Below, in pieces: positions 1-64,000 of a stretch of DNA of 64,000 nucleotides. Source of the DNA: Rarobacter faecitabidus. GTDB lineage: Bacteria; Actinomycetota; Actinomycetes; Actinomycetales; Cellulomonadaceae. The stretch lies in assembly GCF_006716265.1 (NCBI RefSeq), contig NZ_VFOS01000001.1, forward strand, positions 1,736,001 through 1,800,000. The letters run 5' to 3'. Positions within the stretch are counted from its first letter, which is position 1. Each line of letters starts with the position of its first letter. A model generated the notes under the pieces. The model was not told where the DNA came from, ran no database searches, and saw only the letters and a program-made list of their open reading frames with translations. The translations under genes were made by a program, and so were the position numbers.

Positions 1-148
1 CGACATCGTCGTGAATCCGCTGTTGTCCCAGGGGTACCCCTCCATCGGCTGCGAACCGTGCACCTCGAAGGTCGCCCCCGGCGAGGATCCTCGATCGGGC
101 CGCTGGGCCGGTCAGACAAAGACGGAGTGCGGGCTGCACGTCATCTGA
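1..148 (+). CDS. cysH: Phosphoadenylyl-sulfate reductase, C-terminal end (5' partial)
   Basis: The frame starting at base 2 encodes 48 residues ending [20 protein letters not shown]..., then a Cys followed by GLHVI and the stop. This is the typical C-terminus of assimilatory (phospho)adenylyl-sulfate reductase. It contains the CxxC pair (GCEPC) that binds the 4Fe-4S cluster in the APS-reducing branch and the catalytic ECGLH cysteine motif. The enzyme reduces APS or PAPS to sulfite with thioredoxin in cysteine biosynthesis. The 5' part lies outside the window, so neither the start nor the operon can be judged. The retained CxxC favours the iron-sulfur (APS reductase-like) type. Confidence 0.88.
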
Positions 149-149
149 T

Positions 150-240
150 CCCAACCGTGCAGACACCCGACTCCCAACCGTGCCGACACCCGACTCCCAA
201 CCGTGCCGACACCCGACTCCCAACCGTGCCGACACCCGTT
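150..240. repeat. Four tandem copies of a 23-bp repeat
   Basis: The unit CCCAACCGTGCCGACACCCG plus ACT occurs at 150-172, 173-195, 196-218 and 219-240. The first copy has one base change (A for C) and the last copy runs into the palindrome that follows, ending GTT instead of ACT. The copies are directly adjacent with no spacers. The array starts two bases after the cysH stop codon. Confidence 0.9.
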
Positions 241-291
241 AGGGTTGCCGAGCACACGATATATCGTGTGCTCGGCAACCCTAACGGGTGT
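232..291. repeat. Perfect 60-bp palindrome
   Basis: Bases 232-261 are an exact reverse complement of 262-291, with no loop bases, centred on ATAT/ATAT. The arm core is GTTAGGGTTGCCGAGC. A 22-base partial copy of the right arm (TCGGCAACCCTAACGGGTGT and two more bases) recurs at 314-335. A related inverted repeat lies at 28707-28772. The element sits between the cysH stop and a convergent gene, so it could act as a bidirectional terminator, but it has no T-tract and the conserved core suggests a dispersed repeat. Confidence 0.9.
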
Positions 292-387
292 TCCAAGGGC
301 GACGTGCAACAGGTCGGCAACCCTAACGGGTGTCCTAAGGGGTAGTGCGCCAACTCGGCGATTGCCCCGGGGAGAGCCGGGGCGAAA

Positions 388-732
388 CTACACGAACACC
401 GCGATGATGATGTTGACCACGGTGAGCCCGCCGATGGCGTGCTTGACCGCGGCGGGAACGGCGTCGCCCCGGTTCTTGCCGATGAAGGCGAGCGCGACGA
501 CGACGAGTGCGATCGTGAGTTTGATGCCGATCTTGACCATGTTCGGGTCGCGCACTGCGTCGCTCATCTCGGCGATGCCGACCATCGCGATACCGGACAC
601 CAGCGCGGTCAGTGCCCCGTGCAGCGTGCCCTTGTAGATACCGGGCTGCTTGACCGTGGCCATATACCCGCCTAGCACGATCGCCCAGCCGACTAGGTGC
701 AGTACGAGGAAAGCGTCATAAAGAGCAGTCAT
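388..732 (-). CDS. Small four-helix membrane protein, function unknown
   Basis: This 114-residue protein is almost entirely hydrophobic, with four predicted membrane helices at about residues 5-25, 38-57, 66-84 and 95-113, joined by short polar loops. Conserved-looking charged and aromatic positions are HLVGWA in the first helix and KIGIKL before the third. I do not recognise a named family, although small proteins like this are common in Actinomycetota. The start has no SD. A promoter-like pair (TCGACA at 762-767, TAAGGT at 739-744, 17-nt spacer) puts the predicted transcript start at the ATG, so the mRNA is probably leaderless. Transcription converges on the palindrome after cysH. Confidence 0.75.
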   Translation of the reverse strand: MTALYDAFLVLHLVGWAIVLGGYMATVKQPGIYKGTLHGALTALVSGIAMVGIAEMSDAVRDPNMVKIGIKLTIALVVVALAFIGKNRGDAVPAAVKHAIGGLTVVNIIIAVFV

Positions 733-738
733 ACCTCT

Positions 739-767
739 ACCTTAAGAATTCAACAGAATTTTGTCGA
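739..767 (-). promoter_or_regulatory. Promoter for a leaderless transcript (small membrane protein)
   Basis: On the minus strand, -35 TCGACA (762-767), a 17-nt spacer and -10 TAAGGT (739-744) are followed by 6 nt and the ATG at 732. The remaining bases up to the response-regulator stop at 930 show no further gene. Confidence 0.55.
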
Positions 768-929
768 AAACCATTACAGCGGAGCGGGTTTTGTCAGAAA
801 ATGCGACGCGGGTCGACCGCTGGCGCACTCGGCAACCACCCTCCCGGCGCGAGGAAATTCCCTCGGAAGCGCCATCAGCGATGCGATTTCATGGCCGGAC
901 GATCGGACGCCCGACTACACGACGGCACG

Positions 930-1646
930 TCAGAGCAACCGTCGCGCCGCCGCCCAGCGGGTGATCTCGTGCCGCGAGGAAAGTTGCAACTTGCGCAGCA
1001 CAGCCGACACGTGGGTCTCCACCGTCTTGATCGAGATGAAGAGCTCGCTAGCCACCTCGCGATACGAGTATCCCCGCGCTATGAGCCGCATGACCTCCTG
1101 CTCGCGCGCGCTGAGCAGGTCGAGTTCGTCGTCCTCCTGTGCCACCTGCTGCTGCGTGGCGCCGAACGAGTCCAGCACGAAGCCGGCGAGCATCGGCGAA
1201 AAGACCGCATCCCCAGCACGCACGCGCCGAACAGCATCGGCGAGCGCATCGGGCTCTATCGTCTTGGTGACGTAGCCACGCGCGCCGCCGCGAATGACCC
1301 CCACGACATCCTGCGCAGCATCGGACACGGACAGCGCGAGCATCCTGGCGGGCAGGCCGAGCGCGGTGCATCGAGCCGCGACCTCCGCCCCGCCGCCGCC
1401 ATCGCCCCCGGGAAGATGCACGTCGAGGAGCACGACATCGGGGCGGGCCTCGCCAATAACGCTGACTGCCGTGTCCACATCGCCCGCCTGTCCCACCACC
1501 AGGAAGTCATCGGGCAGCGTGGAAATGACGCCCGCGCGGAACATCGCGTGGTCATCTACCACCACTATCCGGAGCTTCCCGCCGGACGCCTGACCGTCGC
1601 TGCCCGCCTCGGAATCTCCCTGTCCTCGCAGTTCGTTCCCGCTCAT
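930..1646 (-). CDS. NarL/FixJ-type response regulator
   Basis: This 238-residue DNA-binding response regulator has an N-terminal receiver domain at about residues 24-145, with acidic residues D31/D32 and phospho-acceptor D75 in the context VVLLDVHLPGG. A LuxR-type helix-turn-helix at about 173-238 carries the signature LSAREQEVMRLIARGYSYRE and IKTVETHVS. Its start overlaps the stop of the upstream histidine kinase by 4 bases (ATGA), so the two are translationally coupled partners. The first 23 residues are a polar extension before the receiver. Given the PspC domain of its kinase, it probably controls an envelope-stress regulon, possibly including the divergent PspC gene. Confidence 0.9.
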   Translation of the reverse strand: MSGNELRGQGDSEAGSDGQASGGKLRIVVVDDHAMFRAGVISTLPDDFLVVGQAGDVDTAVSVIGEARPDVVLLDVHLPGGDGGGGAEVAARCTALGLPARMLALSVSDAAQDVVGVIRGGARGYVTKTIEPDALADAVRRVRAGDAVFSPMLAGFVLDSFGATQQQVAQEDDELDLLSAREQEVMRLIARGYSYREVASELFISIKTVETHVSAVLRKLQLSSRHEITRWAAARRLL

Positions 1647-2965
1647 CCTGCCACCTCCTCGCTTCCGTTACGCGTCATGCGCATCCTGATCTCCGTACCG
1701 CCGTCGCCTCGCTGGCGGATGTCGACGCTACCGCCGCGGCGCTTGACCCGACCGATGATCGACTCCCGCACGCCGAATCTATCCTCCGGGATCTCATCGA
1801 TGTCGAACCCATCGCCCCGGTCCTGGACGGAAATCTCGAGCGATTCCGGGCCGACCTCGCAGTAGACCGAGAAGGGCGGGCGACCGTGTCGCACTGCGTT
1901 CTTCAACGCCTCGCGCGTCGCCTGCAGCAACGCCGCGGCCGCCTCATCGGGACGGGTATCGCCGACGACCACGACCTCGACGGCTACGGAGAACTCGTCC
2001 TCGATCTCGTCGGCCAGATCGCGTACGACCGCGGCCAGCGACGTTCCCACCTCTGCGTTGTCCGCATACAGCCACTGGCGCAGTTCGCGTTCCTGGGTTC
2101 GGGCGAGTTTGGCGACCATGGCGGGGTCGGACGAGTTCCGCTGCAGCATCGCGAGCGTCTGCAGCACCGAATCGTGCAGGTGCGCGGCGATGTCGGCGCG
2201 CTCGTCGGCGCGCTCGCGTAGCGCGCGTTCCTGGGCAAGGTCCCTGATGAGGCGCAACCACCAGGGGGCAAGGACGAGCGCCACGCCCACAAGCACCGCG
2301 AGCGCCGCGACGGCCGAACTGACGGCGGTCGCCGGGTCGGTGCCTCGTCCCACGAAGGCCAGCACCCCGATCACCACGAGCGCGATCCCGCCCACGAACC
2401 GCACGCGCACCCAGCCCTTGCGGTCCGAGGCCGCCTCCGCGCCCATCAACCGGTCGCGCTGCCTCGAATCGAGCTGCGACCAGCTCAGCAAGGCGCCGGC
2501 AACCACCACGAAGGAGGGGACGAGCCACTGCCCGATGGACGATGGCAACGGGCGCACGACCAAGAAGATCGCAACGAGCACCAGAATCGCGCCCACGGCC
2601 AGGTTGGCTATCGAGACGTGGCGCCAGCGCGACTTGACGCCCGGCGGCGCGGCCGGTTGCGGCGCGGTGCGCGCCCGGCGCGGATCGGCGAGCGCACGCG
2701 CCAGCTCAGCGGGATCGCCCGCGGGCACCATGACCCACAGGAAAACGTATGCGACGAGCGTCGCCCCGCCCAGCAGTGCGCCGGCGATGAACCCCAGCCG
2801 TAGCCACTGAACGGGCAGATCCAGGTGCGCGGCGAGCCCCTGGCAGACGCCACCGAGGACGCGGCCCGTTTCCGGACGTCGCAGCGGCAGACGCCTGGGG
2901 GACGAGGCCTCCTCGCCGCGCGGCGAGGCATCGGCGGGGGTCGCCGGGCCCCATTGGAAGGTCAT
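1643..2965 (-). CDS. PspC-domain sensor histidine kinase (HisKA_3 type)
   Basis: This 440-residue membrane kinase has an N-terminal PspC domain at about residues 30-83 (GRVLGGVCQGLA followed by a hydrophobic helix). Further membrane helices lie near 118-140, 148-162, 190-206 and 215-238. The HisKA_3 dimerisation domain has the phospho-acceptor at H264 (AHLHDSVLQT). The HATPase_c domain carries the N box (REALKNAVRHG) and the G1 box (DRGDGFD). PspC domains sense membrane or envelope stress, and this architecture is typical of Actinomycetota NarL-type systems. It is coupled to the response regulator downstream and divergent from a PspC/LiaF-like gene at 3103, probably a sensor modulator or target. 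Confidence 0.9.
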   Translation of the reverse strand: MTFQWGPATPADASPRGEEASSPRRLPLRRPETGRVLGGVCQGLAAHLDLPVQWLRLGFIAGALLGGATLVAYVFLWVMVPAGDPAELARALADPRRARTAPQPAAPPGVKSRWRHVSIANLAVGAILVLVAIFLVVRPLPSSIGQWLVPSFVVVAGALLSWSQLDSRQRDRLMGAEAASDRKGWVRVRFVGGIALVVIGVLAFVGRGTDPATAVSSAVAALAVLVGVALVLAPWWLRLIRDLAQERALRERADERADIAAHLHDSVLQTLAMLQRNSSDPAMVAKLARTQERELRQWLYADNAEVGTSLAAVVRDLADEIEDEFSVAVEVVVVGDTRPDEAAAALLQATREALKNAVRHGRPPFSVYCEVGPESLEISVQDRGDGFDIDEIPEDRFGVRESIIGRVKRRGGSVDIRQRGDGGTEIRMRMTRNGSEEVAG

Positions 2966-3102
2966 GCATCGATCGTGCCATGACTGCCGTGCTCAATGGC
3001 GCTGCAGAGGCGCGAATCAGGGTTCGCTCAGGGTCGATGCCTGGCGGTACGGATAAGAATCAGGGCGATCCCTAATAGCGGGCGGGCGGCAATGCCGCAA
3101 CG

Positions 3103-4611
3103 ATGTTGGGTATGGAACAGCACACTCACACCAGCGCACCGCCTCGGCCGCAGCCGGCATCCCCCGGTGCAGGATTCTTCAACGCGATCCGCTCCCACGG
3201 GTTGGTTCGCACATCCGACCGCTGGCTCGGCGGAGTCGCGGGAGGACTCGCCCGGAAGTGGAACATCGACCCGATCCTCGCGCGCTGCATCACCGGCCTG
3301 CTACTGCTCTTCACGGGTGTCGGCTGGATCGCCTACGCGGCCGCATGGGCGCTGCTCCCCGAGGAGTCGGACGGGCGTATCCACGCCCAGGAACTCCTTC
3401 GCGGGGTGTGGGCGAGCGCCTATATCGGCGTCGGCCTGTTCATACTCGTGGGCACCGGGTGGGGCGGTTCTTGGCTGATCGGCCCGGGCGTCTTCGGCTT
3501 CGGCGGCCTCGGCTGGATCGCAACGACGACGGGATCGCTCCTTTCGGTTGGGCTGATAGTCGTGGTCGTCGTGTACAGCGTCCAGGCGTGGCAATCGCAT
3601 CAGACGAAGCAGGGCGATTCGCAAGCTCAGCCTCGCAGAGCCAGCGCAGCAGGGGCGCCGACCGGGGACGGCGATGCCAGCAACGCTGAGGCATCGGAAG
3701 CCTCCCCCGCTGCGTCGGCAGCCGCGGGTTCGCGTGGCGATGCCACCTCCGCCAAGCTCGCGGATGACGTGCCGCCGGCCGATCAGCCGGCGGGCCCGAC
3801 GACGAACGATCGCTCACCGCAGTGGGCGGATGCGAACGGCGGAGAAAATCAGCACCCCTGGCACGGACAGGATTGGCACGGCGGCCAGAACTGGGGCAAC
3901 GCGGGGCAACAGCCGCCCGCACCGCCGACGCCACCGAGGCCACCCGCGCCGCGCTGGCGATCGCTCCCGGGGCCGGCCGTCGCGGCGATCCTCGGACTTG
4001 CGTTGCTGGTCGTAGCGGGCCTGCTGGCGGCGAGTCAGGGCGGACTGATCGACGGCAATCTCGCAGCCATCGCCACGGGATCGGTACTGATCCTCTTCGG
4101 CGCGGCCATGATCGTGTCGGGTGCCTTCGGGCGACGATCGGGCGCGATCGGCTCGTTCACCGCAGTCGTCCTCGTGTTCTGCGTACCGTTCGTGGCATGG
4201 GGCCAACTCACGACCGGAATGGACGATCCCACAGTCGTTGTCGCCAGCGATTCGGATATCGCCCCGCGCGCGTCCGACATGCCGCAACAAGGCTTCGTGT
4301 TCGTCGCCTCAGAAGCCGATCTCGACCTGACGAACCTCGCGACCAGTGCCATCGATCCCGTAACCATCCCCGTGCGCGCGACGCTGTCGAACCTGACCAT
4401 CACGCTACCTGCCGGGGTATCGGCGGAGGTCGACGCCAAGTGGGGCTTCGGCGACCTGCGCTGGCAGCGCAGTGAGGCAGATTCCCTGACCGGTTCCGCG
4501 GTCAACACCAAGACCCTGAAGACGAGGTCGGCCGAACTCGGGGAACCGATAGAGCTCTACATCGAAGTTCGAAGCGGCCTCGGTTCCGTCACCATCAAGG
4601 AGCAGTCATGA
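3103..4611 (+). CDS. PspC-domain membrane protein with LiaF-like C-terminal domain
   Basis: This 502-residue protein has a PspC domain at about residues 33-88 (DRWLGGVAGGLARKWNIDP, then a membrane helix), further hydrophobic helices up to about residue 165, and a long low-complexity linker rich in Ala, Pro, Gly, Gln and Trp to about residue 280. Three more membrane helices follow. The C-terminal extracytoplasmic domain (LTITLPAGVSAEVDAKWGFG to the end) resembles the cell-wall-active antibiotic response domain of LiaF. The order PspC, helices, LiaF-like domain suggests an envelope-stress sensor or negative regulator working with the divergent kinase. No clear SD is visible; an alternative ATG lies at 3112. 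Its stop overlaps the next start (ATGA). Confidence 0.82.
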   Translation: MLGMEQHTHTSAPPRPQPASPGAGFFNAIRSHGLVRTSDRWLGGVAGGLARKWNIDPILARCITGLLLLFTGVGWIAYAAAWALLPEESDGRIHAQELLRGVWASAYIGVGLFILVGTGWGGSWLIGPGVFGFGGLGWIATTTGSLLSVGLIVVVVVYSVQAWQSHQTKQGDSQAQPRRASAAGAPTGDGDASNAEASEASPAASAAAGSRGDATSAKLADDVPPADQPAGPTTNDRSPQWADANGGENQHPWHGQDWHGGQNWGNAGQQPPAPPTPPRPPAPRWRSLPGPAVAAILGLALLVVAGLLAASQGGLIDGNLAAIATGSVLILFGAAMIVSGAFGRRSGAIGSFTAVVLVFCVPFVAWGQLTTGMDDPTVVVASDSDIAPRASDMPQQGFVFVASEADLDLTNLATSAIDPVTIPVRATLSNLTITLPAGVSAEVDAKWGFGDLRWQRSEADSLTGSAVNTKTLKTRSAELGEPIELYIEVRSGLGSVTIKEQS

Positions 4612-4910
4612 ATACCAAAAACGGGCCCTTCAAGACCGGGCCGAACGCAAATTCGATCGTCTGGGGCATACTCATCATCCTGGCGGGGGGTTTGCTGCTC
4701 GCCTGGGGGATCGGCGTCGGGTTCAACACCAAAGCGGTGCTCGCGATCGCTCTCGGCGTCGCCGGGGTTCTGCTGCTGATCGCGGCCGTCGTTCCCGCCG
4801 TCCGCAGGTCGAGGGACGACGACCACGCGACGAGGTCCGAACGCGATCAGAACGAGGGGGTCGTCTCCTCGAACGATCCCGAGGAGACGACCCCAACGCT
4901 ACTGCTCTAG
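4608..4910 (+). CDS. Two-helix membrane protein in the PspC operon
   Basis: This 100-residue protein has membrane helices at about residues 17-35 and 43-63, a basic cytoplasmic stretch (VRRSRDDDH) and an acidic polar tail. The start overlaps the PspC gene stop by four bases and has an SD (AAGGAG) ending 5 nt upstream, so it is translationally coupled. I do not recognise a family. The context makes it an accessory of the PspC/LiaF-like envelope-stress module. The DNA of its last codons holds a 15-bp inverted repeat (4857-4894), so the C-terminal sequence may be constrained by RNA structure. Confidence 0.75.
   Translation: MNTKNGPFKTGPNANSIVWGILIILAGGLLLAWGIGVGFNTKAVLAIALGVAGVLLLIAAVVPAVRRSRDDDHATRSERDQNEGVVSSNDPEETTPTLLL
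4857..4894 (+). terminator. Inverted repeat inside the 3' end of the PspC operon
   Basis: GGGGTCGTCTCCTCG at 4857-4871 pairs exactly with 4880-4894 across an 8-nt loop. It overlaps the last codons of the preceding gene and lies upstream of a convergent gene. No T-tract follows, so its terminator function is uncertain. Confidence 0.4.
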
Positions 4911-4951
4911 ATCAGCCGATCGTGACTGATGCGACGGCTACCCGTCCGCCA

Positions 4952-5878
4952 TCAGGGCTTCGGCTCCTCGCCGGTGGATCCGTCCTCGAGTGATTCACCG
5001 GCGATGTCGTCTGCCGTGGCCGCCCGGTTCACCGGGGACTGCCAGGACTGGCTAGGCGGAATCGGAATCGGATCCTCGGCAGGTTCGACGGGCTCGGCGA
5101 CGACCGAGTCGAACGACGGCGGAGGCGTCGACGCGGCCGGCGGGATCTCCGAGTCGCTGATAACGGGGGTCGCCTCACGAGCCGGTTCAGGCTCGGCGAC
5201 AACCGGGGTAACGGATGTGTCGCCGTTACGCGCACGGCGACTGAGAGTCTCTGCGACGTCGGCGCCGCTACGACGGACAGGGGCTTGGACGGCGCCCGGT
5301 TCAACGGCCGCCTCGGTGGCGGCGGCGCGGCGGGCGGCTCTCGTAGGCGGCGGCGTTTCGGCATCAGCCGCGGGGGTGTCTTCTACCTCGGCAGGAACCT
5401 CAGCCGCGTGGCGCGCGGCACCGTCGAAAGTCTCGACCGTCACCGCCGGGCCCACAGTGATGCGCCGCAGTGCCCACCCAACCAGGATGAACAGGATGCC
5501 CAAGCCGGCTACCAAAGTCGATACGCCGAAGGCGACGACCGAAGTGAAGAGCGAGGCTCGCAGGAATGACGCGTTCATAACGGTGGCACGCGTCGGATCT
5601 TCCTTATCCAGCTCGGCATAGGTCTTGCCGTCCGATGCCTCGAGGGCATGCTTGTTGATGACCTCGGCCTGTGCGTATGCGGTGAACGGGCCGGCCACCC
5701 GCTTGCCTGCCAGGAACGACGCGTCCTGAGAAACCGTGATCTTCTCCGCGCGAAGCTGCTCCGAAACCTGCCAGTAAGCGGCGATTCCGGCGACAATCAT
5801 GACGGCACCAAGAATGATCGTGATGAGCCCAACGACGCGTGCGCCCTTGGATTGGCTGATGGTGACTTTGCTCGACAT
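4952..5878 (-). CDS. Membrane protein with long acidic, disordered C-terminal tail
   Basis: This 308-residue protein has membrane helices at about residues 13-35 and 110-137. The extracytoplasmic loop between them (about 36-108) contains FLAGKRVAGPFTAYAQAEVIN. The tail of about 165 residues is rich in Pro, Ala, Glu and Val with little predicted fold. Close relatives in Actinomycetota are often labelled 'LigA-like' because of the low-complexity tail; nothing here supports a dioxygenase. The start has a strong SD (GAGGAGGAACAATG). The function is unknown. The two-helix body with a structured loop suggests an envelope protein with a cytoplasmic interaction tail. Confidence 0.8.
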   Translation of the reverse strand: MSSKVTISQSKGARVVGLITIILGAVMIVAGIAAYWQVSEQLRAEKITVSQDASFLAGKRVAGPFTAYAQAEVINKHALEASDGKTYAELDKEDPTRATVMNASFLRASLFTSVVAFGVSTLVAGLGILFILVGWALRRITVGPAVTVETFDGAARHAAEVPAEVEDTPAADAETPPPTRAARRAAATEAAVEPGAVQAPVRRSGADVAETLSRRARNGDTSVTPVVAEPEPAREATPVISDSEIPPAASTPPPSFDSVVAEPVEPAEDPIPIPPSQSWQSPVNRAATADDIAGESLEDGSTGEEPKP

Positions 5879-6006
5879 TGTTCCTCCTCGGGGCCCGCAG
5901 CATCAACTGCGGCGGACATTTCCTACAACCGTACGAAGCCTTACCGCGAGGCGCGACTGGGCGCGCCGAGGAGTGAGACGATTGCCCGACGCTCGAGCGA
6001 TGGCAG

Positions 6007-6291
6007 TCAGTCCAGTTCGAGCGCCTCGCGAATCTGCGCAACCGACTTGATCACGGTGGACACCTGACTCTCGGTCAGTTCCCCGTCGACGGCAATCTGC
6101 TCCACGAAGCTCGTGAGGCCGGCGGTGAAGAACTCGAGGACGTCCTCGACCGAGCCGCTGATGTCGAAGCCCTCACCGTCCTCGGACGGCGAGATCTCGA
6201 TCTGTCCCTCCTCGTAGTCGTCGCCCTCCTCATTGCCGTAGTCGTTCCCGAAGAGTTCCTTCGGGTCGTAGTAGTTCGGTCCGTCGGTCAT
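6007..6291 (-). CDS. Small acidic hypothetical protein
   Basis: This 94-residue soluble protein starts MTDGPNYYDPKELFGNDYG. A very acidic segment (about residues 15-45) precedes a predicted helical C-terminal half (VEDVLEFFTAGLTSFVEQIA... IREALELD). I chose the start at 6291 because an SD (AAGGAG) ends 9 nt before it; an upstream in-frame ATG at 6321 lacks one and would lie 9 nt from the guaA stop. It follows guaA closely, so it may be co-transcribed. No known family is recognised. Confidence 0.7.
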   Translation of the reverse strand: MTDGPNYYDPKELFGNDYGNEEGDDYEEGQIEISPSEDGEGFDISGSVEDVLEFFTAGLTSFVEQIAVDGELTESQVSTVIKSVAQIREALELD

Positions 6292-6330
6292 GCTCGCTCC
6301 TTCATCGGTTCTTCTGGGCACGAGGGGAGG

Positions 6331-7905
6331 TCACTCCCACTCGATGGTGCCTGGCGGCTTGCTCGTGACGTCCAGGACGACCCGATTGACGTCCGCGACC
6401 TCGTTGGTGATGCGATTCGAAATCTGGGCGAGTAGTTCGAACGGAAGCCGCGACCAGTCGGCCGTCATGGCATCCTCGCTCGATACCGGACGCAGGACGA
6501 TCGGATGGCCGTAGGTGCGCCCGTCGCCCTGCACTCCGACCGAGCGGACGTCGGCGAGCAGCACCACCGGGCACTGCCAGATCTCCCGGTCCAGTCCCGC
6601 GGCACTCAGTTCCTCGCGGACGATCAGGTCGGCTTCGCGCAGAATATCGAGGCGCGCGCGCGTGACCTCGCCGATGATCCGGATGCCGAGCCCCGGGCCC
6701 GGGAACGGCTGACGCCAGACGATCGCCTCGGGCACGCCAAGTTCGAGTCCGACGGAGCGAACCTCGTCCTTGAACAGCGTGCGCAACGGCTCGATTAACT
6801 CGAACTGCAGATCGTCCGGTAGCCCGCCCACGTTGTGGTGGCTCTTGATGTTGGCCGCGCCCTCGCCGCCGCCGGATTCCACGACGTCCGGATAGAGAGT
6901 GCCCTGCACGAGGAACTTGACCTCGCCCCCGGATTCGCCAGCCTCGGCGACCACCTCACGGGCGGCGTCCTCGAACACGCGAATGAACTCACGGCCGATG
7001 ATCTTGCGCTTGGTTTCCGGGTCGGTCACGCCCGCGAGCGCCGTCAGGAAGCGTTCCTCGGCGTCGACCACCTTGAGCTTGACGCCCACGGCGGCGACGA
7101 AGTCCCGTTCCACCTGCTCCGCCTCGCCCGCGCGCAGCAGGCCGTGGTCGACGAACACGCAGGTCAGTTGGTCGCCGATCGCCCGCTGGACGAGCGCTGC
7201 CGCGACGGACGAGTCAACCCCGCCGGAGAGCCCGCAGATGACTCGTGCGTCGCCCACACGGGCGCGAATGCGCTCAACCTGCTCGGCGATCACGTTGCCC
7301 GGTGTCCAGTCGGGTTGCAGGCCCGCGCCGTTGTACAAGAAGTTCTCGAGCGTCGACTGCCCCAGGGGAGAATGCTTGACCTCGGGATGCCACTGGACCC
7401 CGTAGAGGCGCCGCTCGTCATCCTCGAACGCGGCCACGGGGGCTCCAGCGGATGTCGCCAGCACCGCGAAGCCCTCCGGCGCCGCGTGAACGGCGTCACC
7501 GTGGCTCATCCAGGTGGCCTGCTCATCCGGGCTGCCCGCCAGCAGGACACCGGCCTCGCACACGTTCACGGGCGTTCGGCCGAACTCGCGCAGACCCGTC
7601 TCGGCCACCTGTCCACCCAGCGCCACCGTCATGGCCTGGAAGCCGTAGCAGATGCCGAGGACGGGCACGCCCTGCTCGAACAGCCGCGGATCGACGGCTG
7701 GCGCGCCCTCGGCGTACACGGACGAGGGCCCGCCGGACAGGATGATGGCGGCGGGATCCTTGGCCATGATCTCGTCCACCGTCGCGGTGTGGGGAACGAT
7801 CTGCGAGAAAACGCGCGCTTCGCGCACGCGCCGGGCGATCAGTTGCGCGTACTGCGCACCGAAGTCAACGACGAGGACAGGGCGGTGGCTGGGCGAAGAA
7901 GTCAC
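6331..7905 (-). CDS. guaA: GMP synthase (glutamine-hydrolysing)
   Basis: This 524-residue enzyme converts XMP to GMP using ATP and glutamine, the last step of de novo guanine nucleotide synthesis. The N-terminal class I glutamine amidotransferase has nucleophile C86 (VLGICYGFQ) and H173/E175 (QWHPEVKH). The ATP-pyrophosphatase domain has the P-loop GLSGGVDSS at about 225-233. The C-terminal dimerisation domain ends in [13 protein letters not shown], a near-invariant GuaA tail. The start is GTG with no SD; TATCCT lies 7 nt upstream (7913-7918), indicating a leaderless mRNA. The full length and motifs make this assignment secure. The window also carries guaB and guaB3 at separate sites. Confidence 0.98.
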
Positions 7906-7935
7906 GTGCTCAAGGATAGTGGGCGAATCGGACCT

Positions 7936-8334
7936 TTACGGTCGACTCCCGAGCGCGGCGCGCGCGGCCTCGATCTTGATCAGTGCCTCGGCATGGATCT
8001 TCTTCTCCATGATGAAGCTCATCACCGGCACGACGCCGGCCAGCACCATCGTCGTCAGCCGGCCTGCCCCCCAGCGCATCTTGGTCCACAGGTCGATCAC
8101 GGTCACCAGGTAGACGACGTAGACCCAGCCGTGCACGAACGGGATCCACGCGATCGCCGATACGTCGATCTTCACGAAGTAGTCGAGGATCATCTCGACG
8201 CACAGGGCGAGCAGCATGGTTCCGGTTATCCAGGCGAGGATGCGATACCGCAGGGTGGATCCGGTCGCGCTCTTGATGGCGGCGGCCCCGGCTTGCTGGC
8301 TGATCGCCGGCGCAGATTCGTCAGTTCCTGTCAT
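7936..8334 (-). CDS. DUF3817 family membrane protein
   Basis: This 132-residue protein has three or four hydrophobic segments. The HGWVYVVYLVTVIDLWTKMRW segment after the second helix is characteristic of DUF3817, a family often found near guaA or guaB in Actinomycetota. I placed the start at 8334 because TACGAT (8342-8347) lies 7 nt upstream, matching the leaderless pattern seen elsewhere in this window; an ATG at 8343 is an alternative adding three residues. It sits 30 bases upstream of guaA. Its function is unknown. Confidence 0.82.
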   Translation of the reverse strand: MTGTDESAPAISQQAGAAAIKSATGSTLRYRILAWITGTMLLALCVEMILDYFVKIDVSAIAWIPFVHGWVYVVYLVTVIDLWTKMRWGAGRLTTMVLAGVVPVMSFIMEKKIHAEALIKIEAARAALGSRP

Positions 8335-8373
8335 GAGAGTCATCGTAGTTGCCGCGACTGGGTGCGCGGCCCG

Positions 8374-9129
8374 TTAGCGCACCGTCACACGCGACTTCGA
8401 GGTCGCGGCGGACCAGCCGAGTCCGGTCCGGACTCTCACCTGGAGTTTGCCGGCGGGCAGTTTGACGCGAACAACCAGTTTCTTCGACGACTTCTTCACA
8501 ATCTTGGCTTGCCTGCCGCCGATCTTGACGCGGGTGACGCCGCCCAACGACCTGCCTTTGATGGTAATCCTGACGGTCTTGCCCGCTTTGACCTTCTTCG
8601 GCTTCACGCTCTTGACCGCCGGGCTGGAGGAGCCTGGGTACGTCGCGAAGACCTGGGTCGCGTAGGCACCATTCTTACCTTCGACGTAGCCGATCCCAAC
8701 ATGCGTGAACTTACTGGCCGTCATATTGGCATAGTGGCCGGGCGAATCGACCCAGCCCTGGTGAATGGTCACCGCATTGTTCGCGTAACCGAGGGCCCAG
8801 CCAACGTTCTCCCCCCAAGAACGCCAGTTCTTCGGAATCAACGAGCCAACCTTGGGATTGTGCGCGAGCGTGTTCTGTCGATACTGCTGGGCGGTCCATT
8901 TCTGCGCCACCGAGGTGAGAGCGGGGCTCGGGGTGAGCGGCCGCAATCCTTGCTTCACTAGCAGATCGTTGAGTTCCTTGAGCAGGCGCGCCCGGCCATC
9001 GGAATTGCTGAGGGCCACCGCGGAGGTCGACGTGACACAGGTGACGCCGAGGATCAGGGCGAGAGCGAGCGCAAGCGCGCCGAGAGATCGGGCGACCCTG
9101 CCGCCACTCAGTTCCCACGTGCGCATCAT
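8374..9129 (-). CDS. Secreted CAP (SCP/PR-1) domain protein with C-terminal IPT/TIG-like domain
   Basis: This protein of about 251 residues has a signal peptide (basic n-region, hydrophobic ALALALALILGVTC, cleavage near SAVA-LS). A CAP domain at about residues 45-170 includes LNDLLVKQGLRPL, SWGENVGWA and SPGHYANMTASKFTHVGIGY. The 80-residue tail resembles an IPT/TIG Ig-like domain and is rich in Lys and Val (KVKAGKTVRITIKGRSLGG). CAP proteins in bacteria are extracellular with largely unknown activities. GGGAG lies 4 nt before the ATG at 9129 and 7 nt before the adjacent ATG at 9126, so either may be used. It lies between SURF1 and the DUF3817 gene on the same strand. Confidence 0.88.
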   Translation of the reverse strand: MMRTWELSGGRVARSLGALALALALILGVTCVTSTSAVALSNSDGRARLLKELNDLLVKQGLRPLTPSPALTSVAQKWTAQQYRQNTLAHNPKVGSLIPKNWRSWGENVGWALGYANNAVTIHQGWVDSPGHYANMTASKFTHVGIGYVEGKNGAYATQVFATYPGSSSPAVKSVKPKKVKAGKTVRITIKGRSLGGVTRVKIGGRQAKIVKKSSKKLVVRVKLPAGKLQVRVRTGLGWSAATSKSRVTVR

Positions 9130-9225
9130 CGATCTCCCATCGCGTGCGCAAACCGGAGAGAGGGCGCTCCGCACTTTCCATTATCGGCCCTATCGCCCGC
9201 GGAACAAATAGGAGGAGACGGACAA

Positions 9226-10071
9226 TTACGACGAGGCTGCCATGAGGTCGTCGAGCGAGACCGCAGAGGATCCGAGCCGCATGTCATCGCGCACCATCCG
9301 GATCCACAGGGCGACGGCGAATCCGGCGAACGCCCACCATTCGATGGCGTAGAAGAAGTTGCGCAGGTTGACCGAACTGCCGCCGTCGAGTTGCGGGCGC
9401 GGAAGTTGCGCCAGCCCGCCCGCGGCGTCCGGCGACGAACCGGCCAGCACCCCATAGGCGGAGTAGATGGGGCCTGGCGTGTAGTGCAGCAACTGCGCGG
9501 CGCTGATCGTGGACATAATCCCGTTCGCGTCCGGAGCACTACCCCCCGGCTCCCCGCCCTGCAGGTAGACGGTGAGGTCGACGGTTCCCGTCGGCGCGGG
9601 AGAAGCGGAGGCCTCGTCCACCGACCCGGACCAGCCACGAACGACCGCGAGCGCGGGCGCCCCGGAAAGACCCTGCCAACTCGCTCCCCCGGCACCGTCG
9701 TCGCTGACGCGGAGGATGTTGAGCGCGAGCACGCCCGCGCGGCCCTCGAGGGCGCGACCAGAGACGTAGTACTGCTGAGGCTCAAAGGTGCCCTTGACGG
9801 TGACGGCGCGACCCACGAGGTCACCGCCGAATTTCGACTGCGGCGCGATGACCTGGGCGATCGGGGTCGCATCTCCCTGCTCCCGCTCAAGACGCGCCTG
9901 CTCGCTCGCGAGCCTGGCCCGTTCGAACGAGCGCCCCAACTGCCACTGGCCCAGCAGTCCGCAACCGACCGCGACCACGAGCATAACCGCGAGCAGCCCG
10001 AGCATCTTGCCGGTCAGCGCCACCTCGACGAACGTCCGCTTACGCCCGCCTGCCTCGCCACCGGTCGCCAT
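9226..10071 (-). CDS. SURF1 family cytochrome oxidase assembly protein
   Basis: This protein of about 281 residues has the SURF1 plan: one helix near the N-terminus (about residues 19-40, MLGLLAVMLVVAVGCGLLGQWQLGR), a large extracytoplasmic domain with VTVKGTFEPQQYYVSGR, and a second helix near the C-terminus (FFYAIEWWAFAGFAVALWIRMV). The GxWQLGR motif after helix one and NFFYAIEWW before helix two are typical. SURF1 proteins help insert heme a into cytochrome c oxidase. I used the ATG at 10071 because GGTGGAG precedes it; an earlier ATG at 10176 would add an implausible extension. The oxidase genes themselves are not in the window. Confidence 0.85.
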   Translation of the reverse strand: MATGGEAGGRKRTFVEVALTGKMLGLLAVMLVVAVGCGLLGQWQLGRSFERARLASEQARLEREQGDATPIAQVIAPQSKFGGDLVGRAVTVKGTFEPQQYYVSGRALEGRAGVLALNILRVSDDGAGGASWQGLSGAPALAVVRGWSGSVDEASASPAPTGTVDLTVYLQGGEPGGSAPDANGIMSTISAAQLLHYTPGPIYSAYGVLAGSSPDAAGGLAQLPRPQLDGGSSVNLRNFFYAIEWWAFAGFAVALWIRMVRDDMRLGSSAVSLDDLMAASS

Positions 10072-10247
10072 CACGACTCCACCGTAGTCGCTGCACCTGA
10101 CGCCTGGGAAAACCCGGGGACGGCCGAGGAACGCAGATGTGACCAATGACACCCGCTCGCATCCCGTAAGTCCCACCTAGGCCGACCACCGGATACGGTT
10201 GGATTGGTACTACACGCTGAAATGCGCAATCCAGGAGGCGACCGCGA

Positions 10248-12350
10248 GTGACTACCGCTCGGAGCATTTACATCACCTCACCCGAAGGTGAGACCGGAAA
10301 GGGCGCCATTGCCCTCGGCGTCGTCGATCTACTGGCCCGGGAAGTCAAACGGGTGGGGGTGTTCCGGCCGATCGCCCGGACCAAGCACGCGACCCCCGGC
10401 GCGACCCAGGACCGCGACTACGTGCTCGACCTCCTGCTGGCCCACGACGGCGTGAACCTCACGACCGAGCAGGCGACCGGCGTCCACTACGAGGACCTGC
10501 ACTCCGACCCCGAGGCCGCGATGTCGCGCATCGTGACGAAGTACCACGAGATCGAACGCGAATGCGATGTCGTAGTCATCGTCGGCTCCGACTACACCGA
10601 CGTGGCCGGTCCCACCGAACTGTCGTTCAACGCGCAGATCGCCACCAACCTCGGCGCACCCGTACTGCTGGTCGTATCCGGAGCGCACCGCTCGCACGAC
10701 GACATCCAGCAACTCATCGACGTTGCGGCCGGAGTTCTGCACGTCAATCACGCATCGCTCATAGGGGCGATCGTCAACAAGGCGATCCCCGAGGACGCGG
10801 ACGAGCTGCGCCGCGTGTTGACAGCCGCACAGGCACCCGTGTGGGTGCTGCCCGACAGCTCGCTGCTCGCAGCTCCCACGGTGCGCCAGCTCGTGGGCGC
10901 GGTCGACGGCGAGGTCGTGTCCGGCGATGCCGAACTACTGGACCGTGAGGCGCTCGACGTCATCATCGGCGCGATGAACATCGACCATCTGATCGACCGG
11001 CTTACCGACGGCGGCGTGGTCATCACCCCGGGCGATCGTTCCGACATCCTGCTCGGCCTGCTGATGGCGCACAGCGCGACCAACTTCCCCTCGCTCGCCG
11101 GTATCATCCTCAACGGCGGATTCGAGCCCGCCCCCCAGGTGAGCCGGTTGGTCGCCGATCTCGGCCTCAGCCTCCCGATCATCAAGACGAACTACGGGAC
11201 GTTCAAATCGGCCAACCTCACCGCCGCCGTGCGCGGTCGCGTCTCGAACGCCTCGCAGCGCAAGAAGGACCTGGCTCTGACGCTGTTCGAGCAGAACGTC
11301 GACGGCGCCGCGCTCCTCGACGCGCTGGCCGTCGAGCGTCCGCAGGTCATCACGCCGCTGATGTTCGAATACGACCTTCTTACCCGCGCGCGCGCAGAGC
11401 GCAAGCGCATCGTCCTGCCCGAGGGCGACGACGACCGCATCCTGCGCGCGGCGTCCACGCTGCTACAGCGGCAGGTCGCCGATCTAACCATCCTCGGCAA
11501 CGAAGCGCAGATCCGCACTCGGGCCGCAGCGCTCGGACTTGACCTGTCCGACGCGACCTTCATCGATCCGACCTCGTCGCCCCTCATCGAGGAGTTCGCC
11601 CAGGTATACAGCGATCTGCGCAAGCACAAGGGGATGACCGTCGACCGGGCGCGGGAGATCGTGCCCGATGTCTCCTACTTCGGGACCCTCATGGTGCACC
11701 TCGGCTACGCCGACGGTATGGTCTCGGGCGCCGCGCACACCACGGCGCACACCATCAAGCCCAGTTTCGAGATCATCAAGACGATCCCCGGAACGTCGGT
11801 GGTCTCGTCCGTATTCCTGATGTGCCTGGCCGATCGCGTGCTCGCGTACGGCGACTGCGCCGTCAATCCCGACCCGACCGCGGAGCAACTGGCCGACATC
11901 GCCATCTCTTCGGCGCAGACGGCGGCGCAGTTCGGCGTCGAGCCGCGCATCGCGATGCTCTCCTACTCGACCGGCGCGTCCGGCAGCGGAGTCGACGTCG
12001 ACAAGGTGCGCGAGGCGACGCGGCTCGTCAAGGAAAGGCGCCCCGACCTGTCGGTCGAAGGCCCGATCCAGTACGACGCGGCTGTGGATGCCTCCGTCGC
12101 CGCGTCCAAGATGCCGGGCTCGGATGTCGCCGGACGCGCGACGGTCTTCATCTTCCCGGACCTCAACACCGGCAACAACACCTACAAGGCGGTGCAGCGC
12201 TCGTCCGGTGCCGTGGCGATCGGCCCGGTTCTCCAGGGTCTGCGCAAGCCGGTGAACGACCTCTCCCGAGGAGCGCTCGTCCAAGACATCGTCAATACCG
12301 TAGCCATCACCGCCATCCAGGCCCAGTCCACCAGGAGCATCGAATCGTGA
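10248..12350 (+). CDS. pta: Phosphate acetyltransferase (long form)
   Basis: This 700-residue long-form Pta converts acetyl-CoA and phosphate to acetyl phosphate. The N-terminal region is a P-loop/DRTGG-type regulatory domain (SPEGETGKGAIALGV near residue 10). The C-terminal PTA_PTB catalytic domain starts near residue 375 (LLTRARAERKRIVLPEGDDDRI) and contains GMVSGAAHTTAHTIKPSFEI and SYSTGASGSG. The GTG start has an excellent SD (AGGAGG, 9 nt upstream). Its stop overlaps the ackA start (GTGA), so Pta and AckA are translationally coupled. Together they interconvert acetyl-CoA and acetate with ATP formation. Confidence 0.97.
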   Translation: MTTARSIYITSPEGETGKGAIALGVVDLLAREVKRVGVFRPIARTKHATPGATQDRDYVLDLLLAHDGVNLTTEQATGVHYEDLHSDPEAAMSRIVTKYHEIERECDVVVIVGSDYTDVAGPTELSFNAQIATNLGAPVLLVVSGAHRSHDDIQQLIDVAAGVLHVNHASLIGAIVNKAIPEDADELRRVLTAAQAPVWVLPDSSLLAAPTVRQLVGAVDGEVVSGDAELLDREALDVIIGAMNIDHLIDRLTDGGVVITPGDRSDILLGLLMAHSATNFPSLAGIILNGGFEPAPQVSRLVADLGLSLPIIKTNYGTFKSANLTAAVRGRVSNASQRKKDLALTLFEQNVDGAALLDALAVERPQVITPLMFEYDLLTRARAERKRIVLPEGDDDRILRAASTLLQRQVADLTILGNEAQIRTRAAALGLDLSDATFIDPTSSPLIEEFAQVYSDLRKHKGMTVDRAREIVPDVSYFGTLMVHLGYADGMVSGAAHTTAHTIKPSFEIIKTIPGTSVVSSVFLMCLADRVLAYGDCAVNPDPTAEQLADIAISSAQTAAQFGVEPRIAMLSYSTGASGSGVDVDKVREATRLVKERRPDLSVEGPIQYDAAVDASVAASKMPGSDVAGRATVFIFPDLNTGNNTYKAVQRSSGAVAIGPVLQGLRKPVNDLSRGALVQDIVNTVAITAIQAQSTRSIES

Positions 12351-13585
12351 CATCCCCCGCAGCATCCGACGGCCTCATCGCGCATGGCGCCTCGGACACG
12401 GTCCTCGTGCTGAACTCGGGATCCTCCTCCGTGAAGTACCAGCTCGTCAACCCCGCCGGGGGCGAGCCGGTCGCCGTGGGCATCGTTGAGCGCATCGGGG
12501 AGGACGAGGGCTTCGTCAGCCACAAATTCGCCGGGATCAAGACCGAGCGACGCCAGCCGATCAAGAGCCACACCGAGGCGCTCGAGATCGTTCTCGGGCT
12601 GTTCGCCGAGGTCGGTCCGGATCTCGATCGCGCAAACGTGGTCGGCGTCGGACACCGAGTTGTGCAGGGGGCGGACGTATTCTCCGAGCCCACGCTCATC
12701 GACGACGACGTCCAGGCCACGATCCTGCGGCTCGCACCCCTGGCCCCGCTGCACAACCCAGCGCACGTACAGGGCATCGCGGTCGCCCGCCGGCTGTTGC
12801 CGAACGTGCCACACGTGGCGGTGTTCGATTCGGCGTTCTTCACGACGCTGCCCGAGGCCGCCTATACGTACGCCCTGAAGAAGGACGTCGCCGAGAAGTA
12901 CGCCATCCGCCGCTACGGGGCCCACGGCACGAGTCACCAGTACGTGTCCGGCAAGGTCGCACGCGTACTGGGGCGGGACCTCTCGCAGTTGAACACGATC
13001 GTGCTGCACCTGGGCAACGGCGCATCGATCACCGCCGTCAAGGGCGGCGTCGCCGTCGAGACATCGATGGGCCTGACCCCGCTGGAGGGCCTGGTCATGG
13101 GCACCCGGACCGGTGACATCGATCCGGCCGTTGTGTTCCACCTCGTGCGCAACGCTGGGATGTCGATCGACGAAATCGACCACCTGTTCAACAAGGAGTC
13201 CGGCATCAAGGGCCTCAGCGGGGAGAACGACTTCCGCGAGCTTCACCGCCTGATCGCGGAGGGGAACGAGGACGCCAAGCTCGCGCTCGACGTCTATATC
13301 CACCGCCTGCGCAAGTACATCGGCGCCTACCACGCGGTCCTGGGCCGGGTGGACGTCATCGCGTTCACCGCCGGCGTCGGCGAGAACGATGACATCGTCC
13401 GCGCGCGCGTGATCGCCGATCTGGAACCGATGGGCGTAGCCATCGATCCGGAGCGCAACCTGGAGCGCTCCAAGGAGCCGCGCATCATCTCGCGCGATTG
13501 GACCTCCACGCACGTCATGGTCGTGCCCACGAACGAGGAGCTCGCGATCGCCCGCCAGGTCGTCGCACTTATCGGCAGCGAGTGA
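12347..13585 (+). CDS. ackA: Acetate kinase
   Basis: This 412-residue kinase converts acetyl phosphate and ADP to acetate and ATP. Family signatures are VLNSGSSSVKYQL near residue 18 (phosphate-binding loop 1), RRYGAHGTSHQYV, VLHLGNGASITAV, GLTPLEGLVMGTRTGDIDP and FTAGVGEND. The start is GTG, overlapping the pta stop by three bases, with an SD (AGGAG) in the pta 3' end. The first 16 residues are a polar extension relative to shorter homologues. A 13-bp hairpin follows the stop at 13595-13633 and probably ends the operon. Confidence 0.97.
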   Translation: MTSPAASDGLIAHGASDTVLVLNSGSSSVKYQLVNPAGGEPVAVGIVERIGEDEGFVSHKFAGIKTERRQPIKSHTEALEIVLGLFAEVGPDLDRANVVGVGHRVVQGADVFSEPTLIDDDVQATILRLAPLAPLHNPAHVQGIAVARRLLPNVPHVAVFDSAFFTTLPEAAYTYALKKDVAEKYAIRRYGAHGTSHQYVSGKVARVLGRDLSQLNTIVLHLGNGASITAVKGGVAVETSMGLTPLEGLVMGTRTGDIDPAVVFHLVRNAGMSIDEIDHLFNKESGIKGLSGENDFRELHRLIAEGNEDAKLALDVYIHRLRKYIGAYHAVLGRVDVIAFTAGVGENDDIVRARVIADLEPMGVAIDPERNLERSKEPRIISRDWTSTHVMVVPTNEELAIARQVVALIGSE

Positions 13586-13594
13586 ATTCCGGGT

Positions 13595-13633
13595 GGTGAC
13601 GTCCGACCATCTGACTTCAAGTCGGATGTCACC
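13595..13633 (+). terminator. Hairpin after pta-ackA
   Basis: GGTGACGTCCGAC (13595-13607) pairs with 13621-13633, one pair being a G-U wobble, around a 13-nt loop. It lies 9 nt after the ackA stop. There is no strong T-tract. Confidence 0.5.
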
Positions 13634-13657
13634 CCTAGCCAATCGGTGGATCTCCGG

Positions 13658-13876
13658 CTATGCCTGCCTCGCCCTACGTTTCGCGCGCACGAGGCGCACC
13701 GTCTCTGCGATTCCGAAGACAACCGGTAAGAACAGGGAGTACCAGCCCAAGGGTGAGCCGTAGGCGATCTGCGAAAGAATAGCGCCTGCGATCAGGCCTG
13801 CCACCACTGCGGCAGAAATCCGCCAGAACGCCGAACGTCGATCGAACTCTTCCCTCGAAAACAGTTCACGTAGCAT
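13658..13876 (-). CDS. Small two-helix membrane protein
   Basis: This protein of about 72 residues starts MLRELFSREEFDRRSAFWRI. It has membrane helices at about residues 21-40 and 46-62 and a basic C-terminus (RLVRAKRRARQA). I chose the ATG at 13876 because an SD-like AAAGGG lies 9 nt upstream; an in-frame ATG at 13894 would add six residues. No family is recognised. Transcription converges with pta-ackA. The 140 bases upstream contain no obvious gene. Confidence 0.6.
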   Translation of the reverse strand: MLRELFSREEFDRRSAFWRISAAVVAGLIAGAILSQIAYGSPLGWYSLFLPVVFGIAETVRLVRAKRRARQA

Positions 13877-14011
13877 ATTCGCTGCCCTTTCCATGATTGT
13901 TTACGCGCTCGAAAGAGTATGCCAGTCGGCCTGGTTCCATCCCGCAAGGTACAACGGGTGTCCATATCGCGGATGCGCGCGAATCGCGCTGCCTTACCCG
14001 CGTCGCAAAAA

Positions 14012-14063
14012 CTGCGGCTCACCCGCCCCTTGCCGTTGTCCGGCGCGCGCGGGTGAGCCGCAG
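14012..14063 (-). terminator. Rho-independent terminator of the Ig-like secreted protein gene
   Basis: CTGCGGCTCACCCGC (14012-14026) pairs perfectly with 14049-14063. On the minus strand the stem is followed by TTTTT. It is the second of two tandem hairpins downstream of the minus-strand gene ending at 14121. Confidence 0.7.
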
Positions 14064-14072
14064 AGCTTGTGG

Positions 14073-14110
14073 CCCCACGCTACCGGCGCCGATGCGCCGG
14101 TAGCGTGGGG
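14073..14110 (-). terminator. Strong hairpin directly after the Ig-like secreted protein gene
   Basis: A perfect 17-bp stem (14073-14089 with 14094-14110) with a 4-nt loop starts 11 bases after the stop codon at 14121. It has no T-tract of its own but is followed by a canonical terminator. Confidence 0.6.
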
Positions 14111-14120
14111 ACCGCGAGCG

Positions 14121-15221
14121 TTACTTCTTGGCCTTGACCGTGACCTTCGCGGTCGTCGCCTTGACGACCTTGAACGTTGCCCCCGAAGCCGTGGAGGTGA
14201 CTGACGTCTTGCCTGTCACCAGCGTCGCGGTCAGGTTGGTGTACGAACCGATCTTGAGCGTAGCGGGCAGGCGCAGGGTCGCCGGGTAGGCCGAACCGGA
14301 CTTGACCACCAGTGCCGTGCCGAGGACAGTGTTGCCCGCGCGGAACGTGACAGTCCCGCTTGTCGCGCCCGAGACCGTGGTGCTGATGGTCGCCCGCTTG
14401 GCGGTCACAGACTGGTAGGCCTGCGATGCCTTCGAAAGCACGGGCACGGCCACCTTCACCGTCTCCTCCGGTTCGGGCACAGACGGTGCGGTGACCGTCA
14501 CGGTGACCGCACCGGTGACGCTGTTCGCGTACCATTCGTCACCCGAGTACTTCACGGTCAGCGTGTGGCTGCCTGCCGAGAGCTTGCCGCCACCCAGAGT
14601 GGCGATCGAATCCTCGTCGAGCGTTGCCGACGCCAGCGACTGCGCTCCGTCGAACAGTTCCACCGTGCCCGTTGCGCCTTCGGTGACACCGACCTGGACG
14701 GTCAGCGCATCCTCCGTGCTGAGCTCGGTGGGAACCGCCAGGAAGGCAGTCTCCGATGCCAGCATCACAGCTGACACCACGACCGCGGCCGTGATCGGCG
14801 TGGCGGACACGCTGCCCACCGCGCGCAGGGTGTAACTACCGTCAGCAGTAGCGCGCGGCAACGTGACCACCGTCGAGACTTGCCCGCCGGCATTCGCCGT
14901 AGCGGTCCACTCGTCAGTGAGCGCCGGCACGTGCGTCCAGGAGAACGTCACCGTCTCCTTCGGCGCGAAACCCGTACCGGTGATCGTGGTCGGACGGCCC
15001 GGGTCAACCGAAGCTGGCACGACCAGTGCCGGATCGATCACGGGCGGTGCGGTGACCGTCACGGTTGCCGCCGCGGTCGCGCTGGACGAGTACCATGCGT
15101 CCCCGAGGTACCGCACTGTGATCGAGTGGCTGCCCGCCACGTGGCAGGACGCCAAGGGCAAGACGAAGTGGAAGACCAAGAAGGTTCGCACAAACAAGAA
15201 GGGCATCGGAGCACTCGTCAT
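14121..15221 (-). CDS. Ig-like repeat protein with a 5' end derived from the antisense of another gene
   Basis: The body (from AGSHSITVRYLGDAWY onward) is built of Big_3-like beta-sandwich repeats: the element AGSHSITVRYLGDAWYSS recurs as AGSHTLTVKYSGDEWYAN, and a C-terminal domain ends in VKATTAKVTVKAKK. Normally this would be the 3' part of a larger secreted protein. Upstream of about 15140 the frame continues into the antisense strand of a different gene. That stretch nevertheless has GGAGGG 7 nt before the ATG at 15221, a hydrophobic stretch (MPFLFVRTFLVFHFVLPLA) and a lipobox-like LASC. It is therefore either a truncated gene or a new lipoprotein made by rearrangement. Two hairpins follow the stop. 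Confidence 0.6.
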   Translation of the reverse strand: MTSAPMPFLFVRTFLVFHFVLPLASCHVAGSHSITVRYLGDAWYSSSATAAATVTVTAPPVIDPALVVPASVDPGRPTTITGTGFAPKETVTFSWTHVPALTDEWTATANAGGQVSTVVTLPRATADGSYTLRAVGSVSATPITAAVVVSAVMLASETAFLAVPTELSTEDALTVQVGVTEGATGTVELFDGAQSLASATLDEDSIATLGGGKLSAGSHTLTVKYSGDEWYANSVTGAVTVTVTAPSVPEPEETVKVAVPVLSKASQAYQSVTAKRATISTTVSGATSGTVTFRAGNTVLGTALVVKSGSAYPATLRLPATLKIGSYTNLTATLVTGKTSVTSTASGATFKVVKATTAKVTVKAKK

Positions 15222-15957
15222 AAAGATGCCCTCCAACGCCGTCTCCATCAGCGCCTGGTATCAGGGACGAAAGTGGCACTACCGATCCGCGTACCAAGGC
15301 GCCGTCATATCGCGGAAATACATACCGACAGCGCTTTCCCTGAGTGTCTGTAACTCCCGATCGGATGCGGGAGTCAACTGCAAGGTATCCGTCTCGCTCA
15401 GAGTCAAGAAGAGCAAGAAGTACGCAGGGCTCAAGAACAAGCCGGTCACCGTATCCATCAGCGGATGGAACTCCTCGTACTCGCGCAAATTCGTCCTGAA
15501 GACTAACAAGTCGGGCCAGGCCACCGGCGCCTTCGCCATGCCCAGCGACACAGTCTCCATCTACGCATCCTGGAGCGGGACAAAGAGCCAAGCTCCCCAG
15601 AGCAAGTCGGCGACGGTGTACCTCAACGAGGCGCTGAGCCTCACCCTTGACCGGGCGCGGGCGAGCGACTACTACGGCTGCGCCACGGCGACGGTGACCC
15701 GGCGATCATCCGCGCCGTACGGATACCTGAAGCTGACCTTCTGGGATTCCGACTACGACGATGACAGCGAGACCATCGATCTCCGGAACAACACCTCTCG
15801 CCAGTTCAGGATTCCGTTCTGCGCGCGCAACTGGGAGAGCGAAGATTTCTCGACGAACGTGAAAGTCGCCTGGGTGGACAGCCTCTACAGCAATTGGCCG
15901 ACGACGTACGCCACATCGAACACCGTCACACTGACGGTTCCCGGCGAGGACTGGTAA
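15139..15957 (+). pseudogene. 5'-truncated secreted-protein gene (Lys-rich repeats)
   Basis: From about 15139 the plus strand encodes roughly 272 residues: a Lys-rich repeat (KGKTKWKTKKVRTNKKG, then MPSNAVSISAWYQGRKWHY), a second copy of the same fold (VTVSISGWNSSYSRKFVLK ... AMPSDTVSIYASWSGTK), and a C-terminal domain with two Cys-containing elements (YYGCATATV, IPFCARNW). The internal homology between the two sense copies shows this is the original coding strand. No start codon with an SD, signal peptide or promoter is visible, because the 5' end is replaced by the tail of the opposing gene. The last 32 bases overlap the convergent UPF0303 gene. Confidence 0.65.
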
Positions 15958-16453
15958 GCCAATCGCGCAGGTCGATCAGGCCCTCGAACGCCAGGGTGTG
16001 ATCGACTTCCTGTGACAGACCGGAAACCGCCACAACCCCAACCAGCCCGACCCCGTCGACATGGATCGGGAACGCGCCACCGTGGATGACGTAGTCGAGC
16101 GGATCGAGCCCGCGATAGGCATAGAACTCCGCCTCGGTGCGCGTGGTGTTGCGGCGTCCGGCGCGCAGCGATGCCATGCCGAGGCGCTCCACGGTGTTGA
16201 TCTTGCGACGGATCCAGAACTCGTTGTCGAGAACTGTCTCCTCACCGGCGAGCAGGAAGGCCTGACGGCGACCGTGACGCACGCTCACCGTGATCTTCGG
16301 CGCGAGATCGCTCGACAGCTCGACGATGCGCCTGCCGAGCCAGTGAGCATCGGGCACGGAGAAGCGAGGTAGCACCGCTTCTCGTTCCTGCGTCTCGATG
16401 ACCTCGGCGGTGAGTTCACTCCAATCAGACTTGTGCAGATCGATCGTTCCCAT
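15926..16453 (-). CDS. UPF0303 family (heme-degrading-like domain) protein
   Basis: This 175-residue soluble protein matches the UPF0303/DUF336 family: WLGRRIVELSSDLAPKITVSVR, ETVLDNEFWIRRKINTVER, GLDPLDYVIHGGAFPIHVDG and GLVGVVAVSGLSQEVDH. The biochemical role is unsettled; relatives have been called heme-degrading or GlcG-like. An SD-like AAGGGG precedes the ATG. The last codons (about 10) overlap the convergent truncated gene, so the native C-terminus may end near LRDWLTS and have been extended by a rearrangement. It lies 26 bases downstream of ptsI on the same strand. Confidence 0.85.
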   Translation of the reverse strand: MGTIDLHKSDWSELTAEVIETQEREAVLPRFSVPDAHWLGRRIVELSSDLAPKITVSVRHGRRQAFLLAGEETVLDNEFWIRRKINTVERLGMASLRAGRRNTTRTEAEFYAYRGLDPLDYVIHGGAFPIHVDGVGLVGVVAVSGLSQEVDHTLAFEGLIDLRDWLTSPRREPSV

Positions 16454-16479
16454 GCGTCACCCCTTCGTGAGAGAGTCCG

Positions 16480-18201
16480 TTACAACCCTAGATCGCCGCG
16501 GACGCGCGGGTCTACGAGCGCCAGAGCGGCCTGAAATGCCTGCGCGGGTCCGGCCTGCTCCATAGCCGCGTGCGCGATGGCGCGGGTTTGTTTGGCGGTG
16601 TGCCGACGAATCGCGTGGCGGACCGGAGCGATAGCGCCCGGCGCCATCGAAAGGCTGCCCGCGCCGAGCCCGACGAGGACGAGCGCGAGCACGGGGTCGG
16701 ATGCGAGTTCCCCGCATACAGCCACGGGTTTCGCGCGTTCGCGCCCGGCGCGCGTCGCCATCGCGATCAGGTCGAGGACGGCGGGTTGCCACGGGCTGAG
16801 CAGGTCGTCGAGTTCGCCCAGCGTGCGGTCGGCCGCCATCGTGTACTGCGCCAGATCGTTGGTGCCGATCGAGATGAAATCGACCTCGTCGAGAATCTGC
16901 CCGGCGCGCAAGGCAGCAGACGGCACCTCGACCATCACGCCCACCTGGGCGATACCCGCATTCCGCGCGAGTTTTGCGAACTCCCGGGCCTCACGCGCCG
17001 TCGTGACCATCGGTGCCATGACGCGCACGGGTCGACCGGTGAGTTCCTGCGCCTCGGCGAGCGCCCGCAGTTGCACCTCAAGGATCTCGGGGTACAGGCT
17101 CGTGAGCCGGTAGCCGCGAATCCCGAGCCCGTGGTGCATGCCGTCGAGCGTCTCAGGGCTGATACCGAGGAACTTCAGCGGCTTGTCGGCACCCCCGTCG
17201 ACGGTCCGGATGGTCACGGGCTTGCCGTCCATGGCCGCCAGCACGCGCATGTAGGCGTCGCACTGCTCGGTCAGCGTGGGGGCGACCATGCGGTCGAGGA
17301 ACATGGATTCAGTGCGGTAGAGGCCCACTCCCTCAACCGAGTTTCCCACCAGGCGTTCCGCATCCGCGACAGCCGAGATATTCGCTTCGAGCGCCACAGC
17401 GTGGCCGTCTCGGGTTGCGCCAGCGGCCGTGTCGGACAGCAGGGTGAGCATGGCGGCGCGGCGGCGTTCGAGGTCATCGCGCTCGGACTGGGTCGGGTCG
17501 AGTGTGATGGCGCCGGTGGTGGCGTCGACCGCAACCATGACCCCGTCGGGCAGCGACGTCACTCCCCCGGCCTGGACGATGCAGGGTACCTCCAGTTGCC
17601 CGGCAAAGATCGCCGCGTGGCTGGTGGGCCCGCCCAGTTCGGTGACGATGGCGAGCACGCAGTCCTGGTTCAGGGACGAGATCTCCGCAAGCGACAATTC
17701 CCTGGCCACCACCACGGACGGCTCGATCAGTTCGGGGACGCCCGGCTGCGGATAGCCGAGGATCTGCGCGACTACGCGGTCGCGCACGGCCTGGAGGTCG
17801 GCCTCCCGGGCGGCCGGGTAGTCGCCGGCAGCGGTGAGGTAACTGGCGAATCCGGCGATGACCGCGTCGATCGCTGCGACCGGTGGCTCGCCGTCGGCCA
17901 CTCGCGCCAGCACTTCGGACTGGAGCGCCCTGTCGTCGGCTAGTTCGGCGGCCGATTCGAATATGGGCCGTGCCTGGCTGTCGCTGCGGGCAGCACGCTG
18001 GCGCAGTCCCGCGGCAACCGTGGCGAACGCGTCCGCCACGACGGAGCGGACCGCCCAGCGTCCTGCTGGAATGCCATCGATGAGCACCGGGGTGTCGGAC
18101 GCCACGCGCGGGGCGGAGCGAACCTGCACCACCGGGCCAACGGCACCGGCTCGTCCCACACCGACGCCGTGCCAGGCGCGGGCGTCTCCTTCAACTGCCA
18201 T
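16480..18201 (-). CDS. ptsI: PTS enzyme I (phosphoenolpyruvate-protein phosphotransferase)
   Basis: This 573-residue enzyme I transfers phosphate from PEP to HPr for sugar uptake by the phosphotransferase system. The N-terminal swivelling domain has the active-site His in LGGPTSHAAIFAGQLEVPC. The C-terminal TIM-barrel PEP-binding domain has VGLYRTESMFLDR, MVEVPSAALRAGQILDEVDF, SIGTNDLAQYTMAADR and VCGELASDP. The length is normal. No ptsH (HPr) is adjacent, so HPr must be encoded elsewhere. The gene lies 17 bases downstream of guaB3 on the same strand and may be co-transcribed. Confidence 0.96.
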   Translation of the reverse strand: MAVEGDARAWHGVGVGRAGAVGPVVQVRSAPRVASDTPVLIDGIPAGRWAVRSVVADAFATVAAGLRQRAARSDSQARPIFESAAELADDRALQSEVLARVADGEPPVAAIDAVIAGFASYLTAAGDYPAAREADLQAVRDRVVAQILGYPQPGVPELIEPSVVVARELSLAEISSLNQDCVLAIVTELGGPTSHAAIFAGQLEVPCIVQAGGVTSLPDGVMVAVDATTGAITLDPTQSERDDLERRRAAMLTLLSDTAAGATRDGHAVALEANISAVADAERLVGNSVEGVGLYRTESMFLDRMVAPTLTEQCDAYMRVLAAMDGKPVTIRTVDGGADKPLKFLGISPETLDGMHHGLGIRGYRLTSLYPEILEVQLRALAEAQELTGRPVRVMAPMVTTAREAREFAKLARNAGIAQVGVMVEVPSAALRAGQILDEVDFISIGTNDLAQYTMAADRTLGELDDLLSPWQPAVLDLIAMATRAGRERAKPVAVCGELASDPVLALVLVGLGAGSLSMAPGAIAPVRHAIRRHTAKQTRAIAHAAMEQAGPAQAFQAALALVDPRVRGDLGL

Positions 18202-18218
18202 CGATGGTCCGCCGCGCC

Positions 18219-19343
18219 TCAGCCTGGTAGATACGGCGATACGACGACCTCGACGCGCTGGAACTCCTTGACATCGGAGTATCCGGTCGTGGCCATGGCC
18301 CGTCGCAGGGCACCGACGATGTTGAGCGTGCCGTCGGCGCGGCCGGATGGGCCGAACAGGATCTCGTCCAGCGTGCCGGTCGTACCGACGCGTACGCGCT
18401 CGCCTCGCGGTAGCTGGCTGTGGTGGGCTTCCGGGCCCCAGTGCCAGCCCTGGCCTGGCGCCTCGGCCGCGCGCGCGAGGCCGGCGCCGATCATGACTGC
18501 GTCGGCGCCGCAGGCGATCGCCTTGACCATGTCGCCCGAGCGTCCGACGGCGCCGTCCGCGATCACGTGGACGTAGCGGCCCCCGGATTCGTCGAGGTAG
18601 TCGCGGCGCGCGGCAGCCACATCGGCCACGGCCGTGGCCATCGGTGCGTGGATGCCCAGCGAGACGCGCGTCGTATGCGCCGCTCCGCCGCCGAATCCGA
18701 CGAGCACTCCCGCGGCTCCGGTCCGCATCAGGTGCAGGGCCGCGGTGTAGGTGGCCGCCCCGCCCACGATGACCGGCACGTCGAGTTCGTAGATGAAGCG
18801 CTTGAGGTTGAGCGGCTCCGCGTTAGCGGACACATGCTCGGCCGACACGGTGGTGCCGCGGATGACGAATATGTCCACGCCGGCGTCCACGACCGTCTTG
18901 TAGAACTGCTGGGTTCGGGCCGGCGTCAGGGCGCCGGCAACGGTGACGCCAGTCGCCCGGATCTCCCGCAAGCGCTGGGTGATGAGGTCGGGGTCAATGG
19001 GTGCCGAGTACAGCGCCTGCATGCGGCGGGTGGCTTCATCGCTCGGCAACTGCGCTATTTCCGCGAGTTGCTCGGTGGGGTCGTCGTACCTGGTCCACAG
19101 GCCCTCGAGATCGAGCACGCCGAGCCCGCCGAGCTGGCCGAACTGCACCGCCGTCTGGGGCGACATGACTGAGTCCATCGGGGCGGCGATGATCGGGAGG
19201 TCGAAGTGGTAGGCGTCGATCTGCCAGGAGGTCGACACGTCCTGGGGGTCACGGGTGCGACGCGAGGGCACTACCGCCACGTCGTCGAATGAGTATGCGC
19301 GCCGCGCGCGCTTGCCGCGTCCGATTTCCACTTCATTGCTCAC
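18219..19343 (-). CDS. guaB3: GuaB3 family IMP dehydrogenase-related protein
   Basis: This 374-residue IMPDH/GMPR TIM-barrel protein has no CBS domains. The beginning, MSNEVEIGRGKRARRAYSFD, and LPIIAAPMDSVMSPQTA are typical of the actinobacterial GuaB3 subfamily. Other conserved stretches are VPVIVGGAATYTAALHLMRTGAAGVLVGFGGGAA and VIADGAVGRSGDMVKAIACG. The usual IMPDH catalytic-loop Cys is not in the standard GSxCTTR context, so IMP dehydrogenase activity is uncertain. The start is GTG with no SD and TAGGCT (19350-19355) 6 nt upstream, consistent with a leaderless mRNA. True GuaB is encoded at 25421-26935. Confidence 0.93.
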   Translation of the reverse strand: MSNEVEIGRGKRARRAYSFDDVAVVPSRRTRDPQDVSTSWQIDAYHFDLPIIAAPMDSVMSPQTAVQFGQLGGLGVLDLEGLWTRYDDPTEQLAEIAQLPSDEATRRMQALYSAPIDPDLITQRLREIRATGVTVAGALTPARTQQFYKTVVDAGVDIFVIRGTTVSAEHVSANAEPLNLKRFIYELDVPVIVGGAATYTAALHLMRTGAAGVLVGFGGGAAHTTRVSLGIHAPMATAVADVAAARRDYLDESGGRYVHVIADGAVGRSGDMVKAIACGADAVMIGAGLARAAEAPGQGWHWGPEAHHSQLPRGERVRVGTTGTLDEILFGPSGRADGTLNIVGALRRAMATTGYSDVKEFQRVEVVVSPYLPG

Positions 19344-19467
19344 CCTGCCAGCCTACCTGCTGGCACACCTATCTCACGGCCGCCGTCGCGTCGGTGTCCG
19401 ACGATCGTGGTACTACTACTTCAGGACGCGCCCGGCAGGCAGGCCGGCGCAATGCGAGGGAGATGCG

Positions 19468-20184
19468 ATGACGACGGCGACAAGTTGGCTGGGACTACCG
19501 CACGTTTCGTTCGACACCGAGACGACCGGGGTGGATGTGAGCCGCGATCGGATCGTCACGGCCGCACAGGTCGTCGCGGTTCCCGGCGGCGAGGTCGAGG
19601 CCACCAAGCACTGGCTGCTCGACCCTGGCATCGAGATTCCAGCTGGCGCGACCTCCGTCCACGGCATCTCCACCGCCCACGCCCGCGAGCATGGGCAGGT
19701 CGCCAGGGCGGGTTTGGACGAGATCGCCCAGGCGCTCGCCGGCCACGCACTGGGCGGCGCCCCTGTGGTGGTATTCAACGCGGCATACGACCTGACGCTG
19801 CTCGACAACAACCTGCGGCACCACGGCCTGGCGACGCTGTCTGAGCGCCTGCAGGGTGCGCCGCTCCATGTGATAGATCCCTTGGTGTTGGATCGCGCAT
19901 TCGACAGGTACCGGCGGGGGAAGCGCACTCTTGGCGTGCTTGCCGAGGTCTATGGCATCGACATCGAAGACGCTCTGCACGACGCGGCCGCCGATGCTAC
20001 CGTCACGCTTCACGTCCTGGCGAGGATCGCGGCGAAGTTCCCGGAACTCGGCGAGCAGTCACTCACGGACCTGCAGAGCTTCCAGCACACGGCCCACCGG
20101 GAGTGGGCGCAGAACTTCAATCAGTGGCGAGAAGGGCAGGGCTTTTCAGGCCCGGGCGCTTCCGAGGAATGGCTGCCCGCTTAG
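19468..20184 (+). CDS. DEDDh 3'-5' exonuclease (DnaQ-like)
   Basis: This 238-residue exonuclease has all RNase T/DnaQ motifs: Exo I FDTETTGVD (acidic D and E), Exo II VVFNAAYDLTLL, and Exo III with HDAAADATVT, preceded by a conserved His typical of the DEDDh class. The C-terminal 50 residues (FQHTAHREWAQNFNQWREGQG) are helical and common in actinobacterial single-domain homologues. It may proofread or trim DNA or RNA ends. I chose the ATG at 19468 because GAGGGAG lies 5 nt upstream; the longer upstream frame is antisense to guaB3. Confidence 0.93.
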   Translation: MTTATSWLGLPHVSFDTETTGVDVSRDRIVTAAQVVAVPGGEVEATKHWLLDPGIEIPAGATSVHGISTAHAREHGQVARAGLDEIAQALAGHALGGAPVVVFNAAYDLTLLDNNLRHHGLATLSERLQGAPLHVIDPLVLDRAFDRYRRGKRTLGVLAEVYGIDIEDALHDAAADATVTLHVLARIAAKFPELGEQSLTDLQSFQHTAHREWAQNFNQWREGQGFSGPGASEEWLPA

Positions 20185-20291
20185 CGGCTCTATCTCACAG
20201 ATGAGTTGCTGCGGCGGATCGATCGGCGCACTTCACCACAAATTCGCGATCTTTCACAACATCTACATCACTCGAGGTATACGCTAGCGAT

Positions 20292-21833
20292 ATGACTGCT
20301 GTTGACGCTCCCGCTGACAACCTCGCGCAAATCGGCTCGCTCGTGCGGGCTGCCCGCCTCCATCGGGGGCTGACGCAGGCGCAACTCGCCGAGAAGCTCG
20401 CGACCAGCCAGAGCGCCGTCGCCCGCATCGAGCAGGGTTCGCAGAACGTGACGCTCGAGATGCTCACCCGCATCTCCGGTGCCCTCGATTCCGAGCTCAT
20501 CTCGTTCGGCCCGTCCAAGCACCAGCACCTGCGTGTGCTCGGTGGCAAACCGCTCAGCGGAAGCATCGCGGTCAACTCGTCCAAGAATGCCGCGGTGGCA
20601 CTCCTGTGCGCCTCCCTGCTCAACCGCGGGACCTCGACGCTGCGCAACGTCGCCCGCATCGTCGAGGTGGAGCGGATCATCGCGGTCCTGCGCTCGATCG
20701 GCGCTCAGGTCGAATGGTCCGCCGATGGCCGCGACGTCACGATCAACGTGCCGGACGACCTGGATATGTCGGCGATCGACGCCGACGCGGCTCGCCGCAC
20801 ACGTTCGGTCATCATGTTCTTCGGCCCGCTGCTGGCGCGCCTGGAGGAGTTCGAGCTTCCCTACGCGGGCGGCTGCGACCTCGGCAAGCGCACGATCGAG
20901 CCGCACCTGATCGCCCTGCGTCCCTTCGGGCTCGAAGTGACGGCCAAGGCTGGCGCCTACCACGCAGTCGCCAATCAGGCGGCGTCCACCGATCTGCAGA
21001 TCATCCTCACCGAGCGCGGTGACACGGTGACGGAGAACGCCATCATGGCCGCCGCGCGCCACGACGGCGTGACGGTCATCCGCAACGCGAGCCCCAACTA
21101 CATGGTGCAGGACCTCTGCTTCTACCTCGAACTGCTCGGCGTGCAGATCGATGGCATCGGCACGACGACGTTGCGCATCACCGGAAAGCCCACCTTCGAT
21201 GCGGATGTCGAATACGTCGTCTCGGAGGATCCTGTCGAGGCGATGAGCCTGCTGACCGCCGGTATCGTCACGAACTCCGAGATCACCGTCACCCGCGTGC
21301 CCATCGAGTTCATGGAGATCGAGCTCGCGACGCTCGCCGAGATGAACCTCGGTTTCAGCCTCACTCCCGAATACCTGTCGCACAACGGACGCACCCGCCT
21401 CGTCGACGTCACCGTGTACCCGAGCGACCTCGTCGCCCCGCACGACAAGATCCACCCGATGCCGTTCCCCGGCCTCAACATCGACAACCTGCCGTTCTTC
21501 GTGGTCATCGCGGCCTGCGCCGAGGGGAACACCCTGGTGCACGACTGGGTCTACGAGAACCGCGCGATCCACCTGACCGACCTCACGCGCCTCGGGGCGG
21601 ACGTCCGCCTGCTCGACGCCCACCGCCTAAACGTCAACGGCCCCACGCACTGGGTCGGATCCGAGGTTATCTGTCCCCCGGCGCTTCGACCCGCTGTCGT
21701 CATCCTGCTCGCCATGCTCGCCGCCCGCGGCGAATCGGTGCTGCGCAACGTCGACATCATCGCCCGCGGCTACGAGCAACTGGCGCAGCGCCTCGAAGAG
21801 CTCGGCGCTCGCATCGAGACCTTCCGCGACTGA
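20292..21833 (+). CDS. murA: UDP-GlcNAc 1-carboxyvinyltransferase with N-terminal XRE helix-turn-helix
   Basis: This 513-residue protein combines an XRE-type HTH (about residues 13-68, VRAARLHRGLTQAQLAEKLA and QSAVARIEQGS) with a complete MurA/EPSP-synthase-fold domain. MurA transfers enolpyruvate from PEP to UDP-GlcNAc, the first committed step of peptidoglycan synthesis. Conserved catalytic positions are K98 (SSKNAAVALL), C195 (AGGCDLGKR, the fosfomycin-target Cys) and the D in PFPGLNIDN. Such fusions are known in Actinomycetota. They may be a second, regulated MurA, so the symbol denotes the enzyme family. There is no SD; TACGCT lies 6 nt upstream, so the mRNA is probably leaderless. Confidence 0.9.
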   Translation: MTAVDAPADNLAQIGSLVRAARLHRGLTQAQLAEKLATSQSAVARIEQGSQNVTLEMLTRISGALDSELISFGPSKHQHLRVLGGKPLSGSIAVNSSKNAAVALLCASLLNRGTSTLRNVARIVEVERIIAVLRSIGAQVEWSADGRDVTINVPDDLDMSAIDADAARRTRSVIMFFGPLLARLEEFELPYAGGCDLGKRTIEPHLIALRPFGLEVTAKAGAYHAVANQAASTDLQIILTERGDTVTENAIMAAARHDGVTVIRNASPNYMVQDLCFYLELLGVQIDGIGTTTLRITGKPTFDADVEYVVSEDPVEAMSLLTAGIVTNSEITVTRVPIEFMEIELATLAEMNLGFSLTPEYLSHNGRTRLVDVTVYPSDLVAPHDKIHPMPFPGLNIDNLPFFVVIAACAEGNTLVHDWVYENRAIHLTDLTRLGADVRLLDAHRLNVNGPTHWVGSEVICPPALRPAVVILLAMLAARGESVLRNVDIIARGYEQLAQRLEELGARIETFRD

Positions 21834-21851
21834 ACCCGCCGGTACGCGCGT

Positions 21852-21898
21852 GCCGCAGCTCATCCGAACCCCGCGCGCGCGCCGCAGCTCATCCGAAC
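21852..21898. repeat. Direct repeat between murA and the next gene
   Basis: GCCGCAGCTCATCCGAAC occurs at 21852-21869 and again at 21881-21898, each preceded by an alternating CG run, giving a 29-base period. It lies just upstream of the SD of the gene at 21915. Confidence 0.8.
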
Positions 21899-21914
21899 GG
21901 AGAAAGGGAAAGCA

Positions 21915-22529
21915 ATGGCGCACTACCCCGATGGGTCCCCCAAGATCCCAAACCCTATCCCGGGTTCGACTCCTTCGGCTCTGCCGCTGACGCGAGAGGA
22001 AGCCGAGAAGGCGAATGCCACCTCGATGCTCCGCTTCGCCTTCGCCGAGGCGCTCATTATTACGGCGATAGTCGTGGCGACTTTCGCGCTTGAGCTCATA
22101 CCCCCAACGATCGGCACCGCACTTCTCGTGGTCGTCGCGGTGACCTCGGTGCCGTTGCTACTCCGGATTGCGCGGCAGAATGCCAGGCGGTTGCAGGACG
22201 CAACGGCGGTCACGCCTCGGACGGTGCCCGCAGCAACTGGATCGACCGACGGTGGGTCAGCGCACGGATTCTCCCTGCCCGTGGATGACGCCTTCACCAT
22301 CGCGGGTCGCGGCACCGTCGTAACCGGTACGGTCGCATCGGGCCAGGTACGCGGCGGCCAGAGCGTAACCCTCCACCGGGGACCGGCCGCGCTCGGCACA
22401 TACCGCATCACTGGTATCGAGGCCTTCCGCAAGCGCCTGGATACGGCATCGGCCGGGGACACCGTCGGCCTGCTGCTCGCGGGCGCACAGCAATCCGATT
22501 TTCGCCGCGGAGACGACCTGCGCGGCTGA
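21915..22529 (+). CDS. Membrane protein with an EF-Tu domain-II-like module
   Basis: This 204-residue protein has a Pro-rich start, two membrane helices at about residues 40-60 and 65-83, a linker, and a C-terminal domain from about residue 115. That domain reads FSLPVDDAFTIAGRGTVVTG, TVASGQVRGGQSVTLHRG and ITGIEAFRKRLDTASAGDTV, then GLLLAG and the DFRRGDD motif. This is the beta-barrel domain II of elongation factor Tu and related GTPases, here without any GTPase (G) domain. A ribosomal role is not implied; the module may bind RNA ends, peptides or proteins. The start has an SD (GGAGAAAGG). I do not know its function. Confidence 0.82.
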   Translation: MAHYPDGSPKIPNPIPGSTPSALPLTREEAEKANATSMLRFAFAEALIITAIVVATFALELIPPTIGTALLVVVAVTSVPLLLRIARQNARRLQDATAVTPRTVPAATGSTDGGSAHGFSLPVDDAFTIAGRGTVVTGTVASGQVRGGQSVTLHRGPAALGTYRITGIEAFRKRLDTASAGDTVGLLLAGAQQSDFRRGDDLRG

Positions 22530-22592
22530 CCTGGGCCACCAACGTGACATCGCCATACCGGCGGCGTCGCTGCGAGCCGGGGAGATATTCCC

Positions 22593-24317
22593 ATGCAAAC
22601 GCGCTATCTCGTCCTGCATCCGGCGGGCACGGACACCTTCGCCGTCACTGATGTCACCTGGCGCTCGAAGCGCGCGGACGGCCCACCGAGCTTCGACGTA
22701 ACCGAGGCGCGAACCATCGGGGAAGGCTCGCTCGCGCAATTCGTGCTGGAAGCCGAGGCCGGCGACCGACCTCCGCGCTGGGTCTGGGCGGACACTGCAC
22801 CGCTCTATCCCGAGCTGTTGCGGCGGGAGGTCACGGTGAGCCGGTGCCACGATCTGCGACTCGCGCACCGTATCTTGCGCAGCGCTAAGTGGACCGCGAC
22901 CAGTGCACTCGCCGCCGGCGCAGCCGGCGCGTGGGACGGTCCTGCTCCGCCTCCGCATGAGGCCGATGGCGCTCTCTTCGAGGCGAATGAGGTCGCCGGC
23001 ACACCCGCCGCCAACATCGGCGTTGCCGATCTGGTGTCCGAGTTGCATTCCCAGTGCGAGGCGCTGGAATCCGCCGCGCCCGGCGCGCGCGAGCGGCTTA
23101 GGTTGCTGGTCGCAGCGGAATCCGCGGGCGCACTGGTCGCCGCGGAAATGACCGCAGCGGGCATCCCCTGGCGCACCGACCTGCATGACGCGATCCTGAG
23201 CGAGGCGCTCGGATCGCGCCCCGCGGATGGATACCGGCCGGCGAAACTGGCGGAGCTGGCCCGCCAGATCCAGGAAGTCCTGGGCGTGGGCGACGTCAAT
23301 CCGGACTCCCCGGCAGATTTGTTGCGCGGCCTTCGCCGGGCGGGCCTCAACGTCGACTCGACTCGATCCTGGGAACTACGCGACCTGGATCATCCCGCCG
23401 CCGCCTTGGTGCTGCGGTATAAGAAACTCAGCAGGCTGTGGACGGCGAACGGGTGGCGGTGGCTCGACACGTGGGTGCGCAACGGGCGCTTCCGCCCGAT
23501 CTACGTGGTTGGCGGCGTGGTGACGGGGCGGTGGGCCTCCGACGGCGGTGGCGCGTTGCAGCTTCCCCACCAGGTGCGCGGCGCCGTGAGGGCCGACGAG
23601 GGCTGGACGTTCGTGGTCGCCGACGCGGCGCAACTCGAGCCACGCATACTCGCCGCCATCTCTGGCGACACGGCGATGGCGCGCGCTGGCAGGTCCGCCG
23701 ATATGTACGAGGGCATCGTCGAATCCGGTGCCGTCGAGACCCGGAAGCAGGCCAAATACGGCATGCTCGGGGCGATGTATGGCGGTACGCAGGGGGTTTC
23801 GGGCCAGGTCTTGCCCAACCTGCGCAGGGCCTTTCCCGACGCGATCGGCCTCGTGGAGCGCGCCGCCGAGGTCGGCGAGCGCGGCGGGCAGGTCACGACC
23901 TGGCTCGGCCGGACATCCCCGCGGCCAGGAAGCGCGTGGAACGCGGCGCAGAGCGAGGGATACGAGGACGATCCCTCCGGCGCGGCTCACGCACGTTCGT
24001 CAGCCCGGTCATGGGGCCGGTTCACGCGGAACTTCGTTGTGCAGGGCACCGCCGCCGAATGGGCACTGTGCTGGCTCGCCCTCGTGCGAAACCGATTGCG
24101 CGGGCTGGGCGTCGATCCGGAGACCGGCGGATCCCCGGCGCTCGTGTTCTTCCTCCACGACGAGGTAATACTTCACACCCCCGCGGCCTTTGCGGCGGAG
24201 GTCGCGACCCTTGTGCGCGAGGCGGCGACGGAGGCGGCCCGGTTGCTGTTCGGCGAGATCGACGTCGAATTCCCCCTGAGCGTCTCCGTGGTCGAGAACT
24301 ACGCCGAGGCGAAGTAG
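22593..24317 (+). CDS. Family A DNA polymerase with degenerate 3'-5' exonuclease region
   Basis: This 574-residue polymerase belongs to the actinobacterial 'bifunctional 3'-5' exonuclease/DNA polymerase' group, distinct from full-length PolA. Polymerase motif A is VADAAQLEPRIL (D344), motif B RKQAKYGMLGAMYGG (K388) and motif C LHDEV (H522-D523-E524), so the polymerase site looks intact. The first 190 residues occupy the exonuclease position but lack the DxE, NxxxD and YxxxD motifs, so proofreading is probably absent. There is no 5' nuclease domain. An SD (GGGGAG) precedes the ATG. A role in repair or translesion synthesis is inference. Confidence 0.88.
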   Translation: MQTRYLVLHPAGTDTFAVTDVTWRSKRADGPPSFDVTEARTIGEGSLAQFVLEAEAGDRPPRWVWADTAPLYPELLRREVTVSRCHDLRLAHRILRSAKWTATSALAAGAAGAWDGPAPPPHEADGALFEANEVAGTPAANIGVADLVSELHSQCEALESAAPGARERLRLLVAAESAGALVAAEMTAAGIPWRTDLHDAILSEALGSRPADGYRPAKLAELARQIQEVLGVGDVNPDSPADLLRGLRRAGLNVDSTRSWELRDLDHPAAALVLRYKKLSRLWTANGWRWLDTWVRNGRFRPIYVVGGVVTGRWASDGGGALQLPHQVRGAVRADEGWTFVVADAAQLEPRILAAISGDTAMARAGRSADMYEGIVESGAVETRKQAKYGMLGAMYGGTQGVSGQVLPNLRRAFPDAIGLVERAAEVGERGGQVTTWLGRTSPRPGSAWNAAQSEGYEDDPSGAAHARSSARSWGRFTRNFVVQGTAAEWALCWLALVRNRLRGLGVDPETGGSPALVFFLHDEVILHTPAAFAAEVATLVREAATEAARLLFGEIDVEFPLSVSVVENYAEAK

Positions 24318-24398
24318 CGAGGCTCACCGCAACGGTCGTTCCGTGGGCCGGAAAGCTACCCTCAGATCGCTAGAATCGGACGGTTCGGGGGACGATAG

Positions 24399-24436
24399 TT
24401 CAGTTCGCCCAGGTGTATTTCATAGGCCGAACTGAA
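24399..24436. terminator. Weak inverted repeat between convergent genes
   Basis: TTCAGTTCG (24399-24407) pairs with CGAACTGAA (24428-24436) around a 20-nt loop, between the convergent polymerase and pseudouridine-synthase genes. No T-tract is present. Terminator function is only suggested by position. Confidence 0.35.
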
Positions 24437-24447
24437 TTATGTGTCGG

Positions 24448-25410
24448 TCAACCGCGTGGATCATCGGGTTCGCATCGGACAGAGGCAGGTTGCGCAACGG
24501 CGAGTTGGCGCGTGCTCACGAACTCGTGCTGCCTAGCCGTGAGCGGGTCGGTGAAGCGCAGTGTCTTGGCGAGCAGCTGGAGCGGGTCGCTGAAGTCGTC
24601 GATGGCGACCTCGCGCGGCTCCGGGTACAGCGGATCGCCCAGGATGCCGATCCCGAGCGAGGCCATATGCACCCGAAGCTGGTGGGTCTTGCCCGTATGC
24701 GGGGTGAGCCGGTAACGCGCCAGACCGTCGCCCAGTTCGCGGTCTATCTCTACGAGGGTCTCGCTGTTCGGCTGCCCCGGCTCCTCGTACGCCTGGGCGA
24801 CGCCCTCGATCTTCTGCATTCGCGAGCGGACGACGCGCGGCAGTTCCAGATCGGGCCGCAGGGCCGCCACAGCCTCATAGGTCTTGTCGACCTCGCGCTG
24901 CTGGAACAGCGTCTGGTACGGCCCGCGGTATTCGCGCCGCGTGGTGAGGACGAGCACCCCCGCGGTCAACCGGTCGAGCCGGTGCACGGGGCTGAGCTCG
25001 GGCAGGTCGAGCAATGTGCGCACCCGAACGAGGGCCGTCTCGCGAATGTGGGAGCCACGTGGGGTGGTAGCGAGGAAGTGCGGCTTGTCGATGACGACGA
25101 TGCGCGGATCCTGGTACAGCACCTCGACCTCGAAGGGAACGGGCACCTCGGGAGGCGGGTCGCGGTAGAGGTACACGAGGGAGCCGGTGACGGCGGGCGA
25201 CGACGGATTGAGCGGCCGCCCGAGTTCGTCCACGACTTCGCGAGCCGCGAACTTGGCGGGCAGGGAATCGAGGTCATCCGGCAGACGCCACGCGAGATAC
25301 TCGTCCAGGGTCGACCAAGATCCCAAGGGGATCTGCAAGCGCACCGGGCCGACGCCGCCGCGCAACGGCAGGGGCGGTAGTCTTCGCCTGGCCGCCCGGT
25401 GTCGTCTCAA
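24448..25410 (-). CDS. RluA-family pseudouridine synthase
   Basis: This protein of about 320 residues has the RluA signature with catalytic Asp in SPVHRLDRLTAGVLVLTT. It also has VVIDKPHFLATTPRG upstream and the C-terminal element PHTGKTHQLRVHMASLGIGILGDPLYP. It isomerises specific uridines in rRNA or tRNA; the target cannot be told from sequence. The N-terminal part replaces the usual S4 domain with a short divergent region. The likely start is TTG at 25410 with a GAGG SD 8 nt upstream, 10 bases after the guaB stop, so it is probably co-transcribed with guaB. Confidence 0.9.
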   Translation of the reverse strand: MRRHRAARRRLPPLPLRGGVGPVRLQIPLGSWSTLDEYLAWRLPDDLDSLPAKFAAREVVDELGRPLNPSSPAVTGSLVYLYRDPPPEVPVPFEVEVLYQDPRIVVIDKPHFLATTPRGSHIRETALVRVRTLLDLPELSPVHRLDRLTAGVLVLTTRREYRGPYQTLFQQREVDKTYEAVAALRPDLELPRVVRSRMQKIEGVAQAYEEPGQPNSETLVEIDRELGDGLARYRLTPHTGKTHQLRVHMASLGIGILGDPLYPEPREVAIDDFSDPLQLLAKTLRFTDPLTARQHEFVSTRQLAVAQPASVRCEPDDPRG

Positions 25411-25420
25411 GCCGCTTGCC

Positions 25421-26944
<1,524 letters not shown>

Positions 26945-26996
26945 CTACTTTGATTTGACCGACGATTCGGCCGCGTCCCCGCTGGGGTGCGCAAGA

Positions 26997-28139
26997 TCAC
27001 TTGGCGCTGGCAGCCACGACGGCGAGGACCTCGTGGACGAGTCCTTCAAACGATCGAATCCGTTGCACCGTCGTGGCCAGCGGGATATCGCCGACGGCCG
27101 TGTCGTCGGGCAGTCCCACGAAGATCGGCAGGTCGGGGTTTTCCGTGTGCAACGCGCGGACGAGCCCGAGATCGGGGTGGCTCAGGTCGGAGATCATAAC
27201 GGTCGCCGTGGGCCGAACCATCGTGACGACCTCCAGCACGCGGTGCTCGTTGGAGGGGCCGGTCACGATGCGCACCGCGACGTCGTGCTGCATGAGCGCC
27301 GCCGCGAACACGTGTGCACTGATCGAGAGGGGATCCCCGGGGGCGACGAAGACGAGCACCATCTTCTTGTTCCGGCTCGGGTGGCTGTGCGGCACGCCCT
27401 GCCTTGCGGCTTCCTCATCGAGTACAACGACGTAGGCGGCGATGGACCGCAGGACCGCGCTGACCAGCAACAATTCAGGTGTCTCACCAGGCCGCGCGAG
27501 CACCGTGCGCATGGCCAACTGCGCCATCGCGGGCTGCACGATGGTCCGCCACCAGACCACCGGGTCGTCGCCCAGGCCGAGGCTGAGCAGTGACAGGCAC
27601 TCTGCAAGCCGCCCCGCGAGCACCGCGTCGATCACGGCCGCCGACGTCACCGCATCGCGATGCGACGAGGAGGGAAGGTGCAGGATCGAGGCGGAGCGCT
27701 CGCCACCCGGCTGGGTCCCGGCCTCCGAACGCTGGTCCGAGGAGGATTCCTGCGGCGATGCAAGACCCTTGAGGTCGGTTTCGAGTGCCTCGGGAGTGAC
27801 GGTGGAGATATCCGCGTGACGTGCCGCCTTAGCCGCGTCCTGCGGGGCAACGCCGTCGAGCGCGAGGCGTCGCATGATGACGAGCCGGGCGACGTCCTCG
27901 TGTGAGTAGCGGCGATGGGCGCCCGCGCTGTGGCTTGAAGGACCAAGACCGTACCGGCGGTCCCACGTGCGAAGCGTTGCCGGGGCCACCCCTAGCCGCT
28001 GAGCGACCGCCGCCACCGTCAGTCCCGGCAGACTCTGGTCCCCCACCGCTTCCGATTCCGCGGCCTCATCGGTGGGCGAATCGCCGCTGTCAGATTCCGC
28101 AGCGGGCTCGCGGCGGTCACTTCGCGGCGTGTCGGTCAT
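26997..28139 (-). CDS. MerR-like regulator with degenerate cobalamin-binding-like domain
   Basis: This 380-residue protein starts with about 40 acidic residues. A MerR-type winged HTH (about residues 40-95) reads LTVAAVAQRLGVAPATLRTW, then DRRYGL and HRRYSHEDVARL. After a linker, the C-terminal half follows the CarH/LitR plan of a helical region (DDPVVWWRTIVQPAMAQLA) and a Rossmann-like domain (KKMVLVFVAPGDPLSISAHV). The W-x9-EH motif and the DxHxxG cobalt-ligand motif are not present, so it probably does not bind B12 in the CarH manner. It is divergent from whiB. I chose ATG 28139; the long upstream frame lacks coding character. Confidence 0.82.
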   Translation of the reverse strand: MTDTPRSDRREPAAESDSGDSPTDEAAESEAVGDQSLPGLTVAAVAQRLGVAPATLRTWDRRYGLGPSSHSAGAHRRYSHEDVARLVIMRRLALDGVAPQDAAKAARHADISTVTPEALETDLKGLASPQESSSDQRSEAGTQPGGERSASILHLPSSSHRDAVTSAAVIDAVLAGRLAECLSLLSLGLGDDPVVWWRTIVQPAMAQLAMRTVLARPGETPELLLVSAVLRSIAAYVVVLDEEAARQGVPHSHPSRNKKMVLVFVAPGDPLSISAHVFAAALMQHDVAVRIVTGPSNEHRVLEVVTMVRPTATVMISDLSHPDLGLVRALHTENPDLPIFVGLPDDTAVGDIPLATTVQRIRSFEGLVHEVLAVVAASAK

Positions 28140-28272
28140 ACGACAATCTTGCCGATCCTGGGCGCGATACGCCAATGCAACCGGCATGTTGCCCGGTCTT
28201 TGTGGCGAACATGGCCCTGAACAGGGCGAACAGTGCGTCACGACCGGAAATGAGAAAAATCGCCTGAGGGGT

Positions 28273-28312
28273 TGAACAACCCTTGCAACGCTTGCTAAGT
28301 TGTTCATACATT
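28273..28312 (+). promoter_or_regulatory. whiB promoter with overlapping inverted repeat
   Basis: The -35 TTGCAA (28283-28288) and -10 TACATT (28307-28312) are 18 nt apart. An exact inverted repeat TGAACAAC (28273-28280) / GTTGTTCA (28299-28306) flanks the -35 and abuts the -10, so a protein bound there would control initiation. The predicted transcript starts near 28319, giving a leader of about 46 nt. Confidence 0.6.
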
Positions 28313-28364
28313 GTCCAGCGGTCGCGTCAACGCCGATCGGCCGGTCCCAGTAGGAGGAAGAACA

Positions 28365-28673
28365 ATGACGGAAGTTTCGCGGCTCCCCGGCCCAGTGATG
28401 GATCTTTGGGAATGGCAGTACAAGGGTTCCTGCAGGGATGTGGACGACACCGTGTTCTTTCACCCGGAGGGTGAACGCGGCGCCGCGCGGCGCCGCCGCG
28501 CGGAAGCGGCCAAGGCGATCTGCGCCGAGTGCCCTGTTCTGCAGCAGTGCCGCGAGCACGCGCTCCACGTCCGCGAACCCTACGGTGTGTGGGGTGGCAT
28601 GAGCGAGGACGAGCGGGCTGAAATCCTCGCCGAGCAGGACCGCAAGGGGCGCCGCTCGGTGCGCGCCGTCTAA
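28365..28673 (+). CDS. WhiB-family iron-sulfur transcriptional regulator
   Basis: This 102-residue Wbl protein has four conserved Cys (KGSCRD, ICAECPV, QQCREHA) that ligate a 4Fe-4S cluster, and the GVWGGMSEDER turn followed by a basic tail (RKGRRSVRAV) that contacts DNA. The FFHPEGERGAARRRR stretch between the first and second Cys recalls the WblA/WhiB4 branch, but I cannot place the subfamily firmly. Wbl proteins sense redox or NO and act with sigma factors in development and stress. The start has a strong SD (AGGAGGAAGAACAATG). It is divergent from the MerR-like regulator and followed by palindromic repeats. Confidence 0.95.
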   Translation: MTEVSRLPGPVMDLWEWQYKGSCRDVDDTVFFHPEGERGAARRRRAEAAKAICAECPVLQQCREHALHVREPYGVWGGMSEDERAEILAEQDRKGRRSVRAV

Positions 28674-28706
28674 CGACACGTCACCTCTCGAACCTTCACG
28701 CATTCG

Positions 28707-28772
28707 AGAGCACCGGTTAGGGCTGCCGCGCGCGCGTTATATCGACTGCCCGGCGACCCTAACCGGTGCTCT
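28707..28772. repeat. Imperfect palindrome related to the 232-291 element
   Basis: A 22-nt left arm (28707-28728) pairs with 28751-28772 with one two-base mismatch; the arms share the core GGTTAGGG/CCCTAACC and GCCG with the palindrome at 232-291. The 22-nt centre contains GTTATATCGA, similar to the ATATAT centre of the first copy. It lies between the whiB stop and the groES terminator. Confidence 0.8.
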
Positions 28773-28786
28773 AGAAGTCACGAGAA

Positions 28787-28829
28787 AAGGCCGCTGGCCG
28801 CCACCCGATAGGTGGCGGCCAGCGGCCTT
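28787..28829 (-). terminator. groES terminator (also faces whiB)
   Basis: A perfect 19-bp stem (28787-28805 with 28811-28829) has a 5-nt loop. On the minus strand the stem is followed by TTCTCG after a CCTTTT junction, so it terminates groES, and it may also stop whiB transcripts. Confidence 0.75.
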
Positions 28830-28848
28830 AGCGTTGAGCTGAGGTGGA

Positions 28849-29142
28849 TCAGCCTACGATCGCGAGCACGTCGCGAGCGGAGAGGATGAGGTACTCCTCA
28901 CCCGCGTACTTGACCTCGGTGCCCCCGTACTTGGAGTAGATGACCTTGTCACCGACGGCAACGTCCAGCGGAACGCGGTTGCCCTTGTCATCGATGCGAC
29001 CGGGACCGACTGCGAGAACCTCGCCCTCCTGCGGCTTCTCCTTCGCGGAGTCCGGGAGAACGAAGCCCGAGGGGGTGGTGACCTCTGCCTCGAGGGTCTT
29101 CACGAGGATCCTGTCCTCAAGTGGCTTGATGGAGACCGACAC
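28849..29142 (-). CDS. groES: Co-chaperonin GroES
   Basis: This 97-residue GroES caps the GroEL folding chamber. Signatures are [16 protein letters not shown], the mobile-loop region [19 protein letters not shown] and [22 protein letters not shown]. The start is GTG at 29142 with an SD (GGGGAGG) ending 7 nt upstream; an in-frame ATG at 29181 has no SD and adds an unusual extension. groEL is not adjacent: the terminator follows directly, so groES is monocistronic here. A CIRCE operator and promoter lie about 145-185 bases upstream, indicating HrcA heat-shock control. Confidence 0.97.
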
Positions 29143-29286
29143 TGCGGACCTCCCCTTTCGTGAGTTGGAATTCACTGACAAAGGTGCACTCCGCCATCGT
29201 CCGCCCGTCGTCGCGGGTGCCGTGCGGATTATTGGAGTACATCCGTCACCGCAGGGGCATGCGCCCGCTGTGATGACCTACTGAAC

Positions 29287-29327
29287 AGCGTAGATCCGTA
29301 TTAGCACTCGGTCAAGGCGAGTGCTAG
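29287..29327 (-). promoter_or_regulatory. CIRCE operator and groES promoter
   Basis: TTAGCACTC (29301-29309), 9 nt, GAGTGCTAG (29319-29327) is a CIRCE element, the HrcA repressor site, with one mismatch between arms. On the minus strand -35 TTGACC (29310-29315) lies in the CIRCE spacer and -10 TACGCT (29287-29292) follows after 17 nt, so HrcA would block RNA polymerase. The leader to the GTG is about 140 nt. The flanking region up to 29592 holds no convincing gene. Confidence 0.85.
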
Positions 29328-29592
29328 TTCACTCCGTATGCCTCGAGCGAACAACGGCGCATCTCACGAGCGTGCTCAGCAGTTCGGCAGGCGGAACACC
29401 GGGGGCACGCGAAGGCCGCATCGATCACCCATAGCTGACCACAGCGCGCCCGCACACGGACCTGGGCCGGGCGAGCATGCCTCGTCCGGCCTGGCCGAGC
29501 CGCAGGCTCTAGCGTTGCGAGCGCCGCGGAGGCAGGTGCGGAATTCCGATGATCTGCGCCTGCGTTGCCGATCCGATCCCCCCAGGCGTAGC

Positions 29593-30126
29593 ATGATCGG
29601 CTCGTCTCGCGGGTGGGCCGTGGGGCCCGACACCGCGCAGATCTACACCAGGACCTCGCCCCCCCAGTGGCGCAGTAAAGGCTCGACCGCTCCATTCCTG
29701 TCGTTCGTCAAGGTGGGCGGTACGTGGCGAGTCGACCTGGACAACCTCGAGTTCTCCAACATCGCGAAGAAGGTCAAGCCGATCCCATCCAAGGTGACGG
29801 GCTGGAACGTCAAGGCGATCAAGGTCAAGAAGGGCAAGATTCCAGCAGCCCGGAAGATCGTCGTTGCCGCCAGCACCGGCAAGGTCGTGCTTGAACGAAA
29901 ATCGGGCAAGAAGTGGGTCAGGGTCTCGACAGCCACCGTCAACGCCACGACCGGTCGCGCAACGGTGAGGTTCGCAAAACTGCGCACCAAGGGCACCTAC
30001 ACCTTCCGTCTGCGCCTCACCGGCACGGACTACTACAAGCTAGACGGCGTTAAGAACCTCAAGGTCAAGGTCAAGCAGCCACACGCCAAACACCAGCTTG
30101 TCGGGCCGCGCGCATCCTCGGGTTGA
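29593..30126 (+). pseudogene. Fragment of a secreted Ig-like protein, 5' end apparently missing
   Basis: About 177 residues can be read from the ATG at 29593. From about 29690 the sequence looks genuinely coding: FLSFVKVGGTWRVDLDNLEF recalls the last strands of an NTF2/SnoaL-like fold, followed by a Lys-rich Ig-like domain (GKVVLERKSGKKWVRVSTA ... LRTKGTYTFRLRLTGTDYYK). There is no signal peptide, SD or promoter, although the relatives in this window are all secreted. The upstream bases show no continuing homology. I read this as the 3' remnant of a larger gene. A short intact protein is possible but less likely. Confidence 0.5.
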
Positions 30127-30206
30127 ACGATGCGCGCAGTTTCGTTTTACCGGGTGGTGACCTGCCCGATCCCGCGACCACGGCCGGACTATGGAAGACT
30201 TCTTGC

Positions 30207-31019
30207 GTGCCTGGCAACCCCATAGATTCCACCCTCGCAGCGGGCATCTCAGCGCAACGCGTCACCGCCAGCGAGGGAGCACTCGTCCTGATCGACCTCG
30301 ACGGCACGCTTGTCGATTCCGGGGACGGCATTCTGGCGAGCCTGCGCGTAGCATTCGACGAGGCGGGTGTCCCGCGCCCCGGGGAGGCCGAACTGCGCCG
30401 CTTCCTCGGTCCGCCCATCTACTACTCGCTCGACGCGCTCGGCATCACGGGCGAGCCCGCGGACCGTGTCGTTGCTGCCTATCGTCAGCATTACCACGAC
30501 GTAGGCATGCATCAGTCGGCCGCATTCGCCGGTATCCCCGCAGCGCTCGACCGAATGCGTACCGAACTCGAATCGTCGGCGACCGGCAGCGTAAGACTCG
30601 TCGTCGCGACGTCCAAACCCGAGACGTATGCGAAGCGGATCGTGCAACTCTCCGGCCTCGCCCCGCACCTCGACGCCGTGTACGGCGCGTCGCTCGACGG
30701 CACGCGCACCTCCAAGGCGGACGTGATCGCGCACGCTCTGCACGGCGAGGCCGCATACCACGGCGAGGCCGTCTACCACAGCGAGGCCGCATACCAGGCG
30801 GACACCGCGGACACCGTTCCCGACCGGCGGATCATGATCGGCGACCGCAAGTTCGACGTCCTGGGCGCGGCCGCCCACGGCATCGCCACCATCGGCGTGC
30901 TCTGGGGCTACGGCGACGCGGAAGAACTCGTCGGTGCCGGTGCCGTGTTGATCGCGCACTCTCCCGCCGAGCTGCCCACCCTGGTCGTGGCAGCCGCGCT
31001 GACGAGCCCAACCGCGTAG
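30207..31019 (+). CDS. HAD-superfamily hydrolase, phosphoglycolate phosphatase-like, with internal repeat
   Basis: This HAD phosphatase of about 270 residues has motif I LIDLDGTLVDSGDG (nucleophile and acid Asp), motif II VVATSKPE, a Lys in motif III (TSKADVI) and motif IV MIGDRKFDVLGAAAHG. The cap matches the Gph/PGP type, with GPPIYYSLDALG near the start of the cap. Between motif III and motif IV there is a three-fold repeat of about six residues (YHGEAA, YHGEAV, YHSEAA) encoded by an 18-bp DNA repeat (30741-30797). The likely start is GTG 30207 with a weak GGAAG. The substrate is unknown. The methyltransferase gene follows closely. Confidence 0.85.
   Translation: MPGNPIDSTLAAGISAQRVTASEGALVLIDLDGTLVDSGDGILASLRVAFDEAGVPRPGEAELRRFLGPPIYYSLDALGITGEPADRVVAAYRQHYHDVGMHQSAAFAGIPAALDRMRTELESSATGSVRLVVATSKPETYAKRIVQLSGLAPHLDAVYGASLDGTRTSKADVIAHALHGEAAYHGEAVYHSEAAYQADTADTVPDRRIMIGDRKFDVLGAAAHGIATIGVLWGYGDAEELVGAGAVLIAHSPAELPTLVVAAALTSPTA
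30741..30797 (+). repeat. 18-bp tandem repeat inside the HAD gene (about three copies)
   Basis: CACGGCGAGGCCGCATAC and two variants are directly repeated, with the third followed by CAGGCGG. The repeat is in frame and encodes six residues per unit. It lies in a surface loop of the HAD fold. Confidence 0.8.
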
Positions 31020-31034
31020 CCACGGACGCGAATC

Positions 31035-32300
31035 ATGGACCCCGCAACCGCCGCTGCGCTGACGAGCCCCAGCGTCTCATCCATCATTCGCGACCTACCC
31101 GACTACGACAGCGACCGCGCCCTCGAGATCGGGAGTCGCCTGCGAAAGCTCGAACTCGATCGCGACCTGATCGCGGCCATCCAGACTCAGCTCGCATTGC
31201 GGGCGCCGCTGCGGGCCAAGCTCGGTGACAAGTCGGAGGGCTTCCTCGCCACGCGTGCGGGCGCAGAACAGGCGACCAGATGGCCGGTCGCCGCGCTCCG
31301 GGCCCGCGCTTTCGCGGCTTCGGGCGCAACAACGGTCGCAGATCTCACGTGCGGACTCGGCGTCGACACCCTCGCCCTGGCCGCGGCGGGTCTCTCGGTG
31401 ACGGCATTCGAGATAGACGAGGCCACCGCCACCCTCGCTCGCCACAACGCGCGCGACTACGGCTGCGTCCACGTGCTCCACGGCGACGGCCTGGCTGCCG
31501 ATCTGAGCGGGATCGATGCGATCTTCGCCGACCCGGCCAGGCGCACCGAATCCGGGGCGCGCATCAACGATCCCGAGCAGTACGGCCCACCCCTGAGCGA
31601 CGTCTGGGCATTGCGGGAGCGCGCAGAACTCCGCGTCCTCGGCGTCAAGGTCGGGCCTGGCATCGCGCACCGCGACGTGCCGGCGGACGCGCGCGCCGAA
31701 TGGCTATCCGTGGACGGCGACGTGGTCGAGGCGACCCTCTGGTGGACGCCCGGCGGAATGCCGGACCTGCCGCACAGGGCACTGATCGCGCGCTCGTCCC
31801 AGGGCGACCCGCTCGCAGAACTGACCGTGGGCAGCCTCGCGGGTTTCCCGGACGAGGACTCCCGTGCACCCCGCCTCGATGTCGCGACAGCGGCGGATCT
31901 GGGCGAGTTCCTGGCCGAACCGGACGGCGCCATCATCCGCGCTCACCTACTCGGGACGCTCGCCGAGAAAGCGGCGGGGGACTCGTCCATGAATGGCCGA
32001 GCCCGGCTGATCTCCCCGCGCATCGCGTACCTCACCGCGAATGAGCCGCTACCCCATTCGCGCAACTACCGCATCGTGGACGTGCTGCCCTTCCACATCA
32101 AGAAACTGAGTGGTTATCTGCGCACGCGGGGCGTAGGTTCGGTCACAATAAAGAAGCGCGGAGTCGAAGCAACGCCCGAACAGGTGCGCAGGCAGCTCAG
32201 GCTCAGCGGCGATCACGAGGCCACTTTGGTCCTCACGCGGATAGCTGGCCAGCATCGCGCGATCGTAGTGGAACCGGCGGAGGGTGGGAACGACCAGTGA
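31035..32300 (+). CDS. Class I SAM-dependent methyltransferase with THUMP-like C-terminal domain
   Basis: This 421-residue protein has a Rossmann SAM-binding domain in the middle: motif I VADLTCGLGVDTLALAAAG near residue 100, an acidic motif II (FEIDEATA) and a motif IV-like IFADPARRTESGARI. The C-terminal part (SGYLRTRGVGSVTIKKRGV and VRRQLRLSGDHEATLVLTRI) matches the THUMP-like domain of a widespread actinobacterial family. The substrate is unknown; an RNA base is plausible from the DPARR motif. Its TGA overlaps the GTG start of the next gene. Confidence 0.85.
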   Translation: MDPATAAALTSPSVSSIIRDLPDYDSDRALEIGSRLRKLELDRDLIAAIQTQLALRAPLRAKLGDKSEGFLATRAGAEQATRWPVAALRARAFAASGATTVADLTCGLGVDTLALAAAGLSVTAFEIDEATATLARHNARDYGCVHVLHGDGLAADLSGIDAIFADPARRTESGARINDPEQYGPPLSDVWALRERAELRVLGVKVGPGIAHRDVPADARAEWLSVDGDVVEATLWWTPGGMPDLPHRALIARSSQGDPLAELTVGSLAGFPDEDSRAPRLDVATAADLGEFLAEPDGAIIRAHLLGTLAEKAAGDSSMNGRARLISPRIAYLTANEPLPHSRNYRIVDVLPFHIKKLSGYLRTRGVGSVTIKKRGVEATPEQVRRQLRLSGDHEATLVLTRIAGQHRAIVVEPAEGGNDQ

Positions 32301-33439
32301 GCGCAATTCCTTTCGCGTCATCGCTGCGATCCACCGTCGGCATCGAGTGGGAACTGGCCCTGGTTGATCAGGACTCCGGGGACCTGCGTCAGGTGGCCCC
32401 CGTCATCCTGAAATCGCTGTCCCCCGACGGCTCCCAGCATCCCAACGTGCGCCAGGAGTTGCTGCTCAACACGATCGAGATCGTCTCGAACCCGCGCGAA
32501 ACCGTGGCGCAGGCGGGCCAGGATCTGGTGCGCAGCATCGACTTGATGCGCGAGGTCCTGGAGCCGATGCGCGTCGATCTCATGTCGGCGGGTACACACC
32601 CGTTCGCGCGCTGGGACCAGCAGAAAGTGTCCGACAAGGACCGCTACGCCACGCTGATCGACCGCACGCAGTGGTGGGGCCGCCAGATGCTCATCTACGG
32701 CGTCCACGTCCACGTCGGGGTCGAGGACCGCGCCAAGGTCCTGCCGATCGCCCGCGGGCTGCTGCCCTACTTCGGTCACCTGCAGTCGCTCGCCGCCTCA
32801 TCGCCGTTCTGGGGCGGCGACGACACGGGGTACGCATCCAACCGCGCCCTCATGTTCCAGCAGTTGCCCACCGCCGGGCTCGGATTCCAGTTCGACGAGT
32901 GGACAGATCTGGAGCGGTACGTCGATGACATGATGCACACCGGCGTCATCGACCACTTCGACGAGATCCGCTGGGACATCCGTCCCTCTCCCCGGTTCGG
33001 CACGCTGGAGACGAGGATCTGCGATGGCGCGTCGAACCTGCAGGAACTCCTGGCTCTCGCCGCGCTGAACCACTGCCTCGTGGAATACCTGTCGAGCGAA
33101 CTCGACGCTGGACGCGAACTGCCCACCCTGCCGCCCTGGTTCGCCCAGGAGAACAAATGGCGCTCAGCCCGGTACGGCATGGACGCGATCCTGATCCTGG
33201 ACCGCGCGGGGAACGAGGAACTCATCACCGACCACTTGCGGGCTTTGCTCACGCAGCTCGAGCCCGTAGCCGCGCGGCTGGGTTGTTTGGACGAGCTCTC
33301 CCTGGTCCATGAGATCGTCTCCACAGGCGCGGGGTACCAACGCCAGCGCGCGGTGTGGCAAGCGCAGAACGGGCGACTCGACGCCGTCGTGGCCTCGCTC
33401 GTCGCCGAAATGCACGCGGGCAAGCCACTGCCCGCCTGA
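32297..33439 (+). CDS. Carboxylate-amine ligase, YbdK type (glutamate-cysteine ligase family)
   Basis: This 380-residue protein belongs to the GCS2/YbdK family: STVGIEWELALVDQDSGDL at the start, LLLNTIEIVSNPRETVAQAG, SAGTHPFARWD, the HVHVGVEDRAKVL metal-binding region and FGTLETRICDGASN. Relatives include glutamate-cysteine ligases (EgtA-like) and weak gamma-glutamyl ligases such as E. coli YbdK, so the product cannot be fixed; Actinomycetota use such enzymes in mycothiol-independent or ergothioneine routes. The GTG start overlaps the methyltransferase stop and has an SD (GGAGGG). Confidence 0.87.
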   Translation: MSAIPFASSLRSTVGIEWELALVDQDSGDLRQVAPVILKSLSPDGSQHPNVRQELLLNTIEIVSNPRETVAQAGQDLVRSIDLMREVLEPMRVDLMSAGTHPFARWDQQKVSDKDRYATLIDRTQWWGRQMLIYGVHVHVGVEDRAKVLPIARGLLPYFGHLQSLAASSPFWGGDDTGYASNRALMFQQLPTAGLGFQFDEWTDLERYVDDMMHTGVIDHFDEIRWDIRPSPRFGTLETRICDGASNLQELLALAALNHCLVEYLSSELDAGRELPTLPPWFAQENKWRSARYGMDAILILDRAGNEELITDHLRALLTQLEPVAARLGCLDELSLVHEIVSTGAGYQRQRAVWQAQNGRLDAVVASLVAEMHAGKPLPA

Positions 33440-33666
33440 ACGACCCCGCTCACGTTGCCAGACCGCTCGACCCCGCAGGCGATACGCGGTTGGGCGCGCG
33501 AGATCCCGCAAAGTGGTCGGAGACCTGCGCATTCACCGACTGCGCGTCGGTGCGCGAGAAGTGGCAACTCAAGTGGCTCGATCTTGAGACCGCTTGTACC
33601 CTGGCGGAGGAACACCCGCCCATATCGATTCTGACGACGATGTCTTATCGCATTCGAGGTTTTACC

Positions 33667-36600
33667 GTGCCCACGATGGCTCCCCATTCACGTCCGTATC
33701 ACGCTCACGGCTCGGCCACTCGCCTGCTGACCATCGCGCTGGGCGCCGTGCTGGCGCTCCTGGCCTCGTGTTCAATCGCTATAGCCCCGGCAGCGCTGGC
33801 CGCAGGCCCCGTCTCGGTCGGCTCCGGCGGGTACATCAACGGCAAGATCGGCGTCGAGCCCGGAGAACTCAGCGAGTACTGCACATCGACGCCGCGGCAG
33901 AGCTTCACGCGGGGCGGCAAGACCATCCCCGCGCTGGTGTCGAAGAACGCACCGGTGCCCACTAACGACTGGTGGAGCACGCTCGCCTTCCGTCACTGGG
34001 TGAGCGACGGCGGCTGGCAGGGATGCGATCTGGGATCGACCATGTACGCCCATCCGGCGGCCTACGGATGGCACAACCGAGGCCTGGGGATCACGTATCC
34101 GAACACGCTGGGGGCAGCGACCAACAACGACACCGGAATCTCCAACTTCACCGGCGAGGGGTACGAATACGCGGGCCCGACCTGGAGCGGACACGACGTG
34201 TACGCGGGGGTCTCCGGGAACGCGAGCAATCCGTCCCAGGAGTTCGTAGGGGAGGTCCTGCAGGTCGAGGACTGGACCGACTGGACGGTGCAGTCGGTGT
34301 TGAAGAATGCCGCGGGCACCATCGGGGTCAGGGCCGTCATTGGTCACGGCCTGCCAATCGCTTGGATGCAGAGTTTCGGAGCGGCCAGCCGCATTCAAAC
34401 GCAGGGCACGACGTCGATTCAATCCAACAACAACGGCACGCTGATACTCTCCGTGAACGGCCGGTCATACATCGCCTGGGCACCGGACGGGGCGCAGTGG
34501 ACGCAGAACAGCGCGAATGTCTTCACGTCGAGCGCTGGATGGTACGCCGTGGCGCTCGTGCCAAACGGCGCAAACGCGTCAACGATCGCCGCGAACTGGC
34601 GTCAGTTCGCGTATTCGCCGGTCACCACGGCGACAGTCAGCTACACCTACCAGCAGGCCAGCGGAAAACTTCAGGCGCGCTATGAGATCGGCGTCACGCG
34701 CAAGGCGGGCAGCGGCTCCACGACGAGCACTGTCATGGCGCTGTACCCGCATCAAGAGCAGTACCGCACCGATGGGCAGGCTCCCCTGGGCTCAACGTAT
34801 ACCTCACCGCGCGGCAGCATGCCGGTGCTGCAGAACGTGCCGGGGTTCACCACGACTACGCCGTTCTACGGCGTGCTGACCGAGATCCCCGGCATCTCTG
34901 TGGCACCCGGCGGCGCGAACCACGCCAAACTGATGCAGTATCTCGACGCCGCCGAGAATGACCCGCTCAACGTCCAGCAGATGACGAACAACGGCAACGC
35001 TACGTATTGGACCGGCAAGGCAATAGGACGGGCCGCCCGCATCGCCGAGGTCGCCGACCAGGTGGGCGACACCACGGCTCGGGACAAGGCCCTCACGAAA
35101 ATCCGCGAGCAATTGACGGATTGGTTCACCGCAACATCGGGCAAGACGAGCAAGGTCTTCGCCTACTCCGAGAAATATGGCACGCTGCTCGGCTACCCCG
35201 CCGGGCCAGGCGGAACGGACCAGTACGGCACGCTTACGCGGATGAACGACCATCATTTCCACTACGCGTACTACGTTGCGGCCGCGGCGACGCTGGCGCG
35301 ATACGACGCTCAGTGGGCCGCGAGCTATGGCGGCATGGTAGACATGCTCATCCGCGATGTAGCGTCGCCGGACCGGGGCGATGCCATGTTCCCGTACCTG
35401 CGGACGTTCGATGTCTACGCCGGTCACTCCTGGGCATCGGGGGACGGCGGATTCTCCAAGGGGAACAATCAGGAATCATCCGCCGAGGCGATGAACCTCG
35501 CGCAAGCGATGGTGCAGTGGGGCGAAGTGCGGGGCAACACGCAAATCCGCGACACCGGCATCTACTTGTACACCACCGAAGCCGCCGCTATCGCGCGGTA
35601 CTGGTTCAATTCGCGGGACGACTTCCCGTCGGCTAAGTTCAACCGAAACTACGCCTCGATGGTCTGGGCATCGGGCGCCCACTACTCGCTGTGGTTCGGC
35701 GGCCCGGGCGACCATCAGTACTTCTACGGGATCAACATGCTCCCCGTAACGGGTGGGTCGCTCTATCTGGGCTACGAGCCGGCGATCGTCCAGCGCACCT
35801 ACAACGAGTACATGGGACGTACCGGCAATGCCGAGCCGCCGTGGTGGCACGACATTCTGTACTCGTACCTGGCGCTCGCCAACCCGGACTTGGCGCTCGC
35901 CAAGTTCGCCACCGCGGACGGAAATGGCACCTTCGGGGAGGAGCAGGGCGATTCCCACGCCCACAGCTATCACTGGGTGACGTCCCTCGCGGCGCTCGGG
36001 CAGGTCGACACTACCGCCCACGCCAACTACCCGCTCGCTACGACGTTCAGCAAGAACGGCCAGCGGTCCTACGTAGTCACGAACGCCTCAAACAAAGCGA
36101 TCACCGTCACGTTCCGGGACGATTCCGGTTCCGTGCTCGCGACCGTTACCGCGCCGAAGGGCCAAGTCACCACCCGCCGACCGGACGGATCGACCGTCTC
36201 GCTCGGCGACGGAGGCTCCGGCGGAGCGGGCATCGAGATCCCTGGGACGCCAACCGACCCGACCGACCCGACCGACCCGACCGACCCGACCGACCCCGGG
36301 GGGCCGACCGATCCGACCGATCCGACCGACCCCACTGATCCGACCGACCCCACTGATCCGACCGATCCGGGCGGACCGACTAATCCCGGTGGCAATAACG
36401 GCACTGGCGGAACCCCCGGCACGCCGGGAAGCGCCCCCGCAAAGGTGATCAAACGCAAGGCGAAACTCGTCAGCGCCAAGAACGCCAAGAAGCCCAAGGT
36501 CAAGAAGTTGAAAGTCCACAAGGCCTTCAAGGTCAAGGTCGTGCTGAGCGCACCCGGCAAGGCAAAGGTGACGGGCACCGTCCGGCTCACTGTCGGTAAG

Positions 36601-36768
36601 CGAGTCCTCGGCAAGGCGAAAGTACGCCACAAGGGAGGCAGGTACGTGGCGACCGTGAGCGTCAAGACGGCGAAGAACCGCAATGTGGGAAAGATCAGGG
36701 TCAGTTACCTCGGTTCGACTGCGCTGGTCAAGGCGACCTACAACACAAAGTTGCGAGTAGTGCGCTAG
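33667..36768 (+). CDS. Secreted GH81 endo-1,3-beta-glucanase (first copy)
   Basis: This protein of about 1033 residues has a long signal peptide (LLTIALGAVLALLASCSIA...ALA) and a GH81 domain at about residues 60-800. The general acid is D528 (NDHHFHYAYYVAAAATLARY) and the base E603 (GNNQESSAEAMN); the spacing of 75 fits the family. GH81 enzymes cleave internal beta-1,3 linkages of insoluble glucans, as in fungal walls or callose. A (PTD)n/GG linker (DNA 36253-36390) precedes a 110-residue Lys-rich Ig-like domain ending KATYNTKLRVVR, possibly for wall binding. I chose GTG 33667 (GAGG 7 nt upstream); ATG 33676 or 33640 are alternatives. The next GH81 starts 13 bases after its stop. Confidence 0.92.
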   Translation: MPTMAPHSRPYHAHGSATRLLTIALGAVLALLASCSIAIAPAALAAGPVSVGSGGYINGKIGVEPGELSEYCTSTPRQSFTRGGKTIPALVSKNAPVPTNDWWSTLAFRHWVSDGGWQGCDLGSTMYAHPAAYGWHNRGLGITYPNTLGAATNNDTGISNFTGEGYEYAGPTWSGHDVYAGVSGNASNPSQEFVGEVLQVEDWTDWTVQSVLKNAAGTIGVRAVIGHGLPIAWMQSFGAASRIQTQGTTSIQSNNNGTLILSVNGRSYIAWAPDGAQWTQNSANVFTSSAGWYAVALVPNGANASTIAANWRQFAYSPVTTATVSYTYQQASGKLQARYEIGVTRKAGSGSTTSTVMALYPHQEQYRTDGQAPLGSTYTSPRGSMPVLQNVPGFTTTTPFYGVLTEIPGISVAPGGANHAKLMQYLDAAENDPLNVQQMTNNGNATYWTGKAIGRAARIAEVADQVGDTTARDKALTKIREQLTDWFTATSGKTSKVFAYSEKYGTLLGYPAGPGGTDQYGTLTRMNDHHFHYAYYVAAAATLARYDAQWAASYGGMVDMLIRDVASPDRGDAMFPYLRTFDVYAGHSWASGDGGFSKGNNQESSAEAMNLAQAMVQWGEVRGNTQIRDTGIYLYTTEAAAIARYWFNSRDDFPSAKFNRNYASMVWASGAHYSLWFGGPGDHQYFYGINMLPVTGGSLYLGYEPAIVQRTYNEYMGRTGNAEPPWWHDILYSYLALANPDLALAKFATADGNGTFGEEQGDSHAHSYHWVTSLAALGQVDTTAHANYPLATTFSKNGQRSYVVTNASNKAITVTFRDDSGSVLATVTAPKGQVTTRRPDGSTVSLGDGGSGGAGIEIPGTPTDPTDPTDPTDPTDPGGPTDPTDPTDPTDPTDPTDPTDPGGPTNPGGNNGTGGTPGTPGSAPAKVIKRKAKLVSAKNAKKPKVKKLKVHKAFKVKVVLSAPGKAKVTGTVRLTVGKRVLGKAKVRHKGGRYVATVSVKTAKNRNVGKIRVSYLGSTALVKATYNTKLRVVR
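36253..36390 (+). repeat. Linker-encoding tandem repeat (Pro-Thr-Asp)
   Basis: Repeats of about 9 bases (ACCGACCCG/ACTGATCCG variants) encode (TDP)n blocks split by GGP. The repeat is in frame and its variants are mostly synonymous. Copy number may vary. Confidence 0.85.
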
Positions 36769-36781
36769 GAAGGCGGCTCCG

Positions 36782-39700
36782 GTGATTCGGAAACCCAAAC
36801 TCGCAGCCGTCGCAGCGGCGCTCGCGTTGCTCCTCTCCTCGGCGGTGGCAGCACCTCCCATGGTTGCGGCCGCCGTCGAGAGTCCGGGCGGATCCGGCTC
36901 GTACACGACTGACAACGTCGGAGCGGTTCCCGGCGGGGCCTGCGGTCAGCAGAACCTGCGTGCGTACCTGACTTCGGATGCGCCGAACAAGCCAGTGCCC
37001 ACCAATGACTGGTGGACGTCGCTCGTTTTCAAGTTCTCGGATGCGAGCGGCACTCAGCAGTGCGCGCAGAACCTGGCTCTCACCGCGTTGCCGACCCAGG
37101 TCAGCGTCGAGGACGGCAAGAAGGCCTCGCAGTACGACGGCGATTCAGCTACGCCCGGCGTGCACATTTCGTACCATCCGGGTGCAACGCTCGCGCCCGT
37201 CGCCGGCAAAGGCTCGCAAGACCAGAGCTTCCACCAGTACATGCGCAAGGACATCGTGATCGCCCAAGTGGCCGGGCTCGGCCAGACCGACGTGAAGGTG
37301 TCGAATTGGAGCGACTGGACCGTCTCGACCCGGCAAACGGACGGTACCCGCACGCTGGACGCGACCTTCGGCCAGGGATTGCCGTTCACGTGGCTCAAAG
37401 CGACCGGCGGCAACGCAAAGATCACGCTCAACGCGTGGACGGACGTGGACTTCATCGTCAATGGCTCTGTGCAGCCCGCTCCGTCCGCATCGTCGATCGT
37501 CGTGATCGGTTCCGGTCCCACGAATAGCAACGGGCAGATCACCGATCGCCGCTACTACGCCGCCTATTCACCGCCCGGAGCTACCTGGACCAAGTCGAGC
37601 GAGAGCGGTCACTGGAACGACCTCGTAGCCAGCGCGGGCGGCAATTTCGCCATCGCCGCGCTGCCCGTCGATAGTTCCACTCCCGCGGCGGATATCTGGT
37701 CGCTCGCGCAGAGTTATGCGCCGTACGCACACTCACCGGTCACCGACACCAAGGCGAATTACGTCTACGACCAGGCCACGGGGAAGGTCCGAGTGACCTA
37801 CCAGATCACCGCAAACCCCATTTCCGGATCGGGCGGCACTGCCGGAACCGTGGTGTCCCTGCTCCCCCACCAGTGGCGTAAGTTTGTGGCGGCGGAGCCC
37901 TCGTCCTCAAACACCTTTGTCGCCCGGACGTACGCCTCCCCGCGCGGTGTCATGAAGACGCTCGTGGGGGCCACGAGCTTCACGACCGAGGACGAGTTCC
38001 ACGGCGTGCTGACCGAGGTGCCGGGCGTCGCGACTGCGGTACCGGGATCGGCCGAGCGCAGCAGACTCGAGACCGAACTCGCCACCTATCTGACGGGAAC
38101 ATCCCTCGCCGACGCGCTGCGCACCCAGAACACGCCCACCTACGGTGTGGGCAAGGCACTGGGACGGACGGCGCGAATCGCGGAGATCGCCGATCAGTTG
38201 GGTCGACCCGATGTGCGGGATAAGGCGCTCGGGGACATTCGCGACACCCTGACCGACTGGTTCACCGCGACCTCCGGCAAGTCCAGGCAGGTCTTCCGGT
38301 ATTCCTCGGCGTGGTCGTCCCTGATCGGCTACCCGGCAGACTTCTTCTCCGACACCGAACTCAACGACCACCACTTCCACTACGGGTACTACGTGGTGGC
38401 GGCGGCGACCCTCGCCCGGTTCGATCCGGCCTGGGCCGATTCTTATGGGCCGATGGTCGAGATGCTGATCCGCGACGTCAACTCACCCGATAGGGGTGAC
38501 GCGATGTTCCCCTACCTGCGCTACTTCAATGCGTACTCGGGGCACGACTACGCGGCCGGTCCCGCACCCTACGACGGTGGCAACAATCAGGAATCGAGCT
38601 CGGAGGCCATGAACGCCGCCTACGGCATGATCATGTGGGGCGAAGCCACCGGCAATAAGGCGATCCGCGACGCAGGCGTATACATCTACACGACCCAGGC
38701 CGCGGCCATCAACGACTACTGGTTCAACGACAACGGCGAGGCGCTGCCCGCCGGGTACACCTCGCCGATCGTGCCGGTCATCTGGACCAATGGCGGAACG
38801 GGCGGGCTCTTCTTCGGCAACGGCGAGCGGGCATACAAGTTCGGGATAAACACGCTACCCGTCACAGGCGGCTTCCTGTACCTCACCGCGGGCGCGGCCC
38901 AGCGCAACTACGATGCCCTGCAGGCTGCGCCGCGACTCGGCGGTGAGAATGCGAACGAGTGGCGGGACATCCACCTCAGCGCGCTCGCGCTCGCGGACGG
39001 TCCCGCGGCCCTGGCCGGACTGAATCAGCTCGGCAACTACTCGGTGCCCGCGAGCGGCGGGCTGCCCTATACGAACGAGCACGGCGAGACCAAGGCGCAT
39101 ACGTATCACTGGATCGCGAACCTGGCCGCGCTCGGCCGGGTGGACCGGTCCCTGACGGCGAATTATCCGGGCGCGGTAGCGTTCACGAGGAACGGCGCCA
39201 AATCCTACGTAGTCACCAACGTGTCCGGTGCCGACCTGACTGTGACCTTCTCCGACTGCACACGGGTGATTGCGCCGCGCGGCAAGGTGACGGTAACCGG
39301 GCCGAGCGCTGCGACCCTGGGCAGCGCCCCGGGAGGCCGCGGCCTCAGCGTGCCCATTCCGGGCTGGCCCGCCTGCGTTGCCGACCCCGATCCCGAGGAA
39401 CCTGTGGATCCCGGGAATCCGGTCGATCCGGCTCACCCCATGGACCCGGAAACACCAATCGCGCCGGTCACGCGGCCCGCACCGCCCCTGACGAGGACAC
39501 CTGGCCCGGGTGCGAAGACGAGCACCCTGAAGATCACGAGGGTGACGGTGACCAAAGGTCGCTATCGCAAGTCCAAGAAGGCGATCCGAGTTCGCAAGGC
39601 GGCACGCGTCACCATCAAATTCGCTACCAGCGCGGATTTCAAGCCGAACGCGAAGGTCTCCCTCGTAATCGGCAAGACGATCGGACGGGCGAAACTCGTT

Positions 39701-39841
39701 CGGAAGTCTGCTCGGACCTGGGTCGCACACGTCAAAGTGAAGGCCAAGGTCAACACCAAGCGCGGCAAAGTCACCATCCGCTATGGCAAGGCGGGCAAGA
39801 AGCCATCCATCGCGAACCGGAAGCTCTTGCGAATCCGCTGA
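36782..39841 (+). CDS. Secreted GH81 endo-1,3-beta-glucanase (second copy)
   Basis: This 1019-residue protein has a signal peptide (LAAVAAALALLLSSAVAAPP, cleavage near AAA-VE) and a GH81 domain at about residues 50-830. The acid D529 (LNDHHFHYGYYVVAAATLAR) and the base E604 (GNNQESSSEAMNAAYGMI) align with the first copy at the same spacing. A Pro/Asp-rich linker (PVDPGNPVDPAHPMDPE) leads to a Lys-rich Ig-like domain (VTIKFATSADFKPNAKVSLV ... LLRIR). The GTG start has an SD (AGGAAGG) 9 nt upstream, 13 bases after the first GH81 stop, so they form one operon. The paralogues are clearly diverged, not a recent tandem copy. Confidence 0.93.
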   Translation: MIRKPKLAAVAAALALLLSSAVAAPPMVAAAVESPGGSGSYTTDNVGAVPGGACGQQNLRAYLTSDAPNKPVPTNDWWTSLVFKFSDASGTQQCAQNLALTALPTQVSVEDGKKASQYDGDSATPGVHISYHPGATLAPVAGKGSQDQSFHQYMRKDIVIAQVAGLGQTDVKVSNWSDWTVSTRQTDGTRTLDATFGQGLPFTWLKATGGNAKITLNAWTDVDFIVNGSVQPAPSASSIVVIGSGPTNSNGQITDRRYYAAYSPPGATWTKSSESGHWNDLVASAGGNFAIAALPVDSSTPAADIWSLAQSYAPYAHSPVTDTKANYVYDQATGKVRVTYQITANPISGSGGTAGTVVSLLPHQWRKFVAAEPSSSNTFVARTYASPRGVMKTLVGATSFTTEDEFHGVLTEVPGVATAVPGSAERSRLETELATYLTGTSLADALRTQNTPTYGVGKALGRTARIAEIADQLGRPDVRDKALGDIRDTLTDWFTATSGKSRQVFRYSSAWSSLIGYPADFFSDTELNDHHFHYGYYVVAAATLARFDPAWADSYGPMVEMLIRDVNSPDRGDAMFPYLRYFNAYSGHDYAAGPAPYDGGNNQESSSEAMNAAYGMIMWGEATGNKAIRDAGVYIYTTQAAAINDYWFNDNGEALPAGYTSPIVPVIWTNGGTGGLFFGNGERAYKFGINTLPVTGGFLYLTAGAAQRNYDALQAAPRLGGENANEWRDIHLSALALADGPAALAGLNQLGNYSVPASGGLPYTNEHGETKAHTYHWIANLAALGRVDRSLTANYPGAVAFTRNGAKSYVVTNVSGADLTVTFSDCTRVIAPRGKVTVTGPSAATLGSAPGGRGLSVPIPGWPACVADPDPEEPVDPGNPVDPAHPMDPETPIAPVTRPAPPLTRTPGPGAKTSTLKITRVTVTKGRYRKSKKAIRVRKAARVTIKFATSADFKPNAKVSLVIGKTIGRAKLVRKSARTWVAHVKVKAKVNTKRGKVTIRYGKAGKKPSIANRKLLRIR

Positions 39842-40058
39842 CTCCGGTGCAAATCGGACAGCCAATTTACTTCTTGAACACTGAACAAGGGCTGAACCAT
39901 GTCCCTATCGCCAAGGGTCGTCACCTTGTGTACGCTGAGTCCGTTGACAACGCTGTCTGCTGGTGGGGCCAGTTGCCCCGCTAAAGTCGGCCGATCTCCC
40001 TCGCACCTCTCGTGTACTGAGATCGGGTCGGCACGATCTCGATGAGGAGAACGACATA

Positions 40059-42155
40059 GTGAAGATCAAGAGACTGCTCGCATCGGCCGGCGCGCTTGCC
40101 ATCGCCGCCACTGGGATGGCTTTGACGGCGCCGGCCGCCACTGCAGCCCTCGACAAAGTGCCGTTCACGATAACGAACAATTCCGGAATCGGAGATGCGG
40201 CACTGTATGTGGGCATCATGGGGCGCAATCCGGCGAACGGACGAGACGCGTACTTGGTCAAGGATGGTTCGACTTGGCGACTCCAAGACATCCCAAGCGC
40301 TCCGGCATATCCCAACCCGCCGCAGAACCTCAATGGCGTGATGTTCGCGGGGCCAGCCGTGGGACAGTCGATAACGGTGCAGACACCGCACATCGATTCG
40401 GGTCGCCTCTACTACTCTTGGGGTCAGCCGCTGCAGTTCATGTACGTCAACAATGACCTTCGCCAGGACAAACTGGTGTACCCAGACCACAACACCGAGC
40501 CGAACAAGTCGATTCTGCACGGTAGCGCCGAATACACCTACGACGCGAACAATGTGCTGTGGTACAACTCGACGCAGGTCGACTTCTTCGGCCCGCCCGC
40601 CCAAGTGGGCATCGCGGACGGAAGCGGAAACATCAAGTCGACCGGGCGCCTGACCACCGACGGGTTCGGCTATGTGCAGACGGAACTTGCGAAGCATGGT
40701 GAATGGGCGAAACTCATCGAGAAGGGCCCGTACAACAATGTGACGCGCGTGCTCAATCCGAGCCACAAACTCGGCAAGGATGGATTCAACGCGGGGAGCA
40801 TTCAGCAGTACATCGACCAGGTTTGGACGAAGTACAAGGGCACGGACATGCACATACGTCCGATTAGCGACAACCCCAACATCGTCTTCACCGGCAGAGT
40901 GGGGAGCGACAATGTCTTCCGGTTCACCGCTACTGGCTACTCGCAGGTTGCAATCAACAAGCCAACTCCGTGGGAGGCGCTCGCCTGCGCAGGGCCGTTT
41001 ACCGGGGGCGGGCACGAGGGCTGGGTTGCCCGCACGCTCTGCGCTGGCCTCAATCGATCCAATATGCTGACCTACACGGATCAGCCGACCACCAATGACA
41101 AGTTTTACGCCGACTCCCAGTGGACGAACTGGTACGTCAAGATTGTGCATGAGGCGATGGCCACGGGGCACGCTTACGCGTTTGCCTTCGATGACGTCGG
41201 TGGATACGAATCGCTGACCGCAATCGGCAACCCGTCTCACGCGTATCTGCAACTCGATCCGTTCAGTGGCTCCGCGAACCCCATTGGTCAGGAGCACGGC
41301 ACCAACCCCGGCGGGGGCGACACCGGCGGCGGTGACACTGGCGGAGGCGACACCGGCGGAGGCGACACCGGCGGAAGCGACACCGGCGGCGGCACCGGCG
41401 GCGGCACCGGCGGCGGCACCGGCGGCGGCACCGGCGGCGGTGACACTGGCGGAGGCGACACCGGCGGCGGCACCAAACCTGGCGGGGGCGACACCGGCGG
41501 CGGGACGAACCCTGGCGGGGGCGACAACCCAGGTGGAAGCGGCAACGGTGGCACACACACGGATACTGGTGTCGGAACCGACGGAAAGACCAACCCGCAG
41601 GGAACGGTAACCATCGGTACTACTCTCGCGGCAGCGATCAACGTCGCAAACGCCCCGAAGCAGCAGGGCGGCTGGTTCCGCGACTCGGTTCTGCTCTCGG
41701 TCAGCGCAGAAGCCCCCGCCTCGACGCGTCCCGTCGTTCAGATTCGCGTGAACTCGGGCAAGTGGCAGACGTACACCGGGCGGATTCTAGTTGTGGCCAA
41801 CGGCAAGACTACGGTCCGCGCCCGGGTCGTCGCCGGTAAAGCCACATCGCCCTCGGACACGCGAACTTTGAAGGTGGACCGCAAGGCGCCAACCAAGCTG
41901 AAGGCGAAGGTCAAGAAGGTTCGCGGGAAGACAGTGATCAAACTCAGCGCGAAGGATGCCGAATCGAAGATCGCCAAGATCCAGTACCGCATCAACGGCA
42001 AGGGCAAGTGGAAGACTTACAAGTCCGCCGGCATCAAGGTGAAGGCGAAGATCAAGAAGGTCACCTTCCGCGCCATCGACAAGGCGGGAAATAAGTCGCA
42101 CGATCGGACGACCGGACGAACCTCCGGCAAACGCCAGTGGTCTCCAGCTCGCTGA
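40059..42155 (+). CDS. Secreted GH64 beta-1,3-glucanase
   Basis: This 698-residue protein has a signal peptide (LLASAGALAIAATGMALTAP...ATA-AL) and a GH64 domain (laminaripentaose-producing type) at about residues 30-415: VPFTITNNSGIGDAALYVGI, then E158 (HGSAEYTYD) and D175 (NSTQVDFFG) as candidate catalytic residues. A (GGGDT)n linker is followed by an OmpL47/Ig-like domain (VQIRVNSGKWQTYTGRI) and a second similar one (IQYRINGKGKWKTYKSAG) with a basic tail. The start is GTG 40059 with an SD (AGGAG) 9 nt upstream. It is separated from the GH81 pair by 217 bases and has its own likely promoter region. Confidence 0.92.
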   Translation: MKIKRLLASAGALAIAATGMALTAPAATAALDKVPFTITNNSGIGDAALYVGIMGRNPANGRDAYLVKDGSTWRLQDIPSAPAYPNPPQNLNGVMFAGPAVGQSITVQTPHIDSGRLYYSWGQPLQFMYVNNDLRQDKLVYPDHNTEPNKSILHGSAEYTYDANNVLWYNSTQVDFFGPPAQVGIADGSGNIKSTGRLTTDGFGYVQTELAKHGEWAKLIEKGPYNNVTRVLNPSHKLGKDGFNAGSIQQYIDQVWTKYKGTDMHIRPISDNPNIVFTGRVGSDNVFRFTATGYSQVAINKPTPWEALACAGPFTGGGHEGWVARTLCAGLNRSNMLTYTDQPTTNDKFYADSQWTNWYVKIVHEAMATGHAYAFAFDDVGGYESLTAIGNPSHAYLQLDPFSGSANPIGQEHGTNPGGGDTGGGDTGGGDTGGGDTGGSDTGGGTGGGTGGGTGGGTGGGDTGGGDTGGGTKPGGGDTGGGTNPGGGDNPGGSGNGGTHTDTGVGTDGKTNPQGTVTIGTTLAAAINVANAPKQQGGWFRDSVLLSVSAEAPASTRPVVQIRVNSGKWQTYTGRILVVANGKTTVRARVVAGKATSPSDTRTLKVDRKAPTKLKAKVKKVRGKTVIKLSAKDAESKIAKIQYRINGKGKWKTYKSAGIKVKAKIKKVTFRAIDKAGNKSHDRTTGRTSGKRQWSPAR
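41305..41540 (+). repeat. Linker-encoding tandem repeat (Gly-Asp-Thr)
   Basis: Repeats of GGCGGCGGCACC and GGAGGCGACACC type encode GGGT and GGGDT blocks in frame. The array is a likely site of copy-number change. Confidence 0.85.
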
Positions 42156-42176
42156 GATCTATGTAGCGACAGACAA

Positions 42177-42210
42177 GGCGGGTGGGCGGCATTCATGCCG
42201 CCCACCCGCC
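42177..42210. terminator. Bidirectional terminator between GH64 and tsaD
   Basis: A perfect 16-bp stem, GGCGGGTGGGCGGCAT (42177-42192) with 42195-42210, has a 2-nt centre. It lies between the convergent GH64 and tsaD genes. There is no long T-tract. Confidence 0.65.
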
Positions 42211-42304
42211 CTGTCATGTACCCGCAAAACGCGCGTGGCCGAATCAGGGCCCGAAGGAACGTTCCCGTTTCGCGCCATGGTTCGGACGGGGTTCCGGCAA
42301 CGTC

Positions 42305-43348
42305 CTAGACGTGCGTTATCTCGAGCGGCATCGACGAGTCGACGCCGAAGTCGAGCGTCGAAGGCGCCACTCCGGCCTTGACCATCGACATTCCCAGGGC
42401 GGCGATCATCGAGCCGTTGTCGGTGCAGTACCTGATGGGCGGGATGCGCAGTTCGATACCCGCTTCGGCACACCGTTGCGCGGCCTTGTCGCGCAACTGG
42501 GAGTTCGCGGAGAAGCCTCCCCCGATCACAACCGTGTTCACGCCGTTTCGGTGGGCGGCCGCGATAACCTTGGCGGTGAGCACGTCGGCGACGGATTCGG
42601 CGAACGAGGCGGCCACGTCCGCGACCGGCACTTCGCGGCCCTCGGCCTCGCACGCCTCAACCCAGCGAGCCACTGCCGTCTTTAGGCCCGAGAAGGAGAA
42701 GTCATAGGCGTGCTTGTCCTGATCCTTGGCGGCCGTCAGCCCGCGAGGAAAGCGGATCGCCTGCGGATCGCCCGCGCGTGCGAGCCGGTCAATGTGCGGC
42801 CCCCCCGGATAAGGCAGGCCGAGCAGTCGGCCGACCTTGTCGAAGGCCTCCCCCGCCGCGTCATCGAGGGTCGAACCCAACTCGTGTACACCGGTGGCTA
42901 TGTCGTCGACCAGCAGCATCGACGAGTGACCACCCGAGACGACCAGTGCGAGAAATCGGTCGGGGAAGTCGCCGTGCACCAACTGATCCACTGCCGCGTG
43001 GCCAATGACGTGGTTGACCCCGTACAGCGGCTTACCCGTGGCGATAGCGAGTGCCTTGGCTGCGGACACGCCAACAGTGAGGGGACCCACCAGTCCCGGT
43101 CCCGCAGTCACCGCGATGGCATCGAGCGCGCTGAGATCGACGTCGGCTGTCTCCAGCGCCCGCGACAGCGTTGGAATCATCGCCTCCAGGTGCGCACGCG
43201 ACGCGATCTCGGGGATGATTCCGCCGAAGCGCGCATGCTCGTCAACGGAACTTGCCACGGCATCGACCAGGAGTTCATGACCGCGAGTTATCGCGACACC
43301 CGTTTCGTCGCACGACGATTCGATACCAAGGACAAGGGGTTCGCTCAC
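42305..43348 (-). CDS. tsaD: tRNA N6-adenosine threonylcarbamoyltransferase
   Basis: This 347-residue protein transfers threonylcarbamoyl to A37 of ANN-decoding tRNAs, working with TsaB and TsaE encoded upstream. The ASKHA-fold signatures are [16 protein letters not shown] at the N-terminus, the metal-binding H113 and H117 ([10 protein letters not shown]), [18 protein letters not shown] and the C-terminal [11 protein letters not shown]. The start is GTG without an SD; TAGGCT lies 7 nt upstream, so it has its own leaderless promoter despite being downstream of rimI (88-base gap). The full length is standard. Confidence 0.97.
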
Positions 43349-43436
43349 TCGGACAAGCCTACTAGCCGCAGTACCGATCTGGACAAGTTCAAGCGTGGGC
43401 GCGCGCGAAGAACGTCCGACCGCGTTCCGCCGTGAC

Positions 43437-43931
43437 CTACGGTGCCAGGTCGAGCCTCATCGTGTACGCATCGACATCACCGGGCTGGTAGTACCGCTTG
43501 CGGAGTCCTAACTGCTCGAAGCCGTAACTCGCGTAGAGATGCAGCGCTGCCTCGTTGTGAACCGCGACCTCAAGGAGGACGGCGCTCGCGCCGACCTCGC
43601 GCGAGCGTGCGATAAGCGCCTCAATAAGTCGTCGCCCGGCTCCGCGACCCTGGTGATGCGGGTCAACGCCCACGGTCATGATCTGGGTCACCTCGCCGTC
43701 GAACCACAGCCCGGCATATCCCACAACGGGCTCGGGGCCGATGGAGGCGAGGTCGCGATAGGTGGCGACGATGTACCAGCGCCCCGGCCCGCCCAGTTCC
43801 TCGGCAAGCATCCCGTAACTCCAGGCTTGGTTGCCGAACAGCGTGACTTCCAGGGCAATCGCCCTATCGAGATCGCTCGCCCGCATGGCGCGCAGGCTGT
43901 ACTTGCCGCTCGGATTGGGTTGGTTCACCAT
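43437..43931 (-). CDS. rimI: Ribosomal protein S18-alanine N-acetyltransferase
   Basis: This GNAT acetyltransferase of about 164 residues has motif [22 protein letters not shown] (CoA-binding Q/R-x-x-G-x-G/A) and the RimI element [21 protein letters not shown] with YASYGF. RimI N-acetylates proteins, classically ribosomal S18, and is commonly coupled to tsaB and tsaD. I placed the start at the ATG at 43931, four bases after the tsaB stop; the longer upstream frame is antisense or shadow sequence of tsaB. Confidence 0.92.
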
Positions 43932-43935
43932 CGGC

Positions 43936-44655
43936 TCAGCCCGCCTTCTTCGCAGGGCCTGGCACCTGGGCGTCGGGCCGGCGCAGATACAGGGGGTCGG
44001 CGGGAAGATCGGCTCCCGCGGCCAGATCGGCATCTGCCACTCGAACCAGCAGCGCGGGATCGACGCCGAGATCGGAGCGATCCGTGCCGATCCCCGATCC
44101 GGAGAGCACCCCTATGGGCGTGGGGCTCGCAACCACGTAGGAGGACTCGTCCTCGAATGAGATCTCCGCGGGCCGCGAAACCCAGGGCTCCCCAGCGCGG
44201 GCGAAAGAACGGCCGGCGTCGATAGGTATTGCGCCGAGCGGGGCATCGTCGGATTGCTCAATACGGTAGCGGCGCGCGTACACCTCTTTGCGGCGGGCAT
44301 CGCTCAAGACGAGCAATCGAGTTCCAACCGGCAGCGTGAGCTGCTCGGCGGCGCTGAGTGCCACGGCATCGAGCGAGCACACGCCGAACACGGGAATTCC
44401 TCGCGCGTAGGCGAAGGTGCGGGCGGCGACCAGGCCAGCGCGCAGGCCGGTGAACGGGGCCGGTCCGGTGCCGACGACGACCCGGTCGATGTCGGCTGGC
44501 CTGAGGCGCGCGTCCGCGAGCGCGGAGGCGATCAGCGGGGAGAGCCGCTCAGCGTGCTGGCGGTCGGAATCCAGTCGCGCGGCCGCGAGCGGCCCGTCCT
44601 GGCCGACGATAGCGACGGCGATCCCCGATGAGGTGTCGAGTGCGAGCGTGGGCAT
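43936..44655 (-). CDS. tsaB: tRNA threonylcarbamoyladenosine biosynthesis protein TsaB
   Basis: This protein of about 239 residues is a TsaD paralogue and the scaffold subunit of the t6A complex. N-terminal MPTLALDTSSGIAVAIVGQD and the conserved VVVGTGPAPFTGLRAGLVAARTFA fit TsaB, and the C-terminal part is variable. I chose the start at 44655 because it begins the family's MxxLAxDTS motif. It lies between tsaE (28-base gap) and rimI (4-base gap). Confidence 0.94.
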   Translation of the reverse strand: MPTLALDTSSGIAVAIVGQDGPLAAARLDSDRQHAERLSPLIASALADARLRPADIDRVVVGTGPAPFTGLRAGLVAARTFAYARGIPVFGVCSLDAVALSAAEQLTLPVGTRLLVLSDARRKEVYARRYRIEQSDDAPLGAIPIDAGRSFARAGEPWVSRPAEISFEDESSYVVASPTPIGVLSGSGIGTDRSDLGVDPALLVRVADADLAAGADLPADPLYLRRPDAQVPGPAKKAG

Positions 44656-44683
44656 CTTGCTAGCGTATCCGCAACCTGGCCCG

Positions 44684-45190
44684 CTAGGCACCGAACGCGG
44701 GCAGAACCGCGTCCTGCCAGCGTTCCCCCACGGGGTGCAGCGTCAGGGTCCGCGCGTCTCCCTGCTCGTCTTCTGCTGTACCGATGGGGCGGGCGATCCT
44801 GATCTCGAGCCTGTCCTCGGAGAGGACCTCGGCGACGCCCTCGCCCCACTCGATCACCGTGACGGAGTCGTCGAGCGAGGTGTCCAGGTCGAGCGCGTCC
44901 AGTTCCTCGATGGCACCGAGCCGGTAAGCGTCGACGTGGACGAGGTCAGGGCCCGGCCCCGGATACTCGCGCGCGATCGTGAAGGTGGGTGAGACGATCT
45001 GCCCGCGTACCGCCAGCCCACGCCCGATGCCCTGCGTCAGCGTGGTCTTGCCGGCCCCGAGCGGGCCCGTGAGGAGGACGAGGTCGCCCGCTCGCAGGAT
45101 CGAAGCCAGCGCGGCACCGAAGTCCCGCATCGCGTCCCCCGTGGGGATCGTGACGGTGGCGCCGACAAGTGGCTGTTGGGAGTGAGTCAT
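44684..45190 (-). CDS. tsaE: tRNA threonylcarbamoyladenosine biosynthesis ATPase
   Basis: This protein of about 168 residues is the P-loop ATPase of the t6A complex. The Walker A is LTGPLGAGKTTLTQGIGRGL near residue 40, followed by VSPTFTIAREYPG and the switch region LVHVDAYRLGAIEELDALDL, ending with VTVIEWGEG. The ATG at 45190 overlaps the alr stop (ATGA), indicating translational coupling. The C-terminus is longer than in short TsaE proteins. Confidence 0.95.
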   Translation of the reverse strand: MTHSQQPLVGATVTIPTGDAMRDFGAALASILRAGDLVLLTGPLGAGKTTLTQGIGRGLAVRGQIVSPTFTIAREYPGPGPDLVHVDAYRLGAIEELDALDLDTSLDDSVTVIEWGEGVAEVLSEDRLEIRIARPIGTAEDEQGDARTLTLHPVGERWQDAVLPAFGA

Positions 45191-46368
45191 TCGGTCCCCT
45201 CTGGCGTCTCTGCGACGTATACCCGCGGGATGCGCGGGCCGAGCCGGGTGGTGATTTCGTAGTTGATGGTTCCGGCGGCCTGCGCCCAATCCTGCGCGGA
45301 TGGCTCCCCGAGCGCTGGGTCCCCGAACAGGACGACCTCGTCGCCGGCGATTTCCTGCGCCTGAGGCCCGAGGTCGATCACAACCTGATCCATGCAGACG
45401 CGGCCGGCTATCGACGTATCGCGTGCGTCCGGGCCGAGCACGCGGATCGGAGCGCCTGGGTTGCCCGCAAGCCCCGACACGTGGCGCGGGATTCCATCGG
45501 CGTAACCGACCGGGACCACGCCGAGCACGGTCTCGCGCGGCGTGACGTAGTGATGTCCGTAGGAGACGCCCTGGCCGGCGGGGACGGGCTTGACCGTCGT
45601 GAGCCTCGCGATCAGCCGCATGGCGGGTTCCAGCCCCAGCTCCTCCGCGCTCGCCACCTCCGGGAACGGCGTGAGCCCATACGTGGCGATGCCCGGGCGC
45701 ACGAGGTCGAGCCTCGCGTTCGGCTCACGCAGCGTCGCGCCGGATGCGGCGATGTGGCGCAGCGGCACGTCGATCCCGGCACGCTTCAGATCGCTCGACG
45801 CCTCGATCAGCGCATCGACCTGCTGCTGAGTGAACGGATGTCCCGGTTCGTCGCCGAACGCGAGGTGCGACCAGATGCCGATCACCTCGACGCCCTGGCC
45901 CGACACTGCGTAGCCCAGCGATTGAACGAAGTCTGACCACTGCAGCGAACTGACGCCGCCGCGGCCCAGGCCGGTGTCCACCTTGACGTGAATGCGAGCC
46001 GTGGTTCCTGAGTTCATCGCGGCGAACTGGACGCGCGCCAGGGAATCCACCGAGGCCACCGAAATGTCTATCCCGGCGAGCAACAGCTCCTCGAACGGCG
46101 CGTCGGGTCCGTAGAGCCAGGTCAGGATCGGCGCATCGATACCGGCCGCCCGCAGCGCGAGCGCCTCCGAGGTCTGGGCCACGCCGAGCCAGGTGGCCCC
46201 GCCTAGCAGCGCGGCCTCTGCCACGGGGACGAGCCCGTGCCCGTAGGCATCGGCCTTGACGATCGTCATCACCTGACTCGTGGGCGCTGCGGCCGCGAGG
46301 ACGGAGGTGTTGTGGCGGATTGCGCCCGGGTACACCACCGCGCGAGCCGGGTAGTAGTGATCACTCAC
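45187..46368 (-). CDS. alr: Alanine racemase
   Basis: This 393-residue PLP enzyme makes D-alanine for peptidoglycan. The PLP-binding Lys lies in VMTIVKADAYGHGLVP near residue 40, and the catalytic Tyr region is PAGQGVSYGHHYVTPRETVL. AGRVCMDQVVIDLG and GDEVVLFGDPA are also typical. The GTG start has an SD-like GGGAG 9 nt upstream. It is followed by tsaE with a 4-base overlap and preceded by nnr after 114 bases. Confidence 0.96.
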   Translation of the reverse strand: MSDHYYPARAVVYPGAIRHNTSVLAAAAPTSQVMTIVKADAYGHGLVPVAEAALLGGATWLGVAQTSEALALRAAGIDAPILTWLYGPDAPFEELLLAGIDISVASVDSLARVQFAAMNSGTTARIHVKVDTGLGRGGVSSLQWSDFVQSLGYAVSGQGVEVIGIWSHLAFGDEPGHPFTQQQVDALIEASSDLKRAGIDVPLRHIAASGATLREPNARLDLVRPGIATYGLTPFPEVASAEELGLEPAMRLIARLTTVKPVPAGQGVSYGHHYVTPRETVLGVVPVGYADGIPRHVSGLAGNPGAPIRVLGPDARDTSIAGRVCMDQVVIDLGPQAQEIAGDEVVLFGDPALGEPSAQDWAQAAGTINYEITTRLGPRIPRVYVAETPEGTE

Positions 46369-46482
46369 CCGGCTATTCTCCCACTGCGCTGTCCCGCTAT
46401 CGCGCTACCGACTCGCGTCCGTTGCCCGGATCGTCACGCAGTGCGCGATTCCGCGCTAGATTTCCCGCAGGTGGCCGATCTT

Positions 46483-48201
46483 TCAGGAAGACGACGCCGC
46501 GATGATGCGCCCGATCGCGTAGGGAACCGCGTCGATGATCGCTTGGGCCGTCGGCGGGCGGCCCACCGCTGCCGGATCGTCGCGCTGGCCGCTGGCGATT
46601 CGCGCGGCCGTGGCATGGACGAGCACTCCTGCCGCCGCAATTTCGGCTCTCGATTGGCGATCGTCGCTCTGCGCAAGCAGGCTGCCGATGATCCCCGCGA
46701 GGATGTCGCCGGATCCGGCCCGGGCAAGCCATGACGGCCCGGTCTGGGACCACAACCGGTGCTCGTCGGCGATCACGGTCACTGGTCCCTTGAGTACCAC
46801 GGTCGCGCCAGTGAGGTCGTGCGCTAGGCGCGCATACTTCGCGGGCTCCGCCTCGATCTGCTCGCGGGAGACCTCGTCCGGGCCGAACGACGACACGAGG
46901 CCGGCGAGCTCGCCCGCATGTGGAGTCAGCACCACGTCGGAGGTTAGGCGCACGCGGGCGTCCGGGAGCACCGAGAACCCGCCGGCGTCCACCACGACCG
47001 GCACTTTACGAGCCGGGCCCTCGGGCAGTCCCAGGAGCGACAGCCCGTCCTCAGTGGGGATTCCGAGAGCGACTTCAATCGCCGCCGCCGCCCGATCGAG
47101 CTGCTCCCCGATGTCGGCGGGCTGGCCCTCGTCCCGGCTGGGAAGCCCGCTTCCCACCACGTACGCCTGCACTCGCCCCGGGGCGTGAACCACCTCGGGC
47201 GACTGGGAGACGATCAGTTCTGCGACGTTGGCTGGCCCGAGGTAGCGCGCCATTCCGGCCCCGGCGCGCACCGCCGAGGCCGTCGCCATCAGGCCCGCCC
47301 CCGGATACTGCGACGACCCGGCGACGACTCCCACGACGCCGCGCGTGTACTTGTGGTCCCCCCAGCCGGGAGCTTTCACGTAGACACGCAGACGCTCGTC
47401 AGCGGGTTCGAATCTCGCGACTGCAGGTGCGACGCCATGCAGTGCCTCGCCGATGCCGATATCGATGACCTCGATGCGCCCCACGAACTCGGCAGCCGGG
47501 GCAAGCAGGAGCCCCGCCTTCGAGCACTGGAAGGTCACGGTCACATCCGCGAAGAGGACGGTGTTGCGATCGACGACCGTTCCCGTATCGGGGTCGATCC
47601 CCGAAGGCAGGTCAACGGCGATGACAAGGGGACGTCGCTCCTCGACGGATCGGCGTGGCAGCCACCCGCCGCCGATCCGCATCAGCAGTTCCGCTAACTC
47701 GTCCGGCATTCCCGCACCCGACGAACCCCCGGGTCGCGTTCCGGTGCCCAAGATCCCGTCGACGATGAGGTCACTCATGTGGATCCGGCCCACCAGCCAA
47801 TCCAGCGGTGTGTGCGAGTCACCCACCTCGTCGGCGATGCCGGGCCACGGCATGCCGGTCGTGCAATCCGCCAGCGCCTGCGAGAGGCTGAGGACGCGCG
47901 CACCCGCGTTGCGAAGTGCGGTCACGGTACTTTCCACGCCACTTTCATGGACGAGGAGCGCGGTCACCGCCACGCCACGTCGACGGAGGTGAATGCCCGC
48001 GAGCATTGCATCGGCACCGTTGTTGCCCTTGCCCGCCAGGATCACCGCGTGGGCGCCTGCGGTGGTGCCGCGCCGCTGGCGCAATTCGCGGAGCGCCACC
48101 ATCGCCAGCCCGAAGGCCGCCCGCTCCATCAGTGGCACGCCAGCATCGAGATACGGCCTCTCGGCCTCGCGCACGTCCGCCGCCAGGTATCCCTCGATCA
48201 T
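46483..48201 (-). CDS. nnr: Bifunctional NAD(P)H-hydrate repair enzyme
   Basis: This 572-residue fusion has an epimerase (NnrE/YjeF_N) domain at about residues 1-240 (VILAGKGNNGADAMLAGIHLR, LVIAVDLPSGIDPDTGTV) and an ADP-dependent dehydratase (NnrD) domain at about 265-565 (YTRGVVGVVAGSSQYPGAGL, VLTPHAGELAGLVSSFG, GATVVLKGPVTVIADEH, RAGSGDILAGIIGSLLAQ). It repairs damaged NAD(P)HX: the epimerase interconverts R/S forms and the dehydratase restores NAD(P)H. The start has an SD (GGGAGG). Its place between acpS and alr is conserved in many Actinomycetota. Confidence 0.95.
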   Translation of the reverse strand: MIEGYLAADVREAERPYLDAGVPLMERAAFGLAMVALRELRQRRGTTAGAHAVILAGKGNNGADAMLAGIHLRRRGVAVTALLVHESGVESTVTALRNAGARVLSLSQALADCTTGMPWPGIADEVGDSHTPLDWLVGRIHMSDLIVDGILGTGTRPGGSSGAGMPDELAELLMRIGGGWLPRRSVEERRPLVIAVDLPSGIDPDTGTVVDRNTVLFADVTVTFQCSKAGLLLAPAAEFVGRIEVIDIGIGEALHGVAPAVARFEPADERLRVYVKAPGWGDHKYTRGVVGVVAGSSQYPGAGLMATASAVRAGAGMARYLGPANVAELIVSQSPEVVHAPGRVQAYVVGSGLPSRDEGQPADIGEQLDRAAAAIEVALGIPTEDGLSLLGLPEGPARKVPVVVDAGGFSVLPDARVRLTSDVVLTPHAGELAGLVSSFGPDEVSREQIEAEPAKYARLAHDLTGATVVLKGPVTVIADEHRLWSQTGPSWLARAGSGDILAGIIGSLLAQSDDRQSRAEIAAAGVLVHATAARIASGQRDDPAAVGRPPTAQAIIDAVPYAIGRIIAASSS

Positions 48202-48315
48202 CGCTGCATCACCTCCCTGGTCACCCTACTCTCGCGATTGCGAAGCAACACCCGCGGGAGAAACGCCGGGGTTTCAGCGACGCCGGGGTGGGAACGGCGG
48301 GAGAAGGTTCTTCCG

Positions 48316-48675
48316 CTACGCGTCGCGGGCCTCGGCGATCACGAACGCCACCGCGACACCGGCGTCGTGACTAATCGATACATGCCAGCCCGCGATCCCG
48401 AGCGCCTTCGCCCGCTCGGCACACCTGCCCGTGATGACGAGCGAGGGCGCCCCGGCATCGTTCGCGACGACCTCGACGTCGAGCCACGACAGGTCGCCGG
48501 GGGAACCGAGCGCCTTGGCGACGGCCTCCTTGGCCGCGAAGCGGCCAGCCAGGGAACGCAGCGGCAGGGAGGACTCGTCCTCGGTGAAGATCCGCGAGCG
48601 CAGCCGCGGCGCGCGAGCGAGCGCCCGCCCGAGGCGCACCTCGTCCACAATGTCGGTGCCGATGCCGATGATCAT
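48316..48675 (-). CDS. acpS: Holo-[acyl-carrier-protein] synthase
   Basis: This 119-residue phosphopantetheinyl transferase has the motifs IIGIGTDIVDEVRL (metal-binding Asp) and RFAAKEAVAKALG (conserved Glu and Lys), plus WHVSISHDAGVAVAFVI. It attaches 4'-phosphopantetheine from CoA to the acyl carrier protein. I chose the ATG at 48675; the longer upstream frame is antisense to glmS. It lies 25 bases downstream of glmS in the same operon. Confidence 0.95.
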   Translation of the reverse strand: MIIGIGTDIVDEVRLGRALARAPRLRSRIFTEDESSLPLRSLAGRFAAKEAVAKALGSPGDLSWLDVEVVANDAGAPSLVITGRCAERAKALGIAGWHVSISHDAGVAVAFVIAEARDA

Positions 48676-48700
48676 GGGTAGGCGCCTGCTTGATCGCCGG

Positions 48701-50566
48701 CTACTCGACGGTGACGGACTTCGCCAGGTTGCGGGGCTGGTCCACGTCCAGGCCGCGGGCGGTGGCGAGTTCGCACGCGAAGATCTGCAGCGGGACGACC
48801 GTGACGAGCGGCGACAGCAGGGTCGGTGTCTGGGGAACCCAGAAAACCTCGTCGGCATACGGCAGCACTGCGTCGTCGCCATCCTCCGCGATGACGAGGG
48901 TGCGGGCGCCGCGGGCGCGGATCTCCTGTGTGTTCGAGATGACCTTCGAGTGCAGCGAGTCGCGTCCCCGCGGCGACGGCACGATGACGAACACCGGCTG
49001 ACCCGGCTCGATCAGCGCGATCGGGCCGTGCTTGAGCTCGCCCGCGGCGAACCCCTCGGCATGGATGTAGGCCAGCTCCTTGAGCTTGAGCGCGCCCTCG
49101 AGCGCGACCGGGTAGCCGACGTGCCGGCCCAGGAACAGCACCGAACGCGAGTCCATCCAGCGAGCGATCATCCGCACGCGATCCCCGCGGTCGATCACCG
49201 TCTGGATCTTGTCGGGCGTCTCGCGCAGGTCCTGGAGGACCGCGGCGATCTCGTCCGGGAACTTGGTACCGCGGACCTGCGCCAGGTACAGGCCGAGCAG
49301 GTAGGCGGCGGTGAGCTGCGCGAGGAAGGCCTTGGTCGAGGCGACCGCGATCTCCGGTCCGGCGTGGGTGTAGAGCACCGCGTCGGATTCGCGCGGGATG
49401 GTCGAGCCGTGCGTGTTGACGATCGACAGCACCTTGGCGCCCTGCTCGCGCGCGTGGCGGACGGCCATCAGCGTGTCCATCGTCTCGCCCGACTGCGAGA
49501 TGGCGACGACGAGCGTCTTCTCGGATACGACCGGGTCGCGGTAGCGGAACTCGTGCGCCAGTTCCACCTCGACCGGGATCCGGCACCAGTGCTCGATCGC
49601 GTACTTGGCGACGTGCCCGGCGTAGGCGGCCGTGCCGCACGCGATGACCACGATCTTGTCGATGGTCCGCAGCAGGGACTCGTCGATGTGCAACTCGTCC
49701 AGGACCAGCCGGCCCGACGCGTCGGTGCGGCCCAGCAGCGTCTCGGCAACCGCCTGCGGCTCGTCGGCGATCTCCTTGTCCATGAAGGTGCGGAAGCCGC
49801 CCTTCTCGGCGGCCGAGGCGTCCCAGTCGACCGTGTACGGCGTGGTCTCCACGGCGTTGCCGTCGAAGTCCGTGACCTCGACGCTTGCCGCGGTGATGGT
49901 CACGACCTGGTCCTGTCCGAGTTCGAGCGCCTCGCGGGTCGAGGAGACGAACGCGGCCACGTCCGAACCGAGGAAGTTCTCCCCTTCACCGAGGCCCACG
50001 ACGAGCGGCGAGTCGTGCCGCGCGCCCACAACCGTCCCCGGCAGGTCCGCGTGCACCGCCAGCAACGTGAAGGTGCCCTCGAGCTTGCGCGCGGTTGCGC
50101 GCATGGCCTCGGCCAGGTCGCCCGCCGCGCGGTACTCGCTGGCGAGGAGGTGCGCGGCGACCTCGGTGTCGGTCTCCGAGAGGAACGTGACGCCCTGCGC
50201 GCGCAGTGCCTCGCGCAGCACGGCGAAGTTCTCGATGATGCCGTTGTGGATGACGGCGAGGCGTCCGCCATCGGCGATGTGCGGGTGGGCGTTCAGATCC
50301 GTGGGGCCGCCGTGCGTCGCCCAGCGGGTGTGACCGATCGAGGCCGTTGCCTCGGGCAACGGCTCGGCGTCGAGGACGGCGACCAGATTTCCGAGCTTGC
50401 CAGCCTTCTTGCGGGCGGCGATCTGTGTCAGGTCGGGGGCAACGACGGCGATTCCGGCAGAGTCATAACCGCGGTATTCGAGGCGGCGGAGTCCTTCGAG
50501 CGCGACGTCCAGCGGACGGGTCGAGGGGGTGTCAACGGGACCGGCATAGCCAACGATTCCACACAT
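48701..50566 (-). CDS. glmS: Glutamine-fructose-6-phosphate aminotransferase (isomerising)
   Basis: This 621-residue enzyme makes glucosamine-6-phosphate, the first step to UDP-GlcNAc. The N-terminal glutaminase has nucleophile Cys2 (MCGIVGYAG) and LRRLEYRGYDSAGI, HTRWATHGGPTDLNAHPH. Two SIS domains follow (about 290-600: VVIACGTAAYAGHVAKYAIE, VVAISQSGETMDTLMAVRHA, LKLKELAYIHAEGFAAGELK). It ends LAKSVTVE. There is no SD; TAGCCT lies 7 nt upstream of the ATG, suggesting a leaderless mRNA. It begins the glmS-acpS-nnr-alr-tsaE-tsaB-rimI-tsaD run. No glmS ribozyme is seen. Confidence 0.98.
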   Translation of the reverse strand: MCGIVGYAGPVDTPSTRPLDVALEGLRRLEYRGYDSAGIAVVAPDLTQIAARKKAGKLGNLVAVLDAEPLPEATASIGHTRWATHGGPTDLNAHPHIADGGRLAVIHNGIIENFAVLREALRAQGVTFLSETDTEVAAHLLASEYRAAGDLAEAMRATARKLEGTFTLLAVHADLPGTVVGARHDSPLVVGLGEGENFLGSDVAAFVSSTREALELGQDQVVTITAASVEVTDFDGNAVETTPYTVDWDASAAEKGGFRTFMDKEIADEPQAVAETLLGRTDASGRLVLDELHIDESLLRTIDKIVVIACGTAAYAGHVAKYAIEHWCRIPVEVELAHEFRYRDPVVSEKTLVVAISQSGETMDTLMAVRHAREQGAKVLSIVNTHGSTIPRESDAVLYTHAGPEIAVASTKAFLAQLTAAYLLGLYLAQVRGTKFPDEIAAVLQDLRETPDKIQTVIDRGDRVRMIARWMDSRSVLFLGRHVGYPVALEGALKLKELAYIHAEGFAAGELKHGPIALIEPGQPVFVIVPSPRGRDSLHSKVISNTQEIRARGARTLVIAEDGDDAVLPYADEVFWVPQTPTLLSPLVTVVPLQIFACELATARGLDVDQPRNLAKSVTVE

Positions 50567-50599
50567 GGACTCAAGGCTACCAAGGTGGCGGGCCCGAAA

Positions 50600-50632
50600 C
50601 GGCTGGGCGGCCGGCCGACTGCCGCCCAGCCG
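50600..50632 (-). terminator. Hairpin after the Cthe_2159-like lipoprotein gene
   Basis: CGGCTGGGCGGC (50600-50611) pairs perfectly with 50621-50632 around a 9-nt loop, about 60 bases downstream of the minus-strand stop at 50694 and just upstream of the glmS promoter. No T-tract follows. Confidence 0.5.
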
Positions 50633-50693
50633 CTCCCGCCGCTGACCGTGCGCCGATCCCCCGAGGTCACCCGGCGATGGGCCGCGGCGTCCG

Positions 50694-52589
50694 CTAGCCC
50701 TGCCCTGATAGCGGGCCACCGGCGCCCGGCGCCTCGCCGCCGGGACCGCCGCCTGCCGTCGGTCCGCCTCCGCCCATCGGCCCAGCGCCAGCGCCCGCTT
50801 CGGCGCTATCGATCGCTCCGGCCACGGCGGTCCCGACCACGGCGCCGCCGACCCTGACCGTGTAGGTAGCGCCATCGCTGAGTGTGGCGCTCGCCAAGAC
50901 GATGACGGAGAACGCCACCGTAGGAGTGAATCTCGCGACTTGCCCGCCGGATTCGTCGGACACCACGACCTCGACGCCCGCCGCGGCGCCGCTGGCCAGA
51001 CTGACCTCAATGCCCACGAGGTCGCCGGAGGTGCTGATGCCCGTGCCCATTCCCTGGTTGCCCGCTCCGATCACGGTGCCACCGGACACGACGAGCTCGC
51101 CGTTCGCGTCGAGCATCGAATTGTCGTTCGAGGTCGGACCGAACAGCGACACCGCGCCACCGGTGATGGTCAGTGATCCGTTCGAATCGAACACGTCTCC
51201 GCCCGCCTGGGCCGTGATGGTGCCCCCGGTGACGACCAGCGATTGCCCGCCATCGGCGTCGCCACCCTGCCCGCCGGGCCCTTGGGGGTCGACCGCTGCG
51301 GATTCGCCTGTGGCGCCTGCGGAGGCCTGGTCCTCCTGCGCCGCCGCCGATGACGCGTCGCTGATTTCACCCGCCGCGTTGATCGCGTCGTCGGACGTGA
51401 CCAGCGAGATCTCTCCGCCGTTGATGGCGATGTCGAAGGATTCGATGCCCTCGACCGCGCTCGTGACATCGACCTTTCCCGAAGCGACCACGAGTGCCGC
51501 ATCGGCGTGGAGCCCGTCGTCGCCGGTCGCCAGCTGTAGCGTGGCGCCATCGACGCGTACCGTGCCGGCGCTGTTCACCGCGTCATCGGCAGCGTCGATC
51601 GTAATGCTGCCACCCTCGAACACGACCTGACCGCCGGCGTCCACGCCCTTGGGACTCGACTCCGCGCTATCGCCCGCCGCCGTGACCCCGCCACCGGCCA
51701 GGATGGACACCTCTGCGCCACTGACCACGACGTCCGTCGCGGCGCTCAGGCCGTCGTCGCTCGCCGTGATGTCGAGCGTGCCACCCGTGATCGTTATGTA
51801 GCCCTTCTCGGCGTCCTCGTCCTGACTCGCCTTCACGCCGTCGCCGGCCGAGTCGATGGTGATGGTCCCGCCGGCCACGCCGACGGCGTCCTTACCCACG
51901 AGCCCATCATCGACGGAGCGGATCGTCAGGACACCGCCAGTCACGACGAGATCGTCCTTGGACGAGATCGCGTCGTTGCCGTTCGCCGTAACGGTCAGTG
52001 AACCGGTGCCCGCGATCGTGAGGTCGGCTTCGGAGTAGATCGCAGAGTCGATCTCGGCGTCCTCGGCATAGGACGAGGCATCCGATACGGCGTTCTCCGT
52101 GCCGTCGGCAAGGACGAGTCCCACGTCGTCGGCGCCGGTCACGGCTATGGCGGCCGACGTCTGTGAGTCGATCCGGATGCCATCGAGCACGAGGATGACG
52201 GTGGCATCGTCGGGCGCTGCGATCACTACCTGACCGGTCAGGTCTCCCGAGAGTGCGTAAATGCCGGCCTCGGTGATGGTGAGCGTGCCGTCCTCGACGC
52301 TCACCGATGCGGTATCGCCCTCGACCTCGGCCGTCTCACCGCTCGCGACGATCCGCGTGGCCTCGTCACTGGCCCAGTTCGACGTGTCGACGACCGTGAG
52401 GTCGGAGTTGGACGCGAGCACCTCGGCGCCGGTCAGGCTTGCCAGCGTTGCCGAGACGGAAGCCGCCGTGCTGGTGCCCGCCGCCTGCGACGTGGAGGTC
52501 GCGGCGGTACCGCCCGCCGATCCGCACGCGGCTAGCAGTGCCGTTGAGGTGACGATGGCCGTAATCGTGGCCGTGAATGAGCGTTTCAT
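50694..52589 (-). CDS. Cthe_2159-like carbohydrate-binding beta-helix lipoprotein
   Basis: This protein of about 631 residues has a lipoprotein signal (MKRSFTATITAIVTSTALLA-AC) and a body of short repeated beta-strand units such as ISSKDDLVVTGGVLTIRSVD and DGVKASQDEDAEKGYITITG. These match the Cthe_2159 carbohydrate-binding domain, a parallel beta-helix reported to bind cellulose and pectin and coordinate calcium. The C-terminus is a smaller beta domain and a Gly/Pro-rich tail. The start has an SD (AAGGAC) and overlaps the VTC gene stop (ATGA). It ends the DUF4956-VTC operon. An earlier in-frame start would be antisense noise. Confidence 0.87.
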   Translation of the reverse strand: MKRSFTATITAIVTSTALLAACGSAGGTAATSTSQAAGTSTAASVSATLASLTGAEVLASNSDLTVVDTSNWASDEATRIVASGETAEVEGDTASVSVEDGTLTITEAGIYALSGDLTGQVVIAAPDDATVILVLDGIRIDSQTSAAIAVTGADDVGLVLADGTENAVSDASSYAEDAEIDSAIYSEADLTIAGTGSLTVTANGNDAISSKDDLVVTGGVLTIRSVDDGLVGKDAVGVAGGTITIDSAGDGVKASQDEDAEKGYITITGGTLDITASDDGLSAATDVVVSGAEVSILAGGGVTAAGDSAESSPKGVDAGGQVVFEGGSITIDAADDAVNSAGTVRVDGATLQLATGDDGLHADAALVVASGKVDVTSAVEGIESFDIAINGGEISLVTSDDAINAAGEISDASSAAAQEDQASAGATGESAAVDPQGPGGQGGDADGGQSLVVTGGTITAQAGGDVFDSNGSLTITGGAVSLFGPTSNDNSMLDANGELVVSGGTVIGAGNQGMGTGISTSGDLVGIEVSLASGAAAGVEVVVSDESGGQVARFTPTVAFSVIVLASATLSDGATYTVRVGGAVVGTAVAGAIDSAEAGAGAGPMGGGGPTAGGGPGGEAPGAGGPLSGQG

Positions 52590-53377
52590 CGGTCTTGTCC
52601 TTCCCTCACGTCCCGTATTGCGCGGGTCCACTTGTTCGCCGGCAAACCGGGAATGGTGAGTGCCATTCCGGTCCCGAACTTCGAAAATGACTGCGGCCGG
52701 TTCCTTCCGCGCCACAGCAGTCTGTCGAGCGGGCTTGTTCCCGCAGCCGACTTTGTCTCGACGATGACGATCCCCGCCGGACGGATCGTGCGGCCCTGGC
52801 CGTTCCAGGCAAGCCCGACGTCGACGGTGGCGCGGCTCACGCCGTCCGGCTGCAGGACGGTGAGCCGCTTGTAGGTCGTGGTGATGGTCGGCCTGAGCCT
52901 GGCCGCGGTTGACGGATCGATCTGAGCATCCGCCAGGCACGCTTCGACGAAACTCAGCGCGCGCACGTCCATATCTCCGGCGAGGCCCGGAGCGATCTCG
53001 ATCCGTTCCTTGCGCGTCACGCCGCGGGCCACGGCTGTCTTGACCTCCAGGTAGTGCAGGCCGGAGTCCAGGTAACTGCGAGTCCGGACCTTGAACCGGC
53101 GGCGGCGTTTGCGAGCGGTCTGATGGAAGCTGTCCAGACCTGGGGTGTCGAAGTAGACCGACTCGTACCGCGAGAGCGCATCCGGGCCAGTGGACAGGAC
53201 CGCGAGCGCCTCGGACCGGCTCTCCGCCTGCACCGCGAGGAGCCGGAGCGAGTCGAAAGCCTGCTCGGAGGTAAGAAGGTACTTCCGGTCCACCCTGCTG
53301 AGCAATTGCGCGTGCACGTTGAGCGCTGCCAGGTCAATACTCGGCTGATCGTCTGCCCAATCCTCCAGGAGTTCCAT
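52586..53377 (-). CDS. VTC-domain (polyphosphate polymerase-like) protein
   Basis: This protein of about 263 residues has the VTC/CYTH-type triphosphate tunnel fold signatures: LLSRVDRKYLLTSEQAFDSL, YESVYFDTPGLDSFHQTARK, then FKVRTRSYLDSGLHYLEVKT and RKERIEIAPG, TITTTYKRLTV and VIVETKS. These basic and E-x-K residues line the tunnel in eukaryotic Vtc4, which makes polyphosphate from ATP. Bacterial members often sit with DUF4956 and Cthe_2159-like or CotH genes; their product is not established. I prefer ATG 53377 (GGAG 8 nt upstream); GTG 53419, overlapping the DUF4956 stop, is an alternative. Confidence 0.85.
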   Translation of the reverse strand: MELLEDWADDQPSIDLAALNVHAQLLSRVDRKYLLTSEQAFDSLRLLAVQAESRSEALAVLSTGPDALSRYESVYFDTPGLDSFHQTARKRRRRFKVRTRSYLDSGLHYLEVKTAVARGVTRKERIEIAPGLAGDMDVRALSFVEACLADAQIDPSTAARLRPTITTTYKRLTVLQPDGVSRATVDVGLAWNGQGRTIRPAGIVIVETKSAAGTSPLDRLLWRGRNRPQSFSKFGTGMALTIPGLPANKWTRAIRDVREGQDR

Positions 53378-53415
53378 CACGAGGGCTCCGCGCCCGGCAG
53401 GAGCGATGCGGCGGC

Positions 53416-54045
53416 TCACGAGAGAACCGCCGAGCGCTCACCCTGGACGAGGCGAGCCAGCGCCGCCTCCTCTGGATCATGCCCTCCGCGGCGTTGCCGG
53501 GGCACGCCCAGGCGGTAACGCACGTCAACGACGGTGGAGTCGTTGACGTAGTCGGTGCGCACTATCGAAATGTGCTTCACCTCCGCACCGAGCAGGCCAC
53601 CGGCTGCCGCGGCGGCCTCTTCCTCCCTTGCCACGGCGTGATCGAGGACCATGACCTGACTGCGGTAGCCGCGCAGGAGCAGCGAACTGTCACCGACCCA
53701 CATCGTCGCGACGATCGCACCCATCATCGCCAGTGCCAGTGCGTCGAACTGAGCGGACAGCCCCGCAGTGAGCCCGAGGGCGAGCGCCGAGAAGTAGTAG
53801 GCGACCTCGTGCTGCGCGATCTCGGTCGAACGCAGCCGAATGATCGACAGGACACCGAACAGGCCCAGACCCAGCCCGAGGCCGATCGATGAGGCGCTGA
53901 GAAGCAGCGACACCGCGAGCACGCCCACATTGACGCCAAGGAAGGCCACGACCAGGTCGCGTCGGTGATGCCGTCGGAAGTACAGAGCGAAGGTGAGCAG
54001 GCCGATGGCGACGAGATCTGCCGCGATCATGGGCAAGGCGTTCAT
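53416..54045 (-). CDS. DUF4956 membrane protein
   Basis: This protein of about 209 residues has four membrane helices at about residues 5-25, 33-66, 84-105 and 108-122, and a cytoplasmic C-terminal domain (EVKHISIVRTDYVNDSTVVD). The core motif FGVLSIIRLRSTEIAQHEVAYYF is characteristic of DUF4956. The family is repeatedly linked to VTC-domain proteins, suggesting a membrane partner or channel for the VTC product. The ATG at 54045 has an SD (AGGAG) 5 nt upstream. Divergent from coaA, with about 150 bases between the starts. Confidence 0.85.
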   Translation of the reverse strand: MNALPMIAADLVAIGLLTFALYFRRHHRRDLVVAFLGVNVGVLAVSLLLSASSIGLGLGLGLFGVLSIIRLRSTEIAQHEVAYYFSALALGLTAGLSAQFDALALAMMGAIVATMWVGDSSLLLRGYRSQVMVLDHAVAREEEAAAAAGGLLGAEVKHISIVRTDYVNDSTVVDVRYRLGVPRQRRGGHDPEEAALARLVQGERSAVLS

Positions 54046-54181
54046 GGTGGCTCCTAGTTGGTCGTTCCTACCTGATGACTCCACCCTGCCCGCCCGTCAC
54101 AAGTCGTTCCTGTGCGTCAGCCGGGTCAAACCTTTGAGCCTTCGCCTCGGCAGAGCGCGCGGAGCCTCGACCTGTCGCCCT

Positions 54182-54199
54182 TAGAATTACGGGGTGAAC
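54182..54199 (+). promoter_or_regulatory. -10 box and leaderless start of coaA
   Basis: TAGAAT (54182-54187) is followed by 6 nt and GTG at 54194, so the transcript would begin at the start codon. No SD is visible. Confidence 0.5.
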
Positions 54200-55147
54200 A
54201 TGGACGATCTCGAGGGCGCGTCGCCGTATGTGAGCTTCGACCGCGAATCGTGGTCCCGCCTCTCGGAATCGACACCGCTGCCACTCAACCAGGCCGATGT
54301 GCGCCGCCTGCGCGGGCTCGGCGACCCCGTCGACCTGCACGAGGTCGACGTCGTGTATCGCCCCCTGTCGCGCTTGCTCAGCCTCTACGCGGGCGCCGCC
54401 GAGACGCTGCATCAGGCCTCGTCCACCTTCCTGCGCGAACGCTGGGACGGAACGCCGTTCGTGATCGGCATCGCCGGTTCGGTGGCGGTCGGAAAATCCA
54501 CGGTGTCGCGCATCCTGCGTGAGATGCTCGCCCGCTGGCCGGAGACGCCGAAGGTGTCGCTGGTGACCACTGACGGGTTCCTGCTGCCCAACTCGGTGCT
54601 CACGGCGCGCGGGCTGATGGACCGCAAGGGATTCCCCGAGTCGTACGACCGCCGGGCGCTGATCCGCTTCCTTGCCCAGGTGAAGTCGGGTGCGGACGAG
54701 GTCTTCGCGCCGGTCTACAGTCACCTGACCTACGACATCGTGCCGGACGAGTTCATCGCCGTGCGGCGACCGGACGTGCTGATCGTCGAAGGCCTCAACG
54801 TCTTGCAACCGGCTCGAACGACGCCCGAGCATCCCTCCAGCTTGGCGGTCTCGGACTTCTTCGACTTCTCGATCTACATCGATGCGGACGAGGCGGATAT
54901 CCGGCATTGGTACGTCGAGCGGTTCCTGTCGCTACGCCAGACGGCGTTCGCCGACCCGGCCTCGTACTTCCACCGCTACGCGTCGCTCACGGACGAGGCT
55001 GCGACCGGTGAGGCGCTGCGCATCTGGGATCAGATCAACGCCCCGAACCTGCGCGAGAACGTCGCCCCGACGCGGAGCCGAGCGACCCTGGTGCTGCGCA
55101 AAGGGGCGTCGCACTCAGTCGAGCAGATCCATCTGCGCAAACGCTAG
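54194..55147 (+). CDS. coaA: Pantothenate kinase, type I
   Basis: This 317-residue kinase phosphorylates pantothenate, the first step of CoA biosynthesis. The P-loop is [18 protein letters not shown] near residue 95. Other CoaA signatures are [12 protein letters not shown] at the start, [51 protein letters not shown] and [10 protein letters not shown]. It ends near [12 protein letters not shown] 54194 is preferred because of the -10 box spacing; ATG 54200 is possible and would shorten it by two residues. It lies between the divergent DUF4956 operon and the convergent def gene. Confidence 0.97.
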
Positions 55148-55203
55148 CCCTAGCCAGCCGAGCCCGCCGTGTCTTCTAGCGGCAGGGGCACCACGGCAAG
55201 TAC

Positions 55204-55812
55204 TCAGTGCGATGCGAGCCACTCGTTCGTCGCGAGTGATCTGAGATCGGCCTTGTCGAGGTAGAGCCCGCCGCCCACGTGGTCCGTCTCGTGCTGCACG
55301 ATGCGCGCCGGCCAGCCCACCAGGACCTCGTCGATCGCGGCGCCGGCCTCGTCCAGGCAACGCAGGCGGACGGCACGCATGCGTGCCACCTCCGCCTGGT
55401 AACCGGGAACGGATAGACATCCCTCGTGAAAGGATCGCACCTCCAGTTCACCCGTGTCGGGCGACGATACGTGTTCGTACGCGGGGTTGATGATGGTGCG
55501 ATGAGGCAGCGCGGGGCGCTCCCGCGGATCGTTCTTGGGGCCACCGGGATCCCAGATCACCGCGATCTGTAGCGCAACACCGACCTGATTCGCGGCGAGG
55601 CCAACTCCGGGGGCGTCGAGCATGGTGCGGCGCATGGCGTCCAGGAAGGCGTCGAGCAGGTCGCCGAGCTGGCCGTGATAGGGCTCGGTCCGCTCCCGCA
55701 GGACGGGATCGCCCGCGCGGACGATGGGCAGGATGCCATCGGCGCTGGCGCGCAGAAGGGACTCGACCTGCTTGCGCACGGGATGACCGGTATCCCGCTT
55801 GAAACCGCGCAT
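55204..55812 (-). CDS. def: Peptide deformylase
   Basis: This 202-residue metalloenzyme removes the formyl group from new proteins. All three motifs are present: GVGLAANQVG (motif 1), EGCLSVPG with the metal-binding Cys (motif 2), and QHETDHVGG (HExxH-type, motif 3). The V after HETDH, where most have L, is a conservative change. The length is at the upper end for PDF, with an actinobacterial N-terminal extension (RGFKRDTGHPVRKQVESLLR). The ATG lies two bases after the glmM stop, so translation is coupled. Confidence 0.96.
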   Translation of the reverse strand: MRGFKRDTGHPVRKQVESLLRASADGILPIVRAGDPVLRERTEPYHGQLGDLLDAFLDAMRRTMLDAPGVGLAANQVGVALQIAVIWDPGGPKNDPRERPALPHRTIINPAYEHVSSPDTGELEVRSFHEGCLSVPGYQAEVARMRAVRLRCLDEAGAAIDEVLVGWPARIVQHETDHVGGGLYLDKADLRSLATNEWLASH

Positions 55813-55814
55813 GG

Positions 55815-57161
55815 CTAGATCGCCAGGCGGTCTCGCACCACCTGCGCGAGGCGAGCCGTCACCTCGTCCGCCTGCTCCTGGGTGGCGGCCTCGGCCATGA
55901 CGCGCACCATGGACTCGGTTCCCGAGGCGCGCAACAGGACCCGTCCCGAGCCCGCGAGCTCCTCCTCGGCTGCGGCGACCGCGCGGCTGAGAACCTCATC
56001 CGTGGCGGCGCGCGACTTGTCGACTCCGCGAACGTTGACCAGCGCCTGCGGAAGGCGAGGAATCTCGGCTGCCAATTCGGACAAGGACTTGCCGGTCTGC
56101 GCCACGCGGCTGAGGAGGTGCAAGGCGGTGAGGGTGCCGTCGCCGGTCGATGCGTGATCGAGCATTACGACGTGCCCGGACTGTTCGCCGCCCAGGTTGT
56201 GCCCGTTCGCCCGCATCTCCTCGAGCACGTAGCGATCCCCCACGGATGTCCGAGCGACCGTGATCCCGAGCTTCTCCATCGCGAGAGTCAATCCGAGGTT
56301 CGACATGACCGTGGCCACGAGCGTGTCCCCCTTGAGCTCGCCGCGCTCGTGGAGAGCGGCGGCGAGGATGCCCATGATCTGGTCACCGTCGACGAGTTCC
56401 CCGTTGTCGTCCGCCGCGATGCAGCGGTCGGCGTCGCCATCGAACGAGACCCCCGCGTTGGTCCAGTGCCCGACTGTCGCTGCCGCCATGCGGCGGGGCT
56501 CGGTGGCGCCGTAGCCGTGATTGATGTTGATGCCGTCGGGCGAGGCGCCGATCACGATCACCTCGGCCCCCGCACGGCGCAGCGCCTCGGGGCCGATCTG
56601 CCAGGCGGCGCCGTTGGCGCCGTCCACGACCACGCGCAGGCCGTCCAGGCGGTGCGGGACCGTGGTCACGATGTGGTCGAGGTAAGCGTCGATCGCGTGA
56701 CCGTCGTAGGACAGGCGCCCCACCGAAGCGCCGAGCGGCCGCTGCCAGGGTTCGCGCAGACGCGACTCAATGCGGTCCTCAACCGCGTCGTCGAGCTTGT
56801 AGCCGGAGTGGTCGAAGAACTTGATGCCGTTGTCCTGCATCGGATTGTGCGATGCCGAGATCATGACGCCGAGGTCTACGTCCATGGTCTGCGTCAGGTA
56901 GGCCACCGCCGGCGTCGGCACCACGCCGACATCGATGACGTCAACGCCCGCGCTCGCCAGACCAGCACTCACGGCCGCGCCGAGGAATTCGCCCGACGCG
57001 CGGGGGTCGCGGCCGATGACCGCCTTCGGCCGAGGGCCGGTGAATCGCCCCTCCTGTCCAAGGACGTGCGCAGCGGCAACCGCCAGATCGAGCGCGAGCT
57101 CGACTGTGACGTCCTGGTTCGCTACGCCGCGAACCCCATCCGTACCGAAAAGTCGTGCCAT
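55815..57161 (-). CDS. glmM: Phosphoglucosamine mutase
   Basis: This 448-residue enzyme converts glucosamine-6-phosphate to glucosamine-1-phosphate for UDP-GlcNAc. The start MARLFGTDGVRGVAN is canonical. The phosphoserine loop is GVMISASHNPMQDNGIKFFD, the metal loop is VSFDGDADRC, and the sugar-binding and phosphate-binding loops are GGEQSGHVVMLDHASTGDGT and LLRASGTESMVRVMAEA. GGAGA lies about 12 nt upstream. The longer upstream frame from 57266 is unlikely. With glmS it supplies UDP-GlcNAc, and it is coupled to def. Confidence 0.97.
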   Translation of the reverse strand: MARLFGTDGVRGVANQDVTVELALDLAVAAAHVLGQEGRFTGPRPKAVIGRDPRASGEFLGAAVSAGLASAGVDVIDVGVVPTPAVAYLTQTMDVDLGVMISASHNPMQDNGIKFFDHSGYKLDDAVEDRIESRLREPWQRPLGASVGRLSYDGHAIDAYLDHIVTTVPHRLDGLRVVVDGANGAAWQIGPEALRRAGAEVIVIGASPDGININHGYGATEPRRMAAATVGHWTNAGVSFDGDADRCIAADDNGELVDGDQIMGILAAALHERGELKGDTLVATVMSNLGLTLAMEKLGITVARTSVGDRYVLEEMRANGHNLGGEQSGHVVMLDHASTGDGTLTALHLLSRVAQTGKSLSELAAEIPRLPQALVNVRGVDKSRAATDEVLSRAVAAAEEELAGSGRVLLRASGTESMVRVMAEAATQEQADEVTARLAQVVRDRLAI

Positions 57162-57273
57162 GGCGCGCGAAGTCTCCAATGTGGTGTCGAAGTCAATTCT
57201 CGGGCACTCGCCGAACGCTGGGTGTGCGACAGCGGATTTGTGCCCCACAAAGCATAGTTGACGCAATGATCAA

Positions 57274-57317
57274 AGGGCTGGGGGCGCGGAATCCTTAGGT
57301 TCCGCGCCCCCAGCCCT
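57274..57317 (-). terminator. Strong terminator after the first secreted repeat protein
   Basis: A perfect 18-bp stem (57274-57291 with 57300-57317), 8-nt loop, lies 18 bases downstream of the stop at 57336 and upstream of glmM. A short T-run (TTTG) follows on the minus strand. Confidence 0.7.
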
Positions 57318-57335
57318 ACTCGGACGGGGCCCGAG

Positions 57336-59141
57336 TTATCGCTTGAGTTTTGCCGTCGTCAAGGTGACCGACTTGGCTGCGCTCACCTTGAGCAGTTTGG
57401 CCTTGGATGCGGTGTTGGCGTTCGAGTACCACGAGGTCCGGTACACGCCGTCACCGTCCACGAAGGCGACTCGATAGTCGACTCCAGGGGCGAGTCCCTG
57501 AAGCCTGAAGGTGCCCTTCGCCGTGGTCGCCGCCCGAACGACATCGAGTTCGTCATGTCCGGTGGCTACCACACGAGTCGCCACGACCTGAACCCGTTCG
57601 ATCGTCTTCTTGGTCTTGGCATCGATAACCTTTCCGGTCGCCGTCCCGCCCAGGTTGAGGGAGACGTTCACGCCCGTCAGGGGCACGCCAGCGGTGACAT
57701 TGATCTGTACGGGAGCGACCTGTGCCAACTTCACTTTGTTTGCCCCGGAGGTCACGGTGCCGTTCCGGAAGGCATAGATCTTGTGGGCTCCCGGCCCGAG
57801 ATCCGAGATGGTGAAGGCTCCGTCCGTAGACGAGTAGCCCCATTCGCCCCACGTGCCGTTGCTGTCGAGCGCCTGCACTGAGGCAGAGATTCCCGAATTA
57901 TCGGGAAGCGTGACCTTGCCGTTCGCCTTGACCGTCGTCGGTATCAGCAGGGCCGGGGCGGTGACAACCCCACCCGCCGCGACGTCGAAGTATGCGGAGG
58001 CTGTGTTCATGCCAGCGAGTACCACCCGATAGCGACCGACAGGTACGTTCTGGAACTTCGCATTCGTCGCGGCAGGAGGATCGCTCACGTACGTGAAGTT
58101 CGAGGCGACTTCGCTCCCTGCCTCGTCCTGCAGCACGATTCGAACCCCATTCGAGCGGCTAGCTGGAGCAGTGATCGGCGCCGTGATGTCACCAACCTTC
58201 GGCAAACTCAGCGTGCCGACGGAAATCTTCTTCGCACCAACCTTGACGGTGGCTACGGCGGACTTCGTCACCACGTCCGAATACTGGTCGGGATCAACCG
58301 CGTAGACCCGATACGTCGCCTTAGGCAGACCTCCGATGGAGAACCTTCCCTTGGCTCCGGTGAGGGCGGTGCGAACGACGACTCCGGACGGATTGACGGT
58401 TTCAACGTGGACCTTCACTCCCGCGGCTCGGGCACCAGAGGCGTCGCGGATGGTCCCCGCGATCGCACCCTTGACCGGGTCTGAGGTCACCTTGATGTTG
58501 ACGGTGTTCGCCGCGTTCCAGGAGAGCCGGTACTTCTTCGCGGTGCTGACACGCAGATTGTTCTTTGCATAGACCAGACGACCGTTACCGAGATCGACGG
58601 CGATCTTTGCCGGATACTGGTAGGAGCTGCGTAACGGCTTCGGCACGGCGATCGCGTACTTCCCGTTCTTATCCGTCTTCGCCTGGTAGATGGCCTGCGG
58701 CAGGAATACCGACACGACCTTCTTCTTGACGGCCTTCTTCTTGCGCGTGACCTTGCCCTTCACCACGGTCAGCGATGAGGTGCGGACAGTGACGGTCGCC
58801 TTCTTCTTCGCTGGGACCTTGATCTTCTCGGAGTACTGCCACCCGGTCGTGACCAGACCCTTGGTGACGCTCACGACGATGCGCTGCTTGCCGGATTTGA
58901 CTCGCTTGAACCGCACCGTGCCGTCGGCCTTCGTCTTCTTGATCGTGTCTCCGAGGGCCACGTACAGCCCGGGAGCGCCGACGCCGTTCTTGGTAGCGAT
59001 CTTGATCGTCACCGTCGAAACCGTTGCCGCATTGGCAGGGGTCGCCACCGTTGAAAATGCGAGCGCAATTGCGGTGAGACCAACGAGCGCCACTCGCAAC
59101 AGGCGACTTCGACGCACTCGAGTGTTGGCATGACCATTCAT
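57336..59141 (-). CDS. Secreted protein with carboxypeptidase-regulatory/Ig-like repeats
   Basis: This protein of about 601 residues has a signal peptide (RLLRVALVGLTAIALAFSTVATPANA-AT). Several beta-sandwich repeats follow: TIKIATKNGVGAPGLYVALG, KVTRKKKAVKKKVVSVFLPQ, AIAGTIRDASGARAAGVKVH, GRFSIGGLPKATYRVYAVDP and GTFRLQGLAPGVDYRVAFVD. This is typical of CarboxypepD_reg/Cna-B-like domains that build extracellular fibres or adhesins. There is no LPxTG sorting motif; it ends LKVSAAKSVTLTTAKLKR. Many Lys-rich stretches. SD AGGAGG lies 10 nt upstream of the ATG. It is a distant paralogue of the next gene. Confidence 0.85.
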   Translation of the reverse strand: MNGHANTRVRRSRLLRVALVGLTAIALAFSTVATPANAATVSTVTIKIATKNGVGAPGLYVALGDTIKKTKADGTVRFKRVKSGKQRIVVSVTKGLVTTGWQYSEKIKVPAKKKATVTVRTSSLTVVKGKVTRKKKAVKKKVVSVFLPQAIYQAKTDKNGKYAIAVPKPLRSSYQYPAKIAVDLGNGRLVYAKNNLRVSTAKKYRLSWNAANTVNIKVTSDPVKGAIAGTIRDASGARAAGVKVHVETVNPSGVVVRTALTGAKGRFSIGGLPKATYRVYAVDPDQYSDVVTKSAVATVKVGAKKISVGTLSLPKVGDITAPITAPASRSNGVRIVLQDEAGSEVASNFTYVSDPPAATNAKFQNVPVGRYRVVLAGMNTASAYFDVAAGGVVTAPALLIPTTVKANGKVTLPDNSGISASVQALDSNGTWGEWGYSSTDGAFTISDLGPGAHKIYAFRNGTVTSGANKVKLAQVAPVQINVTAGVPLTGVNVSLNLGGTATGKVIDAKTKKTIERVQVVATRVVATGHDELDVVRAATTAKGTFRLQGLAPGVDYRVAFVDGDGVYRTSWYSNANTASKAKLLKVSAAKSVTLTTAKLKR

Positions 59142-59278
59142 GGACAGTTGTCCTCCTGTGAGATTTCTGTGCCCCACGAGGGGCCTGTTTTGGACACTAC
59201 GCCGCACATCCGCCTCGGGCCAGCGCTACACCGAAATCGACACGCAATGATCACAACTGTGACGGCCGGTATCGAAGG

Positions 59279-61108
59279 CTATCGCTGAACTTTCGCAGTC
59301 ACGGTCTTGTTCTGCCCCGCCTTGAGAGTGAAAGTCGGCCCGATCCACTTGATTCCCGTGACGTCGGGATCCACATAGCGGAGTCGGTACTTCACGCCGG
59401 GTGACACGTGCCTGAAAACCGACTTGTTCGACCTCCAGGGGTAGCTCGTTGTCACGCTGTCCCGAGCGAACGGACCCACATCATCGAGCCTGACAAGATC
59501 GACTCGCACTCCGTCGACGGCCTTGCCGCCCGCAACGGTACGGACCGTGACCTTCGCGGCGGGTGCCAGCGTGATGTCCACGACCGGCGTGACGGTCCCG
59601 TTGGTCAGTGTCACGGTCGAACTGCCCTGCTGGGCAACGAATGTCTTCTTGCCATTGATCTTGACCTTCTGGCTCTTCGTTGCCACGACGAAGTAGGTAC
59701 CGTCGAGGTGGGCGCGCTTGACCTCGAATTTGCCGGTTGTGGCGTTCGACTTGTTGGAGTAGGCGCTGATTAGCGTGCCGTCGGCGTCATACACCTGAAC
59801 GTTTGCTTGCGTGGCCTTGCCGTCGCTGAGTTTGACGGTGCCGGTCAGCGTCGTCGTGGCCGGCTGAGGGGGTTGGACGAGCGCTCCGGCGTTAGTCGAC
59901 TCGCCTGCCAAGACGGTGACCCACTCTCCCACCGGACCGGAGGGCCGGTTGATGCGAACTCTGTACTTGCCCGCCGGAACGTTCGTGTAGGTAACAGTGT
60001 GCTGCACGTTCTCGGGCGAGTTCGAGGCGGCAACGGTCTCGCTCTGTATCCAGCCGAGGGTGAGCCAGTCCGGGTCGGATTCCAGCAGCGTCGATACCGG
60101 GTCGGATGCGCCAGCGGTCGTGATGGTTGCCACCAGGGTGCCCGTACCCAGAATCCTGTGTGTGCCAGCTTTGACGCTCTTCTTCTTGACCGTAATCTCC
60201 TTGGGTTGGGCGATTGATTTCTTGGCGTGGATGGAAATCGTGTACTTGCCAGGAATCAGGTGCCGCGCGTGGTAAGTCCCGTCTTTTTTCGTGTAGACGA
60301 CCTGCGCCAGCTCGGTTCCCGCCGTGGTGCTGAGCTCGATGCCCACGACAGCGTTCTTCACGGGGGTGCCGTCGGCGGCCACCACCTTGCCCGTGACGCC
60401 GCCTGATGCCAGCTTGGGCACAGTCACGTTGACGCGTGTGCTCTTGGCTCGCCCGGCTGAATACCTGCGGGCGCTCGTTTCGCGGATAGTGGCAGGAGCG
60501 AACGCGGTCACGTTTTTCTCAACCTCGACCGCGACCGTGACCAGGTATTCCGCCGTCTTATCTGCCGTGATGGCATAGAGCAACGAGTATGCTCCTCGCG
60601 AGTTCGTGCGCCCGGTCGTGGATCCGCTGTCGCCCTCCACCAGGGTCACCGTTTGCCCTCGCAAGGGTTTACCCTTGCTATCGCGAACCACACCGCGAAC
60701 CACGACGAAGTCACTCACCCTGACGCTCTTCGTGCCGTTCGCCCCTGGCTGCAAGGTGACGCTCACCCGCTTGGTGAACGTGCGGGTCTCGGCATCGTCG
60801 CCGGGCCGCTTCAGGACCAGGGTGACGCGTTGCTTGCCAGCTTTCAGCCCGGCGAACTTCACCGCCCCCCCAAACGATGTCGTGCCCGTCTTCTTGCCGA
60901 TCTTGACCTTGAGGCCCGGAGCCGGATAGCCATCCGAGGATAGGAACCTCAGCGTCACTGACGATGCAGCGGATGCATTGCTCGCTGGCGCCACCATGCT
61001 TGAGAACGCAACCAGAACGGCGACGAGAAGGCTAGTCAGCAACACTCGACTTCGCGATGCTGGAGCGGGTCGTGTCGCGCTTGCGGGACGTAAGGATTCC
61101 GAGTTCAT
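59279..61108 (-). CDS. Second secreted carboxypeptidase-regulatory/Ig-like repeat protein
   Basis: This 609-residue protein has a signal peptide (VLLTSLLVAVLVAFSSMVAP...ASA-AS) and the same plan as its neighbour: TLRFLSSDGYPAPGLKVKIG, VVRGVVRDSKGKPLRGQTVT, GVTGKVVAADGTPVKNAVVG, YHARHLIPGKYTISIHAKK and a C-terminal YRLRYVDPDVTGIKWIGPTF. There is no LPxTG motif. It is about 137 bases from its paralogue. There is no SD; -10 TAGCGT (61116-61121) lies 7 nt from the ATG with -35 TTGCGG 17 nt further upstream, so the mRNA is probably leaderless. Confidence 0.85.
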   Translation of the reverse strand: MNSESLRPASATRPAPASRSRVLLTSLLVAVLVAFSSMVAPASNASAASSVTLRFLSSDGYPAPGLKVKIGKKTGTTSFGGAVKFAGLKAGKQRVTLVLKRPGDDAETRTFTKRVSVTLQPGANGTKSVRVSDFVVVRGVVRDSKGKPLRGQTVTLVEGDSGSTTGRTNSRGAYSLLYAITADKTAEYLVTVAVEVEKNVTAFAPATIRETSARRYSAGRAKSTRVNVTVPKLASGGVTGKVVAADGTPVKNAVVGIELSTTAGTELAQVVYTKKDGTYHARHLIPGKYTISIHAKKSIAQPKEITVKKKSVKAGTHRILGTGTLVATITTAGASDPVSTLLESDPDWLTLGWIQSETVAASNSPENVQHTVTYTNVPAGKYRVRINRPSGPVGEWVTVLAGESTNAGALVQPPQPATTTLTGTVKLSDGKATQANVQVYDADGTLISAYSNKSNATTGKFEVKRAHLDGTYFVVATKSQKVKINGKKTFVAQQGSSTVTLTNGTVTPVVDITLAPAAKVTVRTVAGGKAVDGVRVDLVRLDDVGPFARDSVTTSYPWRSNKSVFRHVSPGVKYRLRYVDPDVTGIKWIGPTFTLKAGQNKTVTAKVQR

Positions 61109-61115
61109 TAATCAC

Positions 61116-61144
61116 ACGCTACGCGCTCCCACGATGCGCCGCAA
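61116..61144 (-). promoter_or_regulatory. Promoter of the second secreted repeat protein (leaderless)
   Basis: -35 TTGCGG (61139-61144) and -10 TAGCGT (61116-61121) have a 17-nt spacer, and the ATG follows after 7 nt. The rest of 61145-61337 shows no gene. Confidence 0.55.
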
Positions 61145-61337
61145 CCGCATTGACATGCACTGATATACCCCCCTGGGGGCGCAAGTCTTTCTCAAACTCA
61201 CCTCGGATGCAGCAGCGCATCCCGGAATTCCGATGGCTGATTTAACCGTGATCTAGTCACCAGCCAAATCCGCTAATGCACGAGAATTTCGCATGCCGCG
61301 CCTCGCCCGGATCCGCGTAACAATGGCGACGAAAAGG

Positions 61338-61375
61338 CAGAGCCCTGAAAATCCGATTGGATTCTCAGGGCTCTG
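61338..61375 (-). terminator. rplM-rpsI terminator
   Basis: A 17-bp stem (61338-61354 with 61359-61375, one mismatch) with a 4-nt loop, followed by CCTTTT on the minus strand, lies 35 bases after the rpsI stop. Confidence 0.75.
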
Positions 61376-61409
61376 TGGACTAGCGCGCAGCAGCGTGCGC
61401 CAGCATTGA

Positions 61410-61895
61410 TTAACGCTTGGAGTACTGCGGTGCCTTGCGGGCCTTCTTCAGACCGGCCTTCTTGCGCTCCACCGCACGGGCGTCGCGGGTCAGGAATCCG
61501 GCCTTCTTGAGCGTCGCGCGGTTGTTCTCACGGTCGACCTCGTTGAGGGCACGGGCGATGCCGAGGCGCAGCGCGCCGGCCTGGCCCGAGATGCCGCCGC
61601 CACTGATGCGAGCGATGACGTCAAAGCGCCCTTCGACATCGACGACGGTGAAGGGCGACGTAGCGATCTGCTGGTGCACCTTGTTCGGGAAGTAGTCCTC
61701 AAGTGTGCGCCCATTGATCTTCCACTGGCCGGTGCCAGGGACGATGCGGACACGAGCGACTGCTTCCTTGCGGCGGCCAAGCGCCTGCGCGGGGGCAGTT
61801 GCGCTCAGGCCACGGCCGGTAGGCGCCTGGGTCTCGGTGGTGTAGGTGCTGGGGGTCTCTTCCAGCGTGTCATTTTCGACGTTGGTCTCGGCCAC
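61410..61895 (-). CDS. rpsI: 30S ribosomal protein S9
   Basis: This 161-residue S9 has an acidic N-terminal extension ([20 protein letters not shown]) before the usual start of the fold ([20 protein letters not shown]). The conserved core includes [19 protein letters not shown] and the C-terminal [18 protein letters not shown], whose last Arg contacts the P-site tRNA. The start is GTG with GAGG upstream. It follows rplM by 56 bases in the standard rplM-rpsI operon. The extension is common in Actinomycetota. Confidence 0.97.
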
Positions 61896-61951
61896 GGTAG
61901 GTGTCCTCGCGTCCTTTGCTCTGATTCGGGTCGGTTGATCGCTCGGTGCGC

Positions 61952-62395
61952 TTACTGCGCGACCTGAGTGATCTCGAAGGGCTTGGGCTGCTGAGCAGCG
62001 TGGGGGTGCTCGCCACCGGCGTACACCTTGAGTTTGCTGAGCTGCTGACGGCCGAGTGTGGTCTTCGGGAGCATGCCGCGGACGGCCTTCTCGACAGCCC
62101 GATCAGGGTTCTTCGCAAGGAGGTCGGCGTACTTCACCGCACGCAGACCACCCGGGTAACCGGAGTGGCGGTAGGCGAGCTTCTGCTCGCGCTTGTTGCC
62201 GGTAAGAGCCACCTTGTCGGCGTTGATGATGACGACGAAGTCGCCCCCGTCAACGTGAGGGGCAAAAGTGGGCTTGTGCTTCCCACGGAGCAGAGTAGCC
62301 ACTTGGGACGCCAGGCGTCCGAGAACGACATCAGTCGCATCGATGACGTACCAGTCACGCTGGATGTCGCCGGGCTTCGGGGTGTACGTACGCAC
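61952..62395 (-). CDS. rplM: 50S ribosomal protein L13
   Basis: This 147-residue L13 begins [20 protein letters not shown] in the usual family pattern and contains [40 protein letters not shown] and [21 protein letters not shown] chose GTG 62395 because it gives the standard length and has GAAGG 8 nt upstream; an in-frame ATG at 62431 would add 12 atypical residues. The promoter lies about 200 bases upstream, leaving a long leader. Co-transcribed with rpsI. Confidence 0.97.
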
Positions 62396-62597
62396 GGTCG
62401 TAGCCTTCGTTTCGGGTCGAATCTGCGCCAAACAGCGAGGTTGCTGTGGCGAGGGTGGTCGGTGCTTGGGCTATTTCCGGTGTACCGGCGTTGCCGAACC
62501 GTTCGCGGACTGGCGAGTCGTGGATTCTAGACGCGAGTGGGAGCACATCTGGATCGCACGAAGCCGGGCACACGTAGGCCAAGCACAACGACTAACA

Positions 62598-62627
62598 ATC
62601 CTAGCGCGTGCCGCGCCGTTTGGTCAA
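62598..62627 (-). promoter_or_regulatory. rplM-rpsI promoter
   Basis: -35 TTGACC (62622-62627) and -10 TAGGAT (62598-62603), 18 nt apart, are close to consensus. Transcription would start near 62591, leaving a leader of about 196 nt before rplM. The -35 overlaps the stop codon of the upstream gene (62624-62626). Confidence 0.7.
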
Positions 62628-63550
62628 ACAGAGGTTTTTTCAGTCCTGGGGAGCCACGCCTCCCGCGCGGTCGAGCATGCCGGGCAACGGTCCGAGAAGG
62701 CCTGTCCTGGGACGCAGTCCTCGCACGCTAGCCGCTGGGTCGTGCACGCGGCATCCGCGCAGTTCAAGAATCGATCCGTCGTGGCAGCGCACAATTCGCA
62801 CGCGCCCAGCGAGGTCGAACCAGCATCGAACTCCAGGGAGCCTCGTCCATCGAACACGTAGAGCGAACCCTCCCACAGCCCGGTCGAGCCGAACGCCTCG
62901 CCGTAGCGAACGATCCCGCCATCGATCTGATAGACCTCACCGAATCCGCGGTTCTTCATGAGGACTGACAGGATCTCGCAGCGCACGCCGCCGGTGCAAT
63001 AGGTGACCACGGCCTTGCCCTTCAGGTCGTCGTACTTGCCCGATTCGAGTTCCGTGATGAAATCGTGCGTCGTCGCCGCATCGGGAACAATCGCCCCGCG
63101 GAACCTCCCGGTCTGCGCCTCGAAGGCGTTGCGGCCGTCGAAGAATACGACATCTTCGCCTCGAGTTGCCACGAGGTCGTTGACCTCCTGCGGAGCCAGG
63201 TGTTTGCCCCCACCGACGACGCCGTCTGTCGTGACGGAGACCTCGTCCGGGGCCCCGAAGGCAACGAGTTCTGGCCGCTGCTTGACGGACAACCGCGGGA
63301 AGTCATCGCCCGTCCCGGCGGACCACTTCACGTCGATCTTGCCCAGCCCCGGATACTCCTTGGTCGATTTCACATACCGCTTGAGCGCCTCGACAGTCCC
63401 GCCGAGGGTCGCGTTGATTCCCGTGGGGGCGACGATGATGCGGCCGGTCAGATTCCACCGCTGGGCGAGCTCACGCTGCCACAATTTGACCGCGAACGGA
63501 TCGGCTATGGGCGTGAAGCCGTAGAACAGGATGATGCGGTGCGTTGCCAT
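62624..63550 (-). CDS. trhO: tRNA uridine-34 hydroxylase (rhodanese family, TrhO)
   Basis: This protein of about 308 residues matches the TrhO/YceA family: an N-terminal acylphosphatase-like domain ([28 protein letters not shown]), a rhodanese domain with catalytic C185 in [11 protein letters not shown], and a C-terminal Cys-rich tail with several CxxC pairs (CELC, CPAC). TrhO hydroxylates U34 of certain tRNAs in an oxygen-dependent, prephenate-independent route. The ATG at 63550 has no SD but TAACCT lies 7 nt upstream, consistent with a leaderless mRNA. Its stop overlaps the rplM promoter. Confidence 0.95.
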
Positions 63551-63635
63551 GACTACTAGGTTACGAGGCGAACTCATCATCGTGACAGTGACCTGCCAGA
63601 CGGCGCATTCGCGCCGTGAGTGCCACGATGGATTC

Positions 63636-64000
63636 ATGAGCAGCAACACGGATAGCACGTTTCCCCTTTCCGATCCCGAGCCCGACGGTGACCAGTTGCC
63701 CGTTGAGGACACCCTGACCGGTTCCCACCTCGCGGACAAACTCGACGAGGGCTACTCGCCGAACGACTTCCCGCGCGCTGGCCTCTACGACGACACTCCA
63801 GAACAGGACGCGGATGGTCTGGGTATTTCGCGGGAACTGGCCCAGGAGGAGCCGGACGAGTGGGAGACGCCGGACTCAGGCGACGAGGACCGCGCCGGCC
63901 GCCTCGTCGACGACCCGGACGCCGCGGACGGACGCGAGAACGACGTCTTCGCCGTTGACGAAGGCATCGATGGCGGCGGCGCGAGCGCTGAGGAAGCCGC
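63636..64000 (+). CDS. DUF5709-like protein (3' partial)
   Basis: The frame from ATG 63636 runs to the window end (121 residues, open). It is very acidic and includes [42 protein letters not shown] and [18 protein letters not shown], which match the DUF5709 family of Actinomycetota. The function is unknown. The start lacks a clear SD. It is divergent from trhO. The 3' end is outside the window. Confidence 0.8.

Follow-up and report, generated by a model that had tools for sequence, protein, structure and literature searches.

Among the described systems, the closest to the locus studied here are the GH92 alpha-mannosidases of the same bacterial family that carry CBM6, FIVAR and Big_3 domains. 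Three of them are encoded by intact genes, with lengths of 2160-2345 aa, in G003 (a congener), G035 and G064 (Cellulomonas sp. HZM). Their full-length layout consists of an N-terminal export region followed by GH92N, GH92, three CBM6, FIVAR and Big_3_5 domains, and hairpins of 15-20 bp are also present 3' of their stop codons. As regards the arrangement of the genes, two other kinds of system offer a comparison: the pseudogenes left by a deletion across a divergent gene pair, and the invertible surface-protein loci, such as shufflons and loci with invertase-driven phase variation. The window analysed here is a stretch of 64 kb (positions 1736001-1800000 of contig C1 of genome G000; the contig measures 1.83 Mb and the genome 2.80 Mb in 7 contigs), in which two open reading frames diverge near position 15138. 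The stop codon of the minus-strand frame (A) is at 14121 and that of the plus-strand frame (B) at 15957. The elements of this region are the following:

14073-14110, minus strand: strong hairpin directly 3' of the stop codon of A, probable native 3' end.
14121-15138, minus strand: remnant A, tail (TIG-like and Big_3_5) of a secreted protein of the GH92 alpha-mannosidase type.
Between 15138 and about 15141, no strand: junction between A and B, within the 8-base palindrome CCACGTGG (15137-15144).
15139-15957, plus strand: putative remnant B, Lys-rich Ig-like tail with at least two degenerate repeats, signal peptide absent, orphan.

The comparison of A with the GH92 alpha-mannosidases revealed an alignment of its whole length with their C-terminal TIG/Big_3 region, at 46-60% identity. 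The best matches are the C-terminal parts of the large ORFs of G064 (E 9e-95) and G035 (E 6e-93), both 58% identical, followed by that of G003 (46%, E 2e-72); A resembles the genes of another genus more closely than those of its congeners. From the junction to the stop codon, A codes for 338 residues. Given the size of its relatives, about 1900 N-terminal residues are gone, and with them the signal peptide, the CBM6 and FIVAR domains and the GH92N and GH92 catalytic domains. Neither catalytic domain was detected by domain search in 14121-15138, and both are present in the orthologues. The first 29 residues of A match the 88-position Big_3_5 profile at its positions 60-88 only, so that A opens in the middle of a domain. 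A complete second copy of Big_3_5 inside A gives the end point at the DNA level: repeat D1, whose copies lie at 14468-14577 and 15029-15138, ends at 15138, identity between the copies being 16/20 bases at 15119-15138 vs 5/20 at 15139-15158. A stops inside a domain, as expected for a pseudogene derived by deletion.

At its other extremity, A lacks the Lys-rich C-terminal domain of about 80 aa that is seen in 7/7 aligned relatives, and it is therefore shortened at both ends. The relatives continue past FKVVKATT... into this domain and A stops at KVTVKAKK. The hairpin of the GH92 alpha-mannosidase genes has been kept by A. Because of this resemblance to the orthologues, the 3' end of A is likely to be native, and an internal in-frame deletion would have removed the last domain. 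Such a deletion between Lys-rich stretches, at 14121-14147, would explain the missing domain.

B is likely to be truncated at its 5' end as well, judging from its codon usage, a weak repeat similarity and the missing signal peptide; since B has no intact homologue, this truncation is deduced rather than demonstrated. The first 28 codons of B show a mean ln RSCU of 0.26, against 0.22 for the rest of B and 0.018 for the opposite strand. Codon usage near the junction being like that of the rest of B, plus-strand coding appears to reach the junction, at 15139. No signal peptide was seen by eye at any start in the B frame. The B1 and B2 repeats are related (score 63, reached by none of 1000 shuffles, maximum 55), the similarity of the third part of B to the other parts is not significant, and the middle part of B gives a weak Big_3_5 match (E 2e-4, under the curated cut-off). 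The structure predicted for B with no alignment is uninformative (pLDDT 42.6). Searches of 222 genomes of the family and a peptide-pattern scan of GTDB 220 gave no relative of B, and the assembly holds no second copy. A single marginal match (E 8.9e-4, 97 residues), from a search of 395 genomes of the class, was set aside. Phages and plasmids gave no match either, and an origin of B from them was rejected.

The junction of two head-to-head gene tails is confirmed on the side of the minus-strand gene and less firmly established on that of the plus-strand ORF. Its position at about 15138-15141, inside the palindrome, is the one given by the initial annotation, in which both genes were described as 5'-truncated. 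This description holds for A, in view of its intact relatives and its mid-domain start, and with less strength for B. The homology of each body to its own repeats had been said to stop at the junction: this is correct for A, but in B the similarity between B1 and B2 begins only at residue 16, that is 15 codons (~45 nt) away. The palindrome had also been taken as short inverted homology marking the event, and it carries no weight in this respect. The window contains CCACGTGG three times and 389 8-base palindromes in all (1 per 165 bases), and a palindrome touching a given point is unremarkable at such a frequency. As the fold of the junction is also ordinary (z = 0.16), this palindrome was rejected as a recombination site. 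No match to a sigma-70-like promoter was found between A and B, which is weak evidence for an actinobacterium.

The junction lies in a larger block that separates the housekeeping genes ackA and ptsI:

13586-16479, no strand: insert of about 2.9 kb between ackA and ptsI, absent from two congeners.
13658-13894, minus strand: 78-aa ORF, no confident family match (Pfam: nothing above cut-off).
15926-16453, minus strand: HbpS-like (PF03928) gene, convergent with B and overlapping its last 32 nt.

The insert contains the 78-aa ORF, A, B and the HbpS-like gene. In G001 and G003, which are of the same genus and are both of the congeners that allowed the comparison, ackA adjoins ptsI, the alignable ends being separated by 187 and 130 bp, respectively. 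A gain of the block by this lineage is the best reading. The 78-aa ORF, which looks like a small membrane protein, has no match in the other loci compared. A relative of the HbpS-like gene is carried elsewhere by G003 and none was found by search in G001. The last ~8 residues of this gene differ from those of the G003 homologue, and a further junction is possible at 15926-15957.

These results are probably best explained by a deletion scar in a gained divergent gene pair. The lineage would have gained, between ackA and ptsI, a block with a large secreted GH92 alpha-mannosidase gene on the minus strand, a second large secreted-protein gene divergent from it on the plus strand, and the HbpS-like gene alongside. 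A single deletion, running from within a Big_3 domain of the first gene to a point within the second, would then have taken both 5' parts and anything in between, leaving two start-less tails head-to-head. A separate, smaller in-frame deletion would have deprived the mannosidase tail of its last domain. One deletion in a divergent pair is favoured because the arrangement needs just one event. The truncation of A, the insert and the lack of an orthologous-type A head in the assembly are established, and the divergent ancestor, the single deletion, the truncation of B and a loss of function of both remnants are inferred. Both are still open frames, and the event should therefore be recent or the frames kept. 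The intact parental divergent arrangement was seen in no genome, and independent pieces joined by several events would look alike, which counts against the deletion. Separate, already truncated fragments could in this way have been assembled here without any divergent ancestor in place. The block is indeed an insert, the closest genes to A are those of another genus (58-60%), the orphan B has a lower G+C than the window (0.592 vs 0.662) and the relative of the HbpS-like gene lies elsewhere in G003; however, more events are needed, neither a transposase nor a repeat was noticed at the ends of the insert, and such a series of insertions is unlikely.

The fate of the missing heads bears on the other explanations. 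A search of the own genome with the G035 orthologue's GH92 head matched other GH92-type genes, of which the nearest has 49% identity; those examined are long ORFs with C-terminal parts of their own. The assembly holds no orphan GH92 head of the orthologous type, in a search that a non-GH92 head of A would escape. No half Big_3 domain ending where A begins was detected among the 69 candidates, all scored, obtained by searching the own genome with A, and neither a second nor an inverted copy of the junction, nor a reciprocal junction, occurs elsewhere in the genome. Two candidates for the missing head of A, at C1:1689-1693k and C2:134.9-136.5k, were rejected because each is a complete gene that has an N-terminal region and a tail of its own. 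The genome also contains many very large secreted GH92-type genes (frames of 1468-2217 aa), mostly on contig C5, at sites that include C5:28-68 kb and 124-138 kb. This large set points to a specialist in the degradation of alpha-mannan, such as that of yeast walls.

Of the events proposed by the initial annotation (inversion, deletion or assembly chimera), the deletion fits best. After an inversion, the two missing 5' halves would be joined to each other elsewhere, and no decapitated partner came out of the searches made in the own genome with the GH92 head or the tail; as no orthologous-type head of A, no matching half domain and no second copy of B were found in the assembly, an inversion or a simple chimera of loci present in the assembly is unsupported. 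A chimera, in which the two tails would not be adjacent in the cell, could be suspected since A is a member of a family of long, repeat-rich genes and since the end of one contig, C5, falls in such a tail. There, at C5:181519-181746, the contig ends within the tail of another Lys-rich secreted gene, next to a glycine riboswitch and genes resembling the glycine cleavage system. The head of A is wholly missing, however, and a misjoin alone would not delete 5 kb. Moreover, 83 kb separate the junction from the closest contig end, and 5 of the 7 contigs chain by overlaps of 512-3538 bp at 99.9-100% identity (C1-C3, C2-C5, C2-C6 and C3-C6). Such overlaps are unusual for a short-read graph assembly, which suggests that the assembly was made from long reads, and a chimera is quite unlikely. 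The overlapping contigs could be merged as C1-C3-C6-C2-C5. An inversion between sites in both genes, reversible or fixed, which would have the heads joined elsewhere, agrees with the head-to-head geometry and the palindrome at the junction, but 8-base palindromes are frequent, the junction has no second or inverted copy and neither an orthologous-type head of A nor the matching half domain was found in the assembly, making it very unlikely.

The junction has a further consequence for the reading frame of A, which crosses the junction and continues into the antisense of B:

15138-15221, minus strand: new 5' end of the A frame, with ATG at 15221, GGAGG upstream and the peptide MTSAPMPFLFVRTFLVFHFVLPLASC, which ends in the lipobox LASC; antisense of B.

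The ATG is located 84 nt upstream and is preceded by GGAGG at normal spacing. The start codon with its ribosome-binding site, the hydrophobic stretch and the lipobox, which are the features of a lipoprotein gene as defined after seeing the sequence, are all present. A comparable lipoprotein-like start appeared in 0.035-0.075% of 20,000 head-to-head joints simulated from the gene bodies of the window, and one accompanied by a ribosome-binding site in 0-0.005%. The hydrophobic stretch is expected, because Lys-rich codons read in this register give Phe and Leu in antisense: AAG codons taken backwards correspond to these two residues. The new N-terminus shows no sign of selection, its mean ln RSCU being 0.018 vs 0.25-0.48 in reference genes, and 4 of its 4 Leu codons are the rare TTG. 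The new start and its lipoprotein-like signal peptide probably arose by chance. That the deletion made a working gene, in which the Big_3 tail would be exported as a lipoprotein with a signal peptide born by overprinting, is a highly improbable reading of these sequence features. Use of the new start would provide a clear example of a signal peptide derived from the antisense of a Lys-rich gene.

Compared with the known systems, the locus shares with invertible surface-protein loci the head-to-head position of surface-type coding pieces, but differs from them in that no second copy of the junction, reciprocal arrangement or adjacent recombinase was noticed. The likeness to the pseudogenes formed by deletion across a divergent pair goes further, with two opposite 3' parts, no reciprocal piece and no sigma-70-like promoter match; unlike in these pseudogenes, the parent arrangement is here a putative one. 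The best reading is an ordinary gene decay after the gain of an insert, with no sign of a genetic switch. The importance of the locus is mostly slight: a candidate switch is struck off, and the decay of large, repeat-rich secreted enzymes is highlighted.
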